Shown here: in pieces, positions 1-64,000 of the stretch
How positions within the stretch are numbered: the stretch's first letter is position 1
Layout: every line of letters starts with the position of its first letter
Assembly: GCA_021737275.1 (NCBI GenBank)
Contig: JAIPEE010000003.1
Location: 62,001 to 126,000, forward strand
DNA: 64,000 bases
Source: Desulfobacterales bacterium
GTDB taxonomy: Bacteria; Desulfobacterota; Desulfobacteria; Desulfobacterales; JAIPEE01
Reading direction: 5' to 3'
Made by a program: the position numbers and the translations under genes
The notes under the pieces: model-generated
Database searches by the model: none
Told to the model about the DNA's origin: nothing
The model's input: only the letters and a program-made list of their open reading frames with translations

Positions 1-2
1 TT

Positions 3-704
3 GGCATTGAGTATATATTTGTTGAGAAGAGAATATATGAGGAATTGATAATCTTTAGGTCGGGCAGTAATCAATTTTCTGGTATTAAATGGAATCGAAT
101 AAAGCAGGAGCTTATAAGTGATGGTGACAGAAAGTTTGATGTCTTGTTCTTCGATGTTACAGCAATTCCTGATACCGATTGGGAACAACTGAAAAGTGAA
201 TGGAAAAGCAATAATGGATTTCAAGAGTCTCAATCAGCTCTTGATGCTCATATTGAAAAACGAAATTCAAAAACTGTACATTACCAAACAGAATACTGGT
301 TTGATATTACGAGCTTTTTTGGAAAAAAACTCATATCGGAGAAAATGAAGAACAAATACGATTTGATTGATAAGTTTTTCTCAAACCCAGAAGACGCCGT
401 AAAATTTTTTGTTCAGTTAAAGGTGTTGAAATTTGCTAATGATGACGGAAGTTGCATAGCTTCACTTGAAAAGGAGGCTGTTGATAAATGGACTTATTTG
501 CTGGAATGGAAAGATGGCGAGTATGTTGGTGAGCATATAAAACCGTTCAAACCATCAAAAGAAAATATCGACAAATTTAACAACGGTTGTGCGGGTTTAG
601 CAAGACTCCTAGAAGAATATATCGATAAAAATGATATCTCAGTTGTAACAAACGGACATAGCCCCTTTGGGGATATGGTGTACGAAGGCTCGCATACCCC
701 GTAG
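3..704 (+). CDS. Hypothetical protein, 5' end outside the window
   Basis: The reading frame is open from the first bases of the window, so the true start lies to the left. A TTG at 45 is only an internal possibility. About 234 codons are visible, ending in TAG at 702-704. The visible protein is rich in Lys, Phe, Trp and acidic residues, with no signal peptide or membrane segment. I recognise no family. The C-terminal stretch NGHSPFGDMVYEGSHTP is followed at once by non-coding DNA that leads to a truncated gene, so the C-terminus itself may have been altered by rearrangement. Function unknown. Confidence 0.6.
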   Translation, partial: GIEYIFVEKRIYEELIIFRSGSNQFSGIKWNRIKQELISDGDRKFDVLFFDVTAIPDTDWEQLKSEWKSNNGFQESQSALDAHIEKRNSKTVHYQTEYWFDITSFFGKKLISEKMKNKYDLIDKFFSNPEDAVKFFVQLKVLKFANDDGSCIASLEKEAVDKWTYLLEWKDGEYVGEHIKPFKPSKENIDKFNNGCAGLARLLEEYIDKNDISVVTNGHSPFGDMVYEGSHTP

Positions 705-915
705 GTAGAGAGAAAAGGGGAAAGACGAAAAAAGGTCTGGCTCAATTACGAACATAGTTAAAAAAGGGAAGCTTGCTGCTATAAGTATTCACCTGCTATG
801 TATCCACCAAAAGTTGTGACTGACAGATCATATCTTCACTTTCCCCAAAGTATAACCTCCCATCATAATAGGACCACACCCTATATAATTAAATGAAAAT
901 GAAGAAATAGCAAGA

Positions 916-1920
916 TTGGCAAATTTTGAAATTGAATATTTGATCAAAAACAAATGGGAAGAAATGTTTGATTCCCTCAGAATCGGCCAAGCAGATCTGA
1001 TTGCAAATCAAGGAATTACGGACAGGCGGTCTGAGCTATTTGGCTTTACCCGTCCCGTAGAAACATTTCCCGTTTCTATTTTTACCCGGAAACATGAAAA
1101 CGCAATCTCAACAATTCAAAGCCTCAGTGGGAAAACCGTTGCTGTAGTTAAGCTGAATATTGGAGAAATAATAGTCAAGGACCATTCGGATATTATTGTT
1201 CATAAATATGAGCATGTTGAAGAAGCCCTATTGGGGTTGTTGTCCGGCAATTCCGATGCCCTGATCTATCCTGAACCTGTTTTGTGGAATTTGGCCAGAC
1301 AGGCAAGAATAGAAGATAAGATTAAAGTGGTTGGAGAACCTATAATAGAAATAAGTCGCGCTATATCCGTACTGAAAAAAAATCAAACACTTTTAAAAAG
1401 ACTTGATACCGCTGTTGAAAAACTTGTAGGCTCCGAAAAATTCAAAACTATTTATACACGTTGGTATGGAAGCCCTACACCCTTCTGGACGGTTGATAAG
1501 GCTGTTGCTTTCATGACAGGGCTCCTGGTTATTGTTTTTATTTGCATGGGTTTTTGGCGCTACCGTTCTACCATGAGTTTGAATAAAAGTTTGCGAAAGC
1601 ATATAGCTAAACGAAAAACGGCTGAGCAAAATCTTAAACAAGCCTATGAAACTTTAGAGGAAAAGGTTGATGAACGAACCCGTCATCTTCAGGATGCGCT
1701 TGAAAAGGTTAAAACATTAAGCGGCATGCTGCCGATTTGCTCTTCTTGCAAAAAGATTCGTGATGATAAGGGTTATTGGAATCAAATTGAAGTCTATATT
1801 GAGAAACATTCTGAGGCGGAGTTCAGCCATGGCATGTGTCAAGAGTGCTCAGACAAACTTTATGGTGATGAAGATTGGTATAAAGCGTATAAAAACAAAT
1901 CCAATAATAAAGGTATATAA
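916..1920 (+). CDS. 5'-truncated solute-binding sensor with C-terminal CxxC module
   Basis: Residues about 1-180 match the later part of a family 3 periplasmic solute-binding domain (ANFEIEYL, a DLIANQGITDRR-like segment, FTRPVETFPV). The usual signal peptide and first beta-strands are missing. A transmembrane helix follows at about 195-215, then a coiled coil (about 220-265), then a Cys-rich tail with ICSSCKKIRDDKGYWNQIE and a later CQEC pair. That layout suggests ligand sensing across the membrane, but no kinase or cyclase domain is attached. The frame is open only from 889 (stop TAA at 886-888), and the TTG at 916 has no good ribosome site. I infer a gene whose 5' end was deleted, probably a pseudogene. 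It converges on the kinase gene 9 bp downstream. Confidence 0.6.
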   Translation: MANFEIEYLIKNKWEEMFDSLRIGQADLIANQGITDRRSELFGFTRPVETFPVSIFTRKHENAISTIQSLSGKTVAVVKLNIGEIIVKDHSDIIVHKYEHVEEALLGLLSGNSDALIYPEPVLWNLARQARIEDKIKVVGEPIIEISRAISVLKKNQTLLKRLDTAVEKLVGSEKFKTIYTRWYGSPTPFWTVDKAVAFMTGLLVIVFICMGFWRYRSTMSLNKSLRKHIAKRKTAEQNLKQAYETLEEKVDERTRHLQDALEKVKTLSGMLPICSSCKKIRDDKGYWNQIEVYIEKHSEAEFSHGMCQECSDKLYGDEDWYKAYKNKSNNKGI

Positions 1921-1929
1921 AAGGACACT

Positions 1930-4254
1930 TCAACTTCCATTCGAGACGTTTACCTCATCCAAAATTTTTCTTATCATCTTAGCCATTTCAGACTTTACTA
2001 TCGGCTTCATAAGAAAGCCATTCACCCCGATCTCCTCAGCGTTTTCCTTATTGGCCTGTTCACTGAAGCCAGTACAGATAATGATCGGCATTTCCGGCCT
2101 TATCTGTCTTACCTTATGAGCCAGCTGATCTCCTGTCATATGGGGCATGGACATATCAGAAATGATCATAGCAAACTTATCCGGATTCTTTTTAAATACT
2201 TCCAAAGCTTCAATACTGCTTACACGTGCAGTGACGGTATAACCGAGTCGTTCTAGTATCAACGTAACAAGCCGGGTTATGGAAGGCTCATCATCCACCA
2301 AAAGAATATGTTCATATCCGGCCTGAATTTCAGGTTTTAAACTTCTGAATTCCACATCATCGGTTTTTTTAATCAATGGCAGATAAATATTGAATGTTGT
2401 TCCTGATCCCGCTTCACTGCAAACTTCCGTATCACCGCCAATTTCTTTAACAATCCCATAGACGACAGCCAGTCCCAGGCCGGTTCCTTTCCCTTTTTTT
2501 TTGGTCGTAAAGTAAGGTTCAAATATTTTACTTTTAATCTCTTCCGAAATGCCGCTACCGTTATCGGAAACTGATAACACAGTATATTTTCCAGGACCGA
2601 CGGAAAGGGTAGCTAAATTGTTTTTTTTGAGAATAACTTCTTTAAGTCCAATTGTGATTTTTCCATTTTTTCCCTGCACGGCATGGTATGCATTGGTGAT
2701 AAGGTTCATAGCGATCTGATGAAGCTGCGTGGCATTTGCACATATTGATCCACAATCATGCTGAATTTCCTGTTCAATTTCAATATTTGTCGGGATAGTT
2801 GACCGGCAAAGTTTTAGTACTTCTTTTAAAACTTCCTGGAATTTTACCGGCATCCTTTCTTGTTCAGTCTGATGACTGAATGAAAGGATTTGCGACACCA
2901 ACTCTTTTGCCCGCTGTCCTGCATTATTTATTTCATGAGCATGCTCATAACTTACACTGCTCGCAGGCAAATCTTCTATCATCATTTCTGACAAGCCAAG
3001 GATCGGGTATAAAATATTATTAAAATCGTGGGCAATTCCGCCGGCAAGGTTGCCGATAGCTTCCATTTTTTGTACTTGCTGAATGCGATTTTGTAAATTT
3101 AGAAATTCCGTAGTATCTCTGAACACGGATAATTTGGACATTGCGCCATTTTCATTTTTAAAAACAGAGCTTGAAACACTATAAGAACGATTGTCTTTAG
3201 GGCTGAAGATATTTTTTTCCGTATGACCATTTTCAAGCATATCGCTATATTTGCACCAAGGACATTTGTGACCGAACCCATGAAGGGCTTCATAACATAA
3301 ATCACCGGTAGCATCATACCCGATTCTGTCACGCATCGCTTGATTCATATATTGGATTCGATAATCTTCTGAACAGATATAAATAGGGTCCTTTATTGTC
3401 TCCATCATGATTCTGTATCTGGCTTCGCTTTTTTTTAATTTGTTCTCAGTTCGTTTCCGCTCGGTAAGATCAACACCCAGAGAAGTAACATCAATCACAT
3501 CTCCTTTTGTATTCTTTGTTAATACATTGGACCATGCTATATTATATATTTCGCCGGATTTCCCAACAATCTCATTTTCAAAAGTCGAAAATCCGAGTGT
3601 GGTTTTTTGCCTCACCACCGAGTGGAATATGTTTTTGACTTTTTCTCGAATATTTTCGGGAATGAACATGTCAAACCAATTTTGACCGACAACTTCATGT
3701 TTTTCCCAGCCGGTAATGGTCAAAAATCGTTCATTTGCGAAAGTAATTTCAGCATTGATGTTTAGTGAAATACCTATTTGAGGTGTATTTATAAGAATAT
3801 TTCGCCATTTTTTTTCAGAACGTTTTAAAGCATTTTCAACTTCTTTTCGCTCAGTAATATCACGGGTAATCGAAAGAATAACGGCTTCATTTTTTAAATT
3901 TATCTTTCGGGCGGACATCAGACCATGTCTGATCCGGCCATCCTTTCCCACAAATTGTGCTTCAAGATTGTGCACAAAGCCATTTTTTCTCAAACCTTCG
4001 GTCAATTTTTTCCGGTCTTCAGGGTCCTTCCAGATATTCAACGATAAAGACGTTTTTCCAATCACTTCTTCACGGGTATATCCCAATATATGAGTGAAGC
4101 CGTCGTTGATATCAAGGTACACCCCGTCTTCAAGCCGATTTAAATTGATCGAATCCGGGCTTGTCATAAATGCTATCCGAAATTTCTCTTCGCTTTCTTT
4201 TAGTTCAATTTCAGTTTTTTTCTGTTGGGTGATGTCATCGTTGATTCCAATCAT
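1930..4254 (-). CDS. PAS-rich hybrid sensor histidine kinase (probably N-terminally truncated)
   Basis: Three PAS domains (about residues 17-135, 142-268 and 275-390) precede a HisKA domain with phospho-acceptor His409 in GGIAHDFNN. An HATPase domain follows (N521 region, DNGSGI, GTGLGL), then a C-terminal receiver with Asp700 in IISDMSMP and a Lys in FLMKP. It is expected to autophosphorylate on His409 and relay to its own receiver. The third PAS has a Cys motif (LCYEALHGFGHKCPWC), possibly for metal or redox sensing. The protein begins inside the end of another PAS unit (MIGINDDITQQKK). In-frame codons upstream (RGDPTN) continue that homology until a stop at 4273-4275. So at least one PAS domain, and any membrane sensor, has been lost or split off. 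Confidence 0.8.
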   Translation of the reverse strand: MIGINDDITQQKKTEIELKESEEKFRIAFMTSPDSINLNRLEDGVYLDINDGFTHILGYTREEVIGKTSLSLNIWKDPEDRKKLTEGLRKNGFVHNLEAQFVGKDGRIRHGLMSARKINLKNEAVILSITRDITERKEVENALKRSEKKWRNILINTPQIGISLNINAEITFANERFLTITGWEKHEVVGQNWFDMFIPENIREKVKNIFHSVVRQKTTLGFSTFENEIVGKSGEIYNIAWSNVLTKNTKGDVIDVTSLGVDLTERKRTENKLKKSEARYRIMMETIKDPIYICSEDYRIQYMNQAMRDRIGYDATGDLCYEALHGFGHKCPWCKYSDMLENGHTEKNIFSPKDNRSYSVSSSVFKNENGAMSKLSVFRDTTEFLNLQNRIQQVQKMEAIGNLAGGIAHDFNNILYPILGLSEMMIEDLPASSVSYEHAHEINNAGQRAKELVSQILSFSHQTEQERMPVKFQEVLKEVLKLCRSTIPTNIEIEQEIQHDCGSICANATQLHQIAMNLITNAYHAVQGKNGKITIGLKEVILKKNNLATLSVGPGKYTVLSVSDNGSGISEEIKSKIFEPYFTTKKKGKGTGLGLAVVYGIVKEIGGDTEVCSEAGSGTTFNIYLPLIKKTDDVEFRSLKPEIQAGYEHILLVDDEPSITRLVTLILERLGYTVTARVSSIEALEVFKKNPDKFAMIISDMSMPHMTGDQLAHKVRQIRPEMPIIICTGFSEQANKENAEEIGVNGFLMKPIVKSEMAKMIRKILDEVNVSNGS

Positions 4255-4528
4255 ATTAGTTGGGTCCCCTCGTCATCTCTCAATTAAAATGTTTTCAATG
4301 ATTCCTGGAATTTATCGTAAAAAAGTGAAATGGCAGCTAAATCTCCTAAGATTTTTGTTATATGAATATCCCATTTATTGGTATCACCATTCACCTTCAT
4401 AAAAGCCGGGACATCTCAAGAATAAGCATTTATGATGTTAGTATTTATAATTGTATTTATAAAAACAATATCTTATAGTATAGTCAAGCAATAAACTAGG
4501 AAACACATGTAAGGGCAGCGGATTCTGA

Positions 4529-5554
4529 TCAGGGCATGATTGAATGAGATTTCAAATATTCCAAAAGGCTCTGAATTCCATTCCCATCAACATATTCAAG
4601 AACTTCCCTAAATCCGTCACCATAGACATCATCAGGATCTTCCTGCAAATTCTGTAAAAAAAATTCAGCCAATTCATCATAATGATTTGAGTAAACAAGA
4701 TACGCAGCATAATTTGCCATACCTTCATTTAGTTTGAGTTCCAACTCTTTGTCACAATTGAGATTCATCCAGACATGCATCATTTCATGGGCAAGAACGC
4801 CTTCGAAATATCGTTCGGGCATACCAGTTAACATATAAATCGTATTACTTTGGGTTATGATCATGTTACCGACTTTCCTGTATTGATATAAGCAAAACCC
4901 TTTTTCACTATTGCCCGGGTTTCCGGAAAGTTCCATCAGCGTATCAAGATCAACAAGATTAATCGGCACATCAGACATATCAATTATAATGCCATTTGCA
5001 GACAGAACAGCTTTTATATGTTGAACGATTGCTTCTATCTCTTCATGATTCATTTCGGCTTCATTGTAGCAGATATTGCACACTGCTCTGCCATCGTCAT
5101 ATACCTGTCCGCCGCCGGTTGAAAATTCACTTATTAGCCGCCGGCAATACTCGCAGGCCTTATGCGTTTTCTCATGTTCCGGGTGATATTGCAGCCCCCA
5201 GAAATCTTCGCTGTATTGACCGGCTATCGGTTCATTACAGACAGAACAGCGCGGTGCCATAATTTCCATAAAGCAGTTTTTATGATAGCTCTCATTATCT
5301 GACACAATATAGGCACCATCAAGAATACGACCGCAAACACCGCATCGCGGTGCAACTTCATTATAACAATCTTTATGATAAGCTTTGCCACCTGATGTTA
5401 CACACTGTCCTGATATTGCTTCCCCGCATACACTGCACTCAAGACCTGTGTTTCCGGCAAAAGCAAATCGGTTAGCAAGTATCAGTAAGATTATGAACAC
5501 CGGAATGCAGATTGTTTTTAACATCAGTATTGATATCTTCTTTTGCTTAATCAT
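4529..5554 (-). CDS. Secreted LIM-type zinc-finger / DA1-like metallopeptidase
   Basis: A signal peptide (residues about 1-33: Lys-rich start, hydrophobic core, AFA-G) is followed by tandem CxxC...HxxC zinc-binding units (C40/C43, H60/C63, C71/C74, H91/C94, C103/C106, H124/H127, C134/C137, C159/C162). The C-terminal half carries the zincin motif HEMMH at 256-260, with a likely third ligand E278 in LNEGMANY. This order, LIM-like fingers then a peptidase with HEMMHxW, is that of the DA1 family, known in plants as ubiquitin-activated peptidases with bacterial relatives. I infer a zinc peptidase acting in the periplasm or outside the cell; substrate unknown. It stands alone, with a palindromic element just upstream of its start. 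Confidence 0.8.
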   Translation of the reverse strand: MIKQKKISILMLKTICIPVFIILLILANRFAFAGNTGLECSVCGEAISGQCVTSGGKAYHKDCYNEVAPRCGVCGRILDGAYIVSDNESYHKNCFMEIMAPRCSVCNEPIAGQYSEDFWGLQYHPEHEKTHKACEYCRRLISEFSTGGGQVYDDGRAVCNICYNEAEMNHEEIEAIVQHIKAVLSANGIIIDMSDVPINLVDLDTLMELSGNPGNSEKGFCLYQYRKVGNMIITQSNTIYMLTGMPERYFEGVLAHEMMHVWMNLNCDKELELKLNEGMANYAAYLVYSNHYDELAEFFLQNLQEDPDDVYGDGFREVLEYVDGNGIQSLLEYLKSHSIMP

Positions 5555-5569
5555 TATGAATGTATTACC

Positions 5570-5719
5570 TTAAGGGCACCTCTAAAAATTGTTTTTCACT
5601 CTGATTTCTGCGTTATACTAAAACTTTAAATCCTCGAAATACTTCAGTATTCCTCCGGTTGAAATTTTTAGTATGCCTTGAACTCATAGCGAAATCCTAA
5701 TTTTTAGAGATACCCTTAA
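5570..5719. repeat. 150-bp imperfect palindrome, MITE/REP-like element
   Basis: The terminal arms TTAAGGGCACCTCTAAAAATT (5570-5590) and AATTTTTAGAGATACCCTTAA (5699-5719) are inverted repeats with two mismatches over 21 bp. The similarity continues inward: TATACTAAAA near 5615 pairs with TTTTTAGTAT near 5667, and the centre pairs CGAAATACTT with AGTATTCCTCCGG-type sequence. The whole unit can therefore fold into one long hairpin. There is no ORF inside. This is the form of a non-autonomous miniature transposon or extragenic palindrome. No second copy was seen in this window. It lies between the LIM peptidase start and the end of the thioredoxin-fold gene. Confidence 0.7.
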
Positions 5720-5766
5720 ATGACAATTTTTACCACACAAATAAAATTCAGGATTACTATTTTCTG

Positions 5767-6750
5767 CTACAATCTGCCACCTATATCAGTAATAGTTTCT
5801 GCGGCGGCCTCTTTTAGTTCATCAGAAGAAAGCCTGGTAAGCAACCCTTTAATGTATTGAATTGTTTCCCGGTTTCCGCAAAGCCCAAAAAGATACAACA
5901 GATCACCTTGGGCCCGATCATTTATTTCCATAAAATTATCCAATAAAGAGTTGAGCCCGGCAAGAGCAAGCGCCATATCATATTCAATGATACTTTCCAT
6001 AGTAACCATAGCGCCCAGACGGGTTGACCACTTTTCATCAATTAAAAGCTTAAGAAATCCCGGAAAAACAGCTTTACGCTCTATCATCATTTGAGCAACA
6101 TCTACTGCCCTGCCCTCTTTTATCAGACTTCCTATTGAATCGGCACTCAGGGCAAACGGATCCCTGCCCACCATAATACCGACTATTTCGGAAGTCGAAA
6201 CATTGCCGGTCCATCTGAAATCGTTGTCCAGAAGAAGCGTCGGCACTGATTGAATGGCACTTTCCTGAGAATGTGTCTGAAACATCATGGCATCAATAAC
6301 AGACAGACGGGTATTTTCCGAAATAAAGGTCAAAGGGATAAGCTTTAACGCCATTTGAGGGCAGAATGGGCAATGGGATGAAACAAACAACCTCAATATA
6401 CAGGGTGTATCAACTTTCTCGAGTTGATATTGCTCATCATCAGACAAGCCTGCAGCCTTACCATCTGACAGGCGAATAGCTTCAAGAAAAGGCTCAAATT
6501 CGGTTCCGGTTGGTGCAGTATTGAATATCAAACGATCATGGATTTTAATGCCGGGTAATAATGCGGTTTCATCTTTTTTTCTATTTACCGTTATACCGGA
6601 TCCATCTTCAGTGATCTGATCACAAAAGGCTTGTATTTCATCAGGTGGCCCATCATCAGAAAAAACAAGATCAAGCGTAATATCGGTTTCAAGCTGAGCA
6701 GCAAGTTTTTTAAATAACTCAAGTTCGTGATTCGTCATAATTTTTAACAA
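5767..6750 (-). CDS. Thioredoxin-fold disulfide oxidoreductase with HEAT-like C-terminus
   Basis: The protein has two thioredoxin-like halves, as in the N-terminal domain of AhpF and archaeal protein disulfide oxidoreductases. The first half (about 1-100) lacks a redox pair. The second carries CPFC at 127-130, and a cis-Pro segment QSVPTLLLD follows. Residues from about 210 to the end form helical HEAT-like repeats (KWSTRLGAM, NRETIQYIKGLL, SDELKEAAAETI). No signal peptide, so cytoplasmic. I infer thiol-disulfide exchange, with the helical tail as a protein-binding surface. A start at Met5 (MTNHE) is also possible. No functional partner is obvious among the neighbours. Confidence 0.75.
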   Translation of the reverse strand: MLKIMTNHELELFKKLAAQLETDITLDLVFSDDGPPDEIQAFCDQITEDGSGITVNRKKDETALLPGIKIHDRLIFNTAPTGTEFEPFLEAIRLSDGKAAGLSDDEQYQLEKVDTPCILRLFVSSHCPFCPQMALKLIPLTFISENTRLSVIDAMMFQTHSQESAIQSVPTLLLDNDFRWTGNVSTSEIVGIMVGRDPFALSADSIGSLIKEGRAVDVAQMMIERKAVFPGFLKLLIDEKWSTRLGAMVTMESIIEYDMALALAGLNSLLDNFMEINDRAQGDLLYLFGLCGNRETIQYIKGLLTRLSSDELKEAAAETITDIGGRL

Positions 6751-6974
6751 ATATGTTCATATTATTTTTGGAAAATTATCTTTATTATCTTGTGCTTCTA
6801 TACAATAAAAGTCACCAAATAAAAAGATCGGCTTTATTTTTTACCAAAACCTATCTCAAAATAGTGTCTGAGGTTTAATATCATTTGATTGCATATGATG
6901 ATTTTGATAGATGAATTAAATTAATCTTAAAAACATATAGTAACGATATAGACAAACTAATAAGGAGCGTCAAT

Positions 6975-8012
6975 ATGACATCCAGATTTCATTCCCGGTT
7001 AAAAATTCGTTCCAATCCTGATCATCCGGTTATCTCTAATGATATTGTTCCATATGCATTGTTGTTGATCTTATTTTTATTTTCCGCGTGTGCTTCATCA
7101 TATAATTCCATGTACGATGCGGCAAAAGGCGGCGATACTGAAAAGGTATACAAACTTCTCTTAAGGGGTATTGATGTTGATGAACAATATAATGGCCTCT
7201 ACACACCGCTTATGCTGGCCGCTTCCAATGGACATACCGAAACAGTCACGCTCCTTATCAAAAGTGGTGCTGAGATTGATGCAAAAGATGAAAATGGAAC
7301 GACGTCTTTTATGCTGGCAGCGGTTGGCGGTCATGTTGAAACAATGAAACTCCTGAAATATTACAAGGCGGATTATAAAGCCTTAGATTTCCTTGACCGT
7401 ACGCCGTTAATGTATGCAGCGGCAGGCAACCGGCCCGATGCAATAATATATTTGCTTGCGCTTGGATTTGATACAAATGCTTCTGACAAGACAGATCTGT
7501 CCTCACACCTCATTGCATCACAGGCCTCTGCAATGGATGCAGCAAGAAGTCTCGAGACTTATGGAAATCCCCGCATAAAAACTTTTGCCATGTCTGTAAA
7601 TGATTTTTTTCATAACTGGCGAATTTTGAACGGCATCCGGCAACAGGTATCACCGCTTAATAACCATGGACATATTTTTGATGAACTGCTGACACCGGCC
7701 ATTCAGCTTGAAGCAGGCTCTCATAACCGAAGTGTTTACTGGGCTAAACTTAGTTTTACCAAAGAAAAAGCAGATGAAAATACTATGGCCATATTTACAT
7801 CTACAATTGAAAATTTTATCTCCCTGACAAATCCACTTCTTGATCCACATCAGAGAAAAAAGCTTTATGAAAACCTGAGACTATCCGGCACCTTTGCCGA
7901 CTTCACTGAAAGAGGCGAAAGTATCAGGCTTGGAAGCGTAAGGTATAATCTTCAGATTATCGGAGACGGTGGTCAGAAAATTATATTAAGCGCCTACCCG
8001 ATTCAAAATTAA
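6975..8012 (+). CDS. Ankyrin-repeat lipoprotein
   Basis: A good ribosome site (AAGGAG, 6962-6967) precedes the ATG. After an unusually long 24-residue N-terminal region comes a hydrophobic stretch ending in the lipobox LFSAC (Cys39), so it is probably lipidated and exported. Residues about 46-200 are four or five ankyrin repeats (LYTPLMLAASNGHTETVTLL, GTTSFMLAAVGGH, RTPLMYAAAGNRPDAI). The C-terminal 140 residues have no family I recognise. Ankyrin repeats bind proteins; the partner is unknown. It is a single-gene unit after a 224-bp intergenic region. Confidence 0.75.
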   Translation: MTSRFHSRLKIRSNPDHPVISNDIVPYALLLILFLFSACASSYNSMYDAAKGGDTEKVYKLLLRGIDVDEQYNGLYTPLMLAASNGHTETVTLLIKSGAEIDAKDENGTTSFMLAAVGGHVETMKLLKYYKADYKALDFLDRTPLMYAAAGNRPDAIIYLLALGFDTNASDKTDLSSHLIASQASAMDAARSLETYGNPRIKTFAMSVNDFFHNWRILNGIRQQVSPLNNHGHIFDELLTPAIQLEAGSHNRSVYWAKLSFTKEKADENTMAIFTSTIENFISLTNPLLDPHQRKKLYENLRLSGTFADFTERGESIRLGSVRYNLQIIGDGGQKIILSAYPIQN

Positions 8013-8132
8013 TTTCCAATAAAATTATGACACTTAAAAAATTACAAACATATCTACTCAATAAAAAAGGGTGATCAGGTCCATGATTAAACGAAAGCCT
8101 ATTTTAACTTCATCTGAGAAAAATCATATCCA

Positions 8133-9197
8133 ATGAAATCTGCTGCGATAAACAAATTCAGGCCGGCTCTGATCAACTGGTATAATAATAACTTGCGAAA
8201 ACTGCCCTGGCGTGACACCGATAACCCCTATTACATTTGGGTTTCTGAGGTTATGCTCCAGCAAACCCAGGTTAATACTGTTATCCCCTATTATCAACGT
8301 TTTATAACTCTTTTCCCCGACATAAAAACGCTCGCAAAATCGCGCCGGCAAAGTGTCCTTAAAGCATGGGAAGGGATGGGATATTATGCACGGGCAAGAA
8401 ATCTTCATAAGGCCGCCCAACAGGTTGTATCGGAACTTAATGGTTCTGTGCCGGATGATCCCGAACAGTTTCATACCCTTCCGGGTGTTGGTGATTATAT
8501 CATGGCCGCAGTTCAAAGCATTGCATTTAAACAACCGCTTGCGGTCGTTGATGGTAATGTCAAGCGGGTAATCGCCCGTCTGTTTGAAGATGATACACCC
8601 GTCAATAAACCCGGAAGCCATAAAAGTTTTCAGATAATTGCCGACAGTCTGCTTGATCATAAATACCCTGATATTTTTAATCAGGCCATGATGGAACTTG
8701 GTGCTATTATCTGCAAAATTAAAAATCCGGATTGCCGATATTGCCCTGTTATCAAGTTTTGTAGTTCTTATAAACACAAGACAACAAACACTTTTCCCAA
8801 ACGCATAAAAAGTCAAATAGTTCCTGAGATTCATACTGCTGTTGCCGTTATCCATAAAAAAGGGCGAATTCTGATTACAAAGCGTAAACAGGATGGTCTG
8901 CTTGGCGGGTTATGGGAGTTTCCCGGAGGCAAAATCGAAAAGAGTGAAACGCCGGATACAGCCTGCATCAGAGAGATCCGGGAAGAGATAAATCTTGATA
9001 TTGAAATTATATCTCACATGGCGCATGTAAAACATGCATATACACATTTTAAGCTTAAAATGGATGTTTATAAATGCAGATATCTTTCAGGAAGGGTTCG
9101 CTTAAACGGGCCGGTAGATTTTTGCTGGATTAAACCGAATGAAACGGATCTTTACCCTTTTCCAAAAGCCAACCATAAGTTTATGCATTTAATTTAA
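8133..9197 (+). CDS. mutY: A/G-specific adenine DNA glycosylase MutY
   Basis: MutY removes adenine mispaired with 8-oxoguanine. The catalytic Glu is E39 in WVSEVMLQQTQV. The helix-hairpin-helix LPGVGDY (about 116-122) is followed by the catalytic Asp D140 in VVDGNV. The 4Fe-4S cluster ligands have C-x6-C-x2-C-x5-C spacing (C194, C201, C204, C210). A C-terminal Nudix-like domain (from about 228) recognises 8-oxoG and carries GGKIEKSETPDTAC...REIREE. At 354 residues it is full length. It is followed by a strong bidirectional terminator shared with the convergent gene. Confidence 0.95.
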   Translation: MKSAAINKFRPALINWYNNNLRKLPWRDTDNPYYIWVSEVMLQQTQVNTVIPYYQRFITLFPDIKTLAKSRRQSVLKAWEGMGYYARARNLHKAAQQVVSELNGSVPDDPEQFHTLPGVGDYIMAAVQSIAFKQPLAVVDGNVKRVIARLFEDDTPVNKPGSHKSFQIIADSLLDHKYPDIFNQAMMELGAIICKIKNPDCRYCPVIKFCSSYKHKTTNTFPKRIKSQIVPEIHTAVAVIHKKGRILITKRKQDGLLGGLWEFPGGKIEKSETPDTACIREIREEINLDIEIISHMAHVKHAYTHFKLKMDVYKCRYLSGRVRLNGPVDFCWIKPNETDLYPFPKANHKFMHLI

Positions 9198-9211
9198 TCC
9201 GATCACAAAAA

Positions 9212-9243
9212 AACCGGGCATCCGTTTCCATGGATGCCCGGTT
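9212..9243. terminator. Bidirectional intrinsic terminator
   Basis: A perfect 12-bp stem, AACCGGGCATCC / GGATGCCCGGTT, with an 8-nt loop lies between the convergent mutY and saccharopine dehydrogenase-family genes. The A-run at 9207-9213 becomes a U-run on the minus strand, so termination of the minus-strand gene should be the stronger direction. Confidence 0.85.
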
Positions 9244-9263
9244 CAATTGATGATAAAAAATAA

Positions 9264-10490
9264 TTAAGCAAATCTTGATTCTTCGTACATATCAACCGTA
9301 ATGTCCAGTTTTGCAGCTTCTTTCAGGTAGTAGGCTCGCTCTTCCGCATCAAAAACCTCTGCCGGAAACATACCTTTCTTTTTAATTTTGTCATTAACAA
9401 ACATTTTTGTAAAAAGAGATGCACTCTGACCGGTAAGATATGTTTCATGTGTCAAACCGGATTTTTCAAAAGCCTCTTCAAGGCTGGGTGCACCAACATA
9501 GCTGTCAATTCTTACTTTTTTACCATCTTTTACACCCTCAACACGAATAAGAAATGCGCCCTCATCCTTTTCAAGACCTTCTTCAATAATGGCCTTGATC
9601 TCATCAGGATATTTAGGTGCCGGTGGTGCAAGCTTAAGAATGATATCCATCGGTGCAACTTTTTTTCCTTTTACTTCAATTTCTTCTCTGGAAAGAAGAC
9701 CCATTTTAGAAAGCGGTTCTGAAAATTCAATTCCGCCGCCGCCGTATTTAAAATAAATATTTTTTGCGCCTTTAAGTTCCTGATCAGCCAGAAGTCCCAT
9801 GGTTACAGGCTCATCGTGTGCATGTTCAACCATACGAATTTCATTTTCTATACCACGGTACTTTACCATCATTGGCCGGCTGAAAGGCCTGGTCTCAACG
9901 ATTTCGCCATTTTCATAACAGTAGGCCTCATCTTCCATGTCGTTGAATGCAACTTGCGGTGACCACCAGAAAGGAATGAATCTTTTTGACCACAGTCCTT
10001 CATAAACACAAACCCAGATATTTTCACATGAATCAAGTCCGGATACGGCTTCCTTGGTAATAACATTGGCAAGTCCGGGTGCTGAACCGGTACTCATTAA
10101 TGCCGTAAGACCGGCTGCTTTAAATTTCTCACTTACTTCAGTAAGCATATATTTAATGCCTTCAACCCACTCTTTATCCGGATATTGAAATGCAGCCATA
10201 TCCTGATAATTTGCCTTAACGGTAAGTGCAGCTTCTATCAGATTTGGCCCAAACTCAAGCGGAAGACCGTTTACAATAAGATCAACTCCCTGAGCAGCTT
10301 CAATAACGTTCTCAAGCTTGCTTGCATCCAGTTGTAACGCTCTGGCTTTTTCAAGTGTGTTTTCAAGCTCTTTAGCTGCTTTGTCGTCATAATCTGCACA
10401 AATAATTTCGGAAACATTAGGCTCGTCATTCATTCTTTTTGCAATTGTACTGCCCTGTGCGCCAACGCCAATAATTAAAATCTTTTTCAT
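9264..10490 (-). CDS. Saccharopine dehydrogenase-family oxidoreductase
   Basis: An N-terminal Rossmann fold, IIGVGAQGSTIAKR (residues 5-18), with an acidic residue after beta-2 (CADYDD) suggests NAD(H) binding. The family's mid-region follows (NGLPLEFG, TGSAPGLANVI), then a mixed alpha/beta catalytic domain. Homologues reduce or oxidise amino-acid adducts (saccharopine, carboxynorspermidine and others); the exact substrate cannot be read from sequence. At 408 residues it has normal length. A strong ribosome site (AGGGGGA) sits just before the ATG. It is monocistronic, ending at the shared terminator. Confidence 0.85.
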   Translation of the reverse strand: MKKILIIGVGAQGSTIAKRMNDEPNVSEIICADYDDKAAKELENTLEKARALQLDASKLENVIEAAQGVDLIVNGLPLEFGPNLIEAALTVKANYQDMAAFQYPDKEWVEGIKYMLTEVSEKFKAAGLTALMSTGSAPGLANVITKEAVSGLDSCENIWVCVYEGLWSKRFIPFWWSPQVAFNDMEDEAYCYENGEIVETRPFSRPMMVKYRGIENEIRMVEHAHDEPVTMGLLADQELKGAKNIYFKYGGGGIEFSEPLSKMGLLSREEIEVKGKKVAPMDIILKLAPPAPKYPDEIKAIIEEGLEKDEGAFLIRVEGVKDGKKVRIDSYVGAPSLEEAFEKSGLTHETYLTGQSASLFTKMFVNDKIKKKGMFPAEVFDAEERAYYLKEAAKLDITVDMYEESRFA

Positions 10491-10808
10491 TTAGTCCCCC
10501 TTGATAAATTAATGATAAGGTAAAAATATATTTATTTTTTATACAAGTCAACAGCCCTTTAACTGTTTTATAGATATATTTATTTATATTTGTACTTTTT
10601 ATGTTATTCTTTATCGTTTTTAACAAATTAATTTTCAGTTTCCGTAAATTATTTTGTTAACATATAATTTCATAACATACGATTGCATCCGAAAATCAAT
10701 AGCCGGATCATAAAACCCCATAAACATATATACCATTGCATTTATTCAGTATTTGAGATACACAAGAAATCATTATTATTAATTAATAAATATGGACTTG
10801 AATTTGAG

Positions 10809-11501
10809 ATGGTTCTCGAATGTCATAATATCTCTTTTAAATATCCCCAATCGGAAAATGATGTTTTTCACAATCTTTCGTATAAAATATCAGAACCGGG
10901 ATTTAATGCACTTTTTGGCCCGTCCGGCATAGGTAAAACATCGTTTGCTAAAATAATTACAGGGATGATTAGAGATTATAAAGGTACGATAAATGATGAA
11001 GGACTCTCTACCCTGCTCTACACCTACAATCTCGAACGCCTTCCGGATTGGTCGAGCATTGGAACACACCTGAAAAAAATCATACCTTCTGACAAAAACA
11101 ATCAAAAAGAAAAACTTATTGACCTGTTCGGTATCAATGAGATTATGGGACAACGATTTTCACAGCTTTCTTTGGGGCAAAAAAACAGAATAAATCTGAT
11201 TCGTTATCTTCTCCAGGATTTTGATCTTCTGATAATGGATGAGAGCCTTGCAAATGTAGATGAAATCACCCGTGAAAAAATAATTCTGAACATCAAGAAA
11301 ATGTTCCCGGAAAAATTCTTTTTGTATATATCGCATAATATAATTGAAGTTTCAAAATTCTGTAAGGAAATTCTGGTCTTTAGAAGTACGCATAAAAAAC
11401 CGCAAACGGTTTCTGTAAACGGTCAGAATCTTCAACTTGATGAAAAGATAGAAAAAGAACTGCTCGAAAAGACCATGCTGGAGATCATGAATGTTTCTTA
11501 G
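10809..11501 (+). CDS. ABC transporter ATPase (nitrate/taurine/THI5-like class)
   Basis: Walker A is GPSGIGKTS, the signature is LSLGQKNR (a variant of LSGGQ), Walker B is DLLIMDES and the H-loop is SHN. I placed the start at the ATG at 10809, because homology to the ATPase fold begins there (MVLECHNISFKYP); the frame is open upstream to a TTG at 10683. About 230 residues. It energises the permease encoded next, with which it overlaps by 11 bp. The variant signature and a shortened Q-loop region set it apart from typical TauB/SsuB proteins, but all catalytic elements are present. Confidence 0.85.
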   Translation: MVLECHNISFKYPQSENDVFHNLSYKISEPGFNALFGPSGIGKTSFAKIITGMIRDYKGTINDEGLSTLLYTYNLERLPDWSSIGTHLKKIIPSDKNNQKEKLIDLFGINEIMGQRFSQLSLGQKNRINLIRYLLQDFDLLIMDESLANVDEITREKIILNIKKMFPEKFFLYISHNIIEVSKFCKEILVFRSTHKKPQTVSVNGQNLQLDEKIEKELLEKTMLEIMNVS

Positions 11502-12252
11502 AAGAATATACCAGTTTCTGATGATATATTTTATAGGACTTGGCGTTTTACTGCTTCTGAAATATGGATTGAATCTTTCCAATTATGTTATCCCCGGCCT
11601 TTCTGAAATATATTCTACCGGCACCACTGAGTTTGCCCGTTATTTTAATGATGTCGTTAACACACTGTCAGTAGCCATTATCGGACAGATTGTCGCGGTC
11701 TGTATGGCGCTTTTTGTCGGTATTATAGGCCGTCAGGCCACATGGTTCGGCTCATTTGTAAAAGTTGCCGCATATAATATTCAGGCATATCCAATTGTTG
11801 CACTTGCACCCATTATCTTTATACTGCTGGGCGACGGCTTTATTTCAAGACTTCTGATTGCGGCTATGATATGTTATTTCCCGCTTCTTTTATCTATAAT
11901 CGGCATTATGTCTGAACCGATTACTGATGTTGAGCATTTTTATAATGTTACAGGCAAGATGCGATGGCAGCTTGAGGTAAAAATCCGATCATTTGAAAAT
12001 CTGAATAAACTCACAACCGTTATAACCGGAAGTGCGACCCTTGCAATGGCCGGCACCATTGTTGCCGAGTTTATTGCTGCCAACGCCGGTATTGGATACA
12101 GTATTCGCATTGCTCTTTACCAGAGCAGCCTGTCGAAAATTCTGGCCGCCCTTTTTGTTATCGGCATTACACTTTCTGTATACCAGGGGTTACTTGAATG
12201 GAGCGGCGCAGTTATAAAGAAGGGATGGGCTTCAAGTGGAGGGCCGACCTGA
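11491..12252 (+). CDS. ABC transporter permease, BPD class
   Basis: It has about six hydrophobic segments (residues 8-24, 58-80, 95-115, 120-140, 175-200, 218-240) and the conserved permease region (YPIVALAPIIFILLG, then a cytoplasmic loop, then AMAGTIVAEFIAANAGIGY). It resembles the membrane subunits of nitrate/taurine/pyrimidine-precursor importers. It overlaps both neighbours (11 bp with the ATPase; TGATG with the binding protein), so the genes are translationally coupled. Confidence 0.85.
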   Translation: MFLRRIYQFLMIYFIGLGVLLLLKYGLNLSNYVIPGLSEIYSTGTTEFARYFNDVVNTLSVAIIGQIVAVCMALFVGIIGRQATWFGSFVKVAAYNIQAYPIVALAPIIFILLGDGFISRLLIAAMICYFPLLLSIIGIMSEPITDVEHFYNVTGKMRWQLEVKIRSFENLNKLTTVITGSATLAMAGTIVAEFIAANAGIGYSIRIALYQSSLSKILAALFVIGITLSVYQGLLEWSGAVIKKGWASSGGPT

Positions 12253-13247
12253 TGCACACAAGACATTTTATTTTACAATTTGTAATATCCTTTTTTAGTA
12301 TTGTCATCATTTCAAGTGTTGTTTCTGCAACCGACAATATGACTGAAGTCACATATCGCCTGAAATGGCTCTTTAATACCAGTGTCGTTGGTGATCTTTA
12401 TACGGATACACAGGGTATCTTTAAGGCACATGGCCTTGATGTTACGGTAAAAGCAGGTGGGCCTGAGCGTGATGCGATCCGTGAACTTGAACTCGGCCAT
12501 GCCCAGTTTGGTGTTGCTTCGGCAGACCAGGTTATCAGGGCGCTGGCCAAGGGTTCACCGGTTGTTGTTATTGCCCAGCTTTTTCAGGTTAATCCACTAC
12601 AATGGATATACCGGGATACGGGCACAACTATAAATAATTTATCCGATCTTAAGGGTAAAACAATTGGTATTACATACGGCGGCAATGATGAAACTATTAT
12701 GCGTTCCCTTCTCGCAAAAGCCGAACTCAGAGAAAAAGATGTAAACCTGTACAGTGTCCGTTATGATTACACTCAGTTTTACCAGGGCAAAGTTGATATC
12801 TGGCCGGTTTATGTTAATGCACAGGGTATCATTTTAAGTGAAAAGCTTAATGATGCCGGAGAATCTGTCCAATTTTTTAATCCTGCAGATTTTGGTATTC
12901 AGTTTGTTGCAAACTCTGTGGTCACTTCAGAAAAAATGATTAAAGAACATCCTGAAACTGTACAAATGTTTATAACGGCACTTTTAAAGGGATGGGAAGC
13001 GTCACTGCTGTTGTCGAATAAAGATCTGGCGATTCAGACCATACGGCAATTCGATAAGGACACGGTACTTAATATTTTAGAACAGCAGCTTGAAATAACA
13101 AGAAAGCTGATCAAGCCAAACGACCGTACTTTAGTTGGCCAATTTAACATTGAGGCATGGAAACAGACAGAAGCTATCATGCTTGAGCAAAAACAGATCA
13201 AAAAACCGGTTCATGTTGAAAATGTTTTAAAACAGATTACGAGATGA
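12252..13247 (+). CDS. NMT1/THI5-like periplasmic substrate-binding protein
   Basis: The start at 12252 gives a clean signal peptide (MHTRHFILQFVISFFSIVI...VVSA), so I preferred it to an upstream in-frame ATG at 12198. The mature protein shows THI5-family features: YRLKWLFNTSVVGDLYTDTQ, ELELGHAQFGVASADQVIRA, and DLKGKTIGITYGGNDET. Relatives bind thiamine-pyrimidine precursors (HMP, formylaminopyrimidine) or similar small rings; the ligand here is not determined. No thi gene or TPP riboswitch was seen nearby. It overlaps the next gene by ATGA. Confidence 0.85.
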   Translation: MHTRHFILQFVISFFSIVIISSVVSATDNMTEVTYRLKWLFNTSVVGDLYTDTQGIFKAHGLDVTVKAGGPERDAIRELELGHAQFGVASADQVIRALAKGSPVVVIAQLFQVNPLQWIYRDTGTTINNLSDLKGKTIGITYGGNDETIMRSLLAKAELREKDVNLYSVRYDYTQFYQGKVDIWPVYVNAQGIILSEKLNDAGESVQFFNPADFGIQFVANSVVTSEKMIKEHPETVQMFITALLKGWEASLLLSNKDLAIQTIRQFDKDTVLNILEQQLEITRKLIKPNDRTLVGQFNIEAWKQTEAIMLEQKQIKKPVHVENVLKQITR

Positions 13248-13843
13248 CAAAAGGCTTACAAATGAAAATTGTTTTAATATCCGTTGTCCTTATTGCGGCC
13301 ATATTTATAGCTGTTTTAGCATATTACGGCACGTTTACATCACCGATAATTTCACAAAAACATATCAACCCTGTCGCACTGGTATATGATAAACATATTG
13401 GTGCATTTAAAAATACCGGCCCGGTACTGGATAAAATATATTACCGGCTTCTTAATGAAGATAATATTCAGACAACAAAAGCTTTCGGCATCTATTATGA
13501 TGACCCGAAAACAACTGAGAAAAAAAACTTGAGAAGCATTGTCGGCTGGGTCATCGAAGATAAAGATAAAATCCGGGTTGCCGAACTGGGAAACAAGTAT
13601 AATTTTGCTGAATTTCCCGCTTCAGATTGCATTGTTGCCGAATACCCCTATAAGGGAAAATTATCTGTTTTTTTAGGCGCATTGAAAGTCTATCCCAAAC
13701 TGACCGATTATTTAAGCTCAAACAATCTACCCATGGTTCCGGTTATGGAAATCTATGATCAGCCCGGCAAAAAGATAATCTATATTGCTGCTGTTCATCA
13801 GAAAATACATGTATTTGACTGGTTTCTGGATAATGCGAGGTAA
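13244..13843 (+). CDS. Membrane-anchored GyrI-like (SOUL/BmrR effector-fold) protein
   Basis: One N-terminal transmembrane helix (about residues 7-28) is followed by a GyrI-like small-molecule-binding domain (VALVYDKHIGAFKNTGPVLD, FGIYYDDP, LRSIVGWVI, FPASDCIVAEYPYKG). The helix-plus-GyrI order is that of TEX264-type proteins. It is the fourth gene of the ABC operon, sharing ATGA with the binding-protein gene, so it is co-expressed with the importer. I infer a ligand-binding accessory facing the periplasm or cytoplasm, depending on helix orientation. An internal start at 13262 is also plausible. Confidence 0.7.
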   Translation: MTKGLQMKIVLISVVLIAAIFIAVLAYYGTFTSPIISQKHINPVALVYDKHIGAFKNTGPVLDKIYYRLLNEDNIQTTKAFGIYYDDPKTTEKKNLRSIVGWVIEDKDKIRVAELGNKYNFAEFPASDCIVAEYPYKGKLSVFLGALKVYPKLTDYLSSNNLPMVPVMEIYDQPGKKIIYIAAVHQKIHVFDWFLDNAR

Positions 13844-13958
13844 TTGCCGGCACGCATAGCAATGAAAACCGTCAAAATTTTTCCTGTTATTTTTTCATAA
13901 TCCGGTTTTTAAACTCAACGATTATGATTAAGTACGACTACGAGTTTAAAGGATCGAA

Positions 13959-14729
13959 ATGTATATCGACAGCCACACACATCTTGATCATGTTTATAAT
14001 AAACACCCTGAACGAATTGAATGGCTTAAAATCAGGGAGTGCGTACCCATATCCTGGTCATTCGGACTGAACATCAAGGATAAAAATGATCTGAAAAAAT
14101 ATCTTGAGAAACAATCAGAAACGATTCAAGATCTCAATAGCCGGAAATTAGAGTGTTATCATCTTTCCGGAATTCATCCACGAAACATAACCCCCGATCT
14201 AAAACCTGAAGATATTGAAGCCTTATTGCTGCCATTTCTTGATAATCCTGCCTGTCTTGGACTTGGGGAGGTTGGTCTTGAATACGGAGATGAGAGGGAA
14301 ATGGAAATTTTAAGTGCACAGCTTGCTCTTGGCAATCAAATTTGTTCCATGGGTAAAATTATAGGCATTCATACACCCCGCAATAGTAAATATGATGTGA
14401 CGCAACAGCTCTTTACGCTTTTGGATGGTTTCCCGGATATAAATGAAATAACTGTCATTGACCATTGTACCTCAGAAATCATCGGAGATATTTTAAAGAG
14501 AGGATATCATGCCGGTATTACCGTCAGCCCCATTAAATCATCTCTTGGTGAACTCAATGATATGATACAATGTTACTCGGAATCGACCGACAAAATAATG
14601 TGCAATACGGATTCAGGCACATCCTTTTATGAAACGCTTTATGAATTCGTTATATCAAAAGATTTTCCAGATGAGATAAAAAGAAAGATCTCTTTTGAAA
14701 ATGCACAATCTTTTTATCTGAAAAGATAA
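13959..14729 (+). CDS. TatD-like TIM-barrel metal-dependent hydrolase
   Basis: The metal-site motifs of the TatD/amidohydrolase fold are present in order: DSHTHLD (4-10), a Glu in GLGEVGLEYG, His in IGIHTPR, His in VIDHCT, and Asp in CNTDSG. Length (256) fits the family. TatD proteins act as nucleases, but this branch is divergent (longer loop, ECYHLSGIHPRN) and its substrate is unknown. The start follows a weak AGGATCG ribosome site. It is probably a separate unit from the ABC operon (115-bp gap). Confidence 0.75.
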   Translation: MYIDSHTHLDHVYNKHPERIEWLKIRECVPISWSFGLNIKDKNDLKKYLEKQSETIQDLNSRKLECYHLSGIHPRNITPDLKPEDIEALLLPFLDNPACLGLGEVGLEYGDEREMEILSAQLALGNQICSMGKIIGIHTPRNSKYDVTQQLFTLLDGFPDINEITVIDHCTSEIIGDILKRGYHAGITVSPIKSSLGELNDMIQCYSESTDKIMCNTDSGTSFYETLYEFVISKDFPDEIKRKISFENAQSFYLKR

Positions 14730-14805
14730 CTAAATCAAGTTTGTTTTAAATAATCCTTAAAATTTTAAAAAATGCATTAATCTCAATAAAAATCGTTAAT
14801 TAAGC

Positions 14806-14835
14806 TTGACTTTATCACTAAACATGGTATTAGAT
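14806..14835 (+). promoter_or_regulatory. Predicted sigma-70 promoter and long leader of the cold-shock gene
   Basis: TTGACT (14806-14811) is followed by TATTAG/TTAGAT (14828-14835) at 16-18 bp. Transcription from here gives a leader of about 110 nt before the cold-shock ATG. Long structured leaders are typical of cspA-type mRNAs. The leader contains GC-richer blocks (14840-14920) and ends in AAAAGGAGAG as ribosome site. Confidence 0.5.
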
Positions 14836-14952
14836 CGAAAACCCGCTGGATTTGGTGGTGAAGGTTTCGTGCTAAAGGTAGAATCCATTTTCCAAAGTGG
14901 CAATCTGCAGTCTGGAACCATATGAAAAAATTTTTAAAAGGAGAGTGTCACA

Positions 14953-15156
14953 ATGGCTAATGGGATCGTAAAATGGTTTAATGGTAGTAAAGGTTATGGT
15001 TTTATCGAACAAGAAGATGGTGGACCGGATGTATTCGTACATTTCTCAGGAATCAATTCTTCAGGTTTCAAATCGCTTGATGAAGGCGACCGCGTAACAT
15101 TTGATATTGAACAGGGCCAGAAAGGTCCTTCAGCAGTTAATGTAACTGTCGTATAA
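14953..15156 (+). CDS. Cold-shock domain protein (CspA family)
   Basis: A 67-residue single cold-shock domain with both nucleic-acid-binding motifs: RNP1 as KGYGFIE and RNP2 as VFVHF. It begins with the family signature [14 protein letters not shown]. It binds single-stranded RNA/DNA as an RNA chaperone. It has its own promoter, a long leader, a strong ribosome site (AAAAGGAG) and an intrinsic terminator, so it is monocistronic. Confidence 0.95.
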
Positions 15157-15174
15157 GTTACAATATTCGAATTT

Positions 15175-15211
15175 AAAAAGGCATCCGTCAGTTATGATGG
15201 ATGCCTTTTTT
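15175..15211 (+). terminator. Intrinsic terminator of the cold-shock gene
   Basis: The 12-bp stem AAAAAGGCATCC / GGATGCCTTTTT, with a 12-nt loop, ends in a U-run and lies 18 bp after the stop codon. The A-rich left arm also allows function on the minus strand for prmA. Confidence 0.85.
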
Positions 15212-15252
15212 ATATTTTTCCATAATGATGACTTATGAAATTATCAAGATGA

Positions 15253-16074
15253 TTATTTCATAAAAACAAGACCTGTCCATTCTTTTTCTATACGCATCCA
15301 TTCTAAATCAAACCCGGCAGCGCCATACACTTTAAGTACATTGTTTACTTCCTCTTCTTTTATACCGGAAACAACAATGGCACCATTGGAAGCCATACAA
15401 TCGGATAGCTGTCTGCAAAGAGAAATAATGGTTGGAAATCTCAGGTTGGCAAGTACAACATCGAACTGGCAGTCAAAACTTTCTGGTGAATCATTAAAAA
15501 CAGTTATTTTATCTGCCAGACTATTTATCCTGATATTTTCTTTTGCTTCATGGCATGCACAAGGATCAATATCTATTCCAACAGCCGTTCCAAACCCCAA
15601 CTTCACAACACCAATAGCAAGAACACCTGAACCGGTACCAATATCAAGTGCACACTTTTCTGAAGAATTGTTAAATACAGTGGTTTTTTCTTTCAGATAC
15701 TCAATTCCCTGCAAAGCCAATCGGGTTGTCGGATGATGGCCGGTCCCAAAAGCATCTCCAAACATAAGCTCTATAACAATATCATTAACACCCTGCCGCA
15801 TATCCTTCACTCCTGTCGGCTTTAAAATAATATGATCTGTCACCCTGACCGGACGGCTATATGAAATCTCGATAAATGTGCGGCCGTGAATATTAGTATA
15901 AGAAAGTTTTCCGGTAGATACCAGTCCTTTAATCAAAGCTCTGATCTTTTTTGGTGTTGCTTGGTATTGTGCGGCAATCACAGATTCCAGATCATGCTGG
16001 GTTCTCTTATTTATACTGTTTTCAATTATTTCAATTATCTGTTTTTCAATCTCAACTGTATCGGTCACATTCAA
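15253..16074 (-). CDS. prmA: Ribosomal protein L11 methyltransferase
   Basis: A SAM-dependent methyltransferase with motif I LDIGTGSGVLAIG, the PrmA-diagnostic AFGTGHHPTTRLAL just before it, and motif IV VVLANLR in place of the NPPY of other families. PrmA methylates ribosomal protein L11 at several amines. The N-terminal part (1-90) is shorter and less conserved than in E. coli PrmA, giving 273 residues. The identification rests on the TGHHPTT motif and catalytic-domain order. Confidence 0.85.
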   Translation of the reverse strand: MNVTDTVEIEKQIIEIIENSINKRTQHDLESVIAAQYQATPKKIRALIKGLVSTGKLSYTNIHGRTFIEISYSRPVRVTDHIILKPTGVKDMRQGVNDIVIELMFGDAFGTGHHPTTRLALQGIEYLKEKTTVFNNSSEKCALDIGTGSGVLAIGVVKLGFGTAVGIDIDPCACHEAKENIRINSLADKITVFNDSPESFDCQFDVVLANLRFPTIISLCRQLSDCMASNGAIVVSGIKEEEVNNVLKVYGAAGFDLEWMRIEKEWTGLVFMK

Positions 16075-16220
16075 TACCTTTTTTACATCACCATCAAAAA
16101 ATCATTTCGGCAGTTTGAGCGCAGCAATATTATCGATTACAGGGCGTTTAACCTTGTAAACTTAGCTCGTTCGACTCCGTACAAGCAGATCGAAAATTTC
16201 ATATTTGCCGCCATTTTTCA

Positions 16221-16943
16221 TTACAGAAGTTTTAAAGCGTGCAACTTTGGAAGATCGGCCGCAATCATTTTATCATAGACTTTTTGAAAATCATATTTCA
16301 CAAAACGTGGTTCAACCACACTTCTTCCAGAATCCCAGATGACATACTTGGCACGATTATCCGCATCACGGGGCTGGCCGACACTGCCGACATTGATAAA
16401 GTATTTTTTATCCGGATCAATTATAACTGTTTCCTTGAACGTATCCTTTTTAACTTCATCTCCATTAAAACTGACAATGCCGAGTTTGTGTGTATGGCCA
16501 TGGAAACATATTCGGCTGTCCATCATTTTTATTGCATTTTTTAATTCAAATTCAGAAACTTCAAATATGTAAGTCGTCTTTGATTCCGGCGGAAAGCCAT
16601 GAACAAACCAGCAGTCAAACAAGTTTAAAAAATCGGGCAGTGCGCCAAGCTTACCAACGGTTACACGAGGCATTTTATCGAGTGTCATCTCAATTGAAAT
16701 ACGTGCAAACGGATTAAACCACGACAAATAGTCCGGATCTGTTAATGCCAGCTCATGGTTGCCCTTTACAGAGGGTATGTTCTTGTTAAAAAGAAGATTA
16801 ACAACTTCATTTGGCTCAGGCCCATACCCTACGTTATCACCAAGGCAGACAATACTGTCTACATTCGCCTGATCAATATCTTCTAGCACCTGAACAAAGG
16901 CATCATAATTACTATGTATATCTGAAATTACGGCAAGCCGCAT
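16221..16943 (-). CDS. Metallophosphoesterase (YfcE/MJ0936-like)
   Basis: The dinuclear-metal phosphoesterase motifs are all present: DIHSN (8-12), GDNVGYG, GNHE, and the C-terminal GHTH. The single compact domain of 240 residues fits small phosphodiesterases of the YfcE type. The physiological substrate is unknown. It may be co-transcribed with the 72-residue protein gene 35 bp upstream. Confidence 0.85.
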   Translation of the reverse strand: MRLAVISDIHSNYDAFVQVLEDIDQANVDSIVCLGDNVGYGPEPNEVVNLLFNKNIPSVKGNHELALTDPDYLSWFNPFARISIEMTLDKMPRVTVGKLGALPDFLNLFDCWFVHGFPPESKTTYIFEVSEFELKNAIKMMDSRICFHGHTHKLGIVSFNGDEVKKDTFKETVIIDPDKKYFINVGSVGQPRDADNRAKYVIWDSGRSVVEPRFVKYDFQKVYDKMIAADLPKLHALKLL

Positions 16944-16977
16944 CTATTCAACCCTGATCTTTGTTAAGAAAACACCT

Positions 16978-17196
16978 TTATTTATAGTGCTCAAATTCAT
17001 TTACATAAGACTCAAAATCATTTTCGAGAAGGAAACGGGTTATCATTTCACTGACCTTGTCTGCAGTATCAACCCGATAAACACCTTTCTCATCACGTCC
17101 TGCCGCTTTTTTTGCATTTTCAACTATAGCCTGCAATGATTGCGTTGTTATTGAAACATTGGCATGAACGGTGATCAAATTATCTCTATCAGTCAT
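16978..17196 (-). CDS. Small conserved-looking hypothetical protein (72 aa)
   Basis: A 72-residue soluble protein (MTDRDNLITVHANVSI...) with predicted helices and no cysteines. A GATAA-type purine-rich region precedes the ATG, and it sits in tight spacing between the Nudix gene and the phosphoesterase gene on the same strand. I do not recognise a family. Operon position and ordinary codon usage make it a likely real gene. Confidence 0.6.
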   Translation of the reverse strand: MTDRDNLITVHANVSITTQSLQAIVENAKKAAGRDEKGVYRVDTADKVSEMITRFLLENDFESYVNEFEHYK

Positions 17197-17264
17197 TTTA
17201 TCTCCATAATTATCTCTGAGTTGCAGAGATACTTTTTAAGTTTGTCTCCACAGTACATTTTAAC

Positions 17265-17810
17265 TCAAGATCTTTTTGTAAGAGCAACGGTTTTAAATAA
17301 ACTTTTAGCCATCAGCAGACCTGACATGGTCTTGGCATCCTGAATATCGCCATTATAGATCATGTCAATGGCGGTATCAAATTCAATTTCATGGACATCA
17401 AGCACCTCATCGGAATCAAGCTGCTGCTTTGCCGGAACAAGGCCTGTCGCAAGAAAAATATGAATTACCTCATCCGCATAACCGGGCCCGGGAATCAACG
17501 CACTGAGTTTTTTAAAGTTTTTCCCGGCATAGCCGGTCTCTTCTATCAACTCACGTTTTGCACACAACTCCGGTGATTCACCCTGTTCGAGGACACCTGC
17601 CGGAATCTCCCATATAAAGCCACCTGCGGCATATCTGAATTGTTTAATCAAAACAACTTTTCCATCATCCGTCACCGGCACAACAGCAGACGCACCCGGA
17701 TGGCGAATAATATCAAGATCAATGATTTCACCATTTGGCAGCGTCACATTTTCAGTGAAAAAATCAAATATCCTGCCTTTGTGTATCAATTTTCGTTTAT
17801 TATAGCCCAT
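17265..17810 (-). CDS. Nudix hydrolase, ADP-ribose pyrophosphatase type
   Basis: The Nudix box is complete (GVLEQGESPELCAKRELIEETGY, within residues about 75-100), preceded by the ADPRase-type strand EIPAG and followed by PGPGYADEVIHIFLA, which is typical of NudF/YqiE-like enzymes splitting ADP-ribose to AMP and ribose-5-phosphate. I chose the ATG at 17810 (MGYNKRK) because AAGGA lies 6 nt upstream; longer in-frame starts reach 17870 but lack a ribosome site. Confidence 0.85.
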   Translation of the reverse strand: MGYNKRKLIHKGRIFDFFTENVTLPNGEIIDLDIIRHPGASAVVPVTDDGKVVLIKQFRYAAGGFIWEIPAGVLEQGESPELCAKRELIEETGYAGKNFKKLSALIPGPGYADEVIHIFLATGLVPAKQQLDSDEVLDVHEIEFDTAIDMIYNGDIQDAKTMSGLLMAKSLFKTVALTKRS

Positions 17811-17926
17811 TTTCATCCTTATATATAATTTTATATTATGAGCTTTACAAAAAAATACTTTTTTTCTCAAGAAAAGGTTTTTGAAATGAATTAACTTAAC
17901 ACCTCAGATATAATAATTAAAAATTA

Positions 17927-17963
17927 TTGACATCTTTAAAATATAGTTGCATATTCAACTAAT
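17927..17963 (+). promoter_or_regulatory. marR promoter with embedded 18-bp operator
   Basis: TTGACA (17927-17932) and CATATT (17950-17955) are separated by 17 bp. The near-perfect palindrome TAGTTGCATATTCAACTA (17944-17961) covers the -10 element, a typical MarR-family autoregulatory layout. The expected transcription start, around 17961-17963, abuts the ATG at 17964, so the mRNA may have no leader. Confidence 0.65.
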
Positions 17964-18407
17964 ATGATACAGACAAAAGATGAAATTAAAAATAATCTGG
18001 GTCGGTTAGTCTACCTGTCATTTCGATCATTAACCAATCGCCTGAACAAAAATCTTTCTGATGCCGGCTATGACATAACAGCTGAACAGATGCGGATGCT
18101 TCTAATTTTATGGCTGAAAGACGGTTTGAGCCATCAGGAAATAGCAACGATTTTAAATAGGGAAAAAACCGGTATTACACGCCTCATCAACGGGCTGGAA
18201 AAGCGAAATCTTGTTGTCAGAATACCGGATAAAAGTGACCGTCGACAAAAACTTGTCTACCTGACCCCCAAAGGAAAAAAACTGGAAAGCACGTTACTGA
18301 CCATTGCCAGAAAAACCCGGGTTGAGGCTTCCTTTGGAATTAATGAAAAAGAGATGGACATATGCAAACAGGTTTTAAGAAAAATACGTTATAATCTTTC
18401 TGAATAG
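17964..18407 (+). CDS. MarR-family transcriptional regulator of the efflux operon
   Basis: 147 residues with the MarR winged helix: AEQMRMLLILWLKDGLSHQE (recognition region about 40-60), INGLEKRNLVVR, and the wing PDKSDRRQKLVYLT. Such dimers repress efflux operons and release DNA on binding small phenolic or toxic ligands. No Shine-Dalgarno sequence precedes the ATG. The palindrome over its promoter and a second, partial copy between this gene and the RND genes support both autoregulation and control of the pump. Confidence 0.85.
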   Translation: MIQTKDEIKNNLGRLVYLSFRSLTNRLNKNLSDAGYDITAEQMRMLLILWLKDGLSHQEIATILNREKTGITRLINGLEKRNLVVRIPDKSDRRQKLVYLTPKGKKLESTLLTIARKTRVEASFGINEKEMDICKQVLRKIRYNLSE

Positions 18408-18412
18408 CAAAT

Positions 18413-18430
18413 TAGTTGCATAGACAATAT
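18413..18430 (+). promoter_or_regulatory. Second, degenerate MarR-type operator before the RND operon
   Basis: TAGTTGCATA at 18413-18422 repeats the first ten bases of the palindrome at 17944 exactly. The right half is degenerate but keeps CAA at the same spacing. It lies 47 bp before the first efflux gene, where repressor binding would block the operon. Confidence 0.5.
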
Positions 18431-18476
18431 ATTTTGATGAACCACTATTATGAAAGAACAGGACTAAATTCAAACA

Positions 18477-19928
18477 ATGCATCATCACTATAAACACAAA
18501 ATATTATTATATTTTTTTACAGCTTTAATGTGCATCGGTTTTTCCGGTTGTTTCAAAATAGGACCGGAATACCACCGCCCTGAATTTGAATTTGAAACAC
18601 CTGAAGCTTATAAACAGGACACATTTGATGATGCCGTATCTTCGGAACTATCTCAATGGTGGAATGTTTTTGATGATGCTGAAATAAACCGGCTTGTATC
18701 AGATATCATCAACAATAATATGGACATAAAAAATGCATCAGCAAGGATTCTTGAGCTTCAATCACAGTTTACACAAACCCGAGCCGACAGGTTTCCGACA
18801 GTTGGTTTACAAGGCCAGGCACAGCGTCAAAAACAGGCGGTTACCGGAATATCATCCAGCGGAGCCATTGACAGAGAATACAGCACCTACAATCTCTCGA
18901 TGCCGGCCGGTTTTGAACTTGACCTGTGGGGGAAACTGGCCAGTGCTGAAGACTCGGCCCGGGCAAAACTTTTTCAGGCTGAAGAAAATCGACGTACAAT
19001 TATACAGGGTTTAATTTCAGAAGGTATTTCACTTTATTTTGAAATGGTTTCATTTGAACGGAAAATCAGAATATTACAAGACCGTATAGATATTGAAAAA
19101 AAACTTTTTGAAATAATAAAGCGCCGTTACGAACTCGGCCTCTCCTCCCTTCTGGATCTAAAACAGGTGGAACAGACACTTTCTCTGGCTGAGGCTGCCA
19201 TGCCCAACCTTCGTAGAAATCTTGGGATTATCCAGCAGCAGATTCATGTTCTGTCCGGAACCTATCCTGAAATATCATCTGTAAGAGCTGAAAATATTGA
19301 TTATTTCCAAAAGCTTAAACCGGTCAAACCGGGCATCCCTTCAGAATTATTGCTTAACCGGCCTGATGTCGTCGCTGCTGAGCAGGCACTATTATCGTTA
19401 AATGCCCAGATTGGCGTTGCAAAAGCCGGCAGGTTTCCCAAGATCTCCCTGACCGGAAGTTTTGGTTATGCCAGCAGAGAGCTCGAAGATCTTTTTAAAC
19501 CTGAAGCGGAACTCTGGAATATTGCCATGGGTCTCACACAGCCCGTATTTGATGCCGGCAAACTCAAGGCCGGCCAAAAGGCGGCAGAAGCTCGTTATGA
19601 ACAGGGTGTTTATGAATATTCAAAAACAGTATTAAACGCCTTTGCAGAGGTTGAAAATTCTTTACTCACACGCAAAGAAGGGCTTATCAGGCGGGAAAAA
19701 GTGATTCAACATAACAAAAATACACAGGTTACCTATGACATTGCACGAAATCAATATTTACGGGGAACGACAACATTCCTGAATGTGCTGCAATCGTGGG
19801 AAGCACTTCTTAAATCCGAAGAAAGCAGGATTGATACTGATCTAATGCTTCTGACAAATCGTGTTGCACTTCACCGTGCCCTGGGAAATGGTTTTTTGAA
19901 TATAGATAAAAAAGATCAAACAGAATAA
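18477..19928 (+). CDS. RND efflux outer-membrane lipoprotein (NodT/OprM type)
   Basis: A signal peptide ends in lipobox GFSGC (Cys25), followed by the family start KIGPEYHRPE. Two repeated TolC-type coiled-coil/beta units follow (ELDLWGKLASAEDSARAKLF in the first, PVFDAGKLKAGQKAAEARYE in the second), as does LLNRPDVVAAEQALLSLNAQIGVAK. 483 residues is normal. It forms the trimeric exit duct for the adaptor and pump encoded next. Confidence 0.9.
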   Translation: MHHHYKHKILLYFFTALMCIGFSGCFKIGPEYHRPEFEFETPEAYKQDTFDDAVSSELSQWWNVFDDAEINRLVSDIINNNMDIKNASARILELQSQFTQTRADRFPTVGLQGQAQRQKQAVTGISSSGAIDREYSTYNLSMPAGFELDLWGKLASAEDSARAKLFQAEENRRTIIQGLISEGISLYFEMVSFERKIRILQDRIDIEKKLFEIIKRRYELGLSSLLDLKQVEQTLSLAEAAMPNLRRNLGIIQQQIHVLSGTYPEISSVRAENIDYFQKLKPVKPGIPSELLLNRPDVVAAEQALLSLNAQIGVAKAGRFPKISLTGSFGYASRELEDLFKPEAELWNIAMGLTQPVFDAGKLKAGQKAAEARYEQGVYEYSKTVLNAFAEVENSLLTRKEGLIRREKVIQHNKNTQVTYDIARNQYLRGTTTFLNVLQSWEALLKSEESRIDTDLMLLTNRVALHRALGNGFLNIDKKDQTE

Positions 19929-19954
19929 TTTTTAAAAGTCCGGAGATGTTTTAA

Positions 19955-21157
19955 ATGGAAAAATCCCTTGAAGAAAAAAATACCAGAACGATAATTCTCT
20001 CAATTATCTTTGTCGTTGTTTTATTAATTATCGGCTTCACAGGCATGAAATTGCTGATAAAACATAAAAATCTGATTTCACCGGATGAGCGCCCGAAAAT
20101 AACACCAAAAGTTCATATTCAGCCTGTAGAAACCGGCCCTGTACAGGTAACCATATCAGCCGAGGGGACCGCCCACCCCATACAGTCAATAAACATTATC
20201 CCCCAGATCAGTGGAAAAACAATTTATATTTCACCGGTATTGGTAAATGGCGGTATCATTAAAAAAGGGGAACTGCTTTTTAAGATTGACCCGGCCGATT
20301 ATCAGATAGCTGTTACAACTGCGCAAGCCCGTGTAAAGGACGCCGAAAGCGCCCTGGAACTTGTTCGTGCTGAAGCTACTGCCGCCGCCGAAGAATGGTC
20401 CTGGCATATCGGTGATAATGCAGAAGCTAAAATGCCGCCCGATCTTGTTTTGAAAAAACCTCAGTTAATGGCGTCCCAGGCAAAACTTGATGCTGAACGT
20501 GCAGGCCTTGAAAAGGCAATGCTTAATCTTTCAAGAACAGAAATCTCAGCACCTTTCCCGGGGCGGGTAATGCAAAAAAATATCGGCCTGGGTCAGTATG
20601 TTGTTGCCGGTGTAAATGTTGCTGAAATATATTCAACTGAAGCTTCTGAGATTGTCCTGCCACTTGATGATGCGGACCTCAAATGGATTGAAGTTCCCGG
20701 TTTTACTTCCGACAACATGAAAGGATCTATGGCAACGATCACGGCTGAAGTTGCCGGAGAGCCAATATCATGGCAAGGGTCTGTTACGCGTTCCGAAGGT
20801 TTTTTTAATGAAAAGACAAGAATGATAAACATTATTGTCAGGATAGATGATCCTTTTGAAAAAATACCGCCCCTGGCACCAGGCCTGTTTGTTGAAGCTC
20901 AAATCAAGGGCCGAACAATTCAGGATGCTGCGGTTATTCCAAAAACAGCCCTTCATGAAAATAATACGGTATGGATACTTGAAGATGAAAACCGCCTCTC
21001 CTTCAGAAATGTCGTTGTTGCAAAAAAATCGGGCAACCGGGTTATTCTTTCCTCCGGCCTTAAAAATGACGAAAAACTTATCATATCTCAGCTAAAGGCT
21101 GTCGCAGACGGCATGAGTGTTCGACTCTTTTCAGATGAGGATAACCTAGATGAATAA
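19955..21157 (+). CDS. RND efflux periplasmic adaptor (membrane fusion protein)
   Basis: An N-terminal transmembrane anchor (about 14-34) precedes the adaptor domains: the first lipoyl half (VSAEGTAHPIQSINIIPQISG), a helical hairpin (about 115-185), the second lipoyl half (ISAPFPGRVMQKNIGLGQYV), then beta-barrel and membrane-proximal domains. It bridges pump and duct. The ribosome site CCGGAG is well placed. It overlaps the pump gene by 8 bp. Confidence 0.9.
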   Translation: MEKSLEEKNTRTIILSIIFVVVLLIIGFTGMKLLIKHKNLISPDERPKITPKVHIQPVETGPVQVTISAEGTAHPIQSINIIPQISGKTIYISPVLVNGGIIKKGELLFKIDPADYQIAVTTAQARVKDAESALELVRAEATAAAEEWSWHIGDNAEAKMPPDLVLKKPQLMASQAKLDAERAGLEKAMLNLSRTEISAPFPGRVMQKNIGLGQYVVAGVNVAEIYSTEASEIVLPLDDADLKWIEVPGFTSDNMKGSMATITAEVAGEPISWQGSVTRSEGFFNEKTRMINIIVRIDDPFEKIPPLAPGLFVEAQIKGRTIQDAAVIPKTALHENNTVWILEDENRLSFRNVVVAKKSGNRVILSSGLKNDEKLIISQLKAVADGMSVRLFSDEDNLDE

Positions 21158-24100
21158 TATAATTTCCTGGTTTGCCAAAAACCATGTTGCTGCAAATCTG
21201 CTGATGTTCTTTTTGATACTGGCAGGCATACTGAGTATAATGACCATAAAAGTTGAAGTCTTTCCCGAGTTTTCACTGGATAGTGTCTCAATTTCCGCAG
21301 TTTACCCGGGTGCATCACCCGCCGAAGTTGAAGAAGGCGTTATCAGGCGAATTGAAGAAAACATCTCCGGTGTTTCCGGTATCAAACGAATTGACTCGAC
21401 AGCCCTTGAAGGCGTTGCCTCAGTCACTGTTGAGGCCATAAAGGACTGGGATATACAAAAGCTCGTCGATGATATTAAAGCAGAAGTAGATCGCATCACA
21501 ACCTTTCCCGAAGAAATGGAACAACCTGTTGTCAGCGAGATTTCGCGCCAGACCAAGGTGCTTGATATTGCTATTTATGGAGATGCGCCGGAATCAACAT
21601 TAAAACATCTGGCTGAAACCATCAAGGATGATCTTACCACTTTGCCGGGTATTACCCTTGCAGATCTTTTTGCCGTCCGCGAGGGTGAAATTCACATTGA
21701 AATTCCCGAAAAAACCCTGCGACAGTATGATCTGACGCTGGGCATGGTTTCTGAGATCGTAAGGAAATCAAGTCTTGATCTACCGGCCGGCAGTGTCAAA
21801 ACATCCGATGGGGAAGTTCTTATCCGGACCAAGGGTCGCCGCTATTTTGCGACTGAATATGCAGACATTGCAGTGGTCACCAAATCGGACGGCACGAAAT
21901 TAACCCTTGGCCGGATTGCAGACATTAAAGAGGATTTTGAAGATTTTGATCTGATTACCAGATTTATGGGAAAACCGGCTGTCATGATATTTATCTATCG
22001 TGTTGCCAACCAGAATGCCCTGGATGTTGTCAAAACAGCACGCCAATATCTTGATAATATTTCCAGAGATCTTCCGGAAGGCATTTCTATCGGTTATTCC
22101 AACGATCGGTCAGAGATACTTAAAAGCAGAATGGATCTTCTCCTGAAAAACATGGCGATCGGCCTTCTGCTTGTCAGTATAATGCTGGGACTTTTTTTGA
22201 ATATCCGTCTTGCATTCTGGGTGACGCTCGGCATACCTGTATCTTTTCTGATGGGTATGTGGCTCCTGCCCTATTTTGATGTATCCATTAACATGATTTC
22301 CCTTTTTGCCTTTATCATGGTTCTGGGTATTGTTGTTGATGATGCAATTGTTGTAGGGGAAAATATTTTCCGAAAACAGGAACAGGGATTCGGGCCGATA
22401 AAAGGATCCATTGAAGGCTGTATACAGGTGGGACGCCCGGTTGTCTTTTCAGTACTGACAACTATTGCCGCCTTTTACCCGCTTTTATTAAGTACCGGAT
22501 CAATGGGAAAAATGATGAGAAACATTCCTGTTGTCGTCATTCTGGTACTGATCGGTTCACTTGTTGAATCTCTCTTTATTCTGCCTTCACACCTGGCCGG
22601 CGCAAAACCAACTAAACCTAAACGTAGTAAAGAACCTAAAGGAATGCCCAAACTCCTTGCCCGATTAACGACCGGGCCATATTTCCGGTCCGTGTCATTC
22701 TGCCTGAAATGGCGTTATGCCACTTTTGCAACCGGTATTGTCTTTCTCCTTCTTTCAATCGGCATTATTAAAGGCGGCTGGCTCAAGTTTACTTTTATGC
22801 CGAAAGTAGAAAGCGATAATCTGGTCTGCTCGGTGACACTACCGTCGGGAACACCTTTTGAAAATACTATTCAGATAGCAAAATTCCTTGAAGAAACCGG
22901 CAGGGAGATTCTTGATGAAACGGACAGTAAAAGGCCTGATGGTGCCCCTTCTCTTTTTAAACACAGCCTGACATTAATTGGCAAGCATATGCGAAGCCAT
23001 GGTCCCATGGCGGCAGGCCCATCGACCGGCAGCAATTTGGCCCAGGTAAACATACAACTGCTTGAAGGAGAACATCGCGATGTCAGTGCAATGGATCTGG
23101 TTGCCATGTGGCGTAAAAAAGTAGGTGAAATAGAAGGCGCAGAATCCATTAATTTTCAGAGCGAGCTTTTCTCTGTTGGCAGCCCTGTGGAAATCCATCT
23201 TTCCCTTAATGACCATAATAAACTCCTGGCTGCGGCTGAATTACTCAAGACGGAACTGATCAGTTATCCGGGTGTATTTGATGTAATGGATAGTTTTATT
23301 GCGGGAAAACCTGAATTTCAGCTCAAATTAAAACCGGCAGCTCGTAATCTGGGCCTTACCCTGAGCGATCTTGCCCTGCAGGTAAGACATGCTTTTTACG
23401 GTGCGGAAGCACTCAGAATTCAACGCGGACAAGATGAAGTGAAGGTCTTTGTCCGTTACCCTGAATCCGAAAGAAAATCTGTTGATAATATTGAAAATAT
23501 GCGTATTCGCCTGAGTGACGGCACTGAAATCCCCTTTCGGCATGTTGCCGAAGTAACAATCAGCCGGGGATATGCATCAATCGAAAGAGCCCAGAGAAGA
23601 CGTGTCATAAAGGTTTATGCCGATGTTGATGAAACGGTGGCAAATGCCAATGAAGTAAGAATGTTTTTGGCTGATAATTTTTTGCCCAAACTGAATGAAG
23701 ATTTTCCAGGCCTCCGGTATACCATTGAGGGGGCAGGAAAAGAACAAGCTGAATCCATGTCGGATATTTTTAAGGGATTTATCATTGCCCTTTTTGCCAT
23801 TTATGCCCTGCTCGCGATCCCCTTCCGGTCATTTTCGCAACCGTTGATTGTTATGTCTGCCATTCCGTTCGGCATTGTCGGCGCTTTTGCCGGACATCTG
23901 ATTATGGGATATAACCTGAGTATTCTCAGCATGTTTGGAATTCTGGGTCTTACCGGTGTTGTGGTCAACGACTCACTTGTATTAGTCGATGCTGCCAACA
24001 GAATACGCAGCCAGGGTAATAATGATGCCCACGATTCCATTGTAAAAGCCGGTATGTTGCGCTTCAGGGCCATTATACTGACATCCCTTACAACCTTTGC

Positions 24101-24308
24101 AGGGTTGAGTCCGATGATTATTGAACGAAGTGTTCAGGCAAAGTTTTTGATACCCATGGCGATAAGCCTGGGCTTTGGTGTACTGTTTGCAACCGGTATT
24201 ACACTGGTTCTTGTACCATGCTCCTATCTTATTCTCGAAGATATCGGCAATATTCTGAATAGTGTCAAAAGTATTATATTTGGAAAACAAGAGCAGGAAA
24301 GTACGTAA
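21150..24308 (+). CDS. RND-family multidrug efflux pump (AcrB/MexB-type)
   Basis: 1052 residues with the RND layout: TM1 (10-32), a large periplasmic loop, TM2-6 (about 330-480), a second periplasmic loop, and TM7-12 (about 865-1040). The proton-relay acidic pair in TM4 is represented by VLGIVVDDAIVVGENI. It couples proton influx to substrate export. The first periplasmic region begins with EVFPEFSLDSVSISAVYPGA, typical of the HAE family. Substrates cannot be predicted. Confidence 0.92.
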   Translation: MNNIISWFAKNHVAANLLMFFLILAGILSIMTIKVEVFPEFSLDSVSISAVYPGASPAEVEEGVIRRIEENISGVSGIKRIDSTALEGVASVTVEAIKDWDIQKLVDDIKAEVDRITTFPEEMEQPVVSEISRQTKVLDIAIYGDAPESTLKHLAETIKDDLTTLPGITLADLFAVREGEIHIEIPEKTLRQYDLTLGMVSEIVRKSSLDLPAGSVKTSDGEVLIRTKGRRYFATEYADIAVVTKSDGTKLTLGRIADIKEDFEDFDLITRFMGKPAVMIFIYRVANQNALDVVKTARQYLDNISRDLPEGISIGYSNDRSEILKSRMDLLLKNMAIGLLLVSIMLGLFLNIRLAFWVTLGIPVSFLMGMWLLPYFDVSINMISLFAFIMVLGIVVDDAIVVGENIFRKQEQGFGPIKGSIEGCIQVGRPVVFSVLTTIAAFYPLLLSTGSMGKMMRNIPVVVILVLIGSLVESLFILPSHLAGAKPTKPKRSKEPKGMPKLLARLTTGPYFRSVSFCLKWRYATFATGIVFLLLSIGIIKGGWLKFTFMPKVESDNLVCSVTLPSGTPFENTIQIAKFLEETGREILDETDSKRPDGAPSLFKHSLTLIGKHMRSHGPMAAGPSTGSNLAQVNIQLLEGEHRDVSAMDLVAMWRKKVGEIEGAESINFQSELFSVGSPVEIHLSLNDHNKLLAAAELLKTELISYPGVFDVMDSFIAGKPEFQLKLKPAARNLGLTLSDLALQVRHAFYGAEALRIQRGQDEVKVFVRYPESERKSVDNIENMRIRLSDGTEIPFRHVAEVTISRGYASIERAQRRRVIKVYADVDETVANANEVRMFLADNFLPKLNEDFPGLRYTIEGAGKEQAESMSDIFKGFIIALFAIYALLAIPFRSFSQPLIVMSAIPFGIVGAFAGHLIMGYNLSILSMFGILGLTGVVVNDSLVLVDAANRIRSQGNNDAHDSIVKAGMLRFRAIILTSLTTFAGLSPMIIERSVQAKFLIPMAISLGFGVLFATGITLVLVPCSYLILEDIGNILNSVKSIIFGKQEQEST

Positions 24309-24329
24309 TCTGAAATGATTCAACCAAAC

Positions 24330-24362
24330 AAAACCTCATCTTTTAAAACAGGATGAGGTTTT
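24330..24362. terminator. Bidirectional terminator between efflux operon and kdsB
   Basis: The 11-bp perfect stem AAAACCTCATC / GATGAGGTTTT with an 11-nt loop lies between convergent genes. U-rich ends exist on both strands. Confidence 0.85.
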
Positions 24363-24368
24363 GTACTT

Positions 24369-25100
24369 TTATAACAGCTTTTCAATCCTGAAAATATCTT
24401 CAGGAAGATCCACCTCCGGCGAATCATAGTCAGTCACTGCGACCATTATCTTGCAACCGTACTCTAAAACACGAAGCTGTTCAAGTTTTTCAATCTTTTC
24501 CAGTTTCCCTTCAGGAAGCGAACAAAATTTATCCAGAAAGCGTTTGGTATAAGCATAAAAACCCAGGTGCTTAAAAGTATCAAAGACCGTTCCTTCATCT
24601 CGGGCAAAAGGAATTGTCGCCCGTGAAAAGTACAATGCATAACCGTTATTATCAAATGTAACTTTTACATCCTTCGGGTTGGTGATTTCATCCTTATTTA
24701 CAATTTTAAATGCGAGTGTGCTCATTTCCAACTCAGGATTATTATCAAACGGCTTTATCAGGTCATCAATACACCGTGGATCCATCAGCGGCTGATCGCC
24801 CTGAACATTTATAACAATATCATCTTCCTGAAGTCCGATTTTTTTTGCAACTTCTGCGACCCGGTCCGTACCCGAACGATTTTTTTTAGATGTCATCACA
24901 GCCTTGCCGCCAAAAGCTTCAACTGCTACGATTATTCTCTCGTCGTCCGTTGCAACATAAACATCTTCTACACACTCAGCATTACCGGCACTTTCATATA
25001 CCCGCTGGATCATCGTTTTGTCTGATATCTTTGCCAGCGGTTTTCCTTCAAATCTGGTTGAGCCGTATCGTGATGGAATAACAACTGTCGCCTTTGCCAT
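24369..25100 (-). CDS. kdsB: 3-deoxy-manno-octulosonate cytidylyltransferase
   Basis: KdsB makes CMP-Kdo for lipopolysaccharide inner-core synthesis. Family motifs: IPSRYGSTRFEGKPL (nucleotide binding), VYVATDDERI, NVQGDQPLMDP, and the C-terminal VDLPEDIFRIEKLL. 243 residues is standard. It implies a Gram-negative outer membrane. The gene is monocistronic here. Confidence 0.95.
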   Translation of the reverse strand: MAKATVVIPSRYGSTRFEGKPLAKISDKTMIQRVYESAGNAECVEDVYVATDDERIIVAVEAFGGKAVMTSKKNRSGTDRVAEVAKKIGLQEDDIVINVQGDQPLMDPRCIDDLIKPFDNNPELEMSTLAFKIVNKDEITNPKDVKVTFDNNGYALYFSRATIPFARDEGTVFDTFKHLGFYAYTKRFLDKFCSLPEGKLEKIEKLEQLRVLEYGCKIMVAVTDYDSPEVDLPEDIFRIEKLL

Positions 25101-25177
25101 ATTTAAGGACTCCCTTTAAAAATTTATGAACATATGAAAGTTGACCAAAGTCCGCATTTTGATTATAGATACCATTT

Positions 25178-25927
25178 ATGGACATAAACACATTACATCA
25201 AATCCTGAGTACTGTCGCAAATGGTTCAACATCCATTAATGACGCTGTCGAAAAACTCAAACATCTATCCTGTGAGGATGTCGGTTATGCACATATAGAC
25301 CATCAACGCTCTATGCGCAAGGGTTTTCCGGAAGTCATCTTTGGTGAAGGAAAAACAGCAGAACACATTTCCGGAATCATGAATAAAATGAAAGTCCAGG
25401 AAAAAATAATCCTTGTAACACGACTTGACCAAGATAAAGCCGACATTATTCTTCCTGAATTTCCGGAAGCGGAATATCATCAAGACGCCAGGATGCTTAT
25501 CTGGAAAAAAGAGGAAATTATCAAACTTGGGAAAGGCACCATTGCAGTCCTTTCTGCGGGGACATCCGATATTCCTGTGGCAAAAGAAGCTTTTTTAACA
25601 GCCGAATCAATGGGCAACAACGTAAAATCAATTTTCGATGTCGGTGTTGCCGGTATCCACAGGCTTTTTAAGCATAAGCATATCCTTGATCAGGCTTCGG
25701 TAATAATTGTTGTCGCAGGTATGGAAGGCGCTCTTCCAAGTGTTGTTGCAGGTATGGTATCCATACCGGTAATCGCCGTACCAACCAGTATTGGATATGG
25801 TGCAAGCTTTGGCGGCCTGACGGCTCTTTTCGCCATGCTGAACAGCTGCAGCTCAAATGTTGCCGTTGTGAATATTGATAATGGTTTTGGCGCCGGGTAT
25901 ATGGCGGCAACAATAAACCGATCATAA
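25178..25927 (+). CDS. larB: Nickel-pincer cofactor biosynthesis protein LarB
   Basis: LarB carboxylates nicotinic acid adenine dinucleotide, the first step towards the nickel-pincer nucleotide of lactate racemase and related enzymes. The N-terminal part has the DVGYAHIDHQRSMRKGFPEV signature. The C-terminal PurE-like domain carries VLSAGTSDIPVAKEA, VVAGMEGALPSVVAG and AVPTSIGYGASFGG. 249 residues is full length. larC, larE and larA are not in this window. Confidence 0.92.
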   Translation: MDINTLHQILSTVANGSTSINDAVEKLKHLSCEDVGYAHIDHQRSMRKGFPEVIFGEGKTAEHISGIMNKMKVQEKIILVTRLDQDKADIILPEFPEAEYHQDARMLIWKKEEIIKLGKGTIAVLSAGTSDIPVAKEAFLTAESMGNNVKSIFDVGVAGIHRLFKHKHILDQASVIIVVAGMEGALPSVVAGMVSIPVIAVPTSIGYGASFGGLTALFAMLNSCSSNVAVVNIDNGFGAGYMAATINRS

Positions 25928-25963
25928 CCTCTTATTGTTATTTTCTTAATTTGTATAATATCC

Positions 25964-25993
25964 GGTATTACAAAAGTAATAATACCATTTTTT
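25964..25993 (+). terminator. Terminator after larB
   Basis: A 7-bp stem, GGTATTA / TAATACC, with a 9-nt loop is followed by a six-T run. It slightly overlaps the 3' end of the convergent HIT gene. Confidence 0.6.
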
Positions 25994-26324
25994 ATTTATC
26001 CCATCCGCCAATAAGATGAAGATGGATATGAAAAATTTCCTGTCCACCGCCCTTTTCAACATGAAAAATCAGCTTATAGCCTGATTTATCAATTGAAAGT
26101 TCTTTTGCTTTATCGCGTGCACACAAAATCATTTCAGAAACAATACCGGTATCTTCATCTTCCAGATCGTTAATGCTCCGAATATGCTTTCTGGGTACAA
26201 TTAAAACATGAACAGGCGCTTTGGGGTTGATATCATTAAACATGACCAGCGTCTCATTTTCAAAAATAAATGTTGAAGGAATCTCCCCATTGATAATTTT
26301 ACAAAACAGACAATCGTTTTCCAT
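25992..26324 (-). CDS. HIT-family nucleotide phosphoramidase (HinT-like)
   Basis: 110 residues with the N-terminal CLFCKIINGEIPS zinc/structural segment and the histidine-triad HIHLHLIGGW near the C-terminus. HinT-type enzymes hydrolyse AMP-lysine and aminoacyl-AMP. The gene follows aat by 36 bp on the same strand and may be the last gene of the clpS-clpA-aat unit. Confidence 0.88.
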   Translation of the reverse strand: MENDCLFCKIINGEIPSTFIFENETLVMFNDINPKAPVHVLIVPRKHIRSINDLEDEDTGIVSEMILCARDKAKELSIDKSGYKLIFHVEKGGGQEIFHIHLHLIGGWDK

Positions 26325-26360
26325 TCTTTTACCCTTCTGGTTTAATACTACATCTAAGAG

Positions 26361-27041
26361 TTAAAACTTCCATTTCCCAATTATATCCGGTTTACAAAGT
26401 GATTTTCCCATCTTTTCCAGAAATTCTTTTCGTGAAATTTCCTGTGCCCCCATACTGATCAGATGCGACGAGGTGACTTGACAATCTATCATATCAAATT
26501 CATTTTTTTCAAGATGATTTGCCAGCTTAGCTAGTGCTACTTTGGATGCATTTGATACCATAGAGAACATGGATTCGCCAAAAAAACATTTGCCAAGAGA
26601 CAATCCATATAATCCACCCACCAGTTTGTCATCCTTCCACACCTCTACAGAATGGGCATAGCCGGATCGATGAAGGTTGCAATAGGCCGGTATCATCTCT
26701 TTTACAATCCAGGTTACATCACGCTTTTTTGTCTTTATGGTTGCACATCCCCGCATAACATCTTCAAAAGCCTGATCTATGGTAATATTAAAAATATTTT
26801 TTTCCATCACCTTGTTAAGACTTTTACTGATTTTGATCTTATCCGGATACAAAATAAGACGAGGATCGGGGGACCACCACAAAACAGGCTCGTCCTCAAG
26901 ATACCAGGGAAATATCCCCATACGATATGCAAGCAGCAATCGCTCTTCAGACAAATCACCCCCCACAGCAAGAAGGCCGTCAGGCCTTGCATAATCTGCG
27001 GGTGGAAACATGATATCATCTATAAGTTGATAAACAGGCAT
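26361..27041 (-). CDS. aat: Leucyl/phenylalanyl-tRNA-protein transferase
   Basis: Aat adds Leu or Phe to proteins with N-terminal Arg/Lys, creating N-degrons. Family motifs are clear: FPPADYARPDGLLAVGGDLS, AYRMGIFPWY, WWSPDPRLIL, GLYGLSLGKCFFGESMFS, and the C-terminal MIDCQVTSSHLISMGA. 226 residues is the usual length. It lies next to clpA and clpS, which recognise and unfold these substrates. Confidence 0.95.
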   Translation of the reverse strand: MPVYQLIDDIMFPPADYARPDGLLAVGGDLSEERLLLAYRMGIFPWYLEDEPVLWWSPDPRLILYPDKIKISKSLNKVMEKNIFNITIDQAFEDVMRGCATIKTKKRDVTWIVKEMIPAYCNLHRSGYAHSVEVWKDDKLVGGLYGLSLGKCFFGESMFSMVSNASKVALAKLANHLEKNEFDMIDCQVTSSHLISMGAQEISRKEFLEKMGKSLCKPDIIGKWKF

Positions 27042-27056
27042 TCAATTTTCCATAAG

Positions 27057-27105
27057 AAACGCCCTTTCTTGTGGTCTCTGTTAAATGAGGCAAAAAAGGG
27101 CGTTT
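27057..27105 (-). terminator. Hairpin between clpA and aat
   Basis: An 11-bp perfect inverted repeat, AAACGCCCTTT (27057-27067) and AAAGGGCGTTT (27095-27105), encloses a 27-nt loop. It sits in the 85-bp gap between clpA and aat. The trailing U-run is short, so it may act as a partial terminator or mRNA-stabilising structure rather than a full stop. Confidence 0.5.
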
Positions 27106-27126
27106 ATAACGATAAAGAGTTGTCAA

Positions 27127-29367
27127 TCAATAGTTAAAAACAAGTTCATCATTTTCTAATGATATTTCCACATTACCACCGTTTTCAAGTTTGCCGAAAA
27201 GAATCTCGCCGGAAAGGACATCTTTAACTTCCTTTTGAAGCACTCTTGCAAGCGGTCTTGCACCATAATTTGAGTCATACCCTTTCTTTGCAAGCCAACA
27301 TCTTACCTCATCAGTAATGCCAAGTTTCACTTTTTTCTCAGCAAGCTGATGATTTATCTCATCCATGAATTTATCAACAATTTTTTCCATAATATCAGGA
27401 TCAAGAGAATTAAAGGTGATGGTAGCATCCAAACGGTTTCTGAATTCAGGGCTAAACATTTTCTCCAGCGCCTTTTTCCCTTTTCCCGCAGTATTTTTTC
27501 CGGTATCACCAAAACCTATGACCTGGGCGCTGATCTCTCTTGAGCCGACATTTGATGTCATCATCAGTATAACATTTCTGAAATCCGCTTTTTTCCCGTT
27601 GTTATCCGTCAATGATGCATGATCCATCACCTGAAGAAGAATATTAAAAAGATCCGGGTGAGCTTTTTCGATTTCATCCAGGAGCAATACGCTGTAAGGA
27701 TGTTTCCGAATCACGTCGGTCAGGAGACCGCTCTGTTCAAAGCCGACATATCCGGGCGGCGCACCGATCAGACGGGCGACAGCATGCTTTTCCATATATT
27801 CACTCATGTCAAAACGTGAAAAGTGAACGCCAAGAATATCGGCCACCTGTTTTGCAACCTCTGTCTTACCAACACCTGTCGGCCCTGTAAAAAAAAATGA
27901 TCCGATCGGTTTTCCTGGTGTGCCAAGTCCCGCACGTGAACGTTTTATTGCTGTAACCAGCGATGCAATCGCCTCATCCTGGCCAAAAACAACTGTTTTC
28001 AATTGTTCATCCAGAGTTTCCAGCTTTGATTTATCAGATGTAGAGATATTCCTCGATGGTATTCGTGCAATTTTTGCAACAATTTTCTCAATATCGGACA
28101 CATGAATCTTTTTCCGGCGGTGAGAGCCTGAGAGTTTGATATAAGCGCCTGCTTCATCAATTACATCAATGGCCTTATCAGGCAGGAAACGATCATTAAC
28201 ATATTTAGCAGACAGATCTACTGCAGCCTTAAGAGAAGCATCTGTATACGCTAAACCGTGATGATCCTCATAATAAGATTTCAGGCCTTTCAGTATCTTA
28301 AAAGACTCTTTGGGGGTCGGCTCAGGAACCTCAATTTTTTCAAATCTTCTGGACAGTGCACGATCTTTTTCAAAGTGTTTCTGATACTCATCATATGTAG
28401 TTGATCCCAGGCATCTGAAAGATCCGAGAGAAAGAGCCGGTTTTAAAATATTTGATGCATCCATGGAACCACCGCTGGTGGCTCCCGCGCCAACGATTGT
28501 ATGGATCTCATCAATAAATAAAACTGCATTTTTCTTTTTTTGCAGCTCCTTCAAAACACCCTTAAGTCGTTGCTCAAAATCTCCCCTGTATTTTGTGCCG
28601 GCCAGAAGTGCCCCTAAATCCAGTGAATAAATTTGAACATCCTTTAGCATATCCGGCACAGCGCCTGCTTCTATTTTTATGGCCAATCCTTCAGCCAATG
28701 CTGTTTTTCCAACACCCGGTTCACCGACAAAAACAGGATTATTCTTACGTCGTCTGCATAATACCTGAATAGTCCTTTCTATTTCCAGATCACGCCCTAT
28801 TAAAGGATCAAGCGCATTCTCTGCGGCACGACTAACCAGGTTAACCGTATAGTCATCTAGCGGGCTTACCGTAACCTTTTTCTGACGTTTTTCGGTTTGT
28901 ATAAATCCGCCTTGCGGTTGCTCCTGAAAAGAGGGTGTTGAAATATCGTGGGAAATATAATTTAAAACATCCAGACGGCTGATACCTTCAACACTCATAA
29001 AATATGCAGCATGGGACTCTTCCTCCTGAAATATGGATGCAAGGATATCTCCTATTTCAACCTCAGGCTTTTCAGATGAACGTGCATGGGTAACAGCCCG
29101 CTGAATTACGCGCTGGAAACCAACCGTCTGCTGCAGAACATACTCCTTCTCGTCACCAATACGGGTCATCCGTTCACCAAAAAACTTCTCAAGTGCAATA
29201 TTAAGATTATTAATACTTCCACCGCATTTTTCAACGATTTCAACGCCTGACTCATTATTTAAAATAGCGAAAAGAATATGCTCAACGCTGACATACTCAT
29301 GGCGCCTCTTTTGCGCTTCCCTTACTGCAAAACCCAGAGCCTCACTAAGTTCTTTACTTATCATCAC
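27127..29367 (-). CDS. clpA: ATP-dependent Clp protease ATPase subunit ClpA
   Basis: 746 residues with the ClpA plan: a Clp-N double repeat (1-145), AAA+ module 1 with GEPGVGKTAL and VLFIDEIHTIVGAG, and AAA+ module 2 with GPTGVGKTEV, VLLLDEIEKAH and MMTSNVGSREI. The long middle coiled coil of ClpB is absent, which separates it from ClpB. It unfolds substrates for ClpP and pairs with the ClpS adaptor, whose gene overlaps its start by 1 bp. clpP is not in the window. Confidence 0.95.
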   Translation of the reverse strand: MMISKELSEALGFAVREAQKRRHEYVSVEHILFAILNNESGVEIVEKCGGSINNLNIALEKFFGERMTRIGDEKEYVLQQTVGFQRVIQRAVTHARSSEKPEVEIGDILASIFQEEESHAAYFMSVEGISRLDVLNYISHDISTPSFQEQPQGGFIQTEKRQKKVTVSPLDDYTVNLVSRAAENALDPLIGRDLEIERTIQVLCRRRKNNPVFVGEPGVGKTALAEGLAIKIEAGAVPDMLKDVQIYSLDLGALLAGTKYRGDFEQRLKGVLKELQKKKNAVLFIDEIHTIVGAGATSGGSMDASNILKPALSLGSFRCLGSTTYDEYQKHFEKDRALSRRFEKIEVPEPTPKESFKILKGLKSYYEDHHGLAYTDASLKAAVDLSAKYVNDRFLPDKAIDVIDEAGAYIKLSGSHRRKKIHVSDIEKIVAKIARIPSRNISTSDKSKLETLDEQLKTVVFGQDEAIASLVTAIKRSRAGLGTPGKPIGSFFFTGPTGVGKTEVAKQVADILGVHFSRFDMSEYMEKHAVARLIGAPPGYVGFEQSGLLTDVIRKHPYSVLLLDEIEKAHPDLFNILLQVMDHASLTDNNGKKADFRNVILMMTSNVGSREISAQVIGFGDTGKNTAGKGKKALEKMFSPEFRNRLDATITFNSLDPDIMEKIVDKFMDEINHQLAEKKVKLGITDEVRCWLAKKGYDSNYGARPLARVLQKEVKDVLSGEILFGKLENGGNVEISLENDELVFNY

Positions 29368-29681
29368 TATACCCTTTCATAAGAACATTTTAAGGGGAAC
29401 CCGTGCTCTCTTGACAAATTGTGCACAGTATCAACTTTTGTTTCAGCAACTTCACAGGTAAAAATACCGCATTCACCGATGCCTTCCCTGTGAACATTCA
29501 TCATAATCTGTGTGGCCGTATAAACCGGTTTCTGAAAAACCGTCACCAGTATTTCCACTACAAACTCCATGGAAGTATAATCATCATTATGCAGCAACAC
29601 GCGATACATCGAAGGCTCTTCAACCTTATCATCTGTATCGGGTGATATTTTTTTAATTATGCCTGGACATTGCTGACTCAC
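29367..29681 (-). CDS. clpS: ClpS N-degron adaptor
   Basis: 104 residues with the ClpS fold: PSMYRVLLHNDDYTSMEFVV, VFQKPVYTATQIMMNVHREG, and CEVAETKVDTVHNLSREHGFPL, which carries the hydrophobic-pocket and ClpA-contact residues. It delivers proteins with N-terminal Leu, Phe, Tyr or Trp to ClpAP. It is translationally coupled to clpA. Confidence 0.95.
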   Translation of the reverse strand: MSQQCPGIIKKISPDTDDKVEEPSMYRVLLHNDDYTSMEFVVEILVTVFQKPVYTATQIMMNVHREGIGECGIFTCEVAETKVDTVHNLSREHGFPLKCSYERV

Positions 29682-30004
29682 GAAAGCACCTTTTATTTAA
29701 AATTTTTACATTAGAATAATAATATTCATTTAATATAAAAGAACAACCCTTGTAACCAACTTTATACAGCAGCAAACCATTTTAAGGGTTAAATGATTGA
29801 AAAATATTATTGAACAGAGCATAAAACTTAAATTAACGCAACACCGGGAAGACGACTTATTCCTGACACTAAGAGTTTTGAATTAAAGAGTTAGAAGAAA
29901 CCGGGGAATTAAAACTTGTTTTTAATATAAGCATAAAATGCCGGTTTTGTAAAGATTTTAATGTACTTTATAGCGTTTGTATCATAAATATTTTTGTTTT
30001 ATAA
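29682..30004. other. Intergenic region between clpS and secA
   Basis: 323 bp with no convincing gene. On the minus strand, TTGTTC near 29743 followed by AT-rich -10-like sequence could be the clpS promoter, but the match is weak. No hairpin terminator for secA stands out in this AT-rich DNA at the scale I could check. Confidence 0.4.
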
Positions 30005-32530
30005 CTATTTAATACCACAGCATTTTTTGTATTTTTTACCGCTGCCGCACGGGCAAGGTGAATTGCGGCCAACCTTTGCATCCTTCCTGACAACAGGTCT
30101 TTTACTATCAGATCCGTCCCCATGGGAAAACGTCATATTCTGCTCACTTTTTTGACCGGCATGTTCAAGGTCATCCATAGTCCGCACCTGAATTCTGAAA
30201 AGAATTCCAACCGTTTCTTCCTTAACACGGGAAATCATCTCCCGGAACATCTCAAAACCCTCTTTTTTATATATAATCAGCGGATTTTGCTGGGCATATC
30301 CCCTAAGCCCGATTCCCTCTTTAAGGTGATCCATTGCAAGCAGATGATCTTTCCAATGACTATCGACCGTCTGCAGCATAATATAACGTTCAAGTTGTCT
30401 GAATTCACTCTCTCCGATGGCAGCTTCTTTTTCTTTATAAAGCTGAATCGCATCATCATATATCATTTGAATCAGACCTTCTTTTTCAGAGTCTTCAAAC
30501 TTTTCAGGATCAATTGTCGGGCGATAATTAAACTGTTTATAAACAGCATCAGATATCCCTTTAAGATCCCAATCTTCGATGTGACTCCTGTCATCTGCAT
30601 AAGCTTCGACAATATCTTCAGACATATCAAGCATCATCTCAAGAATTAACGGCCTCAGATTTTCACCTGTCAGCGCTTCACGGCGGTGTTTATAAACGAC
30701 TTCGCGCTGTTGATTCATGACATCATCAAATTCAAGCAGATGTTTTCTGATTTCAAAATTCTGCCCTTCAACTTTTCGCTGAGCATTTTCAATTGCACGG
30801 CTTATCAGGTTATGTTCAATGGGCTCACCCTCTTCCATACCCAACTTTCCCATGACACCGGAAATTCGTTCACCGCCGAAAATACGCAGCAAATCATCTT
30901 CCAATGCCAGATAAAAACGTGAAGAACCCGGGTCTCCCTGCCTGCCTGATCGTCCTCTGAGCTGATTATCGATTCGGCGGCTTTCATGCCGCTCCGTACC
31001 CATAATATGGAGCCCGCCAAGTTCTTTTACACCGTCACCAAGAACAATATCCGTTCCGCGACCGGCCATATTGGTCGATATGGTTACAGAACCCATTTGG
31101 CCTGCCATTGCGATAATCTCGGCCTCTTTACCATGATTTTTGGCATTTAATACGGTGTGTTTAACACCACGTTTGGTGAGTTTTTTACTCAAATCCTCGG
31201 AAACATCAATGGAAATAGTACCCACTAAAACCGGCTGGCCTTTTTCATGAAGCACCTTAATATCATCTATTACCGCATCATATTTCTCTTTTTTGGTTTT
31301 ATAGATTGCATCGGGATAATCATGACGAATCATTTTCATATTTGTTGGAATTACAGATACATCAAGATTATAAATATTTTTGAATTCCGCAGCTTCAGTA
31401 TCCGCAGTCCCTGTCATACCGGATAATTTATCGTACATCCTGAAATAATTCTGGAATGTAATTGATGCAAGTGTCTGATTTTCATTTTCAATTTTTACGT
31501 TTTCTTTTGCCTCCAGTGCCTGGTGAAGCCCTTCACTGAAACGTCTGCCCGGCATAAGGCGTCCGGTAAATTCATCTACAATAATAACTTCATTGTTCTT
31601 AACAATGTAATCAACGTCGCGCTTGAAAAGTGTATGGGCCTTGAGCGCCTGATTAAGGTGATGAAGCAGTTCAATGCATTTTGGATCATATATATTATCA
31701 ACCTTGAGTAACGATTCAGAACGGGCTACACCGGCTTCAGTCAAAACAACGGAACGGGCCTTTTCATCAATGGTAAAATCTACATCCCGTTTAAAATTAG
31801 GTATAATACTGTTTACCTGAAAATAAAGTGTTGTTGATTTGTCACCCGGTCCGGAAATAATTAATGGTGTACGAGCCTCATCAATCAGAATGCTGTCCAC
31901 CTCATCAACAATTGCAAAATTCAAAAACCCCTGAGCAAGGCCATCTCGTGTAAACTTCATATTGTCGCGCAGGTAATCAAATCCAAACTCATTGTTAGTA
32001 CCATAGGTTATATCAGACCCGTAAGCGACCTTGCGCTCATTATCATCCAGTCCATGAAGAATTGCGCCTACACTCATACCAAGAAAGTTATAAATATTGC
32101 CCATCCACTCGGTATCACGTCTTGCAAGATAATCATTTACCGTCACAACATGCACACCCTTGCCTGTCAGCGCATTCAGGTATACCGGAAGAGTTGCAGC
32201 CAGGGTCTTACCTTCACCGGTTTTCATTTCCGCAATTTTGCCCTGATGAAGCACCATACCGCCGATTAACTGGCAGTCGTAATGCCGCATTTTCAGGGTA
32301 CGGACTGAAGCTTCCCTTACAGTTGCAAACGCTTCCGGAAGAATATCATCAAGTGTTTCACCGCTATCAAGCCGTTTTTTCAAAAGAGCTGTCTGGGCTT
32401 TAAGCTGATCATCACTTTTTGCCTGCATTTCAGGCTCAAGCGAATTGATTATTTCAACAACAGGTTTCAGGCATTTCAGCTCGCGTTCATTTTTACTACC
32501 AAAAACCCTGGTCAATAGTTTTGTAATCAT
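30005..32530 (-). CDS. secA: Preprotein translocase ATPase SecA
   Basis: SecA drives export through SecYEG. 841 residues with the DEAD motor ([14 protein letters not shown], Walker B within [18 protein letters not shown]), the second nucleotide-binding fold ([33 protein letters not shown]), the helical scaffold, and the C-terminal SEC-C zinc motif [13 protein letters not shown], which binds SecB or phospholipid. Complete and ordinary. It is likely its own unit, with a hairpin upstream separating it from the M23 gene. Confidence 0.97.
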
Positions 32531-32604
32531 CTGATAAATGTTCTCCCGGAAATATCAACTCAAAATTATATTTTCTGAGTCTCCTGTCGTGGATCAAATA
32601 ATAA

Positions 32605-32635
32605 CGCCTTACCGGATTATGAAACCGGCAAGGCG
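32605..32635. terminator. Hairpin between M23 peptidase gene and secA
   Basis: The inverted repeat CGCCTTaCCGG / CCGGcAAGGCG, with a 9-nt loop, lies downstream of the M23 gene and upstream of secA, both on the minus strand. The following sequence is only moderately U-rich, so it is a probable but not strong terminator. Confidence 0.6.
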
Positions 32636-32673
32636 ATTTGTTTATTTAAATGAAATTTAATCTTTTTTGCACG

Positions 32674-33645
32674 TTAATCCAGAATATATTTCTCAGGATT
32701 AACTGACACACCATTTAAGTTTACACTATAGTGAAGATGTGAACCTGTACTTCTACCGGTATTTCCAACTTTACCAACCGTATCCCCTCGTTTTACAGCA
32801 TCTCCGGCATTTACAAGTGTTTTATCAAGATGAGCATAAACAGTGGTAAATCCGTACCCGTGATCAACCTTCACAACTTTTCCAAGTAATCCTTTGTTGC
32901 CTGCAAAGGTCACTACGCCGTCTGCAACTGAAATAACGGGTGTCCCTTTATGGGCAGCTATATCAAGGCCGCGATGAAACTCTCTTTTGCCTGTAAATGG
33001 AGAAACTCTGTAACCAAACTTTGATGAAATCCAGCCGATTGAATTTAAAGGATGAATTGAGGGTGTTGCGGCAAGCATGTTGCGCTGCTCTTCAAGAACA
33101 GACATAAGTTTATCAAAATGATCTGCCTGATTTATTGATGCAAGCTCAAGCTGGTCAACCCGTTCATGCATTTCACGAATCAGGCTGTTATGCTTTTCAG
33201 ACAGAGACAGCGTTGTGTCCAGATCTTCAGGTGATGAACCGCCAACACCAAACAGGCTTTCATTCTTATCAGGTTTTTCGATATTGGCAATCATAAGGAT
33301 CTTGTTTTCAAAATCATTCAGCTCAATCAGCCGATTCTGAAGGCCATTAATTTCTTCAGCAAAACGGCTAATCTGTCTTCTCTGGATTTCGATCTCTTCA
33401 GACTGACTTTCCATCCTGGCCTGAAGGTTTTGATTTTGAATGGAACCGCTTTTAAGATTAAAATAATCGTATCCGATATAACATGATGCTCCCATTATAA
33501 GGAGGATCGCAATACATGATATGCAAATAATTTTTCTGGATGTTGAAAACTGCTTAACCGGTGTACGACCATCACTTAAAATGAGAAAGGATATGTTATT
33601 CTGCATAATCTGTTTTCTATCCCCTTGTTTGTGTCTTGCTAACAT
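32674..33645 (-). CDS. M23/LytM-type peptidoglycan peptidase or activator, membrane-anchored
   Basis: An N-terminal transmembrane helix (about 38-60) is followed by a coiled coil (about 70-125 and 145-185) and a C-terminal LytM domain. The domain keeps the zinc-site motifs (FHRGLDIAAHKGTPV with H and D, HLHYSVNLNG with HxH), so it may be catalytic rather than a degenerate EnvC-like activator. It acts on cell-wall cross-links in the periplasm. A start at Met14 (MQNNISF, 33606) is possible; neither start has an ideal ribosome site. Confidence 0.85.
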   Translation of the reverse strand: MLARHKQGDRKQIMQNNISFLILSDGRTPVKQFSTSRKIICISCIAILLIMGASCYIGYDYFNLKSGSIQNQNLQARMESQSEEIEIQRRQISRFAEEINGLQNRLIELNDFENKILMIANIEKPDKNESLFGVGGSSPEDLDTTLSLSEKHNSLIREMHERVDQLELASINQADHFDKLMSVLEEQRNMLAATPSIHPLNSIGWISSKFGYRVSPFTGKREFHRGLDIAAHKGTPVISVADGVVTFAGNKGLLGKVVKVDHGYGFTTVYAHLDKTLVNAGDAVKRGDTVGKVGNTGRSTGSHLHYSVNLNGVSVNPEKYILD

Positions 33646-33820
33646 ATTTCCAATCTTATCCGTACATTGCTCCTAAAAACACCTTAATTTGAATATCGTT
33701 GAATAATATACATAAACACATGAGGGTTGTCAATAATAGAGCGCTTTCTTTCATTTATATAGTGTTTTTTGATAATAACTACAACACTATGTAGTAGCTG
33801 CCCGATTAATTTGACAGATA

Positions 33821-33855
33821 TAAAAAAGGGAAGGCTTAAGACCTCCCCCCTTTTA
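33821..33855 (-). terminator. Intrinsic terminator after folD
   Basis: On the minus strand, a purine-rich left arm (AAAAGGGGGGAGG) pairs with CCTTCCCTTTT across a 7-nt loop and ends in a U-run. It lies 20 bp downstream of the folD stop codon. Confidence 0.7.
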
Positions 33856-33876
33856 GATCAGCAATATATCTTAATT

Positions 33877-34785
33877 TTACATCAACCCAAGTTTAAACTT
33901 GAGAGACTTCAATGTATTGAGCATCAGCATTGTAATGGTCATCGGACCAACACCACCCGGAACAGGTGTGATAGAACCGGCAACCTCTTTTGCAGCATCA
34001 AAATCAACATCACCTTTAAGAATGGCAATCTTCTTTCCGGTCTTTTCGCTGATCTTTTCACCAACACGGTTAACACCTACATCAATTACACAAGCGCCTT
34101 TTTTGATCCATTCAGGTTTTACAAGGTCAGGAACGCCGGCAGCTACAATAAGGATATCAGCGCGTTTACAATGACCGGCAAGATCCTTTGTTCCGGTATG
34201 AACGATAGTCACAGTAGCGTTGGCGCCTCTACCCTTCTGAACCATCATATTTGCAATCGGCTTGCCAACAATGTTTGAACGACCGACAACAACAACCTCG
34301 GCACCTTTGGTCTCAACACCGGCGCGTACAATCATTTCCTGGATACCGGCCGGGGTACAGGGTGGAAACTTCACTTCATCACCGCCAATCATCAAACGGC
34401 CGACATTTACAGGATGAAAGCCATCAACATCCTTATCGGGATCAATGGCATTGAGCACTTTTTTGTCATCAATATGCTTGGGCAGCGGAAGCTGGACAAG
34501 GATACCATTGATGGAATCATCATTATTATACTTTTCAATAAGGGCCAGCAGGTCTGCTTCTGAAATATCTTCAGGCTGATCATCCTGAATCTCATGAAAA
34601 CCAACACGATGTGCAGTTTTGATCTTCAGGGTTACATAAGAAATTGAAGCCGGACTTGCACCTACCAGAATTGTAACCAGACCGGGCACCTTACCGTGCT
34701 TCTCCTTGATTTCTGCAACCTCTGCAGTTATCTCTTCGAGAATCTCTTCCCGGATCTCGGTTCCTGAAATTAACTTTGCGGACAT
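33877..34785 (-). CDS. folD: Bifunctional methylene-THF dehydrogenase/cyclohydrolase FolD
   Basis: FolD interconverts methylene-, methenyl- and formyl-tetrahydrofolate. Motifs: GASPASISYVTLKIKTAHRV with the catalytic Lys, VQLPLPKHID, PCTPAGIQEMI, GRSNIVGKPIANMM (NADP site) and PVPGGVGPMTI. I chose the ATG at 34785 (MSAKLISG) because AAGGAG sits just upstream; the frame reaches 34818. In sulfate reducers and acetogens FolD feeds the methyl branch of C1 metabolism. Confidence 0.95.
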   Translation of the reverse strand: MSAKLISGTEIREEILEEITAEVAEIKEKHGKVPGLVTILVGASPASISYVTLKIKTAHRVGFHEIQDDQPEDISEADLLALIEKYNNDDSINGILVQLPLPKHIDDKKVLNAIDPDKDVDGFHPVNVGRLMIGGDEVKFPPCTPAGIQEMIVRAGVETKGAEVVVVGRSNIVGKPIANMMVQKGRGANATVTIVHTGTKDLAGHCKRADILIVAAGVPDLVKPEWIKKGACVIDVGVNRVGEKISEKTGKKIAILKGDVDFDAAKEVAGSITPVPGGVGPMTITMLMLNTLKSLKFKLGLM

Positions 34786-34844
34786 TATCGATCTCCTTTC
34801 GTGTTTATAATTCAGCATGTTCCGCTATAAAAAATAGCGCTCGC

Positions 34845-34881
34845 TGCTGATAAAATTTAGCGCATTAGTGCTGATAAAATT
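34845..34881. repeat. Direct repeats in the folD upstream region
   Basis: TGCTGATAAAATT occurs at 34845-34857 and 34869-34881, a 24-bp period. The second copy can also pair with GAATTTTAT near 34901 to form a hairpin. It is located 60-100 bp upstream of the folD start codon, so it may be a regulatory structure. Confidence 0.4.
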
Positions 34882-35018
34882 CCCAACGCCTCACAGCAGA
34901 GAATTTTATTGGTCGCATTTATTACATTAATTGCGATATCATGTCAATGAATCACTTTTTGTTGCGATTTCATAAAAAAATATGAAGCGTCAAAACTGAC
35001 AAAGTTTAATAATCACTT

Positions 35019-36056
35019 TTAAACGGGATAGGGCACATTATTGAGACCGGCTTTTTCGTCAAGCCCGAGCATAATATTCATATTCTGGACAGACTGACCG
35101 GCTGCGCCCTTAACAACATTATCAATAGCAGAAACGAGGATCATTCTGTTATTGGTTTCATCTATTTTGACACCAATATCACAAAAATTGGCTCCTCTTA
35201 CATTCCGGGTGTCCGGCATAGTGCCCTCATCGCAAATCCTTACAAAGTATCTTCCCTTATAAAACTTTTTCAGAATATTCCTTACGGAAACCTCGTCAAC
35301 CGGCTTTTCCAGTGTTGAATATGATGTTGTCAGCATTCCCCTGATCATGGGTACAAGATGAGGCACAAACGTAATAGTAATATCTTTTCCTGCTTCTCGG
35401 CTGAGCACCATATTCATCTCAGGGTTATGCCGGTGATCCGCCACCTTGTATGCCTTAAAGGACTCGTTTACTTCACAAAAATGGGTTGCCAGTGAAGTGG
35501 AACGCCCTGCCCCGCTCACACCGGACTTGGAATCCGCTATAATTGATTTTATATCCACAAGCCCCTCTTTCAACAAGGGAATCAGCGGCAACAGCACACT
35601 TGTCGGATAACATCCCGGATTACCAATCAGCTGGGCATTCTTAATCTGCTCCGTATAGATCTCGCTAAGACCGTAAACTGATTTTTCCAGAAGATCCTTT
35701 GCCATATGCGGTTGATAGCAGGATTCATAAAGATCGGCATCGTTAAACCTGAAATCCGCAGAAAGATCGATCACCCTTTTACCATTATCAATCAGTTCAG
35801 GTATAATCGACATCGAAACTTTGTGCGGCAACGCTGTAAAGATAATATCAGCCGCATCACAAACTTCTTTCGCATCATATACGGCACATTCCATATCAAC
35901 CATGCCGGCCATTGAAGGATAAACCTTTGAAAATGGCTGTCCGCCATATTGACGGGATGTGATCATGGACAATTCAACATCCGGGTGTCCTGCAAGAATA
36001 CGAACAAGATCTGCACCGGCATACCCGGTTGCACCAATGACTGCTGCCCTGAACAT
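35019..36056 (-). CDS. argC: N-acetyl-gamma-glutamyl-phosphate reductase
   Basis: ArgC performs the NADPH-dependent third step of arginine synthesis. N-terminal Rossmann motif VIGATGYAGADLVRIL; active-site Cys in GNPGCYPTSVLLPL; downstream HRHNPEM and VPHLVPMIRGML. 345 residues is full length. It is the last gene of the ileS-lspA-lgt-holA-argC run, 34 bp after holA. Confidence 0.95.
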   Translation of the reverse strand: MFRAAVIGATGYAGADLVRILAGHPDVELSMITSRQYGGQPFSKVYPSMAGMVDMECAVYDAKEVCDAADIIFTALPHKVSMSIIPELIDNGKRVIDLSADFRFNDADLYESCYQPHMAKDLLEKSVYGLSEIYTEQIKNAQLIGNPGCYPTSVLLPLIPLLKEGLVDIKSIIADSKSGVSGAGRSTSLATHFCEVNESFKAYKVADHRHNPEMNMVLSREAGKDITITFVPHLVPMIRGMLTTSYSTLEKPVDEVSVRNILKKFYKGRYFVRICDEGTMPDTRNVRGANFCDIGVKIDETNNRMILVSAIDNVVKGAAGQSVQNMNIMLGLDEKAGLNNVPYPV

Positions 36057-36090
36057 ATTTTGCCTCCTTACTTTAATTCCTGTTAAAAAA

Positions 36091-37557
36091 TCAGTTTTTA
36101 TTACATATACGAATAATAACAGCTTCCGTAAGATGTTTGGAATCCTGTCCCGACGTCTTTATCCGGAAATCCGTCTCAGCCAGAAAATTAACAGCGGATT
36201 TAAGTTCATAGTCTGAAAAACCATCAGCCTTTGAAATAAGCTGATAAATGGGATAAGCATTTTTAGGATTTTTGGCTATTATCAAATCAGAAGTGACTGC
36301 AGACTTTTTCTTTTTCCCTTTTTGAGATTTTTCTTTTATATTATCAGGTTCAGACAGCGATGCATCCCGGCTTTTCAAACAGGTAAGCAATGCAGTATCA
36401 TAATCCTGTATGGCTGAAATTACTGTGCGAACAAATTCATTATAAGACATACCTGTTCGCCAGGCCCGGCCATACTCGCTATCTATAAACGATCTTGCCA
36501 GCACCAGCTTTCTGACCTGATTTATAACGGCGGCTAAAGCCTGCAAAGGATGTATCCCATCATCGGCAAGGGATGCCAGATAAAAAAGCGCCTGCCCGGC
36601 ATTTCGGCTTGCCACGGCATTTGTCAATTCATAGATGGGGTCCTGCCTCGTTCGGCTTAATGCTGAAGAGACATCTTCAGTCGTAATTTTTTCACGATCA
36701 CCGGTAAAATCAATCAGTTTTTCAATGTTTGTCAGAAAAGTCCGCAGGTTAAAACCGGTCATTTCAAAAAGTGACTCGTAGGCGGCCCTGTCCATAGATT
36801 TTCCATGTTTTGCCAGGACCGACTTCATTTTTTCATTCAAAACGGCTTCCTGTTCCGCTCTGTCTGCCTTTCGATCACCTGTTGGTACCGAACAATCTAT
36901 AATGAGACCTGCGCTCTTGATGGCTTTAAAAAGTGTTCTGCGCTTGTCTATATTTTCAGTCGTAATAACAAGATAGTTTCCTGAAGGAATTCCTCTCTCA
37001 ATGGTCCGTTGTAAACTGCCGGCATAATCACTTGCCGGCGGGATGGAAAGATCATGATCCCGGCAATAGGTGATAATCTTGTCAATCCACTTTGTATCTC
37101 CGGCCTGAACAGGGTCAGGTTTTAATACTTTTTTTCTGCCCTCTGCAGATACTATATCTTCGAAAGCAATATTGAGCATACCCAGGAGATTTAAAAAATA
37201 TCGAGATGCTTTTCGAACATCATCGTCATCAAATGCTTGCCTGGCCTTTTCAAGAATTTTTCCCTCATCTTTTGAGGACTGAAAAATTTGTGAATCATTC
37301 ACAACAATTATTTTTTGCCCGGAAAGCAGTGAATAGGTACTCACTTTTTCGATTACATCCGGAATGTTTGAATTAGCGCCGTCAAAAGACTCAACATTCA
37401 AATCCGTTGATGATTCCGGCAGCAGCACTTTCAATACGGAATCATATGCCGACTTATATAACACCTCTTCCCCGTATATCAGGAAAATAGCCGGCATACC
37501 TTTTTTTTTAAGGCCCGGAAGACAGGTATCAAGTTCTTTATAATTGATTTCAGACAT
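36091..37557 (-). CDS. holA: DNA polymerase III delta subunit (HolA-like), enlarged
   Basis: Clamp-loader delta subunit that opens the beta clamp. N-terminal PAIFLIYGEEVLYKSAYDSV and the central NYLVITTENIDKRRTLFKAI match HolA domains I-II. Domain III follows (FEMTGFNLRTFLTNIEKLID, then QDPIYELTNAVASRN). At 488 residues it is about 140 longer than E. coli HolA. Extra segments lie at about 95-175 and in a Lys-rich loop at about 405-425. The identification rests on overall motif order; the gene is 3 bp from lgt. Confidence 0.8.
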   Translation of the reverse strand: MSEINYKELDTCLPGLKKKGMPAIFLIYGEEVLYKSAYDSVLKVLLPESSTDLNVESFDGANSNIPDVIEKVSTYSLLSGQKIIVVNDSQIFQSSKDEGKILEKARQAFDDDDVRKASRYFLNLLGMLNIAFEDIVSAEGRKKVLKPDPVQAGDTKWIDKIITYCRDHDLSIPPASDYAGSLQRTIERGIPSGNYLVITTENIDKRRTLFKAIKSAGLIIDCSVPTGDRKADRAEQEAVLNEKMKSVLAKHGKSMDRAAYESLFEMTGFNLRTFLTNIEKLIDFTGDREKITTEDVSSALSRTRQDPIYELTNAVASRNAGQALFYLASLADDGIHPLQALAAVINQVRKLVLARSFIDSEYGRAWRTGMSYNEFVRTVISAIQDYDTALLTCLKSRDASLSEPDNIKEKSQKGKKKKSAVTSDLIIAKNPKNAYPIYQLISKADGFSDYELKSAVNFLAETDFRIKTSGQDSKHLTEAVIIRICNKN

Positions 37558-37559
37558 TA

Positions 37560-38324
37560 CTAATCAGTTGTTTTTTTACCAAGACGAATAAACATGACCA
37601 CTGCAAATAAAGCCAGCACCAGACCGATAAGTTGTGAAACAGACAGAATTCCAAAAAATATATGACCCCTGAAATCGTCACGTAGCAGTTCTATCATTGA
37701 CCGGCTCACACCGTATAGCAAAATATACAGACAGAAAACCTGACCATCCGTCTGTTTCCGGTTACGATAAAACCATAATATTGCAAATATGATGATATTG
37801 TTCAGGGCCGAATAAAGTTGGGTTGGATGAAGAAAAATACCGGTCGGTGCCAGTGACTCCGGATGGGTAAACTTGACAGCCCAGGGCAGTTCACACACCT
37901 TTCCGTAACAGCATCCTGCAAAAAAGCATCCGATACGCCCGAAGAAATGTCCTATGGCGATAGCCGGCGCAAGGATATCAGCGGTTTTCCCCAGCGGCAT
38001 TTTAAAATGCCGGATATAAAAGAAAATAACAATGGCGGCACCGAGAAATCCGCCATAAAAAACAAGACCGCCCTCCCATATCTTAAAAATCTCCATCGGG
38101 GCTGCTTTAAACATTCCGGGGTTTGTTATAACATAGAAAAGTCGTGCACCGATGATGGACGCAACCAGCCCGTAAAATGAAAGATCCATAATCCTGTTGG
38201 GATCTTCACCAATTCTTCGAGCCTCTCTTTTGGCAATGGTAATACCGGTAATAAAACCTATGGCCACAAACAGACCATACGTATAAATTACAACTTTACC
38301 CAAATTAAATAATACCGGATACAT
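37560..38324 (-). CDS. lgt: Prolipoprotein diacylglyceryl transferase
   Basis: Lgt transfers diacylglycerol to the lipobox cysteine of prolipoproteins. It is a seven-helix membrane protein with the family signature GHFFGRIGCFFAGCCYGK (Arg and surrounding Gly essential) and the N-terminal YTYGLFVAIGF. 254 residues. It lies beside lspA, which acts next in the same pathway, in one minus-strand unit. Confidence 0.95.
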   Translation of the reverse strand: MYPVLFNLGKVVIYTYGLFVAIGFITGITIAKREARRIGEDPNRIMDLSFYGLVASIIGARLFYVITNPGMFKAAPMEIFKIWEGGLVFYGGFLGAAIVIFFYIRHFKMPLGKTADILAPAIAIGHFFGRIGCFFAGCCYGKVCELPWAVKFTHPESLAPTGIFLHPTQLYSALNNIIIFAILWFYRNRKQTDGQVFCLYILLYGVSRSMIELLRDDFRGHIFFGILSVSQLIGLVLALFAVVMFIRLGKKTTD

Positions 38325-38355
38325 GGCGCCCCTGTAATAATCCGACTGTTGTTAA

Positions 38356-38847
38356 TCAGATCAGATTGTCAGGCATCTTTTTAAAAAGCAGATGCCAGAT
38401 TAATATAAAGATTCCGATAGTAATACCGCTGTCAGCAATATTGAATGCCGGCCAGTGCATTGATCCCAGGTAAAAATCCAGAAAATCAATTACGCTTCCA
38501 AAACGAAACCGGTCAATCAGGTTACCGGTTGCACCGCCGATAATCAGTGCAAAGGAAATCGACAACAGCGGATGTGTTTTGGGAATCTTTCGATATGTAT
38601 AAATCAGCATAACGACAACCGCTATTGATACGACTTTAAAAAAAACAAGCCTTAAAAATGAACTCTGCCCTGCAAAAAAGCTGAATGCACCTCCGGGATT
38701 CCGGACATGTACAAGATTAAAAAAACCCGGAATCATTTCAATGGAATGATAAAGCGGCATTTTTATTAAAACTGCCGCTTTTGTTACCTGGTCCAGTACT
38801 ATGAGCAGGCCGGCAATTCCGGCCAGTTTTAGATATTTATCTTTCAT
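38356..38847 (-). CDS. lspA: Lipoprotein signal peptidase II
   Basis: LspA removes the signal peptide after Lgt modification. Four transmembrane segments and both catalytic Asp motifs: GGATGNLIDRF and FNIADSGITIG. The NPGGAFSFF motif is also present. 163 residues. Its start overlaps the ileS stop by 1 bp, the common ileS-lspA coupling. Confidence 0.96.
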   Translation of the reverse strand: MKDKYLKLAGIAGLLIVLDQVTKAAVLIKMPLYHSIEMIPGFFNLVHVRNPGGAFSFFAGQSSFLRLVFFKVVSIAVVVMLIYTYRKIPKTHPLLSISFALIIGGATGNLIDRFRFGSVIDFLDFYLGSMHWPAFNIADSGITIGIFILIWHLLFKKMPDNLI

Positions 38848-41654
38848 TATGAAGACAGAATTTCCGAAAGCGCCTCAGCACATTTACCGCATATGGTCGG
38901 GTGCTCCGTATTTTTGCCAACAGCCGGATCATGGATCCAGCAGCGTTCACACTTTTCACCATCTGCAACGGCAACGCCAATTTTCAAGCCCTCAACTTCT
39001 GTTTCAGTAAAGGCATCACCATCTGCTTCAGATAATTTTTTCAGCGATGCACTGGAAACAATAAGAATGGTATGCAGATCATTCTCGTAAGGTTTCAGGA
39101 TTTCAAACATGTCATCATCAACACAAATAGTCACCGCTGCATCCAGGGAATGGCCGATTATCTTCTCTGCCCTTGCAGATTCAAGTACCCGTGTAGCCTC
39201 ACCGCGCATATCCAGAATACAGTCCCACTTTTCTGCAAGCGCCTCATCAACCATGTTCTCATTGACTTCAGGAAATGCCGCAAGATGAATACTGGACTCC
39301 TTGTCGGTTTTTTCCGGCATATATTTCCAGATCTCATCAGCGGTAAATGCCAGAATCGGTGCCATCAGTTTCGCCAGTGTATCCATAATAATATAGATGG
39401 CGGACTGGGCGCTTCTTCTGGCCACAGATGCCGGCGGTGACGTATAAAGTCGATCCTTGAGAATATCCAGATAGAAAGCGGACAGATCAAGCACACAATA
39501 TTTATAAAGGCTGTGATAAATTACATGAAATTCATATGTATCAAAAGCATTTCGAGCCTTTTTAATTAAATCCTGAAGTGTATGCAGTGCAAACCGGTCA
39601 ATCTCCATCATTGAGTCATAAACTACCGCATCTTTTTCAGGATCGAAATCATAAAGATTGCTGAGCATGAACTTGCCGGTATTTCTTATTTTTTTGTAAG
39701 CATCGCTGAGCTGCTTTATAATATTATCTGAAATCCGTACATCATCACGGTAATCGGAAGCAGAAACCCAGAGCCTGAGAATCTCGGCACCATGTACATC
39801 AATAACTTTTTTAGGCGCTACAACATTACCAATGGATTTGGACATCTTTTTGCCGGCGGCATCCACAACAAAGCCATGCGTCAAAACAGACTTATATGGC
39901 GCCTGTCCCCTTGTACCCACTGCTGTCAAAAGAGAACTGTGGAACCAGCCCCTGTGCTGATCTGTCCCTTCAAGATAAAGATCAGCGGGCCAGCTTAACT
40001 GCTCACGCTGTTCAAGTACGGCGGCATGACTGACTCCCGAATCAAACCATACATCCAGAATATCCATCTCTTTACCAAAAGATTTACTGCCGCACTTTTC
40101 ACAAACCGTATTGGCCGGCAAAAGTTCTTCAGCCGTTTTTTCAAACCAGATATCAGCACCATTCGCTTTAAACTCCTCATACAGATGTTCAATGATTTCA
40201 GGGCTGATATGGGTTGCATCACACTCTTTACAGTGGAAAATCGCAATGGGCACACCCCATGACCGCTGACGGGACACACACCAGTCCGGCCTGTTTTCAA
40301 TCATGCTGTAGATTCGATCACGGCCCCAGTGCGGAATCCATTTAACCGTATCAATAGCCTCAAGGGCTTTTTTGCGAAGATCCGTTTTTTCCATGGATAT
40401 AAACCACTGTGGTGTTGCACGGAAAATAACCGGCTTTTTACATCGCCAGCAGTGCGGGTATGAATGGCTGATTTTTTTTCGGGCAACCAGTGCACCGCGT
40501 TCATCCAGCTTTTCAATAATCTCATGGTCTGCCTTGAAGACAAACTGCCCTTCAAACATACCGACATCTTTTGTAAAAACACCCCGATTATTAACAGGTG
40601 AATAGACCTCCAAATCATATTGCAGGCCGACCTCATAATCCTCACGACCATGTCCGGGTGCCGTATGAACGCAACCGGTTCCTGCTTCAAGCGTTACATG
40701 ATTTCCGAGAATAATTTTGGAATTTCTTTCATATAACGGGTGACGGCAATTTTTATTTTCCAGCATTCCGGCATCAATTTCAGCAACAATGCCATAATCC
40801 GAAATACCAAAGATCTCCATACAATTTTCAACCAGATCTTTTGCCAGAATCAGGATATCATTGTTTCCAACATCCACTGCGGCGTATTTAAAATCAGGAT
40901 GAAGTGCGACACCCATATTTGCGGGTAATGTCCAGGGTGTTGTTGTCCAGATCACAACAAAAATATTCTTACCTGCTAGCGCCGGAACATCATTGCCGAT
41001 ATCGTCTAAAAGCGGAAATTTTACATAAACAGACGGTGATGTTTCATCACCATATTCTATTTCCGCCTCAGCAAGGGCCGTCTGGCAACTGCAGCACCAG
41101 TGAATGGGTTTTTTGCTTTTAAAAAGGCTGCCATCCAGTGCAAACTTCCCGCACTCTTTTGCAATAATAGCCTCATACTCATACTTCATTGTCAAATAGG
41201 GGTTTTCCCACTCACCCATAACGCCCAGGCGTTTAAATTCTTCCCGCTGGATATCAATCCAGCTGTCGGCATATTCACGGCATTTTTTCCGGATTTCAAC
41301 CTTAGTCATATCCAGTTTTTTCTTGCCGAGCTTCTTGTCAACATTGTGTTCAATGGGCAAACCGTGGCAATCCCATCCGGGAACATAAACCGCATCATAT
41401 CCGGCCATCTGTTTTGACCGGATAATAATATCCTTCAAAATCTTGTTCATGGCTGTACCAATATGAATATTGCCATTTGCATATGGCGGGCCGTCATGAA
41501 GGATAAACCGCTTACGGCCTTCTGATTTTGCCCTGATTTCATGATAAAGGCGGCTTTCATCCCATGCCTTGAGCTGGTTCGGCTCACGATTGGCAAGGTT
41601 GGCTTTCATGGGAAATTTGGTTGAGGGAAGATTAAGTGTTTTTTTATATTCCAT
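38847..41654 (-). CDS. ileS: Isoleucyl-tRNA synthetase
   Basis: 935-residue class I synthetase: HIGH-type motif [12 protein letters not shown] (about 55-66), KMSKS motif within [10 protein letters not shown], editing domain with TTPWTLPAN, and a C-terminal zinc finger (CERCWIH...CGKCAEAL). Complete. The ribosome site CCGGAG precedes the ATG. No T-box leader was seen. It heads the ileS-lspA-lgt-holA-argC cluster. Confidence 0.97.
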
Positions 41655-42060
41655 TATATGCTCCGGCGTCGAATTTATTTATCAAAATAAATTTATTTAT
41701 TACCAAAGCGTAAAAGTGTCAAGATATTACATAAAGATTTGATATTACAAAATTCTTGAATACGGAATCTTCGAAAAAAGAATGAGAGATAAGCCCAAAG
41801 CATATATCTAACAAAGAAGATATTTTAAACTTTGAGCCCTTTACTTTCTCAAAAACGGCGGGTGAACGGTAAAGGTTTCAGGTATTTATTTTTTAAAAAT
41901 TCCATTGACAAGTAATTCCACTTTTATTAAAAAGTTATTTTTCAAGCAGTAAAATAATAGTTTTCCCATGTAGTACCCGTCTTGCAGAAGTTCCTGATGT
42001 AAAAAAATAAAAGTTTTGTTGTGCCGAATTTTGCATATTCAGTTTATGGAGAATTGGTTC
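41655..42060. other. Divergent intergenic region with a probable pilin promoter
   Basis: 406 bp between ileS and the pilin genes. On the plus strand, TTGACA (41905-41910) and TAAAAA (41928-41933) at 17 bp form a likely sigma-70 promoter for the pilin operon. A small AT-only inverted repeat (41672-41693) lies near ileS. I see no coding sequence and no convincing sigma-54 site. Confidence 0.45.
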
Positions 42061-42540
42061 GTGGATAACAGATCAAAATCAGGATTTACAATAATTGAAC
42101 TGATGATAACAATCAGCATTATTTCGATTTTAGCAGCAATTTCCATTCCCGGATTTTATGCTTACAGACCTCTTCACAGGGCAAGAGGTACTGCACGGTT
42201 AATTTTTTCTGACATGCACTATGCAAAAATGCAATCTGCCACTCAGAATATCAGATATATCGTTGATTTTAAAGCCGGCACCGATGAATATAGGATTTAT
42301 GCCGACAAAAATAAGAGCGGACCGGAACTTGAAGCTGATGAACTTGTTAAATCCGTATGTTTGAAAGAAATTTTCCCCGGCATAGGGATTATGTATGACA
42401 GACAAATTAATTTTCTTCCTAAAGGAACAGCTACGAGCGGAACGGTTTCCATCAGGCCTTTATCAGATAGTGGTTTCAAGAGAAGGTTTAAAATTATAGT
42501 TTCCGGTACAACCGGAAGAATTCGAAGTGAACAGTCATGA
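42061..42540 (+). CDS. FimT/GspH-type minor pseudopilin
   Basis: Type III prepilin leader cleaved at KSG^FTIIELMITISI, with Glu5 present, followed by a hydrophobic helix and the GspH/FimT region (RGTARLIFSDMHYAKMQSAT). The GTG at 42061 has GGAGA 9 nt upstream and gives the usual short leader; an ATG at 42046 and a TTG at 42016 are in frame. It probably primes type IV pilus assembly. It overlaps the next gene by ATGA. Confidence 0.85.
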   Translation: MDNRSKSGFTIIELMITISIISILAAISIPGFYAYRPLHRARGTARLIFSDMHYAKMQSATQNIRYIVDFKAGTDEYRIYADKNKSGPELEADELVKSVCLKEIFPGIGIMYDRQINFLPKGTATSGTVSIRPLSDSGFKRRFKIIVSGTTGRIRSEQS

Positions 42541-42926
42541 GCAGAGAAAATAATCAGATGAATCAGGATGGATTTACATTAATAGAGGTGATGATAACGT
42601 TATTTGTTTTAACATTTACTATCGGGGGAATGGCGACTTTCAACATCACCATGGCAAAGTATAACCAAACGGCCACCGATTCAACAACGGTTTCTTTAAT
42701 TGCTCAGCAAAAACTGGAAGCGCTTATTAATATCGGATACGAATCACTTGACAGCGGTTCATTCGGGCCTGAAGCGTATATTTCAAAAAACAATAAAAGT
42801 TTTGACGTTGAATGGAACGTTTCAGCTTCAGGAACTCATAAAGAAATTAATGTAACGGTATTCTATAGACCCACCGGGCAAAAAAAAATCAGAAACATCA
42901 AATTAAAAACAACCCTATCATCCTGA
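42537..42926 (+). CDS. PilV-type minor prepilin
   Basis: Leader MSRENNQMNQDG^FTLIEVMITLFVL with Glu5, then a short globular domain of about 90 residues (SLIAQQKLEALINIGYESL is the PilV-like segment). 129 residues. Order and overlap with fimT and the pilW-like gene make it part of the minor-pilin operon that caps the pilus. Confidence 0.85.
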   Translation: MSRENNQMNQDGFTLIEVMITLFVLTFTIGGMATFNITMAKYNQTATDSTTVSLIAQQKLEALINIGYESLDSGSFGPEAYISKNNKSFDVEWNVSASGTHKEINVTVFYRPTGQKKIRNIKLKTTLSS

Positions 42927-42936
42927 TTTAGTTACT

Positions 42937-43548
42937 ATGCTACTACCAGCCTCCTCCAGAAAAGGATTCACACTGATTGAACTTTTAATTTCAATGGCAA
43001 TAACGTCAATTGTGATGTCCGGAATTATACTGTCTGTTTCCATTCAGCAGAAATTACACGGCAAACAATCAGGTCTTCTTGAACTACAATCCAATATGCG
43101 ATCATGCCTCGATATGATTGCCCTCGAAATCATGATGGCCGGATTTGACAAAAAAAAGACCGCCAATTCCGGTATAGAGAATGCTTCTGCTGACATTTTT
43201 TCTTTTACCAGTGATTTAAATATAAATGGTTTTATTGATGAGCCTAATGAAACCGTCAAATTCTATGTCAAAAATAATAAGCTGATCAAGGCAACAACAA
43301 ATAAAACGAAACCGCCGCCTTACATGCCGGTAAATCTCACGGTTTCAGATAATATTACAGGCATCTCTTTCAGATACTTTGAGAGGGATAAAACAACTCC
43401 TATGGCGGATCCCGATAGCAACCGAAGTATTATCCGAAATGTAGAGATCAGCATAACCGGCAGAATTCCTGACCGGATAGTTTACGGCGGCGGCCGGACG
43501 AAAACGCTGACCACTGAAGTAAGAATAAGAAATATGGCCGAATTTTGA
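42937..43548 (+). CDS. PilW-type minor prepilin
   Basis: Leader ends KG^FTLIELLISMAIT, with Glu5. It continues with a PilW-like region (ELQSNMRSCLDMIALEIMMAGFD) and a C-terminal domain ending in RTKTLTTEVRIRNM. 203 residues. It overlaps the pilX-like start (TTGA). It is expected in the pilus-tip complex with PilV and PilX. Confidence 0.85.
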   Translation: MLLPASSRKGFTLIELLISMAITSIVMSGIILSVSIQQKLHGKQSGLLELQSNMRSCLDMIALEIMMAGFDKKKTANSGIENASADIFSFTSDLNINGFIDEPNETVKFYVKNNKLIKATTNKTKPPPYMPVNLTVSDNITGISFRYFERDKTTPMADPDSNRSIIRNVEISITGRIPDRIVYGGGRTKTLTTEVRIRNMAEF

Positions 43549-44918
43549 ACACGGTAAATACGCTTATGGGCATTCTCAATTTATTTAAAAATGAAAAGGG
43601 ATTTGTATTTGTAGTCAGCATGATGCTGCTTGGGATTCTGATTATTCTGGCTACAACCGGCTATTATATGACCAGATCAGAACAATATACGTCAAGAAAT
43701 TTTCTAGTTTCAAAAATGGCATTTTATGATGCTGAAGCAGGCATACAATATGTTCGTGAAATGGTTGAAACTGATTTAAAAGGATGTGGGCCAGGCGTAT
43801 TTAGCTTGCCTTCAAACATTGATGATATTGTCTCTTTTCCCTACAGTACGCCATCAGGAAATAATTTTAAAATAAGTAATATTAGAAAAACAGGTCCGAA
43901 TGAGTATGAATTCAAAAGCACCGGTTTCAGTCACAAAGAAAACAGTCTGCCATTTTCTAGAGGAAAGGCGGAAATTACGGTTACAATGAAAAGGACCGGC
44001 GGTATGAATTATGCCGTTTTCGGCAATACCGAAGTTAAAATCAAATCGGCAATGGATATTTTTTCCTACAACTCTGCCGATTCCTTAGCGCCTCCCCTGC
44101 CAAATCCATATGATGCAATTACTTTTGACAAATCATTATCAACCGGCAGGGCCGATATCGCTTCAAACGGCACTATCACAGTCAAGCAAAATTCATATAT
44201 CGATGGTGATATCCATGTATATTATGTAAGTGCTGATAATAATGCTGATGCTTTTACCTCAGATCCCAAAAATAAAACATTGCACATTCAGGGTAACACA
44301 AATCTTGAGCATGACCGGATAAACCCCGATCCTTTTAATATCAGTGGCATAACAGACTTTTCCTCTAATTCGGATGCGATTATGGTAACATCGCATTATA
44401 ATGCTTCCAACGAATTAACACTTAATGCTTCTCAAAACTATTTTAACAGTGACCTTGTTGTTGAAAACAACCAGAAAATTATTATTGATACCGGAAGTAG
44501 TGGAAACAACTTTCATACCTATTTTGAAGGAATCGTAGAATTCAAAGCAGGGTCAACTCTTGAAATAATTGGTGATGGCCATTTAACCATTCACCATACA
44601 AAAGGTGATTTTAGGATAAAAAACGGCTGTAATTTCATACAGCCGCCATCTGTTGAATTTGATTCGACCCGACTGATCATCCTTTCAAGCTCAACAGACA
44701 AAATTGAACTGATGCACTCAGGCACATTTACAGGCCTGATTTATTCGCCTGATGCATCTTTGCAGATACACTACAGTAAAGGATTATACGGTGCCATATG
44801 GTCAAATACCGCTTTTTTGCAGGTTGATGACGTCATATTTTATGATACCGGGCTTGCTGAAAAATATCCGGGAAATGAAATTGTATTTACAAGTTGGTTT
44901 AATCATCGTCTTGAATAA
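43545..44918 (+). CDS. PilX-like pilus assembly protein with beta-helical C-terminal domain
   Basis: The N-terminus EKG^FVFVVSMMLLGILIILATT lacks the Glu5 of major pilins, as in PilX proteins, and is followed by AFYDAEAGIQYVREMVE. Residues about 160-440 look like a beta-solenoid of the kind seen in larger PilX-like proteins (repeated short strands; ITVKQNSYIDGDIHVYY, YSKGLYGAIWSN). 457 residues is long for PilX. The start may be the TTG at 43545, overlapping pilW, or the ATG at 43566. Tip-adhesin PilY1 is not encoded nearby. Confidence 0.75.
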   Translation: MNTVNTLMGILNLFKNEKGFVFVVSMMLLGILIILATTGYYMTRSEQYTSRNFLVSKMAFYDAEAGIQYVREMVETDLKGCGPGVFSLPSNIDDIVSFPYSTPSGNNFKISNIRKTGPNEYEFKSTGFSHKENSLPFSRGKAEITVTMKRTGGMNYAVFGNTEVKIKSAMDIFSYNSADSLAPPLPNPYDAITFDKSLSTGRADIASNGTITVKQNSYIDGDIHVYYVSADNNADAFTSDPKNKTLHIQGNTNLEHDRINPDPFNISGITDFSSNSDAIMVTSHYNASNELTLNASQNYFNSDLVVENNQKIIIDTGSSGNNFHTYFEGIVEFKAGSTLEIIGDGHLTIHHTKGDFRIKNGCNFIQPPSVEFDSTRLIILSSSTDKIELMHSGTFTGLIYSPDASLQIHYSKGLYGAIWSNTAFLQVDDVIFYDTGLAEKYPGNEIVFTSWFNHRLE

Positions 44919-44948
44919 AACCATCTTGTTTATCAACTCCGAATAAAA

Positions 44949-45242
44949 TTGATTTTTTACTTGATAAAAAAGCAAGTAAAACCAACTCAAATACTGTTTC
45001 CATTCGTTCTAAAAAGTTTTGGCCTTGCCGATCTTGATGAAGCCGGCTCACCATTTTTCGATACAAATACATCTGATAACAACCAAATTGACATGAGAAA
45101 CAGTTCAGATATTTATGGGGCTGAATGGGGGAAAGAAGTCATTATACATCATAGCGGCAACCTGTATTATGATGAAGTGATTAGGAAACTAAAAGCTAAA
45201 AGTGACATTTCATACCTGTCGTGGCTGAATAAAAAATCTTAA
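44949..45242 (+). pseudogene. Possible duplicated C-terminal fragment of a PilX-like protein
   Basis: This 97-codon frame (TTG start, no good ribosome site) contains YGAEWGKEVIIHHSGNLYYD. It lines up with YGAIWSNTAFLQVDDVIFYD near the end of the preceding PilX-like protein, with identical spacing between YGA-W and YD. I infer a remnant of a second PilX-like gene or of a partial duplication, although a small expressed protein cannot be excluded. Its N-terminal 30 residues are hydrophobic and basic. Confidence 0.5.
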
Positions 45243-45580
45243 AGTGATGGCGGTTGCAAACGATTAAGTTCTTTTAAACCATCTTCACTATTTCCGGTCA
45301 TCTTCTCACCAGGTTTAAGGATCGTAGTCTTAACTGTCTGGTTTTTTTGATCTTTTGATCCTTCAGGCTCTTCATCTGTCCAGTAAATACCTGAAATCAG
45401 AGATTGATCCAGACCAATGACACCGCCATACCGGATAATCTTGATAAGGCCACTCTCTTCCCAGTAGCTTTCTGTGACAAAACTATAACCATTTTTCAGA
45501 TCAATTCTATACGCTGAAAAAGAGATGGACGGAAAGATAATTAACAAAACTATTGTTAAGGCGGAAATTAGCCTTTTCAT
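45239..45580 (-). CDS. Small secreted hypothetical protein
   Basis: 113 residues with a clear signal peptide (MKRLISALTIVLLIIFPSISFSA) and a short mature domain (YRIDLKNGYSFVTESYWEES...IKIIRYGGVIGL), then a polar tail. The pattern resembles small periplasmic beta-rich proteins that I have not assigned to a family. It converges on the PilX-like fragment (4-bp overlap at the ends). Function unknown. Confidence 0.65.
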   Translation of the reverse strand: MKRLISALTIVLLIIFPSISFSAYRIDLKNGYSFVTESYWEESGLIKIIRYGGVIGLDQSLISGIYWTDEEPEGSKDQKNQTVKTTILKPGEKMTGNSEDGLKELNRLQPPSL

Positions 45581-45917
45581 TCATGTCTCCGTTTCATATA
45601 AGCAGTTTTATTATTATCGATTTGAAGGCTTGAGTAAGACGGTTAAAAAAACCTTCAAGAAGTATAATTTGTATAATCACCATATTTTAATATATTTTGC
45701 AAGAAAAGTTTTCGTAATACTCATATGTATTGAAGGAATATCTTGATCTTTCAGCGGTAACGCTTCGTTAACCTTTGGAAAGTATATTATGTGTCTACCC
45801 TATTCCACAATCCAGATGCAAATTAATTTTCCAAGAAACAGACTTATTAATTTCTATTTCAGAATTGAAATAGCTATGAAAATGCAAAAAAAATTATTGA
45901 AATTCTAAAAAAAATGA

Positions 45918-45948
45918 TATGCGGTCTCCGGACTGCATAATTTTTTTT
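45918..45948 (+). terminator. Intrinsic-terminator-like hairpin with T8 run
   Basis: The stem TATGCgGTC / GACtGCATA (one mismatch) with loop TCCG is followed after one A by eight T. It would terminate a plus-strand transcript arising in this intergenic region. Confidence 0.55.
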
Positions 45949-45962
45949 AAATGTAGCTTTAG

Positions 45963-46000
45963 TAATTGCCCCATTTCATATTTATGAAATGGGGCAATTA
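45963..46000. terminator. Perfect 17-bp hairpin downstream of the ABC operon
   Basis: TAATTGCCCCATTTCAT (45963-45979) pairs perfectly with ATGAAATGGGGCAATTA (45984-46000) around a 4-nt loop. It lies 73 bp after the substrate-binding-protein stop on the minus strand. The U-run is poor, so it may be a 3'-protecting structure as much as a terminator. Confidence 0.6.
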
Positions 46001-46072
46001 CAGATTATAACAATTCTTTTGTCAGGAAAAAACGATTTTGAAGCTGCCTGCTAAACGGCAACCTCAATAGTT

Positions 46073-47257
46073 TTATAAACTGCAGTTCGGTATATTCGGA
46101 TCCGTCATGCCCTGGTCCGCGAGAATATCAAACAAACCGTCCTCACGAGTTTTCCCGATAAGGCTGTTCGTACGCATATGATTGTTGCAGGCCATAATAC
46201 TGACCGGGCCCTGTGGCGCATCAAATTGAATCTGGCTGATCGCTTTAACCACCTTTTCATTATCCGTACTGCCGGCTTTAGCTACAGCCTTTGCATACAA
46301 CCATGTGCCGCAATACATCGCTTCGGCCAATGCGGGAATTAATCCGTTTTCAACGCCGAATTTATCCTGATACGCTTTAACAAAGACACTGTTGGCCGAA
46401 CTGTTCCGAGTCATAAAGTATGACTGATCGGAGATGATTCCCGTCAGATCTTCCTTGGGCATGAATGTTGCCCACATTTCATCTACGGCATTGGAAACAA
46501 GTTGGGGTTTAAGATTAAAACTTCTGTACTGTTTAATCACGGTTGATGTATCACTTCCAACGACCATAGTCCATACCATATCAGGGTTTACATCTTTAAC
46601 TTTTAAGAGTGCCGGTGCAAAATCATAGGTGCCGAACGGGAAATATTCAACCCCCACAATTTTTCCGCCACTGGCTTTAACAGCTTTTTCAATATGCTCC
46701 GTGCATGTCCGGGGCCAGAGATAGTCAGAACCCAGAATGTAAACCGTTTTACCTACATTTTGCATCAGCCATGGTACAAATTTATCTATGGACTGGTTGG
46801 GTATCTGACCGGTGCAGATCAGGTTCCGGTTACACTCATCACCTTCATAAAATGTAGGATATACTAACAACTTATTATTGGGGATGGAAACAGTTAGTGC
46901 CGCCTTTCTTTCCATGCTGTAAATCAGACCCATCAAAACATCCACTTTGTTACGACCGATCAGCATACGTGTTTTTTCAATGGTCCCTTTTGTGGATGAT
47001 TGCGTATCTTCGGTAACAAATTCCAGTTTACGTCCTCCGGCCCCGCCCTGGGCATTGATTTGTTCTACTGCCAGCTCAAAAGGCCTCTGAATGTAAGGGG
47101 CTGCAAGGGCACCAAACCCGGTAAGAGGGGCCATAAAACCTATTTTTATGGTATCCGCGGCTTTTAAAAGAGTTGGTACACCGAATGAAGTTGCTGAAAT
47201 GGCTACAGCCGCACCAATAGTTTTTAATGCCTCACGTCTGTTGATCTTTTTACTCAT
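46073..47257 (-). CDS. Urea/amide-type ABC transporter substrate-binding protein (UrtA-like)
   Basis: 394 residues with a Tat-like leader (NRREALKTIG, then a hydrophobic stretch and LLKAADTIKIGF). The mature part has the type I binding-protein fold of the UrtA/AmiC branch: GFMAPLTGFGALA, ERKAALTV, VYPTFYEGDECNRNLICTGQ, and GSDYLWPRTCTEHIEKAV. This branch binds urea, short amides or related nitrogen compounds. It is the last gene of the unit, unlike classic urt operons where it is first. Confidence 0.85.
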   Translation of the reverse strand: MSKKINRREALKTIGAAVAISATSFGVPTLLKAADTIKIGFMAPLTGFGALAAPYIQRPFELAVEQINAQGGAGGRKLEFVTEDTQSSTKGTIEKTRMLIGRNKVDVLMGLIYSMERKAALTVSIPNNKLLVYPTFYEGDECNRNLICTGQIPNQSIDKFVPWLMQNVGKTVYILGSDYLWPRTCTEHIEKAVKASGGKIVGVEYFPFGTYDFAPALLKVKDVNPDMVWTMVVGSDTSTVIKQYRSFNLKPQLVSNAVDEMWATFMPKEDLTGIISDQSYFMTRNSSANSVFVKAYQDKFGVENGLIPALAEAMYCGTWLYAKAVAKAGSTDNEKVVKAISQIQFDAPQGPVSIMACNNHMRTNSLIGKTREDGLFDILADQGMTDPNIPNCSL

Positions 47258-47269
47258 AATAACCTCCTT

Positions 47270-47971
47270 TTAGATGGTTAAAAACGCTCCAATTTTTTTT
47301 TCATCTTTAAGTTCTTCGGGTCCGCCTGCATGAAGAATTGTTCCCTTTTCCATAACCAGGTACCTGCTTGCAGTTTGTAATATGAGATCCAGATTTTGTT
47401 CTACCAGCAGAACCGCAAGGTCGGTTTCTTTTACAATCTGGAGTAAAATACGGCCTAACAGTTGAACCAGATTGGGTTGAATGCCTTCTGAAGGTTCATC
47501 CAGAAGTAAAATACGCGGATTGCCGCACAGGGCCCTGGCAATTGCCAGTTGCTGTTGCTGGCCTCCTGAAAGGGTGCCGCCAAGTTGGCCTTGACGATCA
47601 TGTAAAATGGGAAAGTATGACCACACCTCTTCCGGGATTTCAGTTTTGCCGTCCACCCTGGATCGTGTACCCACGATCAGATTCTCTTTAACAGTCAATT
47701 TTGGAAAAATCCTTCTGCCCTGGGGAACATAAGCTATTCCAGCGCGTGCGATTTCAAACGATTGTAATCGGGTCAACTCCTGATCATCAATACAAACTCT
47801 ACCTGCCGTGATATTACATGACCCCATGATGGTTCGCATCAAGGTTGTTTTACCCATGCCGTTGCGGCCCAATATTACTAGGATCTCTTTTTTATCCATG
47901 GATAAAGCCACCTGATTAAGAACTTGTACATGACCGTATCCGGCACACAGGTTTGAAACTTTAAATTGCAT
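47270..47971 (-). CDS. ABC transporter ATPase, LivF/UrtE-like
   Basis: 233 residues: Walker A GRNGMGKTTL, signature LSGGQQQQLAIARAL, Walker B ILLLDEPSEG followed by IQPNLVQLLGRIL. The short LivF/UrtE type without the LivG C-terminal extension. It pairs with the LivG/UrtD-like ATPase, overlapping it by 1 bp (TAATG). Confidence 0.88.
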   Translation of the reverse strand: MQFKVSNLCAGYGHVQVLNQVALSMDKKEILVILGRNGMGKTTLMRTIMGSCNITAGRVCIDDQELTRLQSFEIARAGIAYVPQGRRIFPKLTVKENLIVGTRSRVDGKTEIPEEVWSYFPILHDRQGQLGGTLSGGQQQQLAIARALCGNPRILLLDEPSEGIQPNLVQLLGRILLQIVKETDLAVLLVEQNLDLILQTASRYLVMEKGTILHAGGPEELKDEKKIGAFLTI

Positions 47972-48684
47972 TATTTTCGCCCCATATAAATTTCTTTGAC
48001 TTCGGGATCAGATTCAATTTGCGAAAAGGATCCTTCCCTGAAGTTTGTTCCTTTGTGTAATATAATGGTATAACTGTTCAGCGCTCGTACGAAATGCATA
48101 TCATGTTCAATGACAATGATGGCATACTGACCTCGCAGTGAATTGATAAGACTTGCGGTTTTTGCTGTTTCGTCTGCGGTCATACCTGCGGTGGGTTCAT
48201 CCAGAAGAAGTAATTTCGGATCTGTAATTATGGCTAGTCCGATTTCCAGCCACTGTTTTTGCCCGTGAGCCAGATTTCCTGCCTCAGTATCAATAAATGT
48301 TTTAAGCCCGATAATATCAATTACTTCCATGATACGATCATTTGAAGGCGCACTGTTACGATTGGCGATCATGGCTACAGCAAGATTTTCACGTACGGAA
48401 AGATCATCAAAAATACTTGGAACCTGGAACTTTCTCATAATCCCCATCCGTGCATATTTATGAATGGGTAATCCGGCAATATTTTTACCTTCGAAAACGA
48501 CCTTGCCTCCCGTAGGCTTGAACGTACCGCTGATAACGTTAAAGAAAGTGGTTTTCCCGGCACCGTTAGGACCAAGTATGCATAACAGTTCCCCGTAGTC
48601 CAGTGAAATATTTACGTCCTGCAGAACTTTCAGCCCTCCAAAATATTTCTTTATATTACTTGTTTCCAGTAGTTTAGCGGCCAT
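47971..48684 (-). CDS. ABC transporter ATPase, LivG/UrtD-like
   Basis: Start at 48684 (MAAKLLETSNIKKYFGG) with CCGGAG just upstream; the frame extends to 48795 without homology. Walker A GPNGAGKTTFFNVI, LivG-type MRKFQVPSIFDDLSVRENL, signature replaced by LAHGQKQWLEIGLA, Walker B KLLLLDEPTAGM. The AHGQ variant is typical of UrtD rather than of LivG (SGGQ). It overlaps the permease gene end by 11 bp. Confidence 0.88.
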   Translation of the reverse strand: MAAKLLETSNIKKYFGGLKVLQDVNISLDYGELLCILGPNGAGKTTFFNVISGTFKPTGGKVVFEGKNIAGLPIHKYARMGIMRKFQVPSIFDDLSVRENLAVAMIANRNSAPSNDRIMEVIDIIGLKTFIDTEAGNLAHGQKQWLEIGLAIITDPKLLLLDEPTAGMTADETAKTASLINSLRGQYAIIVIEHDMHFVRALNSYTIILHKGTNFREGSFSQIESDPEVKEIYMGRK

Positions 48685-49729
48685 GTTTAACTCCGGATTT
48701 TTCAAATAATAGTTTGAATCTGACGACGAATTTACGAATGAAAGGCAGAATGCCGTCGGGGAAAACAAAAACAATGATAATGAAAATGGCACCAATTACA
48801 AGGGGCCACAAGCCGGTGGAAATGCTGCTGACAACTTGTTGAAGCCGCATAATAATAAAAGCACCGATAAACGGTCCGAGAAGCGTTCCACGTCCGCCTA
48901 CGGCTACCCATACGAAAATTTCAGTGGACAGCATCAGGCTTAACAGGTCCGGTGCAACAAAACCGGTGCAGGAAGCGTAGAGTCCTCCTGCCAGACCTGC
49001 CAGCATGGCGGAAGAAATCATGACAATCAGCAAATGGAGAGATGTATTATGTCCCAGACTCTGGGCTCTTTTTTCGTTATTTTCAATGCCTTTCAGCAGG
49101 TTTCCGTACAGACCTCTTGATAATTGCCAGAGAAAAAGAAGTGATAGCAGGGCAACGGTCAGCACCACATAATATAACGACAGGCTGTTGTCCAACTGGA
49201 AGCGGTGATCTCCCAGTGTGAATCCCAGGGGCGGTATGCCCAGCAGCCCGGAATCACCGCCGGTGACACTGACCCAGCTGATGGCGGCCTGTTGAGATAC
49301 AATACCTATCGCCAGCGTTACAATAACAAAATAGGCGCCCCGGACTCCTGCGAAAATCAGAAAATATCCTATCAGTAAGGCGATAATCCCGGGAATTGCT
49401 ACGGAAGCAAAAAGACCCAGAAGCGAAGAGAAACCCCAATCAAGATTGATGCTGGTTATTGCCATGGAATAAGCGCCTATGCCGAAAAAAGCGGCGTGGC
49501 CGAAACTGAGCATACCGCCTTTACCCCATAACCAGTCCAGGCTCAGGGCGACTATCCCGAATATCAGCATATCCCGCACAAGATTCAACGAATAACCATC
49601 TGCCCATAAAGGATAAGCCAGCAGGAGGCCGGCCAAACCAATAAAGGCTACCAACCATATACGTTCGTCAACGAGCTGTTTTAAAGTTGGTGGTAATTTG
49701 AAGCGAAAAATAATCGGATTCCATTTCAT
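48674..49729 (-). CDS. ABC transporter permease, LivM/UrtC-like
   Basis: About nine or ten hydrophobic segments from residue 27 on, with the LivM/UrtC signature LSLDWLWGKGGMLSFGHAAFFGIGAYS and a later GGRGTLLGPFIGAFI. 351 residues. It forms the channel with the LivH/UrtB-like subunit and overlaps that gene by 4 bp. Confidence 0.88.
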   Translation of the reverse strand: MKWNPIIFRFKLPPTLKQLVDERIWLVAFIGLAGLLLAYPLWADGYSLNLVRDMLIFGIVALSLDWLWGKGGMLSFGHAAFFGIGAYSMAITSINLDWGFSSLLGLFASVAIPGIIALLIGYFLIFAGVRGAYFVIVTLAIGIVSQQAAISWVSVTGGDSGLLGIPPLGFTLGDHRFQLDNSLSLYYVVLTVALLSLLFLWQLSRGLYGNLLKGIENNEKRAQSLGHNTSLHLLIVMISSAMLAGLAGGLYASCTGFVAPDLLSLMLSTEIFVWVAVGGRGTLLGPFIGAFIIMRLQQVVSSISTGLWPLVIGAIFIIIVFVFPDGILPFIRKFVVRFKLLFEKSGVKHGR

Positions 49730-50574
49730 TTAGGAATAATTCCTTGAGGACGATATCGTACAATGACGATTGCCAGGATTAATACAAGCGCTTGTGAAAG
49801 AGATACAGGTATATGATAGTTGAAAAAGGTTTCCAGACCGCCAATTAGGCAACTACCGGCAGCTACGCCCGCAATGTTGCCGACACCACCTACAATGACA
49901 ACAAAAAATGATTTGGCCAGATATCCAAGCCCCAAGTGAGGTAAAACATTACCCAGAGGGGCTATCAATACGCCACCGATGGCCGCCAAAGCAGAACCGG
50001 CAGAAAATGCCATCAGGTTAATCCGTCGGGTATTGATGCCCATGCAGGCGGCCATTTCACGATCCTGAATGACAGTACGTACATCCAGCCCAAAGCGGGT
50101 GTAGCGAATTATCAAATAACAGGTAGCCATAATTGAAAGAGCGGTAACGATAAGAAAGAGGCGATAAACCGGATATTCAACGCCAACAATTGACATGGTA
50201 CCCACAAGAGGATCACTGACACCGAAGCCCTTGGCTCCGAACGTTAGCTGAATGCCCTGACGAATAATCAGGCTTACCCCCCAAGTAGCCAGTATGACCG
50301 CTAATGGACGATCATACAGATAGCGGATCAGAACCCGTTCCATTAAAATTCCAAACAGAGCGCCCACAATCGGTGCGCACAGCAAAGCCATCCAGAAACT
50401 TCCACCCAGAAGGTCAGCGGCAACTAGTGTATAGGCCCCAATGGTAACAAATTCGCCGTGGGCAAAGTTAATTAATTCCATCAGGCCGTAAATGATTGCC
50501 AGTCCTAAGCCGACTACCATCAAAATACTAGCCACGGTCATGGCATTCAAAAAAAGATATGTGATCCCTTCCAT
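49726..50574 (-). CDS. ABC transporter permease, LivH/UrtB-like
   Basis: Start at 50574 (MEGITYLFLNAM) with AAAGG 5-9 nt upstream; an upstream in-frame start at 50613 adds a charged extension. Signature GLGLAIIYGLMELINFAHGEFVTIGAY and VGGVGNIAGVAAGSCLIGGLE. Lacks the long N-terminal extension of cyanobacterial UrtB. First transporter gene after the amidase gene, with a 226-bp gap. Confidence 0.88.
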   Translation of the reverse strand: MEGITYLFLNAMTVASILMVVGLGLAIIYGLMELINFAHGEFVTIGAYTLVAADLLGGSFWMALLCAPIVGALFGILMERVLIRYLYDRPLAVILATWGVSLIIRQGIQLTFGAKGFGVSDPLVGTMSIVGVEYPVYRLFLIVTALSIMATCYLIIRYTRFGLDVRTVIQDREMAACMGINTRRINLMAFSAGSALAAIGGVLIAPLGNVLPHLGLGYLAKSFFVVIVGGVGNIAGVAAGSCLIGGLETFFNYHIPVSLSQALVLILAIVIVRYRPQGIIPK

Positions 50575-50800
50575 ATTTACCTTTCGTTGTTTTTTGTTTG
50601 CTCCGAAAACCATTCAAGCACCGCTATTTCGGATTATTCAGCAAACAATTTCACCCATCGGTGATAGCTATGACCTGAGTTTACAAGTTCTCAAGGCTCA
50701 ATATGAATGATGTTACCATTATGAATTTTTGAGTGTACTTGAAATACCTTTGTTGTTAAAGTGTTCGTAAGGTAAATTTAGATGTATAATTATTTATAGT

Positions 50801-51685
50801 TCAAGCACTTTTCCCGCTACTGATCCCGTCCAGCGTCATCAGCCTGTGATAACATTCCGGGCGTCGATCACGGAATGCGCCCCAGTAGGATCGCAGTTTT
50901 TTAATTTCTTCCCTGTTGATATCCTGAACAAGAACCGCATCACCGGTTTTATCGGCTTCCTGTCGAATTGCGCCTGTATAGTCACAAATAAACGATGTGC
51001 CGTAAAAGGAAACACTGCAGGTTTCCCCTTCTTCCAGGCCATACCGGTTGGCAGCTACTATCGGCAGCAGGTTGGCGGCGGCATGGCCCTGCATTACGCG
51101 CTGCCAGTGTCGACTGGAGTCCCAGTCCGAGTATCCTGGATGACTGCCAATTGCCGTAGGATAAAATATTATCTCAGCACCCTGTAAAAGCATGTCCCGG
51201 GCCGCTTCCGGAAACCACTGATCCCAGCAGATTCCTGCTCCAACACATCCGTAGCGGGTATCCCACACTTTAAAACCGGTATCTCCGGGTGAAAAATAGT
51301 ATTTTTCATCATATCCCGGGGCATCCGGAATATGGGTCTTACGGTATACACCCATTACGGTGCCGTCAGCATCGATCATGGCAATTGAATTAAACCGGAC
51401 AGGCCCTGACTTTTCGTAAAAACTGACCGGGAGAACCACCTCAAGCTCTTTTGCCAGTTTTCGCATCCTTTTTACCGGCGGGCTTTCATCTATGTGATAT
51501 GCCAGTTTAAAATGCTTTACATCCTTATCTTTACAGAAATAGGGTGAGTGGAAAAGTTCCGGGAGTAAAATGATGTTTGCATCCTGGCTTGCGGCTTGAC
51601 GAACCAATCGCTCGGCAGTGTCAAGATTTTTTTCAAGATTCCAGGTGCATGAAAATTGAAGAGCTGCAATTCGTATTTTTTTCAT
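50801..51685 (-). CDS. aguB: N-carbamoylputrescine amidase-like nitrilase-superfamily enzyme
   Basis: AguB hydrolyses N-carbamoylputrescine to putrescine, CO2 and ammonia. The Glu-Lys-Cys triad is present: ILLPELFHSPYF, VYRKTHIPDAPGYDEKYYFS, and GAGICWDQWFPEAARDM. The HWQRVMQGHAAANLLPIVAANRYG segment also matches the AguB branch. 294 residues. It is the first gene on the minus strand after the divergent LysR gene. The exact carbamoyl or ureido substrate is inferred from this homology only. Confidence 0.85.
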   Translation of the reverse strand: MKKIRIAALQFSCTWNLEKNLDTAERLVRQAASQDANIILLPELFHSPYFCKDKDVKHFKLAYHIDESPPVKRMRKLAKELEVVLPVSFYEKSGPVRFNSIAMIDADGTVMGVYRKTHIPDAPGYDEKYYFSPGDTGFKVWDTRYGCVGAGICWDQWFPEAARDMLLQGAEIIFYPTAIGSHPGYSDWDSSRHWQRVMQGHAAANLLPIVAANRYGLEEGETCSVSFYGTSFICDYTGAIRQEADKTGDAVLVQDINREEIKKLRSYWGAFRDRRPECYHRLMTLDGISSGKSA

Positions 51686-51867
51686 AGTTTTTTTATTCTA
51701 TTTTTGATTTTGTCTTGAGTTATTGTAATTGCACTATTTTTATATAGTGTGAAATGAATAATAATAATTATGAAATCAATTTTATAACTTGAGACTTCGA
51801 TCAAGATCAATTGATGGCCTTTTTTTTGTTGACCATAAAATTAATATTACTGTATCTATACTAAAAG

Positions 51868-51904
51868 TATTTGTAAAATGAATATTTATAATTTTAAAAT
51901 GAAT
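51868..51904. promoter_or_regulatory. 37-bp element, copy 1 (LysR/aguB side)
   Basis: A 37-bp sequence that recurs identically at 54549-54585. It contains AAAATGAAT twice (51875-51883 and 51896-51904) with a 21-bp period, two helical turns. It ends 19 bp before the LysR start and lies 183 bp upstream of the aguB-like start. A weaker AAATGAAT occurs at 51752-51759. It fits a LysR-type binding site. Confidence 0.7.
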
Positions 51905-51923
51905 AATACTAATAAAGTTTATT

Positions 51924-52853
51924 ATGAAAATTAACCTTGAAAACTTTGATTTGAATCTTCTGGTGGCTTTTGATGCCCTGATGCTTGAACGTAATGTGTC
52001 CAAAGCGGCAGATCGAGTTTATTTGACCCAGTCAGCGATGAGCCATGCGTTAAAACGGCTGCGTATCCTCCTGGATGATCCTGTTCTGGTACGTTCGGAA
52101 AAAGGAATGATGCCAACACCCCGAGCAAAAGCTATGGAGATTCCTGTGCGGGAGGTGTTGACCGAAACCCAGAATATCCTGTATGCACCGGAGCCGTTCA
52201 ATTTTTCTACGAGCCAGAGAATCTTCAATATTTATCCACCGGAATTTTTCGAAGTCGTTTGTTTACCGTTGTTGGTTCGGCGATTGCAATATCAAGCCCC
52301 CAAAATTCAACTGGCAATAAATGTAATGACTGAAAAAAATCCTGTAAAACTACTTGCCAGCGGTAAAATAGATGTTGCCATTGGAATCAAGGGTATTACC
52401 CAAACAGATAAAAGGGTGCGTGTCCTGGACTGGATAGAAAACCCCCTGGTTTGTCTGGTCAGTTCAGATAATTCGATTGTCGGAGATCGGATTTCCCTCG
52501 AGCAGTTCCAGAAAGTCCGGCATATTTATCACAGTATGGCGGGAACGCCCTTTACCCAGACTTTCCTGGATATCTGGCTCAAAAAAAATGGAATCAAACG
52601 AAAAATCGCAGCCTCCATTGCAGGTTTTTTCGGAGCAGTTTTTTCAATTATTGGTACTGATTTTGTGATGACGGTGCCCTTACAAATGGCGCGGGTTCTG
52701 GTCAAACAGCTGCCGGTTCGAATTGTGACAGCGCCTGATAACTTTCCCAGGTATTCTCTTACCCTGGTCTGGCATCCTTTATACGACAAAGATCCTGCCA
52801 ATATCTGGATTCGGGATCAGCTGTTGCGGCTTGTAAAGGAAAATCCGGATTAA
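51924..52853 (+). CDS. LysR-type transcriptional regulator (NodD/PnbR-like)
   Basis: 309 residues: N-terminal winged helix (FDLNLLVAFDALMLERNVSKAA, LTQSAMSHALKRLRILLDDP), then an effector domain (LASGKIDVAIGIKG, LEQFQKVRHIYHS). The NodD-type start FDLNLLVAFDALM is typical of activators of catabolic genes. It is transcribed divergently from the aguB-like gene and carries the 37-bp element at its promoter. Confidence 0.9.
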   Translation: MKINLENFDLNLLVAFDALMLERNVSKAADRVYLTQSAMSHALKRLRILLDDPVLVRSEKGMMPTPRAKAMEIPVREVLTETQNILYAPEPFNFSTSQRIFNIYPPEFFEVVCLPLLVRRLQYQAPKIQLAINVMTEKNPVKLLASGKIDVAIGIKGITQTDKRVRVLDWIENPLVCLVSSDNSIVGDRISLEQFQKVRHIYHSMAGTPFTQTFLDIWLKKNGIKRKIAASIAGFFGAVFSIIGTDFVMTVPLQMARVLVKQLPVRIVTAPDNFPRYSLTLVWHPLYDKDPANIWIRDQLLRLVKENPD

Positions 52854-52940
52854 GCCACGGGAATAATAAATATTATTTTTTAGCAGAATGGCAGAAACCA
52901 CAGACTCTGACATTTTGTTTTTAATTTGGTTTCCTTTGTT

Positions 52941-54494
52941 TTATGACTGATCCAAAAGCCGGTTATATACCTCTTTTCCGTGAACTATGGTCAGTTCCAC
53001 CTGAAAATCTTTTATTTCAGCAGGCTCATCAAAAGGATTTCGGTCCAGAACCACAAGATCGGCCAGCTTGCCGGCCTCAATTGAGCCCTTTTGCAATTCT
53101 TCTTTCCCTACCCATGCGCCATTACGCGTATACATTTTCAGGGCATCTGTAACAGATACGCGTCTGGATTGCCGGGGCATATTGACCGCTGCATGGATAC
53201 CCATCAGGGGATTGATAGAGGTGACAGGGCTATCCGAACTGCCAACAACAGGAAGGCCGCAAGATAGTAATCGTGGAAAAGGTTCCATTCGTTCGGCCCG
53301 TTTTCGTCCTACTAAAGGTTCATAATCGCTATGTTGCGGATCATCCCATAAATAGGGGAACACCGGCTGCATGACCGGCACCAGCCCCAATTCAATTGCT
53401 GTATCAATAGCATGGTCAGATGGTGTTATGAAATGTTCAACCCGATGGCGGCAGTCCGACCGCGGATAATCGGACATCACCTTTTTGTAAGTATTTACCA
53501 GGATATCCACTGCCCGGTCTCCGATGGCATGCATACCGATCTGCATTCCGGCGTTATGAGCAGTGGTAACAAAAGACTCAATCTGTTCTGTGCTGAAGTA
53601 CATTTTCCCACAAGTATCCGGGCAATCGGAATATGGCTGATAATATAATGCGGTATGTTCAAACGCCGTACCATCGATACAAAGACATCCGCCGATTCGT
53701 GAAATACCCAGATCCAGTGCTTTATCAACATCCATTGTCTGGTAGAATAACAGGGTGTCAATAGGCAGTTCGGATTTGATTTTCCTGTGAGCCAACACGT
53801 CACGATCGTTTTCAAAAAACTGTCCGTCGAGACAGTGCATAGTGGTTACACCTCGGGAAACCGCAAGATGACAGACTTTTTCGTACAAGCCTGCGATATC
53901 GGAATCCGACAGTGTGCCCAGTGCACGACGGGTGGCAAAAAAGTGCGCATCATCCGTCAGAAACGACCCTGTAGGCTTGCCGGTTATCGGATCTTTTTCT
54001 ACACCGGGAAGATCCGGCGGTGGTTGGATATATTTAAATGCGGCCGAGCTGGCAGCACCGGAGTGCATTGTGGGAGAAAAGATATAAACCGGCCGGTTAT
54101 GGGTGGCCCGGTCCAGTTCTTCCATATGGGGAAAGCGGTTTTCGTTTAATAACCACGGAGAACAACCCATACCGAAAATCCATTTTCCGGGAGGCACCGA
54201 GTCGGCGTGTTCGGCAATAATTTTACAGGCCTCTTTTACAGAAGTTGCTGTGGATAAATTTGCAGCGCCAAACGTCAGTCCGGTAAGAGATGCATGGACA
54301 TGAGCATCAATGAAGCCCGGCAAGATTGTGCGCCCGTTTAAATCAATAAGCTTTGTGTCAGGTGTTTTGAGTGCCAGAATTAATTTGTCGGTTCCAACGG
54401 CCTTGATCCGTTCACCTTCGATAACCATTGCCTGAGCTCGCGAGTTATCAGGGTTCAATCTGATAATGTTGCCGTTATAGAATATTGTATGCAT
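52941..54494 (-). CDS. YtcJ-like metal-dependent amidohydrolase
   Basis: 517 residues, amidohydrolase family 3: metal site GFIDAHVH (60s), MHAIGDRAVD, HRVEHF, and the metal Asp in VVGSSDSPVTSINPL. The C-terminal composite beta-domain carries GSIEAGKLADLVVLDRNPFD. Family members hydrolyse amide, carbamoyl or cyclic ureido bonds; the substrate is undetermined. Next to the LysR gene and carrying the 37-bp element upstream, it is likely in the same regulon as the amidase and transporter. Confidence 0.85.
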   Translation of the reverse strand: MHTIFYNGNIIRLNPDNSRAQAMVIEGERIKAVGTDKLILALKTPDTKLIDLNGRTILPGFIDAHVHASLTGLTFGAANLSTATSVKEACKIIAEHADSVPPGKWIFGMGCSPWLLNENRFPHMEELDRATHNRPVYIFSPTMHSGAASSAAFKYIQPPPDLPGVEKDPITGKPTGSFLTDDAHFFATRRALGTLSDSDIAGLYEKVCHLAVSRGVTTMHCLDGQFFENDRDVLAHRKIKSELPIDTLLFYQTMDVDKALDLGISRIGGCLCIDGTAFEHTALYYQPYSDCPDTCGKMYFSTEQIESFVTTAHNAGMQIGMHAIGDRAVDILVNTYKKVMSDYPRSDCRHRVEHFITPSDHAIDTAIELGLVPVMQPVFPYLWDDPQHSDYEPLVGRKRAERMEPFPRLLSCGLPVVGSSDSPVTSINPLMGIHAAVNMPRQSRRVSVTDALKMYTRNGAWVGKEELQKGSIEAGKLADLVVLDRNPFDEPAEIKDFQVELTIVHGKEVYNRLLDQS

Positions 54495-54548
54495 TAGAAT
54501 TCCTTCCTGGAGGTTTTGGTATGGTAAATATCATATTTTTATCCTTAC

Positions 54549-54585
54549 TATTTGTAAAATGAATATTTATAATTTTAAAATGAAT
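54549..54585. promoter_or_regulatory. 37-bp element, copy 2 (amidohydrolase side)
   Basis: Identical over 37 bp to 51868-51904 and in the same plus-strand orientation. Its near end is 55 bp upstream of the amidohydrolase start codon, so for both minus-strand target genes it has the same relative orientation. Sharing an exact 37-bp block is far beyond chance in this AT-rich DNA, although low complexity should be kept in mind. Confidence 0.75.
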
Positions 54586-55006
54586 TTAAATAATAGTTGC
54601 TGCGCGCCGGAATTATTTTTATAAACGGCGGTTTGTATCTGTCAGGAGTTTTTGATGGAAATGGTCTGACCCTCCAAAACAGATTCAGATTTTATATTAG
54701 AGATATGATTCGATCATCCAAGAAAAAGATACTGATATCATCAAGCATAGCTGCTAGTTCAGCAAGAATTACTTATACCAAGTTTGTCGTAGAACATGTA
54801 AGAAATTAGGTATCATACAGCGTCAACACTGAATTCATATTATTTTATCAAGGCTATATATATGAAATTACAAACCAATTATTTCCTATTGCAATAATAG
54901 ACAAAGTATTATAATGAAAATCCTTATCAATTCTAACAACATATTAAAAATGTGGAGGACGTAAGGATACTATTCTGAAAATATAGAATATATTTCCGTA
55001 CTTAGA
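54586..55006. other. Intergenic region with promoter of the response-regulator gene
   Basis: 421 bp. TTGCAA (54889-54894) and TATAAT (54910-54915) at 15 bp form a plausible promoter for the downstream gene. GGAGG at about 54953 is too far upstream (about 50 nt) to serve its ATG. A 70-codon open frame at 54597-54809 shows no recognisable protein. I see nothing else. Confidence 0.4.
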
Positions 55007-56419
55007 ATGGATTCAAAAAAGATTTTAATTGTTGATGACAGCCCTGTGATGCTTAAAGCCCTTTCTCACTCTTTAAAACAACAGGGCGCAGTGATTTCTC
55101 AAGCAGAAGATGGACGGACCGCTCTTGAAATTGCCCGGGAAAATCCTTTTGATCTTATCATCACCGATGTTGCCATGCCGGTACTCAACGGCCTTGAACT
55201 TTGCCGCTCCCTCAAAGATGACCATCGGACAAGAACAACCCCGGTCATTATTCTGAGTTCTCTTGATGAAGAAGAAGATATTAACAAGGGATTTCACGCC
55301 GGTGCATCCGCTTATGTCAGAAAATCAGATGCGTCTAATGTTCTTCTCAGCACTATTGATAAAATCTTAAAAAAATCCTCTTTCCAGCAAAACAAACTTA
55401 TCCTGGTTGTTGATGATTCCGAAACCACACTAAAACTTGTGCAGAGAAGCCTGGAACAGGCCGGGTTTCAGGTCATGACGGCCAAGGACGGACAGCAGGC
55501 CTATAACCTGATCTCCGAAATCCGTCCGGACCTTATTATAAGCGATATTGATATGCCGGTCATGAACGGAGTTGAGTTTTGCAAAAAAGTACGTGCCAAT
55601 TCTGATTTTGCACTTATTCCTTTTGTTATTATGAGTGCAAACAGTGACCGTGCAATTGTCCGCAGGATGTTGAACCGTGGTGCAAACGGTTATCTTGTTA
55701 AACCGTTTAATCTCGAACAGCTTGTGGTCACCATTGAAAAGATGCTTTCTGATCAGTATCTGCTCCTGATGAAAGAGACGGAAAACCTCAATATTGAACG
55801 TCGGATGATGCTGGCGAGTATCACCAGCCTGATTGAAGCGCTTGAAGCACGTGACCGCTATACCCGCGGCCATTCTGATGATGTTTCAAGAATGCTTACA
55901 AATATGGCCGCCCATATGAACATGCCGCAGGATGAAATCGACATTCTCAGTATTGCCGGTAAGCTTCATGACCTTGGTAAAATCGGTGTACCGGATGCCA
56001 TTTTACTCAAACCGGGTAGTTTAACCGCAGAAGAATTTAATATGATTAAGGAACATCCGGTTATCGGTGCCAACATTCTCGGGCCGATTCCCACATTAAA
56101 ACCGGTTATTCCTGTTATTTTACATCACCATGAAAGAATGAACGGCAAGGGTTACCCGGATGCCCTTAAAGGTTCTCAGATACCTCTCTGGTCCAGGATG
56201 ACGGCTGTGGCAGACACTTACGATGCACTGACCAGCGACAGACCCTATCGTGCCGGAATGCCTGATGAAAAAGCGTTTCAGATAATTGAAGATGTCAAGG
56301 GATCGGAACTTTGCCCGGACTGTGTAGAGCTTTTCTTTTCCGTTATGCAGCTTTCCGATAAAGATGCTGAAGTTTCAGTCAGGGAATCGTCTGAAATCAG
56401 CTATAACAAATCAGTATAA
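55007..56419 (+). CDS. Tandem-receiver HD-GYP protein (cyclic-di-GMP phosphodiesterase)
   Basis: Two receiver domains: residues 5-120 (VDDSP; phospho-Asp in LIITDVAMP) and 128-250 (VDDSE; phospho-Asp in LIISDIDMP; Lys in VKPFN). A coiled linker leads to an HD-GYP domain: HDLGKIG and HHHERMNGKGYP, the full catalytic signature. It should degrade cyclic di-GMP under phosphorylation control. No partner kinase is adjacent. The ATG lacks an obvious ribosome site. It overlaps convergent rsmG by 9 bp. Confidence 0.9.
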   Translation: MDSKKILIVDDSPVMLKALSHSLKQQGAVISQAEDGRTALEIARENPFDLIITDVAMPVLNGLELCRSLKDDHRTRTTPVIILSSLDEEEDINKGFHAGASAYVRKSDASNVLLSTIDKILKKSSFQQNKLILVVDDSETTLKLVQRSLEQAGFQVMTAKDGQQAYNLISEIRPDLIISDIDMPVMNGVEFCKKVRANSDFALIPFVIMSANSDRAIVRRMLNRGANGYLVKPFNLEQLVVTIEKMLSDQYLLLMKETENLNIERRMMLASITSLIEALEARDRYTRGHSDDVSRMLTNMAAHMNMPQDEIDILSIAGKLHDLGKIGVPDAILLKPGSLTAEEFNMIKEHPVIGANILGPIPTLKPVIPVILHHHERMNGKGYPDALKGSQIPLWSRMTAVADTYDALTSDRPYRAGMPDEKAFQIIEDVKGSELCPDCVELFFSVMQLSDKDAEVSVRESSEISYNKSV

Positions 56420-57127
56420 ACACTTAAAATCAATAATAACTATATTTCTTTCATCCCCGATGAAAGGAAGGTATATTTTTTTTACGTCCAGCGTATATTT
56501 TGTGTTTTTAAAGAAATCTTCATATTCCGGTTTTTTCATAGATTCTTGAAAATCTTCAATCTCTTTTTCTGCACCACTTCCCTTTAATGCGATAATCCTG
56601 CCCCTTTTAGCAATAAGCGGTATGGCAAGACGGACATACTTATCAAGTGCGGTTAGCGCCCTGCAGATGACAACATCAAAGCCGCCATCCGGCATCCGGC
56701 CCTCTTTGTTAAGAGATTCCGCCCTTATATGGAGCGCATCGATATTATCAAGTTTAAGCATTCTGATAATATATTTTAAAAAACTAACCCTTTTTTGAGC
56801 CGCATCAATAAGTAAAACAGAAATTGAAGGCAGAAGTATTTTAAGCGGTATGCCCGGAAATCCTCCCCCGGTTCCGATATCTAGTACAAAAGCCTCTTTT
56901 GGAATAAAGGAAAAGGGAGTAATCGCATCCAGAAAATGCTTGATTGCAACTTCATCCGGATCCGTAATACGGGTAAGGTTTGTTTTTCGATTCCAGCGAA
57001 GAAGCTCTTCGGCATGAACGGCAAACCGGTCTGATACGGAACGATTCAGTTCAACACCCAGCTCACCGGCACCGTCTTTTAATAATTTGTGCCACTGGTC
57101 AGAACCAAATTCCATACGTGCTTTCAT
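56411..57127 (-). CDS. rsmG: 16S rRNA m7G527 methyltransferase
   Basis: RsmG methylates G527 of 16S rRNA. SAM-binding motif I VLDIGTGGGFPGIPL; N-terminal WNRKTNLTRITDPDEVAIKHFLDA is diagnostic; then AQKRVSFLKYI and ICRALTALDKYVRLA. 238 residues. The start may be Met5. It overlaps the CoA-transferase fusion gene by 4 bp, so they may share a transcript. Confidence 0.92.
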   Translation of the reverse strand: MKARMEFGSDQWHKLLKDGAGELGVELNRSVSDRFAVHAEELLRWNRKTNLTRITDPDEVAIKHFLDAITPFSFIPKEAFVLDIGTGGGFPGIPLKILLPSISVLLIDAAQKRVSFLKYIIRMLKLDNIDALHIRAESLNKEGRMPDGGFDVVICRALTALDKYVRLAIPLIAKRGRIIALKGSGAEKEIEDFQESMKKPEYEDFFKNTKYTLDVKKIYLPFIGDERNIVIIDFKCLY

Positions 57128-59034
57128 TTATTCTCTTCAGGAGAATTATCTGCAACCACCGGCTTTTCATCAAAATCCATTGTAATCAAAACATCACCAC
57201 CCCGGCGCGGCACAATGTGAGCATTGGGATAAGCTTTTTTAAACACATGGATCATTGATGTATTATCTTTAAGGGTCGTTGCAGAAAAGCCTTTAAAGTT
57301 ATTTTCCTTTGCAATTTCCTCCAAAATTTTAAGCATATAAGATGCAATACCCAGGCCTTGAAAATCCTCTCTTACAACAAATGCCACTTCAGCCCTGTCA
57401 TTTTCTCCCATGGCATATGAAGCAATTGCCATAATTTCCTTGTGGCCGCCCTTTTGAGCCAAACCGATTATTGACATGTTTTTACGATAATCAACATCAG
57501 CCCACTGCTTCTGTACAACTTCGTGTGAAAAGTTTTTCATCGTATAAAAAAAGCGGTAAAAAATTGTTTTTTCCTGCAGCGAGTAAAAAAAGTTTCTGTA
57601 CTCAAATTCATCTGATGGATAAAGTGCCCTGAATTCAATTGTACGCCCTTTATCAAGTTCCATCGTGTAGTGATATTTTTTAATAAAGAAAAGATCCTGG
57701 TTTGAAGGCGGCAGCTGATCTGCAAATATATACCGATGTTTTTTCGCCTCTTCAATCAGGTAATCCCGGAATTTAGGGTGGGCCACCTGTGCAAGTTCCA
57801 TAACGCGCTGGTAAATACTTTTTCCCTGTAATTCGGCATAGCCATATTCGGTAACAACATAGTTAACATCACCACGTGTATTGGCCACACCTGCCCCTTC
57901 ACTCAAATGAGGAACAATCCGTGATATGGTATCATTTTTTGCTGTTGAGGGCAGAACCACAATGGAATACCCCCCGGACGACATGGAACATCCACGAAGA
58001 AAATCAACCTGATCACCGATCCCGCTAAAAAACATCTTACCCAGTGAATCTGAACAAACCTGGCCGGTCAGATCAATTTCAAGTGCGGTTGAAATCGATA
58101 CCATATTGTCATTTCTGGCAATCTGGCTCGGATCATTTACAAATTCTGCTGACCGAAAGCCGAAAATCGGATTACCATCAATGTAATCATACATCTCTTT
58201 TGAACCCATGCACATGGACGCCATAACACGGCCGGGTGTTACATTTTTTTCATCGTTAGTAATAATGTCCTTTTCGATCAGATTAATCAACCCGTCAGAT
58301 ATTACATGGGTATGAACACCCAGGGCTTTTTTCTTGTCCAGATATTGTAAAATGGCATTGGGTAGTTCACCAAAACCGATATGAAGCGTATCACCGTCTT
58401 CGATAATCCGGGCAACCGACAGACCTATTCGTCTGACCACTTCCTTATCTTTTACCCTGGGAGAATATTCAATCAGGGGTTCATCATGAATAACCAGATA
58501 ATCAATATCTTCAACATGAATAATCCCATCACCCCAGGTTCTGGGCATTCGGGGATTAACCTGGGCAACCACGACATTGGCATGATCTACACCTGAACGG
58601 GTAATATCAACTGAAACGCCGAGACTGCAATAACCAAATCGATCCGGCGGGCTAACTTGAACAATTGCCACATCAAGGCCGATTCGTTGGCTTTTAAATA
58701 ATCTGGGAATCTGTGAAAGATAGGTCGGAATATAGTCAATCTTTCCTTCAAAAGCCGCCTTACGCATACCGGGGCTTACAAAAAAGAGCTTCAGGGAAAA
58801 TCGCCTGAGAAAATCCGGATTTTCAACAAACTCAACAAGGGTATGGGGAAGCATCTGGTAAACCATAATATCCTGCATTTGAGGATCGTTTGCCATGGTT
58901 CTGATCAGATGCTGCGGTTCACCACAACCGGTTCCTAAAAACACGCGGCTGCCCCGGTAAATTTTTGATATAGCTGTTGATGCGTCTACAATTTTTTCAG
59001 GGCAGTAATCTTCAAGCCAGGCCTTGTAGTCCAT
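57124..59034 (-). CDS. Acetyl-CoA hydrolase/transferase fused to a GNAT acetyltransferase domain
   Basis: Start at 59034 (MDYKAWLEDY), preceded by AAAGGAG; the frame extends to 59067. Residues about 1-440 form a two-lobed CoA-transferase of the acetyl-CoA hydrolase/4-hydroxybutyrate CoA-transferase family, with the catalytic Glu in VVTEYGYAELQGKS. Residues about 475-620 form a GNAT fold (acetyl-CoA loop REDFQGLGIASYML). Domain order CoA-transferase then GNAT gives 636 residues. I infer CoA transfer between carboxylic acids; the GNAT part may acetylate a protein or modulate the enzyme. Confidence 0.88.
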   Translation of the reverse strand: MDYKAWLEDYCPEKIVDASTAISKIYRGSRVFLGTGCGEPQHLIRTMANDPQMQDIMVYQMLPHTLVEFVENPDFLRRFSLKLFFVSPGMRKAAFEGKIDYIPTYLSQIPRLFKSQRIGLDVAIVQVSPPDRFGYCSLGVSVDITRSGVDHANVVVAQVNPRMPRTWGDGIIHVEDIDYLVIHDEPLIEYSPRVKDKEVVRRIGLSVARIIEDGDTLHIGFGELPNAILQYLDKKKALGVHTHVISDGLINLIEKDIITNDEKNVTPGRVMASMCMGSKEMYDYIDGNPIFGFRSAEFVNDPSQIARNDNMVSISTALEIDLTGQVCSDSLGKMFFSGIGDQVDFLRGCSMSSGGYSIVVLPSTAKNDTISRIVPHLSEGAGVANTRGDVNYVVTEYGYAELQGKSIYQRVMELAQVAHPKFRDYLIEEAKKHRYIFADQLPPSNQDLFFIKKYHYTMELDKGRTIEFRALYPSDEFEYRNFFYSLQEKTIFYRFFYTMKNFSHEVVQKQWADVDYRKNMSIIGLAQKGGHKEIMAIASYAMGENDRAEVAFVVREDFQGLGIASYMLKILEEIAKENNFKGFSATTLKDNTSMIHVFKKAYPNAHIVPRRGGDVLITMDFDEKPVVADNSPEENK

Positions 59035-59207
59035 GTTTTCTCCTTTGGATTTAATTAGCTGATCCACTTACCTCTTCTTTTCACAAAAAAAGCATCATGA
59101 AATAGCTGAATTAATAATACATTTCAACCTAAATCGATCATTAAGTCAACAAAGAGATTTTTCTTTGCCTGTTTTTATATATTTACTCAAAGATATTCAT
59201 CACTTTA

Positions 59208-59236
59208 TTGACTTTTTAATTATTGTGTTAAATTAT
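59208..59236 (+). promoter_or_regulatory. Predicted promoter of elbB
   Basis: TTGACT (59208-59213), 17 bp, AATTAT (59231-59236). Leader of about 35-40 nt ending in a strong ribosome site, AGGAGG, just before the elbB ATG. Confidence 0.5.
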
Positions 59237-59280
59237 CCGGAAAAACAATAGTTCCTATTTTTATAATTTCAGGAGGTTCA

Positions 59281-59934
59281 ATGAAAAAAATTGGAGTTTT
59301 ACTTGCCGGCTGCGGTAAAAACGACGGTTCGGAAATTCATGAATCCGTTCTGACGCTTCTAAGTATTGATCGTGCCAATGCAAAAGCCGTATGTATGGCC
59401 CCTGATATGGATCAGCTTCATGTAATCAATCACCTGACCGGTATGGAAACAGAAGAGAAACGAAACGTATTGGTTGAATCCGCCAGAATTGCCCGGGGAG
59501 AGATCACAGACATCAAAAATATTACGGCAGAAGATATTGATGCGCTGGTTATTCCCGGTGGTGCAGGATCCATAAAAAATCTGAGCAATTACGCTATTAA
59601 AGGAACAGGTGCTTCCGTAAATCATGAGGTACTTCGCCTGATCAATGAAATGTCAGACAAGGCCAAACCAATCGGTGCCATCTGTATTGCTCCGGCCACC
59701 CTGACAAAGGCGCTTTCCAGTAAAAATCCCGAAGTAACTGTTGGTAATGATATTTCTTCAGCTGAAAAAATTGAGGCCATGGGCGGCCGGCACAAAATCT
59801 GTACAGTCGATAATATTCATATTGATAAAAATAACAGATTAGTCAGCACACCGGCGTATATGCTCGGACCTGGTATAAAGGATATATCAATTGGCATTGA
59901 AAAGCTCATAAATCAGATAATTGATATGATTTGA
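59281..59934 (+). CDS. elbB: ElbB-type DJ-1/PfpI family protein
   Basis: 217 residues. The start KKIGVLLAGCGKNDGSEIHES is characteristic of ElbB (enhancing lycopene biosynthesis protein 2), reported to have glyoxalase III activity. Nucleophile Cys in AICIAPATLTK; DALVIPGGAGSIKNLS precedes it. Strong AGGAGG ribosome site. No terpenoid gene is adjacent, so only the family function is claimed. Confidence 0.9.
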   Translation: MKKIGVLLAGCGKNDGSEIHESVLTLLSIDRANAKAVCMAPDMDQLHVINHLTGMETEEKRNVLVESARIARGEITDIKNITAEDIDALVIPGGAGSIKNLSNYAIKGTGASVNHEVLRLINEMSDKAKPIGAICIAPATLTKALSSKNPEVTVGNDISSAEKIEAMGGRHKICTVDNIHIDKNNRLVSTPAYMLGPGIKDISIGIEKLINQIIDMI

Positions 59935-60013
59935 AACAATAGTGTAACGCTAATCAAAAAGTGATGGTTTAATATTTACTGTATTATTAAATACTTAAGG
60001 ACGTTGATTTAAA

Positions 60014-60895
60014 TTGAGCAATAAAACTGATGAACGACAGCCTGTTGGAACATTTCCGCCAATGAAAACCAGTACATTTAAACGATTCAGTGACTTCATC
60101 TATAATGAACTGGGTATCAAAATGCCTGAATCTAAAATGACCCTGCTCCAGTCCCGATTCCAGAAACGGTTGCGTCTTCTGGGCCTCAAAAGCTATGACG
60201 CATACTGTGATTATGTATTCAGCCCTGAAGGTATGCAGGATGAACTGGATATTATGATCGATCGGGTTACAACCAACAAAACCGATTTTTTTCGTGAACC
60301 CAAACATTTCACCATACTGACTGACGAAGTGTTGCCAAAACTTATCCGGAAAACCCAGGCAGGGTATGGAAACAAACTCATGGTCTGGAGCTCTGCTTCT
60401 TCAACAGGAGAAGAGCCTTACACCCTTGCAATGGTTCTGGATGATTTTGCAAAGAAAAACAAGGGATTCAAATTTTCCATATTAGCCACAGATATTTCAA
60501 ACGAGGTCCTTCAGCACGCTGTAAACGGTGTTTATGAAATGGAAAAAGTATATCCTGTCCCAACTGATTTTAAAAAACGGTACTTGCTCAGAAGTAAAAA
60601 ACCGGAAAGAAAAGTGGTCAGAGTTGTCCCCGAATTACGATCCCTGGTTCATTTTCAACGGCTCAACCTGATGGATAACCAATTTGATATTCGGGACAAG
60701 ATGGATATCATTTTTTGCAGGAATGTAATTATTTATTTTGATAAACCAACTCAAAACAAAGTTATCAACAGTCTTTGCCGTCATCTAAAGCCTGGTGGTT
60801 ATATGTTTATGGGACATTCGGAAACGCTGAGCGGTCTCAACGTACCGCTGAAATTATGCGGCTCAACAGTTTATCGAAAAATCTCTGATGGATGA
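60014..60895 (+). CDS. cheR: Chemotaxis-type protein-glutamate methyltransferase CheR
   Basis: 293 residues. The N-terminal helical domain (FKRFSDFIYNELGIKM, VTTNKTDFFREPKHF) and SAM-binding WSSASSTGEEPYTLAM identify CheR. Then ILATDISNEVLQHA, and IIFCRNVIIYFDKPTQNKV with the catalytic region, and MGHSETLSG. TTG start with TTAAGG upstream; an ATG at 60062 would remove the first 16 residues. No other che gene is in the window. Confidence 0.92.
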   Translation: MSNKTDERQPVGTFPPMKTSTFKRFSDFIYNELGIKMPESKMTLLQSRFQKRLRLLGLKSYDAYCDYVFSPEGMQDELDIMIDRVTTNKTDFFREPKHFTILTDEVLPKLIRKTQAGYGNKLMVWSSASSTGEEPYTLAMVLDDFAKKNKGFKFSILATDISNEVLQHAVNGVYEMEKVYPVPTDFKKRYLLRSKKPERKVVRVVPELRSLVHFQRLNLMDNQFDIRDKMDIIFCRNVIIYFDKPTQNKVINSLCRHLKPGGYMFMGHSETLSGLNVPLKLCGSTVYRKISDG

Positions 60896-61039
60896 TGATC
60901 TTCCTGTTATTTGAACGCTATATAACGCATTCTCTCCTTGACAAGTATACAATATATAGGTATTTATGAACCATTCATTCTTGAGAAAAATTCTTTTTCA
61001 AGGATTTGAATTCCCGAAGTTGAACATTGAACTTCTTTT

Positions 61040-61801
61040 TTGGGTGACAGATTGACAACTGCATTATCCACCACTGAAATTTTTGATGCCTGCAGCCTTC
61101 TCTTTGGCTCTCAAATAAATATTTCACTTGATTTTGTAAAATATTTACAACCATCCGGCGTAAAGGCAGCATACTGGCAAAAAGCACTTGAAACCCATCC
61201 GGACCGTGCAAAATATCTTGGTAAGGATGCAGCTGAAATGGGTGAGTGCTTTAAAAAAATTACTGCAGCATATAAAATGCTTAGCTCAATTGTCACAACC
61301 GGCAACACGATTTTATATACGCCCCCCAATATCCCCAAACAGGCCGCACCAAAAAATGAAAAAAGCAGGCCCCGTACATATAAAAAATATCAAAAACAAA
61401 GTGAACAGTTTTATCAGGGCAATATTCCCGCCAGAAAACTGCTTTTCGGGCAATATATTTACTACTCAGGCTTTGTTTCCTGGCGGATAATGATAAAAGC
61501 AATTATCTGGCAGCGAAAACAGCGTCCACTGATCGGTAAATTAGCCTGTGAGTGGGGAATGCTTTCAGATGACAGCATACAAAATATTCTGAGAAACAAG
61601 CAGTTCCTGGAAAAATTTGGAGAGTGTGCGATAAGAAAAGGTTATTTATCATCATATGCGCTAATGGCACTCTTGGGAAAGCAGCGCAGACTTCAGAAAC
61701 CGATGGGGCACTATCTTGTAAAAAATGGTATTCTCCTTCCAAACACAGTCTTAAGGCTGGTTAAACAACAGCAACTTCACAACAGGAACTATAAAACCTG
61801 A
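61040..61801 (+). CDS. J-domain protein with four MshEN-like repeats
   Basis: 253 residues. A J domain occupies about 10-85, with the HPD triad at 53-55 (ALETHPDRAKYLG) and a helix IV region (KITAAYKMLS), so it should stimulate a DnaK-type chaperone. After a Lys-rich linker come four repeats of about 28 residues: GQYIYYSGFVSW (137-148), GKLACEWGMLSD (166-177), GECAIRKGYLSS, GHYLVKNGILLP. The G-x6-G-[FMYI]-[VL] spacing resembles MshEN/GspE N-terminal repeats that bind cyclic di-GMP. TTG start; ribosome site weak. Confidence 0.7.
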   Translation: MGDRLTTALSTTEIFDACSLLFGSQINISLDFVKYLQPSGVKAAYWQKALETHPDRAKYLGKDAAEMGECFKKITAAYKMLSSIVTTGNTILYTPPNIPKQAAPKNEKSRPRTYKKYQKQSEQFYQGNIPARKLLFGQYIYYSGFVSWRIMIKAIIWQRKQRPLIGKLACEWGMLSDDSIQNILRNKQFLEKFGECAIRKGYLSSYALMALLGKQRRLQKPMGHYLVKNGILLPNTVLRLVKQQQLHNRNYKT

Positions 61802-61844
61802 AAAACCTGTTATTGTTGTACGACTTCCCGAATAGGAGGTTTTT

Positions 61845-62954
61845 TTGAATAACATCATTTCTGAACGGCTTTCAAAACTTCGTAATTCTTTTGACAAACA
61901 CAATATTGATACCCTCATGGTTCTCATAGAGGAAAACCGTCGGTTTCTTAGCGGCTATACCGGTGAGGACACCCAGTTTGATGAATCTGCAGGGGCTCTT
62001 TTTATTTCAAAAACAAAACTTGTCCTGGCAACTGACGGAAGATTTGATATTCAGGCCAGATCAGAAGCACCTGATTATGATGTTGTAATCTACAGAGAGG
62101 GTCTCCACAAAAGCATCAGTAATATTCTGAAAAATCTTGAGACAAACCGGATAGGCTTTGAAGGTGCCCGCCTTTCATTTATGCAGCACAAAAAAATTAA
62201 CGAACAGCTCAAAGAAGAAAATTTTGATATCACATTCGTTGAGCTTGACGGTATTGTTGAACAACTTCGAATGATCAAATCACCTGATGAAATAGAATCC
62301 ATCAGAAAGGCATTGCTTTTAGCTGAAGAGTCTTTCATTCTTTTTCAGGAAACATTTGAGCCCGGTATGACCGAAAAAGAAGCAGCGTGGGAACTGGAAA
62401 AGATAATGCGGGAAAATGGCGCTGACCGTCTTTCATTTCCAACCATTGTTGCCTCCGGCCCTAACAGTGCCCTGCCTCATGCCGTTCCCGGCAACAGAAA
62501 AATCAGGGAAAGCGAACCTGTTCTTTTTGACTGGGGAATTAAGTTGAACGGCTATTGTTCAGATATTTCCAGAACAACCGTTATCGGAAAACCTGATGAT
62601 ATGTTTAGAAAAGTTTATCAGACTGTTTTTGATGCCCAGTATATGGCCATAGACGCGATTAAACCCGGCTCAAGCGCTAAAGCGGTTGATGCGGTTGCCA
62701 GAAATTATATCCATAAAAAAGGATTCAAGGGAAAATTCGACCATAGTCTCGGCCATGGTGTAGGACTGGCTATCCATGAACTCCCCAGGTTAAGCCCGAT
62801 TTCCGACGCTACCCTGGAACCGGGTATGGTCACCACTGTTGAACCGGGCATCTATATTGAAGGTTGGGGCGGCGTTAGAATTGAAAATATGGTTGCGGTC
62901 ACTGATGATGGTGCCGACGTATTAAATGCATTTGAACCGGCCGGGCTTTTCTGA
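61845..62954 (+). CDS. M24-family Xaa-Pro aminopeptidase
   Basis: 369 residues: N-terminal creatinase-like domain (1-125) and catalytic pita-bread domain with metal ligands Asp (LFDWGIKLNG), Asp (YCSDISRTT), His (HSLGHGVGLAIHE), Glu (VTTVEPGIYIEG) and Glu (VRIENMVAV). It removes an N-terminal residue before proline. TTG start with a very strong AGGAGG ribosome site. It overlaps xerD by 1 bp (TGATG). Confidence 0.93.
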   Translation: MNNIISERLSKLRNSFDKHNIDTLMVLIEENRRFLSGYTGEDTQFDESAGALFISKTKLVLATDGRFDIQARSEAPDYDVVIYREGLHKSISNILKNLETNRIGFEGARLSFMQHKKINEQLKEENFDITFVELDGIVEQLRMIKSPDEIESIRKALLLAEESFILFQETFEPGMTEKEAAWELEKIMRENGADRLSFPTIVASGPNSALPHAVPGNRKIRESEPVLFDWGIKLNGYCSDISRTTVIGKPDDMFRKVYQTVFDAQYMAIDAIKPGSSAKAVDAVARNYIHKKGFKGKFDHSLGHGVGLAIHELPRLSPISDATLEPGMVTTVEPGIYIEGWGGVRIENMVAVTDDGADVLNAFEPAGLF

Positions 62955-63880
62955 TGCCAACAAAGAGTGATTCGGATTTAAAAGTAACGCCTCTGGACAG
63001 ACTTGCAGACCGTTATTATAACTACATTCTTGTTGAAAAAGGGTTATCAAAAAAAACCCTCTCTTCCTACAGCCGGGATCTTTCCCGGTATTTTGATTAT
63101 CTGAGACAACAACACATCTCCAACGTGTCAAGTGAAGATACGCCGGTTATCATGAAACACCTGATTAAACTTAGGTCGGAAGGTTTAAACGCCAAATCAA
63201 GATCAAGACACCTTGTAACACTCAGGGGGTTTTATAGATTTCTTGTACAGGAAAAAGTGATTGATCATGACCCGGCACGAATTATTGATTTGCCCAAAAG
63301 CGGACTTAAACTTCCGGATGTTTTTTCAGTAGAAGAGATCAATTCATTATTGAGTGTACCCGATACAGACAAACCACTTGGTAATCGGGATGCCGCCATG
63401 ATGGAACTGCTTTATGCCGCCGGACTCCGGGTGTCTGAGCTGATTAATGTAAAGCTGCAGGATGTTAACCTTGAAGCCTGTTTTGTAAGAGTCCTCGGTA
63501 AGGGCTCAAAGGAGAGAATTGTTCCCATCGGCCTCCATGCCCGTGAGAAGATTGATGATTTCATTAAATCGGGCAGACCTTTATTGTTAAAGAAACATAT
63601 CAGTAAATTTCTTTTCGTGGCCAGAGCCGGAAAACCCATGACCAGACAGGGCTTCTGGAAACGCCTGAAAGAATATGCGCTCAGGGCCGGTATCAAAAAG
63701 AAAATTACGCCCCATAGCTTACGGCACTCTTTTGCCAGCCACCTGCTGGAAGGTGGCGCCGATCTGAGGTCCGTTCAGATCATGCTGGGACATGTTGATA
63801 TTTCAACAACCCAGATTTATACACATGTTGCCCGGGAACACTTGAGACAAATGCATACTAAATTTCATCCAAGGGGTTGA
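62954..63880 (+). CDS. xerD: Site-specific tyrosine recombinase XerD
   Basis: 308 residues. Catalytic residues of tyrosine recombinases: R159 (YAAGLRVSEL), K183 (GKGSKERIVP), H254 and R257 (HSLRHSFASHLLEGGADLRS), H280 (LGH) and nucleophile Y289 (TQIYTHV). N-terminal SAM-like domain matches XerD. It resolves chromosome dimers with XerC at dif. Its position after a peptidase gene, with no phage genes, supports a housekeeping Xer role rather than an integrase. Confidence 0.9.
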   Translation: MPTKSDSDLKVTPLDRLADRYYNYILVEKGLSKKTLSSYSRDLSRYFDYLRQQHISNVSSEDTPVIMKHLIKLRSEGLNAKSRSRHLVTLRGFYRFLVQEKVIDHDPARIIDLPKSGLKLPDVFSVEEINSLLSVPDTDKPLGNRDAAMMELLYAAGLRVSELINVKLQDVNLEACFVRVLGKGSKERIVPIGLHAREKIDDFIKSGRPLLLKKHISKFLFVARAGKPMTRQGFWKRLKEYALRAGIKKKITPHSLRHSFASHLLEGGADLRSVQIMLGHVDISTTQIYTHVAREHLRQMHTKFHPRG

Positions 63881-63924
63881 TTTTATTAAAACGCTATTAA
63901 TTGCACTCTCTTACCTTATCTTTC

Positions 63925-63953
63925 TTGACACTTAGAATCATTTTGTTTAAAAT
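63925..63953 (+). promoter_or_regulatory. Strong sigma-70 promoter at the right edge
   Basis: TTGACA (63925-63930), 17-bp spacer, TAAAAT (63948-63953): an almost ideal promoter reading out of the window towards an unseen gene. Confidence 0.65.
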
Positions 63954-64000
63954 TATAAATTTAAAAATTAATATAGTCTATCTTTCTGATTTTTAAGAGG

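Follow-up and report, generated by a model that had tools for sequence, protein, structure and literature searches.

The window, a stretch of 64,000 nucleotides from a Desulfobacterales bacterium (contig JAIPEE010000003.1), carries a gene whose 341-residue product appears to be a zinc-dependent DA1-type peptidase preceded by a series of LIM-like zinc fingers (Table 1). Both this family assignment and export of the protein from the cytoplasm are supported by its sequence. The new element is that an exported, ubiquitin-free LIM-DA1 branch recurs in scattered bacteria, sometimes adjoining a cell-wall synthase gene. A bacterial LIM-DA1 protein is not in itself new, as a passage of Dong et al. (2017, PMC5322733), citing Burroughs, Iyer and Aravind (2011), likens DA1 and DAR4 to Roseiflexus proteins that contain four CxxC/H pairs. 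As far as that passage describes them, these proteins and the window protein are alike in being bacterial and in having CxxC/H pairs that resemble the ones found in DA1/DAR4. In the literature searched, we found no paper addressing the exported branch, the variable arrays of half-LIM modules in it or the linkage to a penicillin-binding protein (PBP), and Burroughs et al. (2011) may mention export.

Table 1. The LIM-DA1 gene, the parts of its predicted product and a neighboring repeat (window positions).
Feature	Position	Strand	Basis and remarks
LIM-DA1-type exported metallopeptidase gene (predicted), 341 aa	4529..5554	-	ORF; PF12315 63.7 bits, PF00412 43.8 bits
Predicted export signal, residues 1-33: KQKK, hydrophobic core, AFA cleavage site	5456..5554	-	Sequence and hydropathy; almost all close homologues have comparable signals
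Zinc module 1, C40xxC-x16-H60xxC	5366..5437	-	Sequence
Zinc module 2, C71xxC-x16-H91xxC	5273..5344	-	Sequence; 7-residue linker to module 1 (canonical LIM: 2)
Zinc module 3, C103xxC-x17-H124xxH, first half of DA1 LIM-like pair	5174..5248	-	Sequence, alignment A1
Zinc module 4, C134xxC-x21-C159xxC, second half of DA1 LIM-like pair	5069..5155	-	Sequence, alignment A1
Peptidase domain, residues 165-341	4532..5062	-	PF12315; in 15/15 rows of A1; low-confidence gluzincin-like model
HEMMH zinc-binding/catalytic motif, residues 256-260	4775..4789	-	Both His and the Glu invariant, 15/15 rows
Glu277 in NEGMANY, expected third zinc ligand (HEMMH-x15-N-E)	4724..4726	-	Invariant, 15/15 rows
DDVYGDGFR, conserved C-terminal DA1 motif	4607..4633	-	D307, Y310, G311, G313, R315 invariant in A1; C-terminal stretch of PF12315 matches
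MITE-like 150-bp repeat in upstream gap (context, not enzyme)	5570..5719	.	21-bp inverted ends, many genome copies

The Pfam scan of the window protein gave 63.7 bits for the DA1-like family PF12315 (curated cut-off 25) and 43.8 bits for LIM (PF00412, cut-off 22.9), so its LIM and DA1 motifs are not chance resemblances. Peptidase_M1 (PF01433) reached 23.4 bits, slightly below its cut-off of 27.7, as expected of a gluzincin, and no NCBIfam family exceeded its cut-off for this protein. An earlier note, made from the letters of the DNA, had described a signal peptide, zinc units, HEMMH and a later Glu in NEGMANY, all of which are present in the translated ORF. Its assignment of the protein to an exported LIM/DA1-like family is borne out by the two Pfam scores, the conserved motifs and the signal-like N-terminus.

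The active site follows the gluzincin pattern, with HEMMH and a downstream Glu (HEMMHx15NE), and the His pair, Glu257 and Glu277 are invariant in all 15 rows of an alignment (A1) of 15 proteins from two bacterial phyla. In the numbering of that alignment, which omits the start Met, the invariant positions are H255, E256, H259, E276, D307, Y310, G311, G313 and R315. Plant DA1 has HEMMHx15EE, and its second Glu occupies the same position as Glu277 (PMC5322733). Lack of conservation of the zinc ligands in homologues had been proposed in advance as a refutation of the family assignment; instead, the ligands, HExxH, the third-ligand Glu and YGxGxR are all kept across the two phyla, as seen in the invariant residues of A1 and the conserved zinc pairs.

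AlphaFold models, built from two sequences only (the window and L001 proteins), were weak (pLDDT 50–58), and the peptidase model used for fold comparison had a pLDDT of 50. The nearest folds to this low-confidence model were mostly zincins, including insulin-regulated aminopeptidase (Z 5.9, rmsd 4.9, 146 residues aligned) and selecase (Z 5.8, rmsd 4.7, 100 aligned), with LTA4 hydrolase, ACE2 and MATCAP also among the neighbors; Z-scores below 8 may reflect a common arrangement. Foldseek returned no match to the peptidase model at E ≤ 0.001. The modeled finger region resembles LIM tandems (best E 4.1e-6), and a sequence-profile search matched the window protein to paxillin LIM2/3 (E 5.5e-15); among the matches listed, that search gave LIM structures only and no solved DA1 peptidase structure. 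At Z of 5–6 against a weak model, these neighbors lend some support to a zincin-type fold but do not prove it; the refuting outcome named in the earlier note, no structural match to DA1-type zincins, did not appear. M1 aminopeptidases and minigluzincins such as selecase share HExxH and the downstream Glu with the window protein, together with the sub-threshold PF01433 score and the weak fold matches, but lack LIM modules.

A canonical LIM domain has two zinc sites separated by a 2-residue spacer. The CxxC/HxxC pairs of the window protein begin at residues 40, 60, 71, 91, 103, 124 (HPEH), 134 and 159, with gaps of 16, 7, 16, 8, 17, 6 and 21 residues between successive pairs, and form four zinc modules that span C40–C162. 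The units are regular, with 16 or 17 residues within each of modules 1–3, yet the spacers are 7 and 8 residues long, although PF00412 scores well above its cut-off. The layout is that of two single-zinc half-LIM modules followed by a LIM-like pair, with no canonical LIM. Eukaryotic LIM tandems (paxillin, PINCH, CRP) share the CxxC-x16/17-HxxC ligand pattern but retain the canonical spacer. The tandem fingers proposed earlier are thus real as zinc units but not as canonical LIM domains; they are half-LIM units with linkers of 7–8 residues, plus the LIM-like pair. The LIM-like Cys/His region, C103xxC-x17-HxxH-x6-CxxC-x21-CxxC, directly precedes the peptidase and is conserved in homologues.

Comparison of the gaps between ligand pairs showed that the zinc pairs are conserved across the family with near-fixed spacing, while the number of modules among relatives is zero, four, five or six. 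Some members (L023 and L026 among them) have an N-terminal canonical LIM (16, 2, 16), two single-zinc modules with 8-residue linkers and the LIM-like pair (17, 6–7, ~21). Five others (L027–L030 and L032) have one single-zinc module between LIM and pair, and in L022 a canonical LIM is followed directly by the pair. One module has lost its ligands in L034, and L031 has an export signal and a peptidase with zero fingers. This finger-less exported DA1-type peptidase (L031:7244-7906, G541) occurs in a genome that also carries a full LIM-DA1 protein (L027).

The N-terminus of the window protein reads MIKQKKISILMLK, followed by a strongly hydrophobic stretch and then FAFA/GN, the slash marking the predicted cleavage. 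KQKK precedes the hydrophobic core, whose Kyte-Doolittle 12-mer maximum is 3.48 at residue 15. The features of a Sec signal (positive n-region, hydrophobic core and A-x-A site) are therefore present, and cleavage is expected after A33 (AFA33). Export signals were found by sequence comparison in nearly all close homologues, and A-x-A-like sites lie at the matching place in many of them. L022, which lacks an export signal and is presumably cytosolic, is also the homologue nearest to the plant DA1 layout among those seen.

Like the plant DA1/DAR proteins (Arabidopsis DA1; PF12315), the window protein combines LIM-type fingers, a LIM-like CxxC region, an HEMMHx15(x)E site of the gluzincin type and a C-terminal part that PF12315 matches. 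It differs in being predicted to be exported, in lacking ubiquitin-interacting motifs (UIMs) and in having half-LIM single-zinc modules in place of the canonical LIM. No UIM family was found at E up to 1 in the Pfam scan of the protein, and the export signal is followed immediately by the first finger, which begins at residue 40. Searches of the genome for ubiquitin and E2 (PF00179, PF00240) gave no match, but control genomes likewise gave none, so absence is not proven. Given the lack of UIMs, the export signal and this negative search, it is reasonable to hold, as the earlier note did, that plant-style control by ubiquitin does not apply here.

Homologues were sought with the Pfam model and then with a profile of the 15-row alignment. 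The closest named relative is a protein from a Calditrichaeota MAG (40% identity over residues 36–335). The gene is rare and patchy in its distribution. Within the same order, 9 of the 389 genomes, the window's own included, have clear LIM-DA1 members when matches below ~70 bits are not counted. Members also occur in 8 of 39 genomes from the phylum of the Calditrichaeota MAG. A phylum-wide sample of 395 genomes yielded two positives, the window's genome and one with a divergent protein of 686 residues. The latter (L005:70-2130, G080) has a divergent C-terminal HELTH peptidase after a short CxxC-containing region and is a distant relative of the DA1 peptidases. Another very divergent protein (L061:5504-6781, G520; 425 aa) has an export signal, irregular zinc pairs, HEFSH and a long tree branch. 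In the tree, the window protein falls outside a six-member clade of order-mates, and its nearest row, though not strongly supported, is the Calditrichaeota protein; this position would fit either horizontal transfer or old paralogy. An origin from phage or plasmid was rejected, as searches of phages, plasmids and viral contigs gave no relatives.

A protein with PAS, histidine-kinase and receiver domains is encoded downstream of the window gene and a thioredoxin-like protein upstream (ORF 5767-6750, PF13192 slightly below cut-off, no evident export signal). The upstream gap holds the MITE-like element, whose 21-bp inverted ends are 90% complementary. Counting palindromic self-matches, 26 stretches of the genome match it; among them, one copy elsewhere on this contig is 99% identical, and several of nearly full length are 74–83% identical. 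With this repeat in the gap, no operon is evident at the locus. Scanning for promoters and terminators around the gene yielded no excess over shuffled sequences, and no Rfam family was found in the window. A link to two-component genes was considered, given the downstream kinase and receivers near L023 and L025, and was rejected because only common domains, not the same gene, recur.

The neighborhoods of homologues were also compared. In five genomes of another phylum (L028, L029, L030, L032 and L033), a class A PBP gene (PF00912 and PF00905) lies directly upstream of the LIM-DA1 gene on the same strand, with identities of 56–70% among the PBPs and 49–65% among the LIM-DA1 proteins; for L029, the PBP assignment comes from 70% identity to the L028 protein and not from a Pfam scan of the L029 protein itself. 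In three close relatives the PBP and its upstream gene are retained, with no LIM-DA1 detected. The window copy is not adjacent to a PBP, and other homologues have unrelated neighborhoods. As the PBP neighborhood is limited to one clade, this adjacency suggests, but does not prove, a cell-wall role for LIM-DA1 there. L029 and L030 also have thioredoxin-like ORFs in the vicinity of the PBP gene. Large Ig/PKD-repeat surface proteins (L024:3326-7627 and L026:8196-11804) are encoded beside LIM-DA1, on the strand opposite to it, in two genomes of the same family.

In our judgment the window protein is probably a Sec-exported LIM-DA1 gluzincin whose fingers would bind a protein of the envelope so that it undergoes limited cleavage. 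The sequence comparisons support export, family, active-site ligands and zinc-module conservation; the docking, the substrate and the role in the envelope are inferred. Sec would export the protein and signal peptidase would remove residues 1–33, after which the four zinc modules may fold as a rigid LIM-like rod. From motif and conservation, the catalytic zinc would be held by H256, H260 and E277, with E257 activating water. As the protein has no ubiquitin-binding motifs and is not expected in the cytosol, its modules would most likely dock a cell-envelope protein and present it for limited cleavage, much as the LIM region of Arabidopsis DA1 binds its substrate WUS (PMC11143343). The likely partner pathway in one clade would be peptidoglycan synthesis by the class A PBP. 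A bolder form of this proposal, to which we give a low probability, is that exported LIM-DA1 proteins are ubiquitin-independent bacterial regulatory proteases of the envelope, whose half-LIM arrays capture proteins of peptidoglycan synthesis, either class A PBPs or regulators of these, and so bring them to cleavage.

The earlier note had proposed that the fingers either bind another partner or autoinhibit the enzyme, and the evidence favors the first. The fingers could instead be an autoinhibitory or redox/zinc-sensing switch, in which bound zinc keeps the peptidase latent until, outside the cytoplasm, it is released by oxidation of the thiolates or by loss of zinc. Plant DA1 is indeed latent and mutation of its LIM-like Cys274 affects activity, but C274Y abolishes activity rather than releasing it (PMC5322733). 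Abundant thiols are unusual outside the cytoplasm unless the site is reducing, and thioredoxin-like ORFs lie upstream of the window gene and near the PBP gene in two relatives; the former, however, lacks an evident export signal, and the repeat element lies between it and the gene. Loss of one module's ligands in L034, the finger-less exported paralogue and the variable module number also tell against a switch, which we consider unlikely. Docking is preferred on the strength of the module number (none to six), the binding of WUS by the plant LIM region and the effect of C274Y.

Two further readings appear more doubtful still. The protein could be a general envelope quality-control or nutritional protease, its fingers merely stabilizing it outside the cytoplasm with no specific partner. 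Patchy distribution and varied neighborhoods would suit such an accessory enzyme, as would the finger-less paralogue, but regular, ligand-conserved module arrays across large distances suggest a binding surface, and the PBP linkage is conserved in one clade; we find this account improbable. We give similarly little credence to the possibility that the N-terminal segment is an uncleaved anchor holding the protein in the membrane, or that the modules remain cytosolic. The signal-less L022 offers a precedent, whereas in the window protein the positive N-terminus, hydrophobic core and AFA/G predict N-in topology and cleavage, and the A-x-A-like sites of many homologues agree with this.

The PBP linkage provides a testable substrate pathway, and the small bacterial LIM-DA1 proteins offer a setting in which the relationship between fingers and peptidase may be solved. 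The single-zinc arrays are also relevant to how the LIM domain, with its two zinc sites, came to be assembled. Since an exported branch lacks ubiquitin-binding motifs, the pairing of LIM and peptidase can, it seems, work free of ubiquitin. If the envelope-protease reading is true, it would show a role for this pairing before plants coupled it to ubiquitin.
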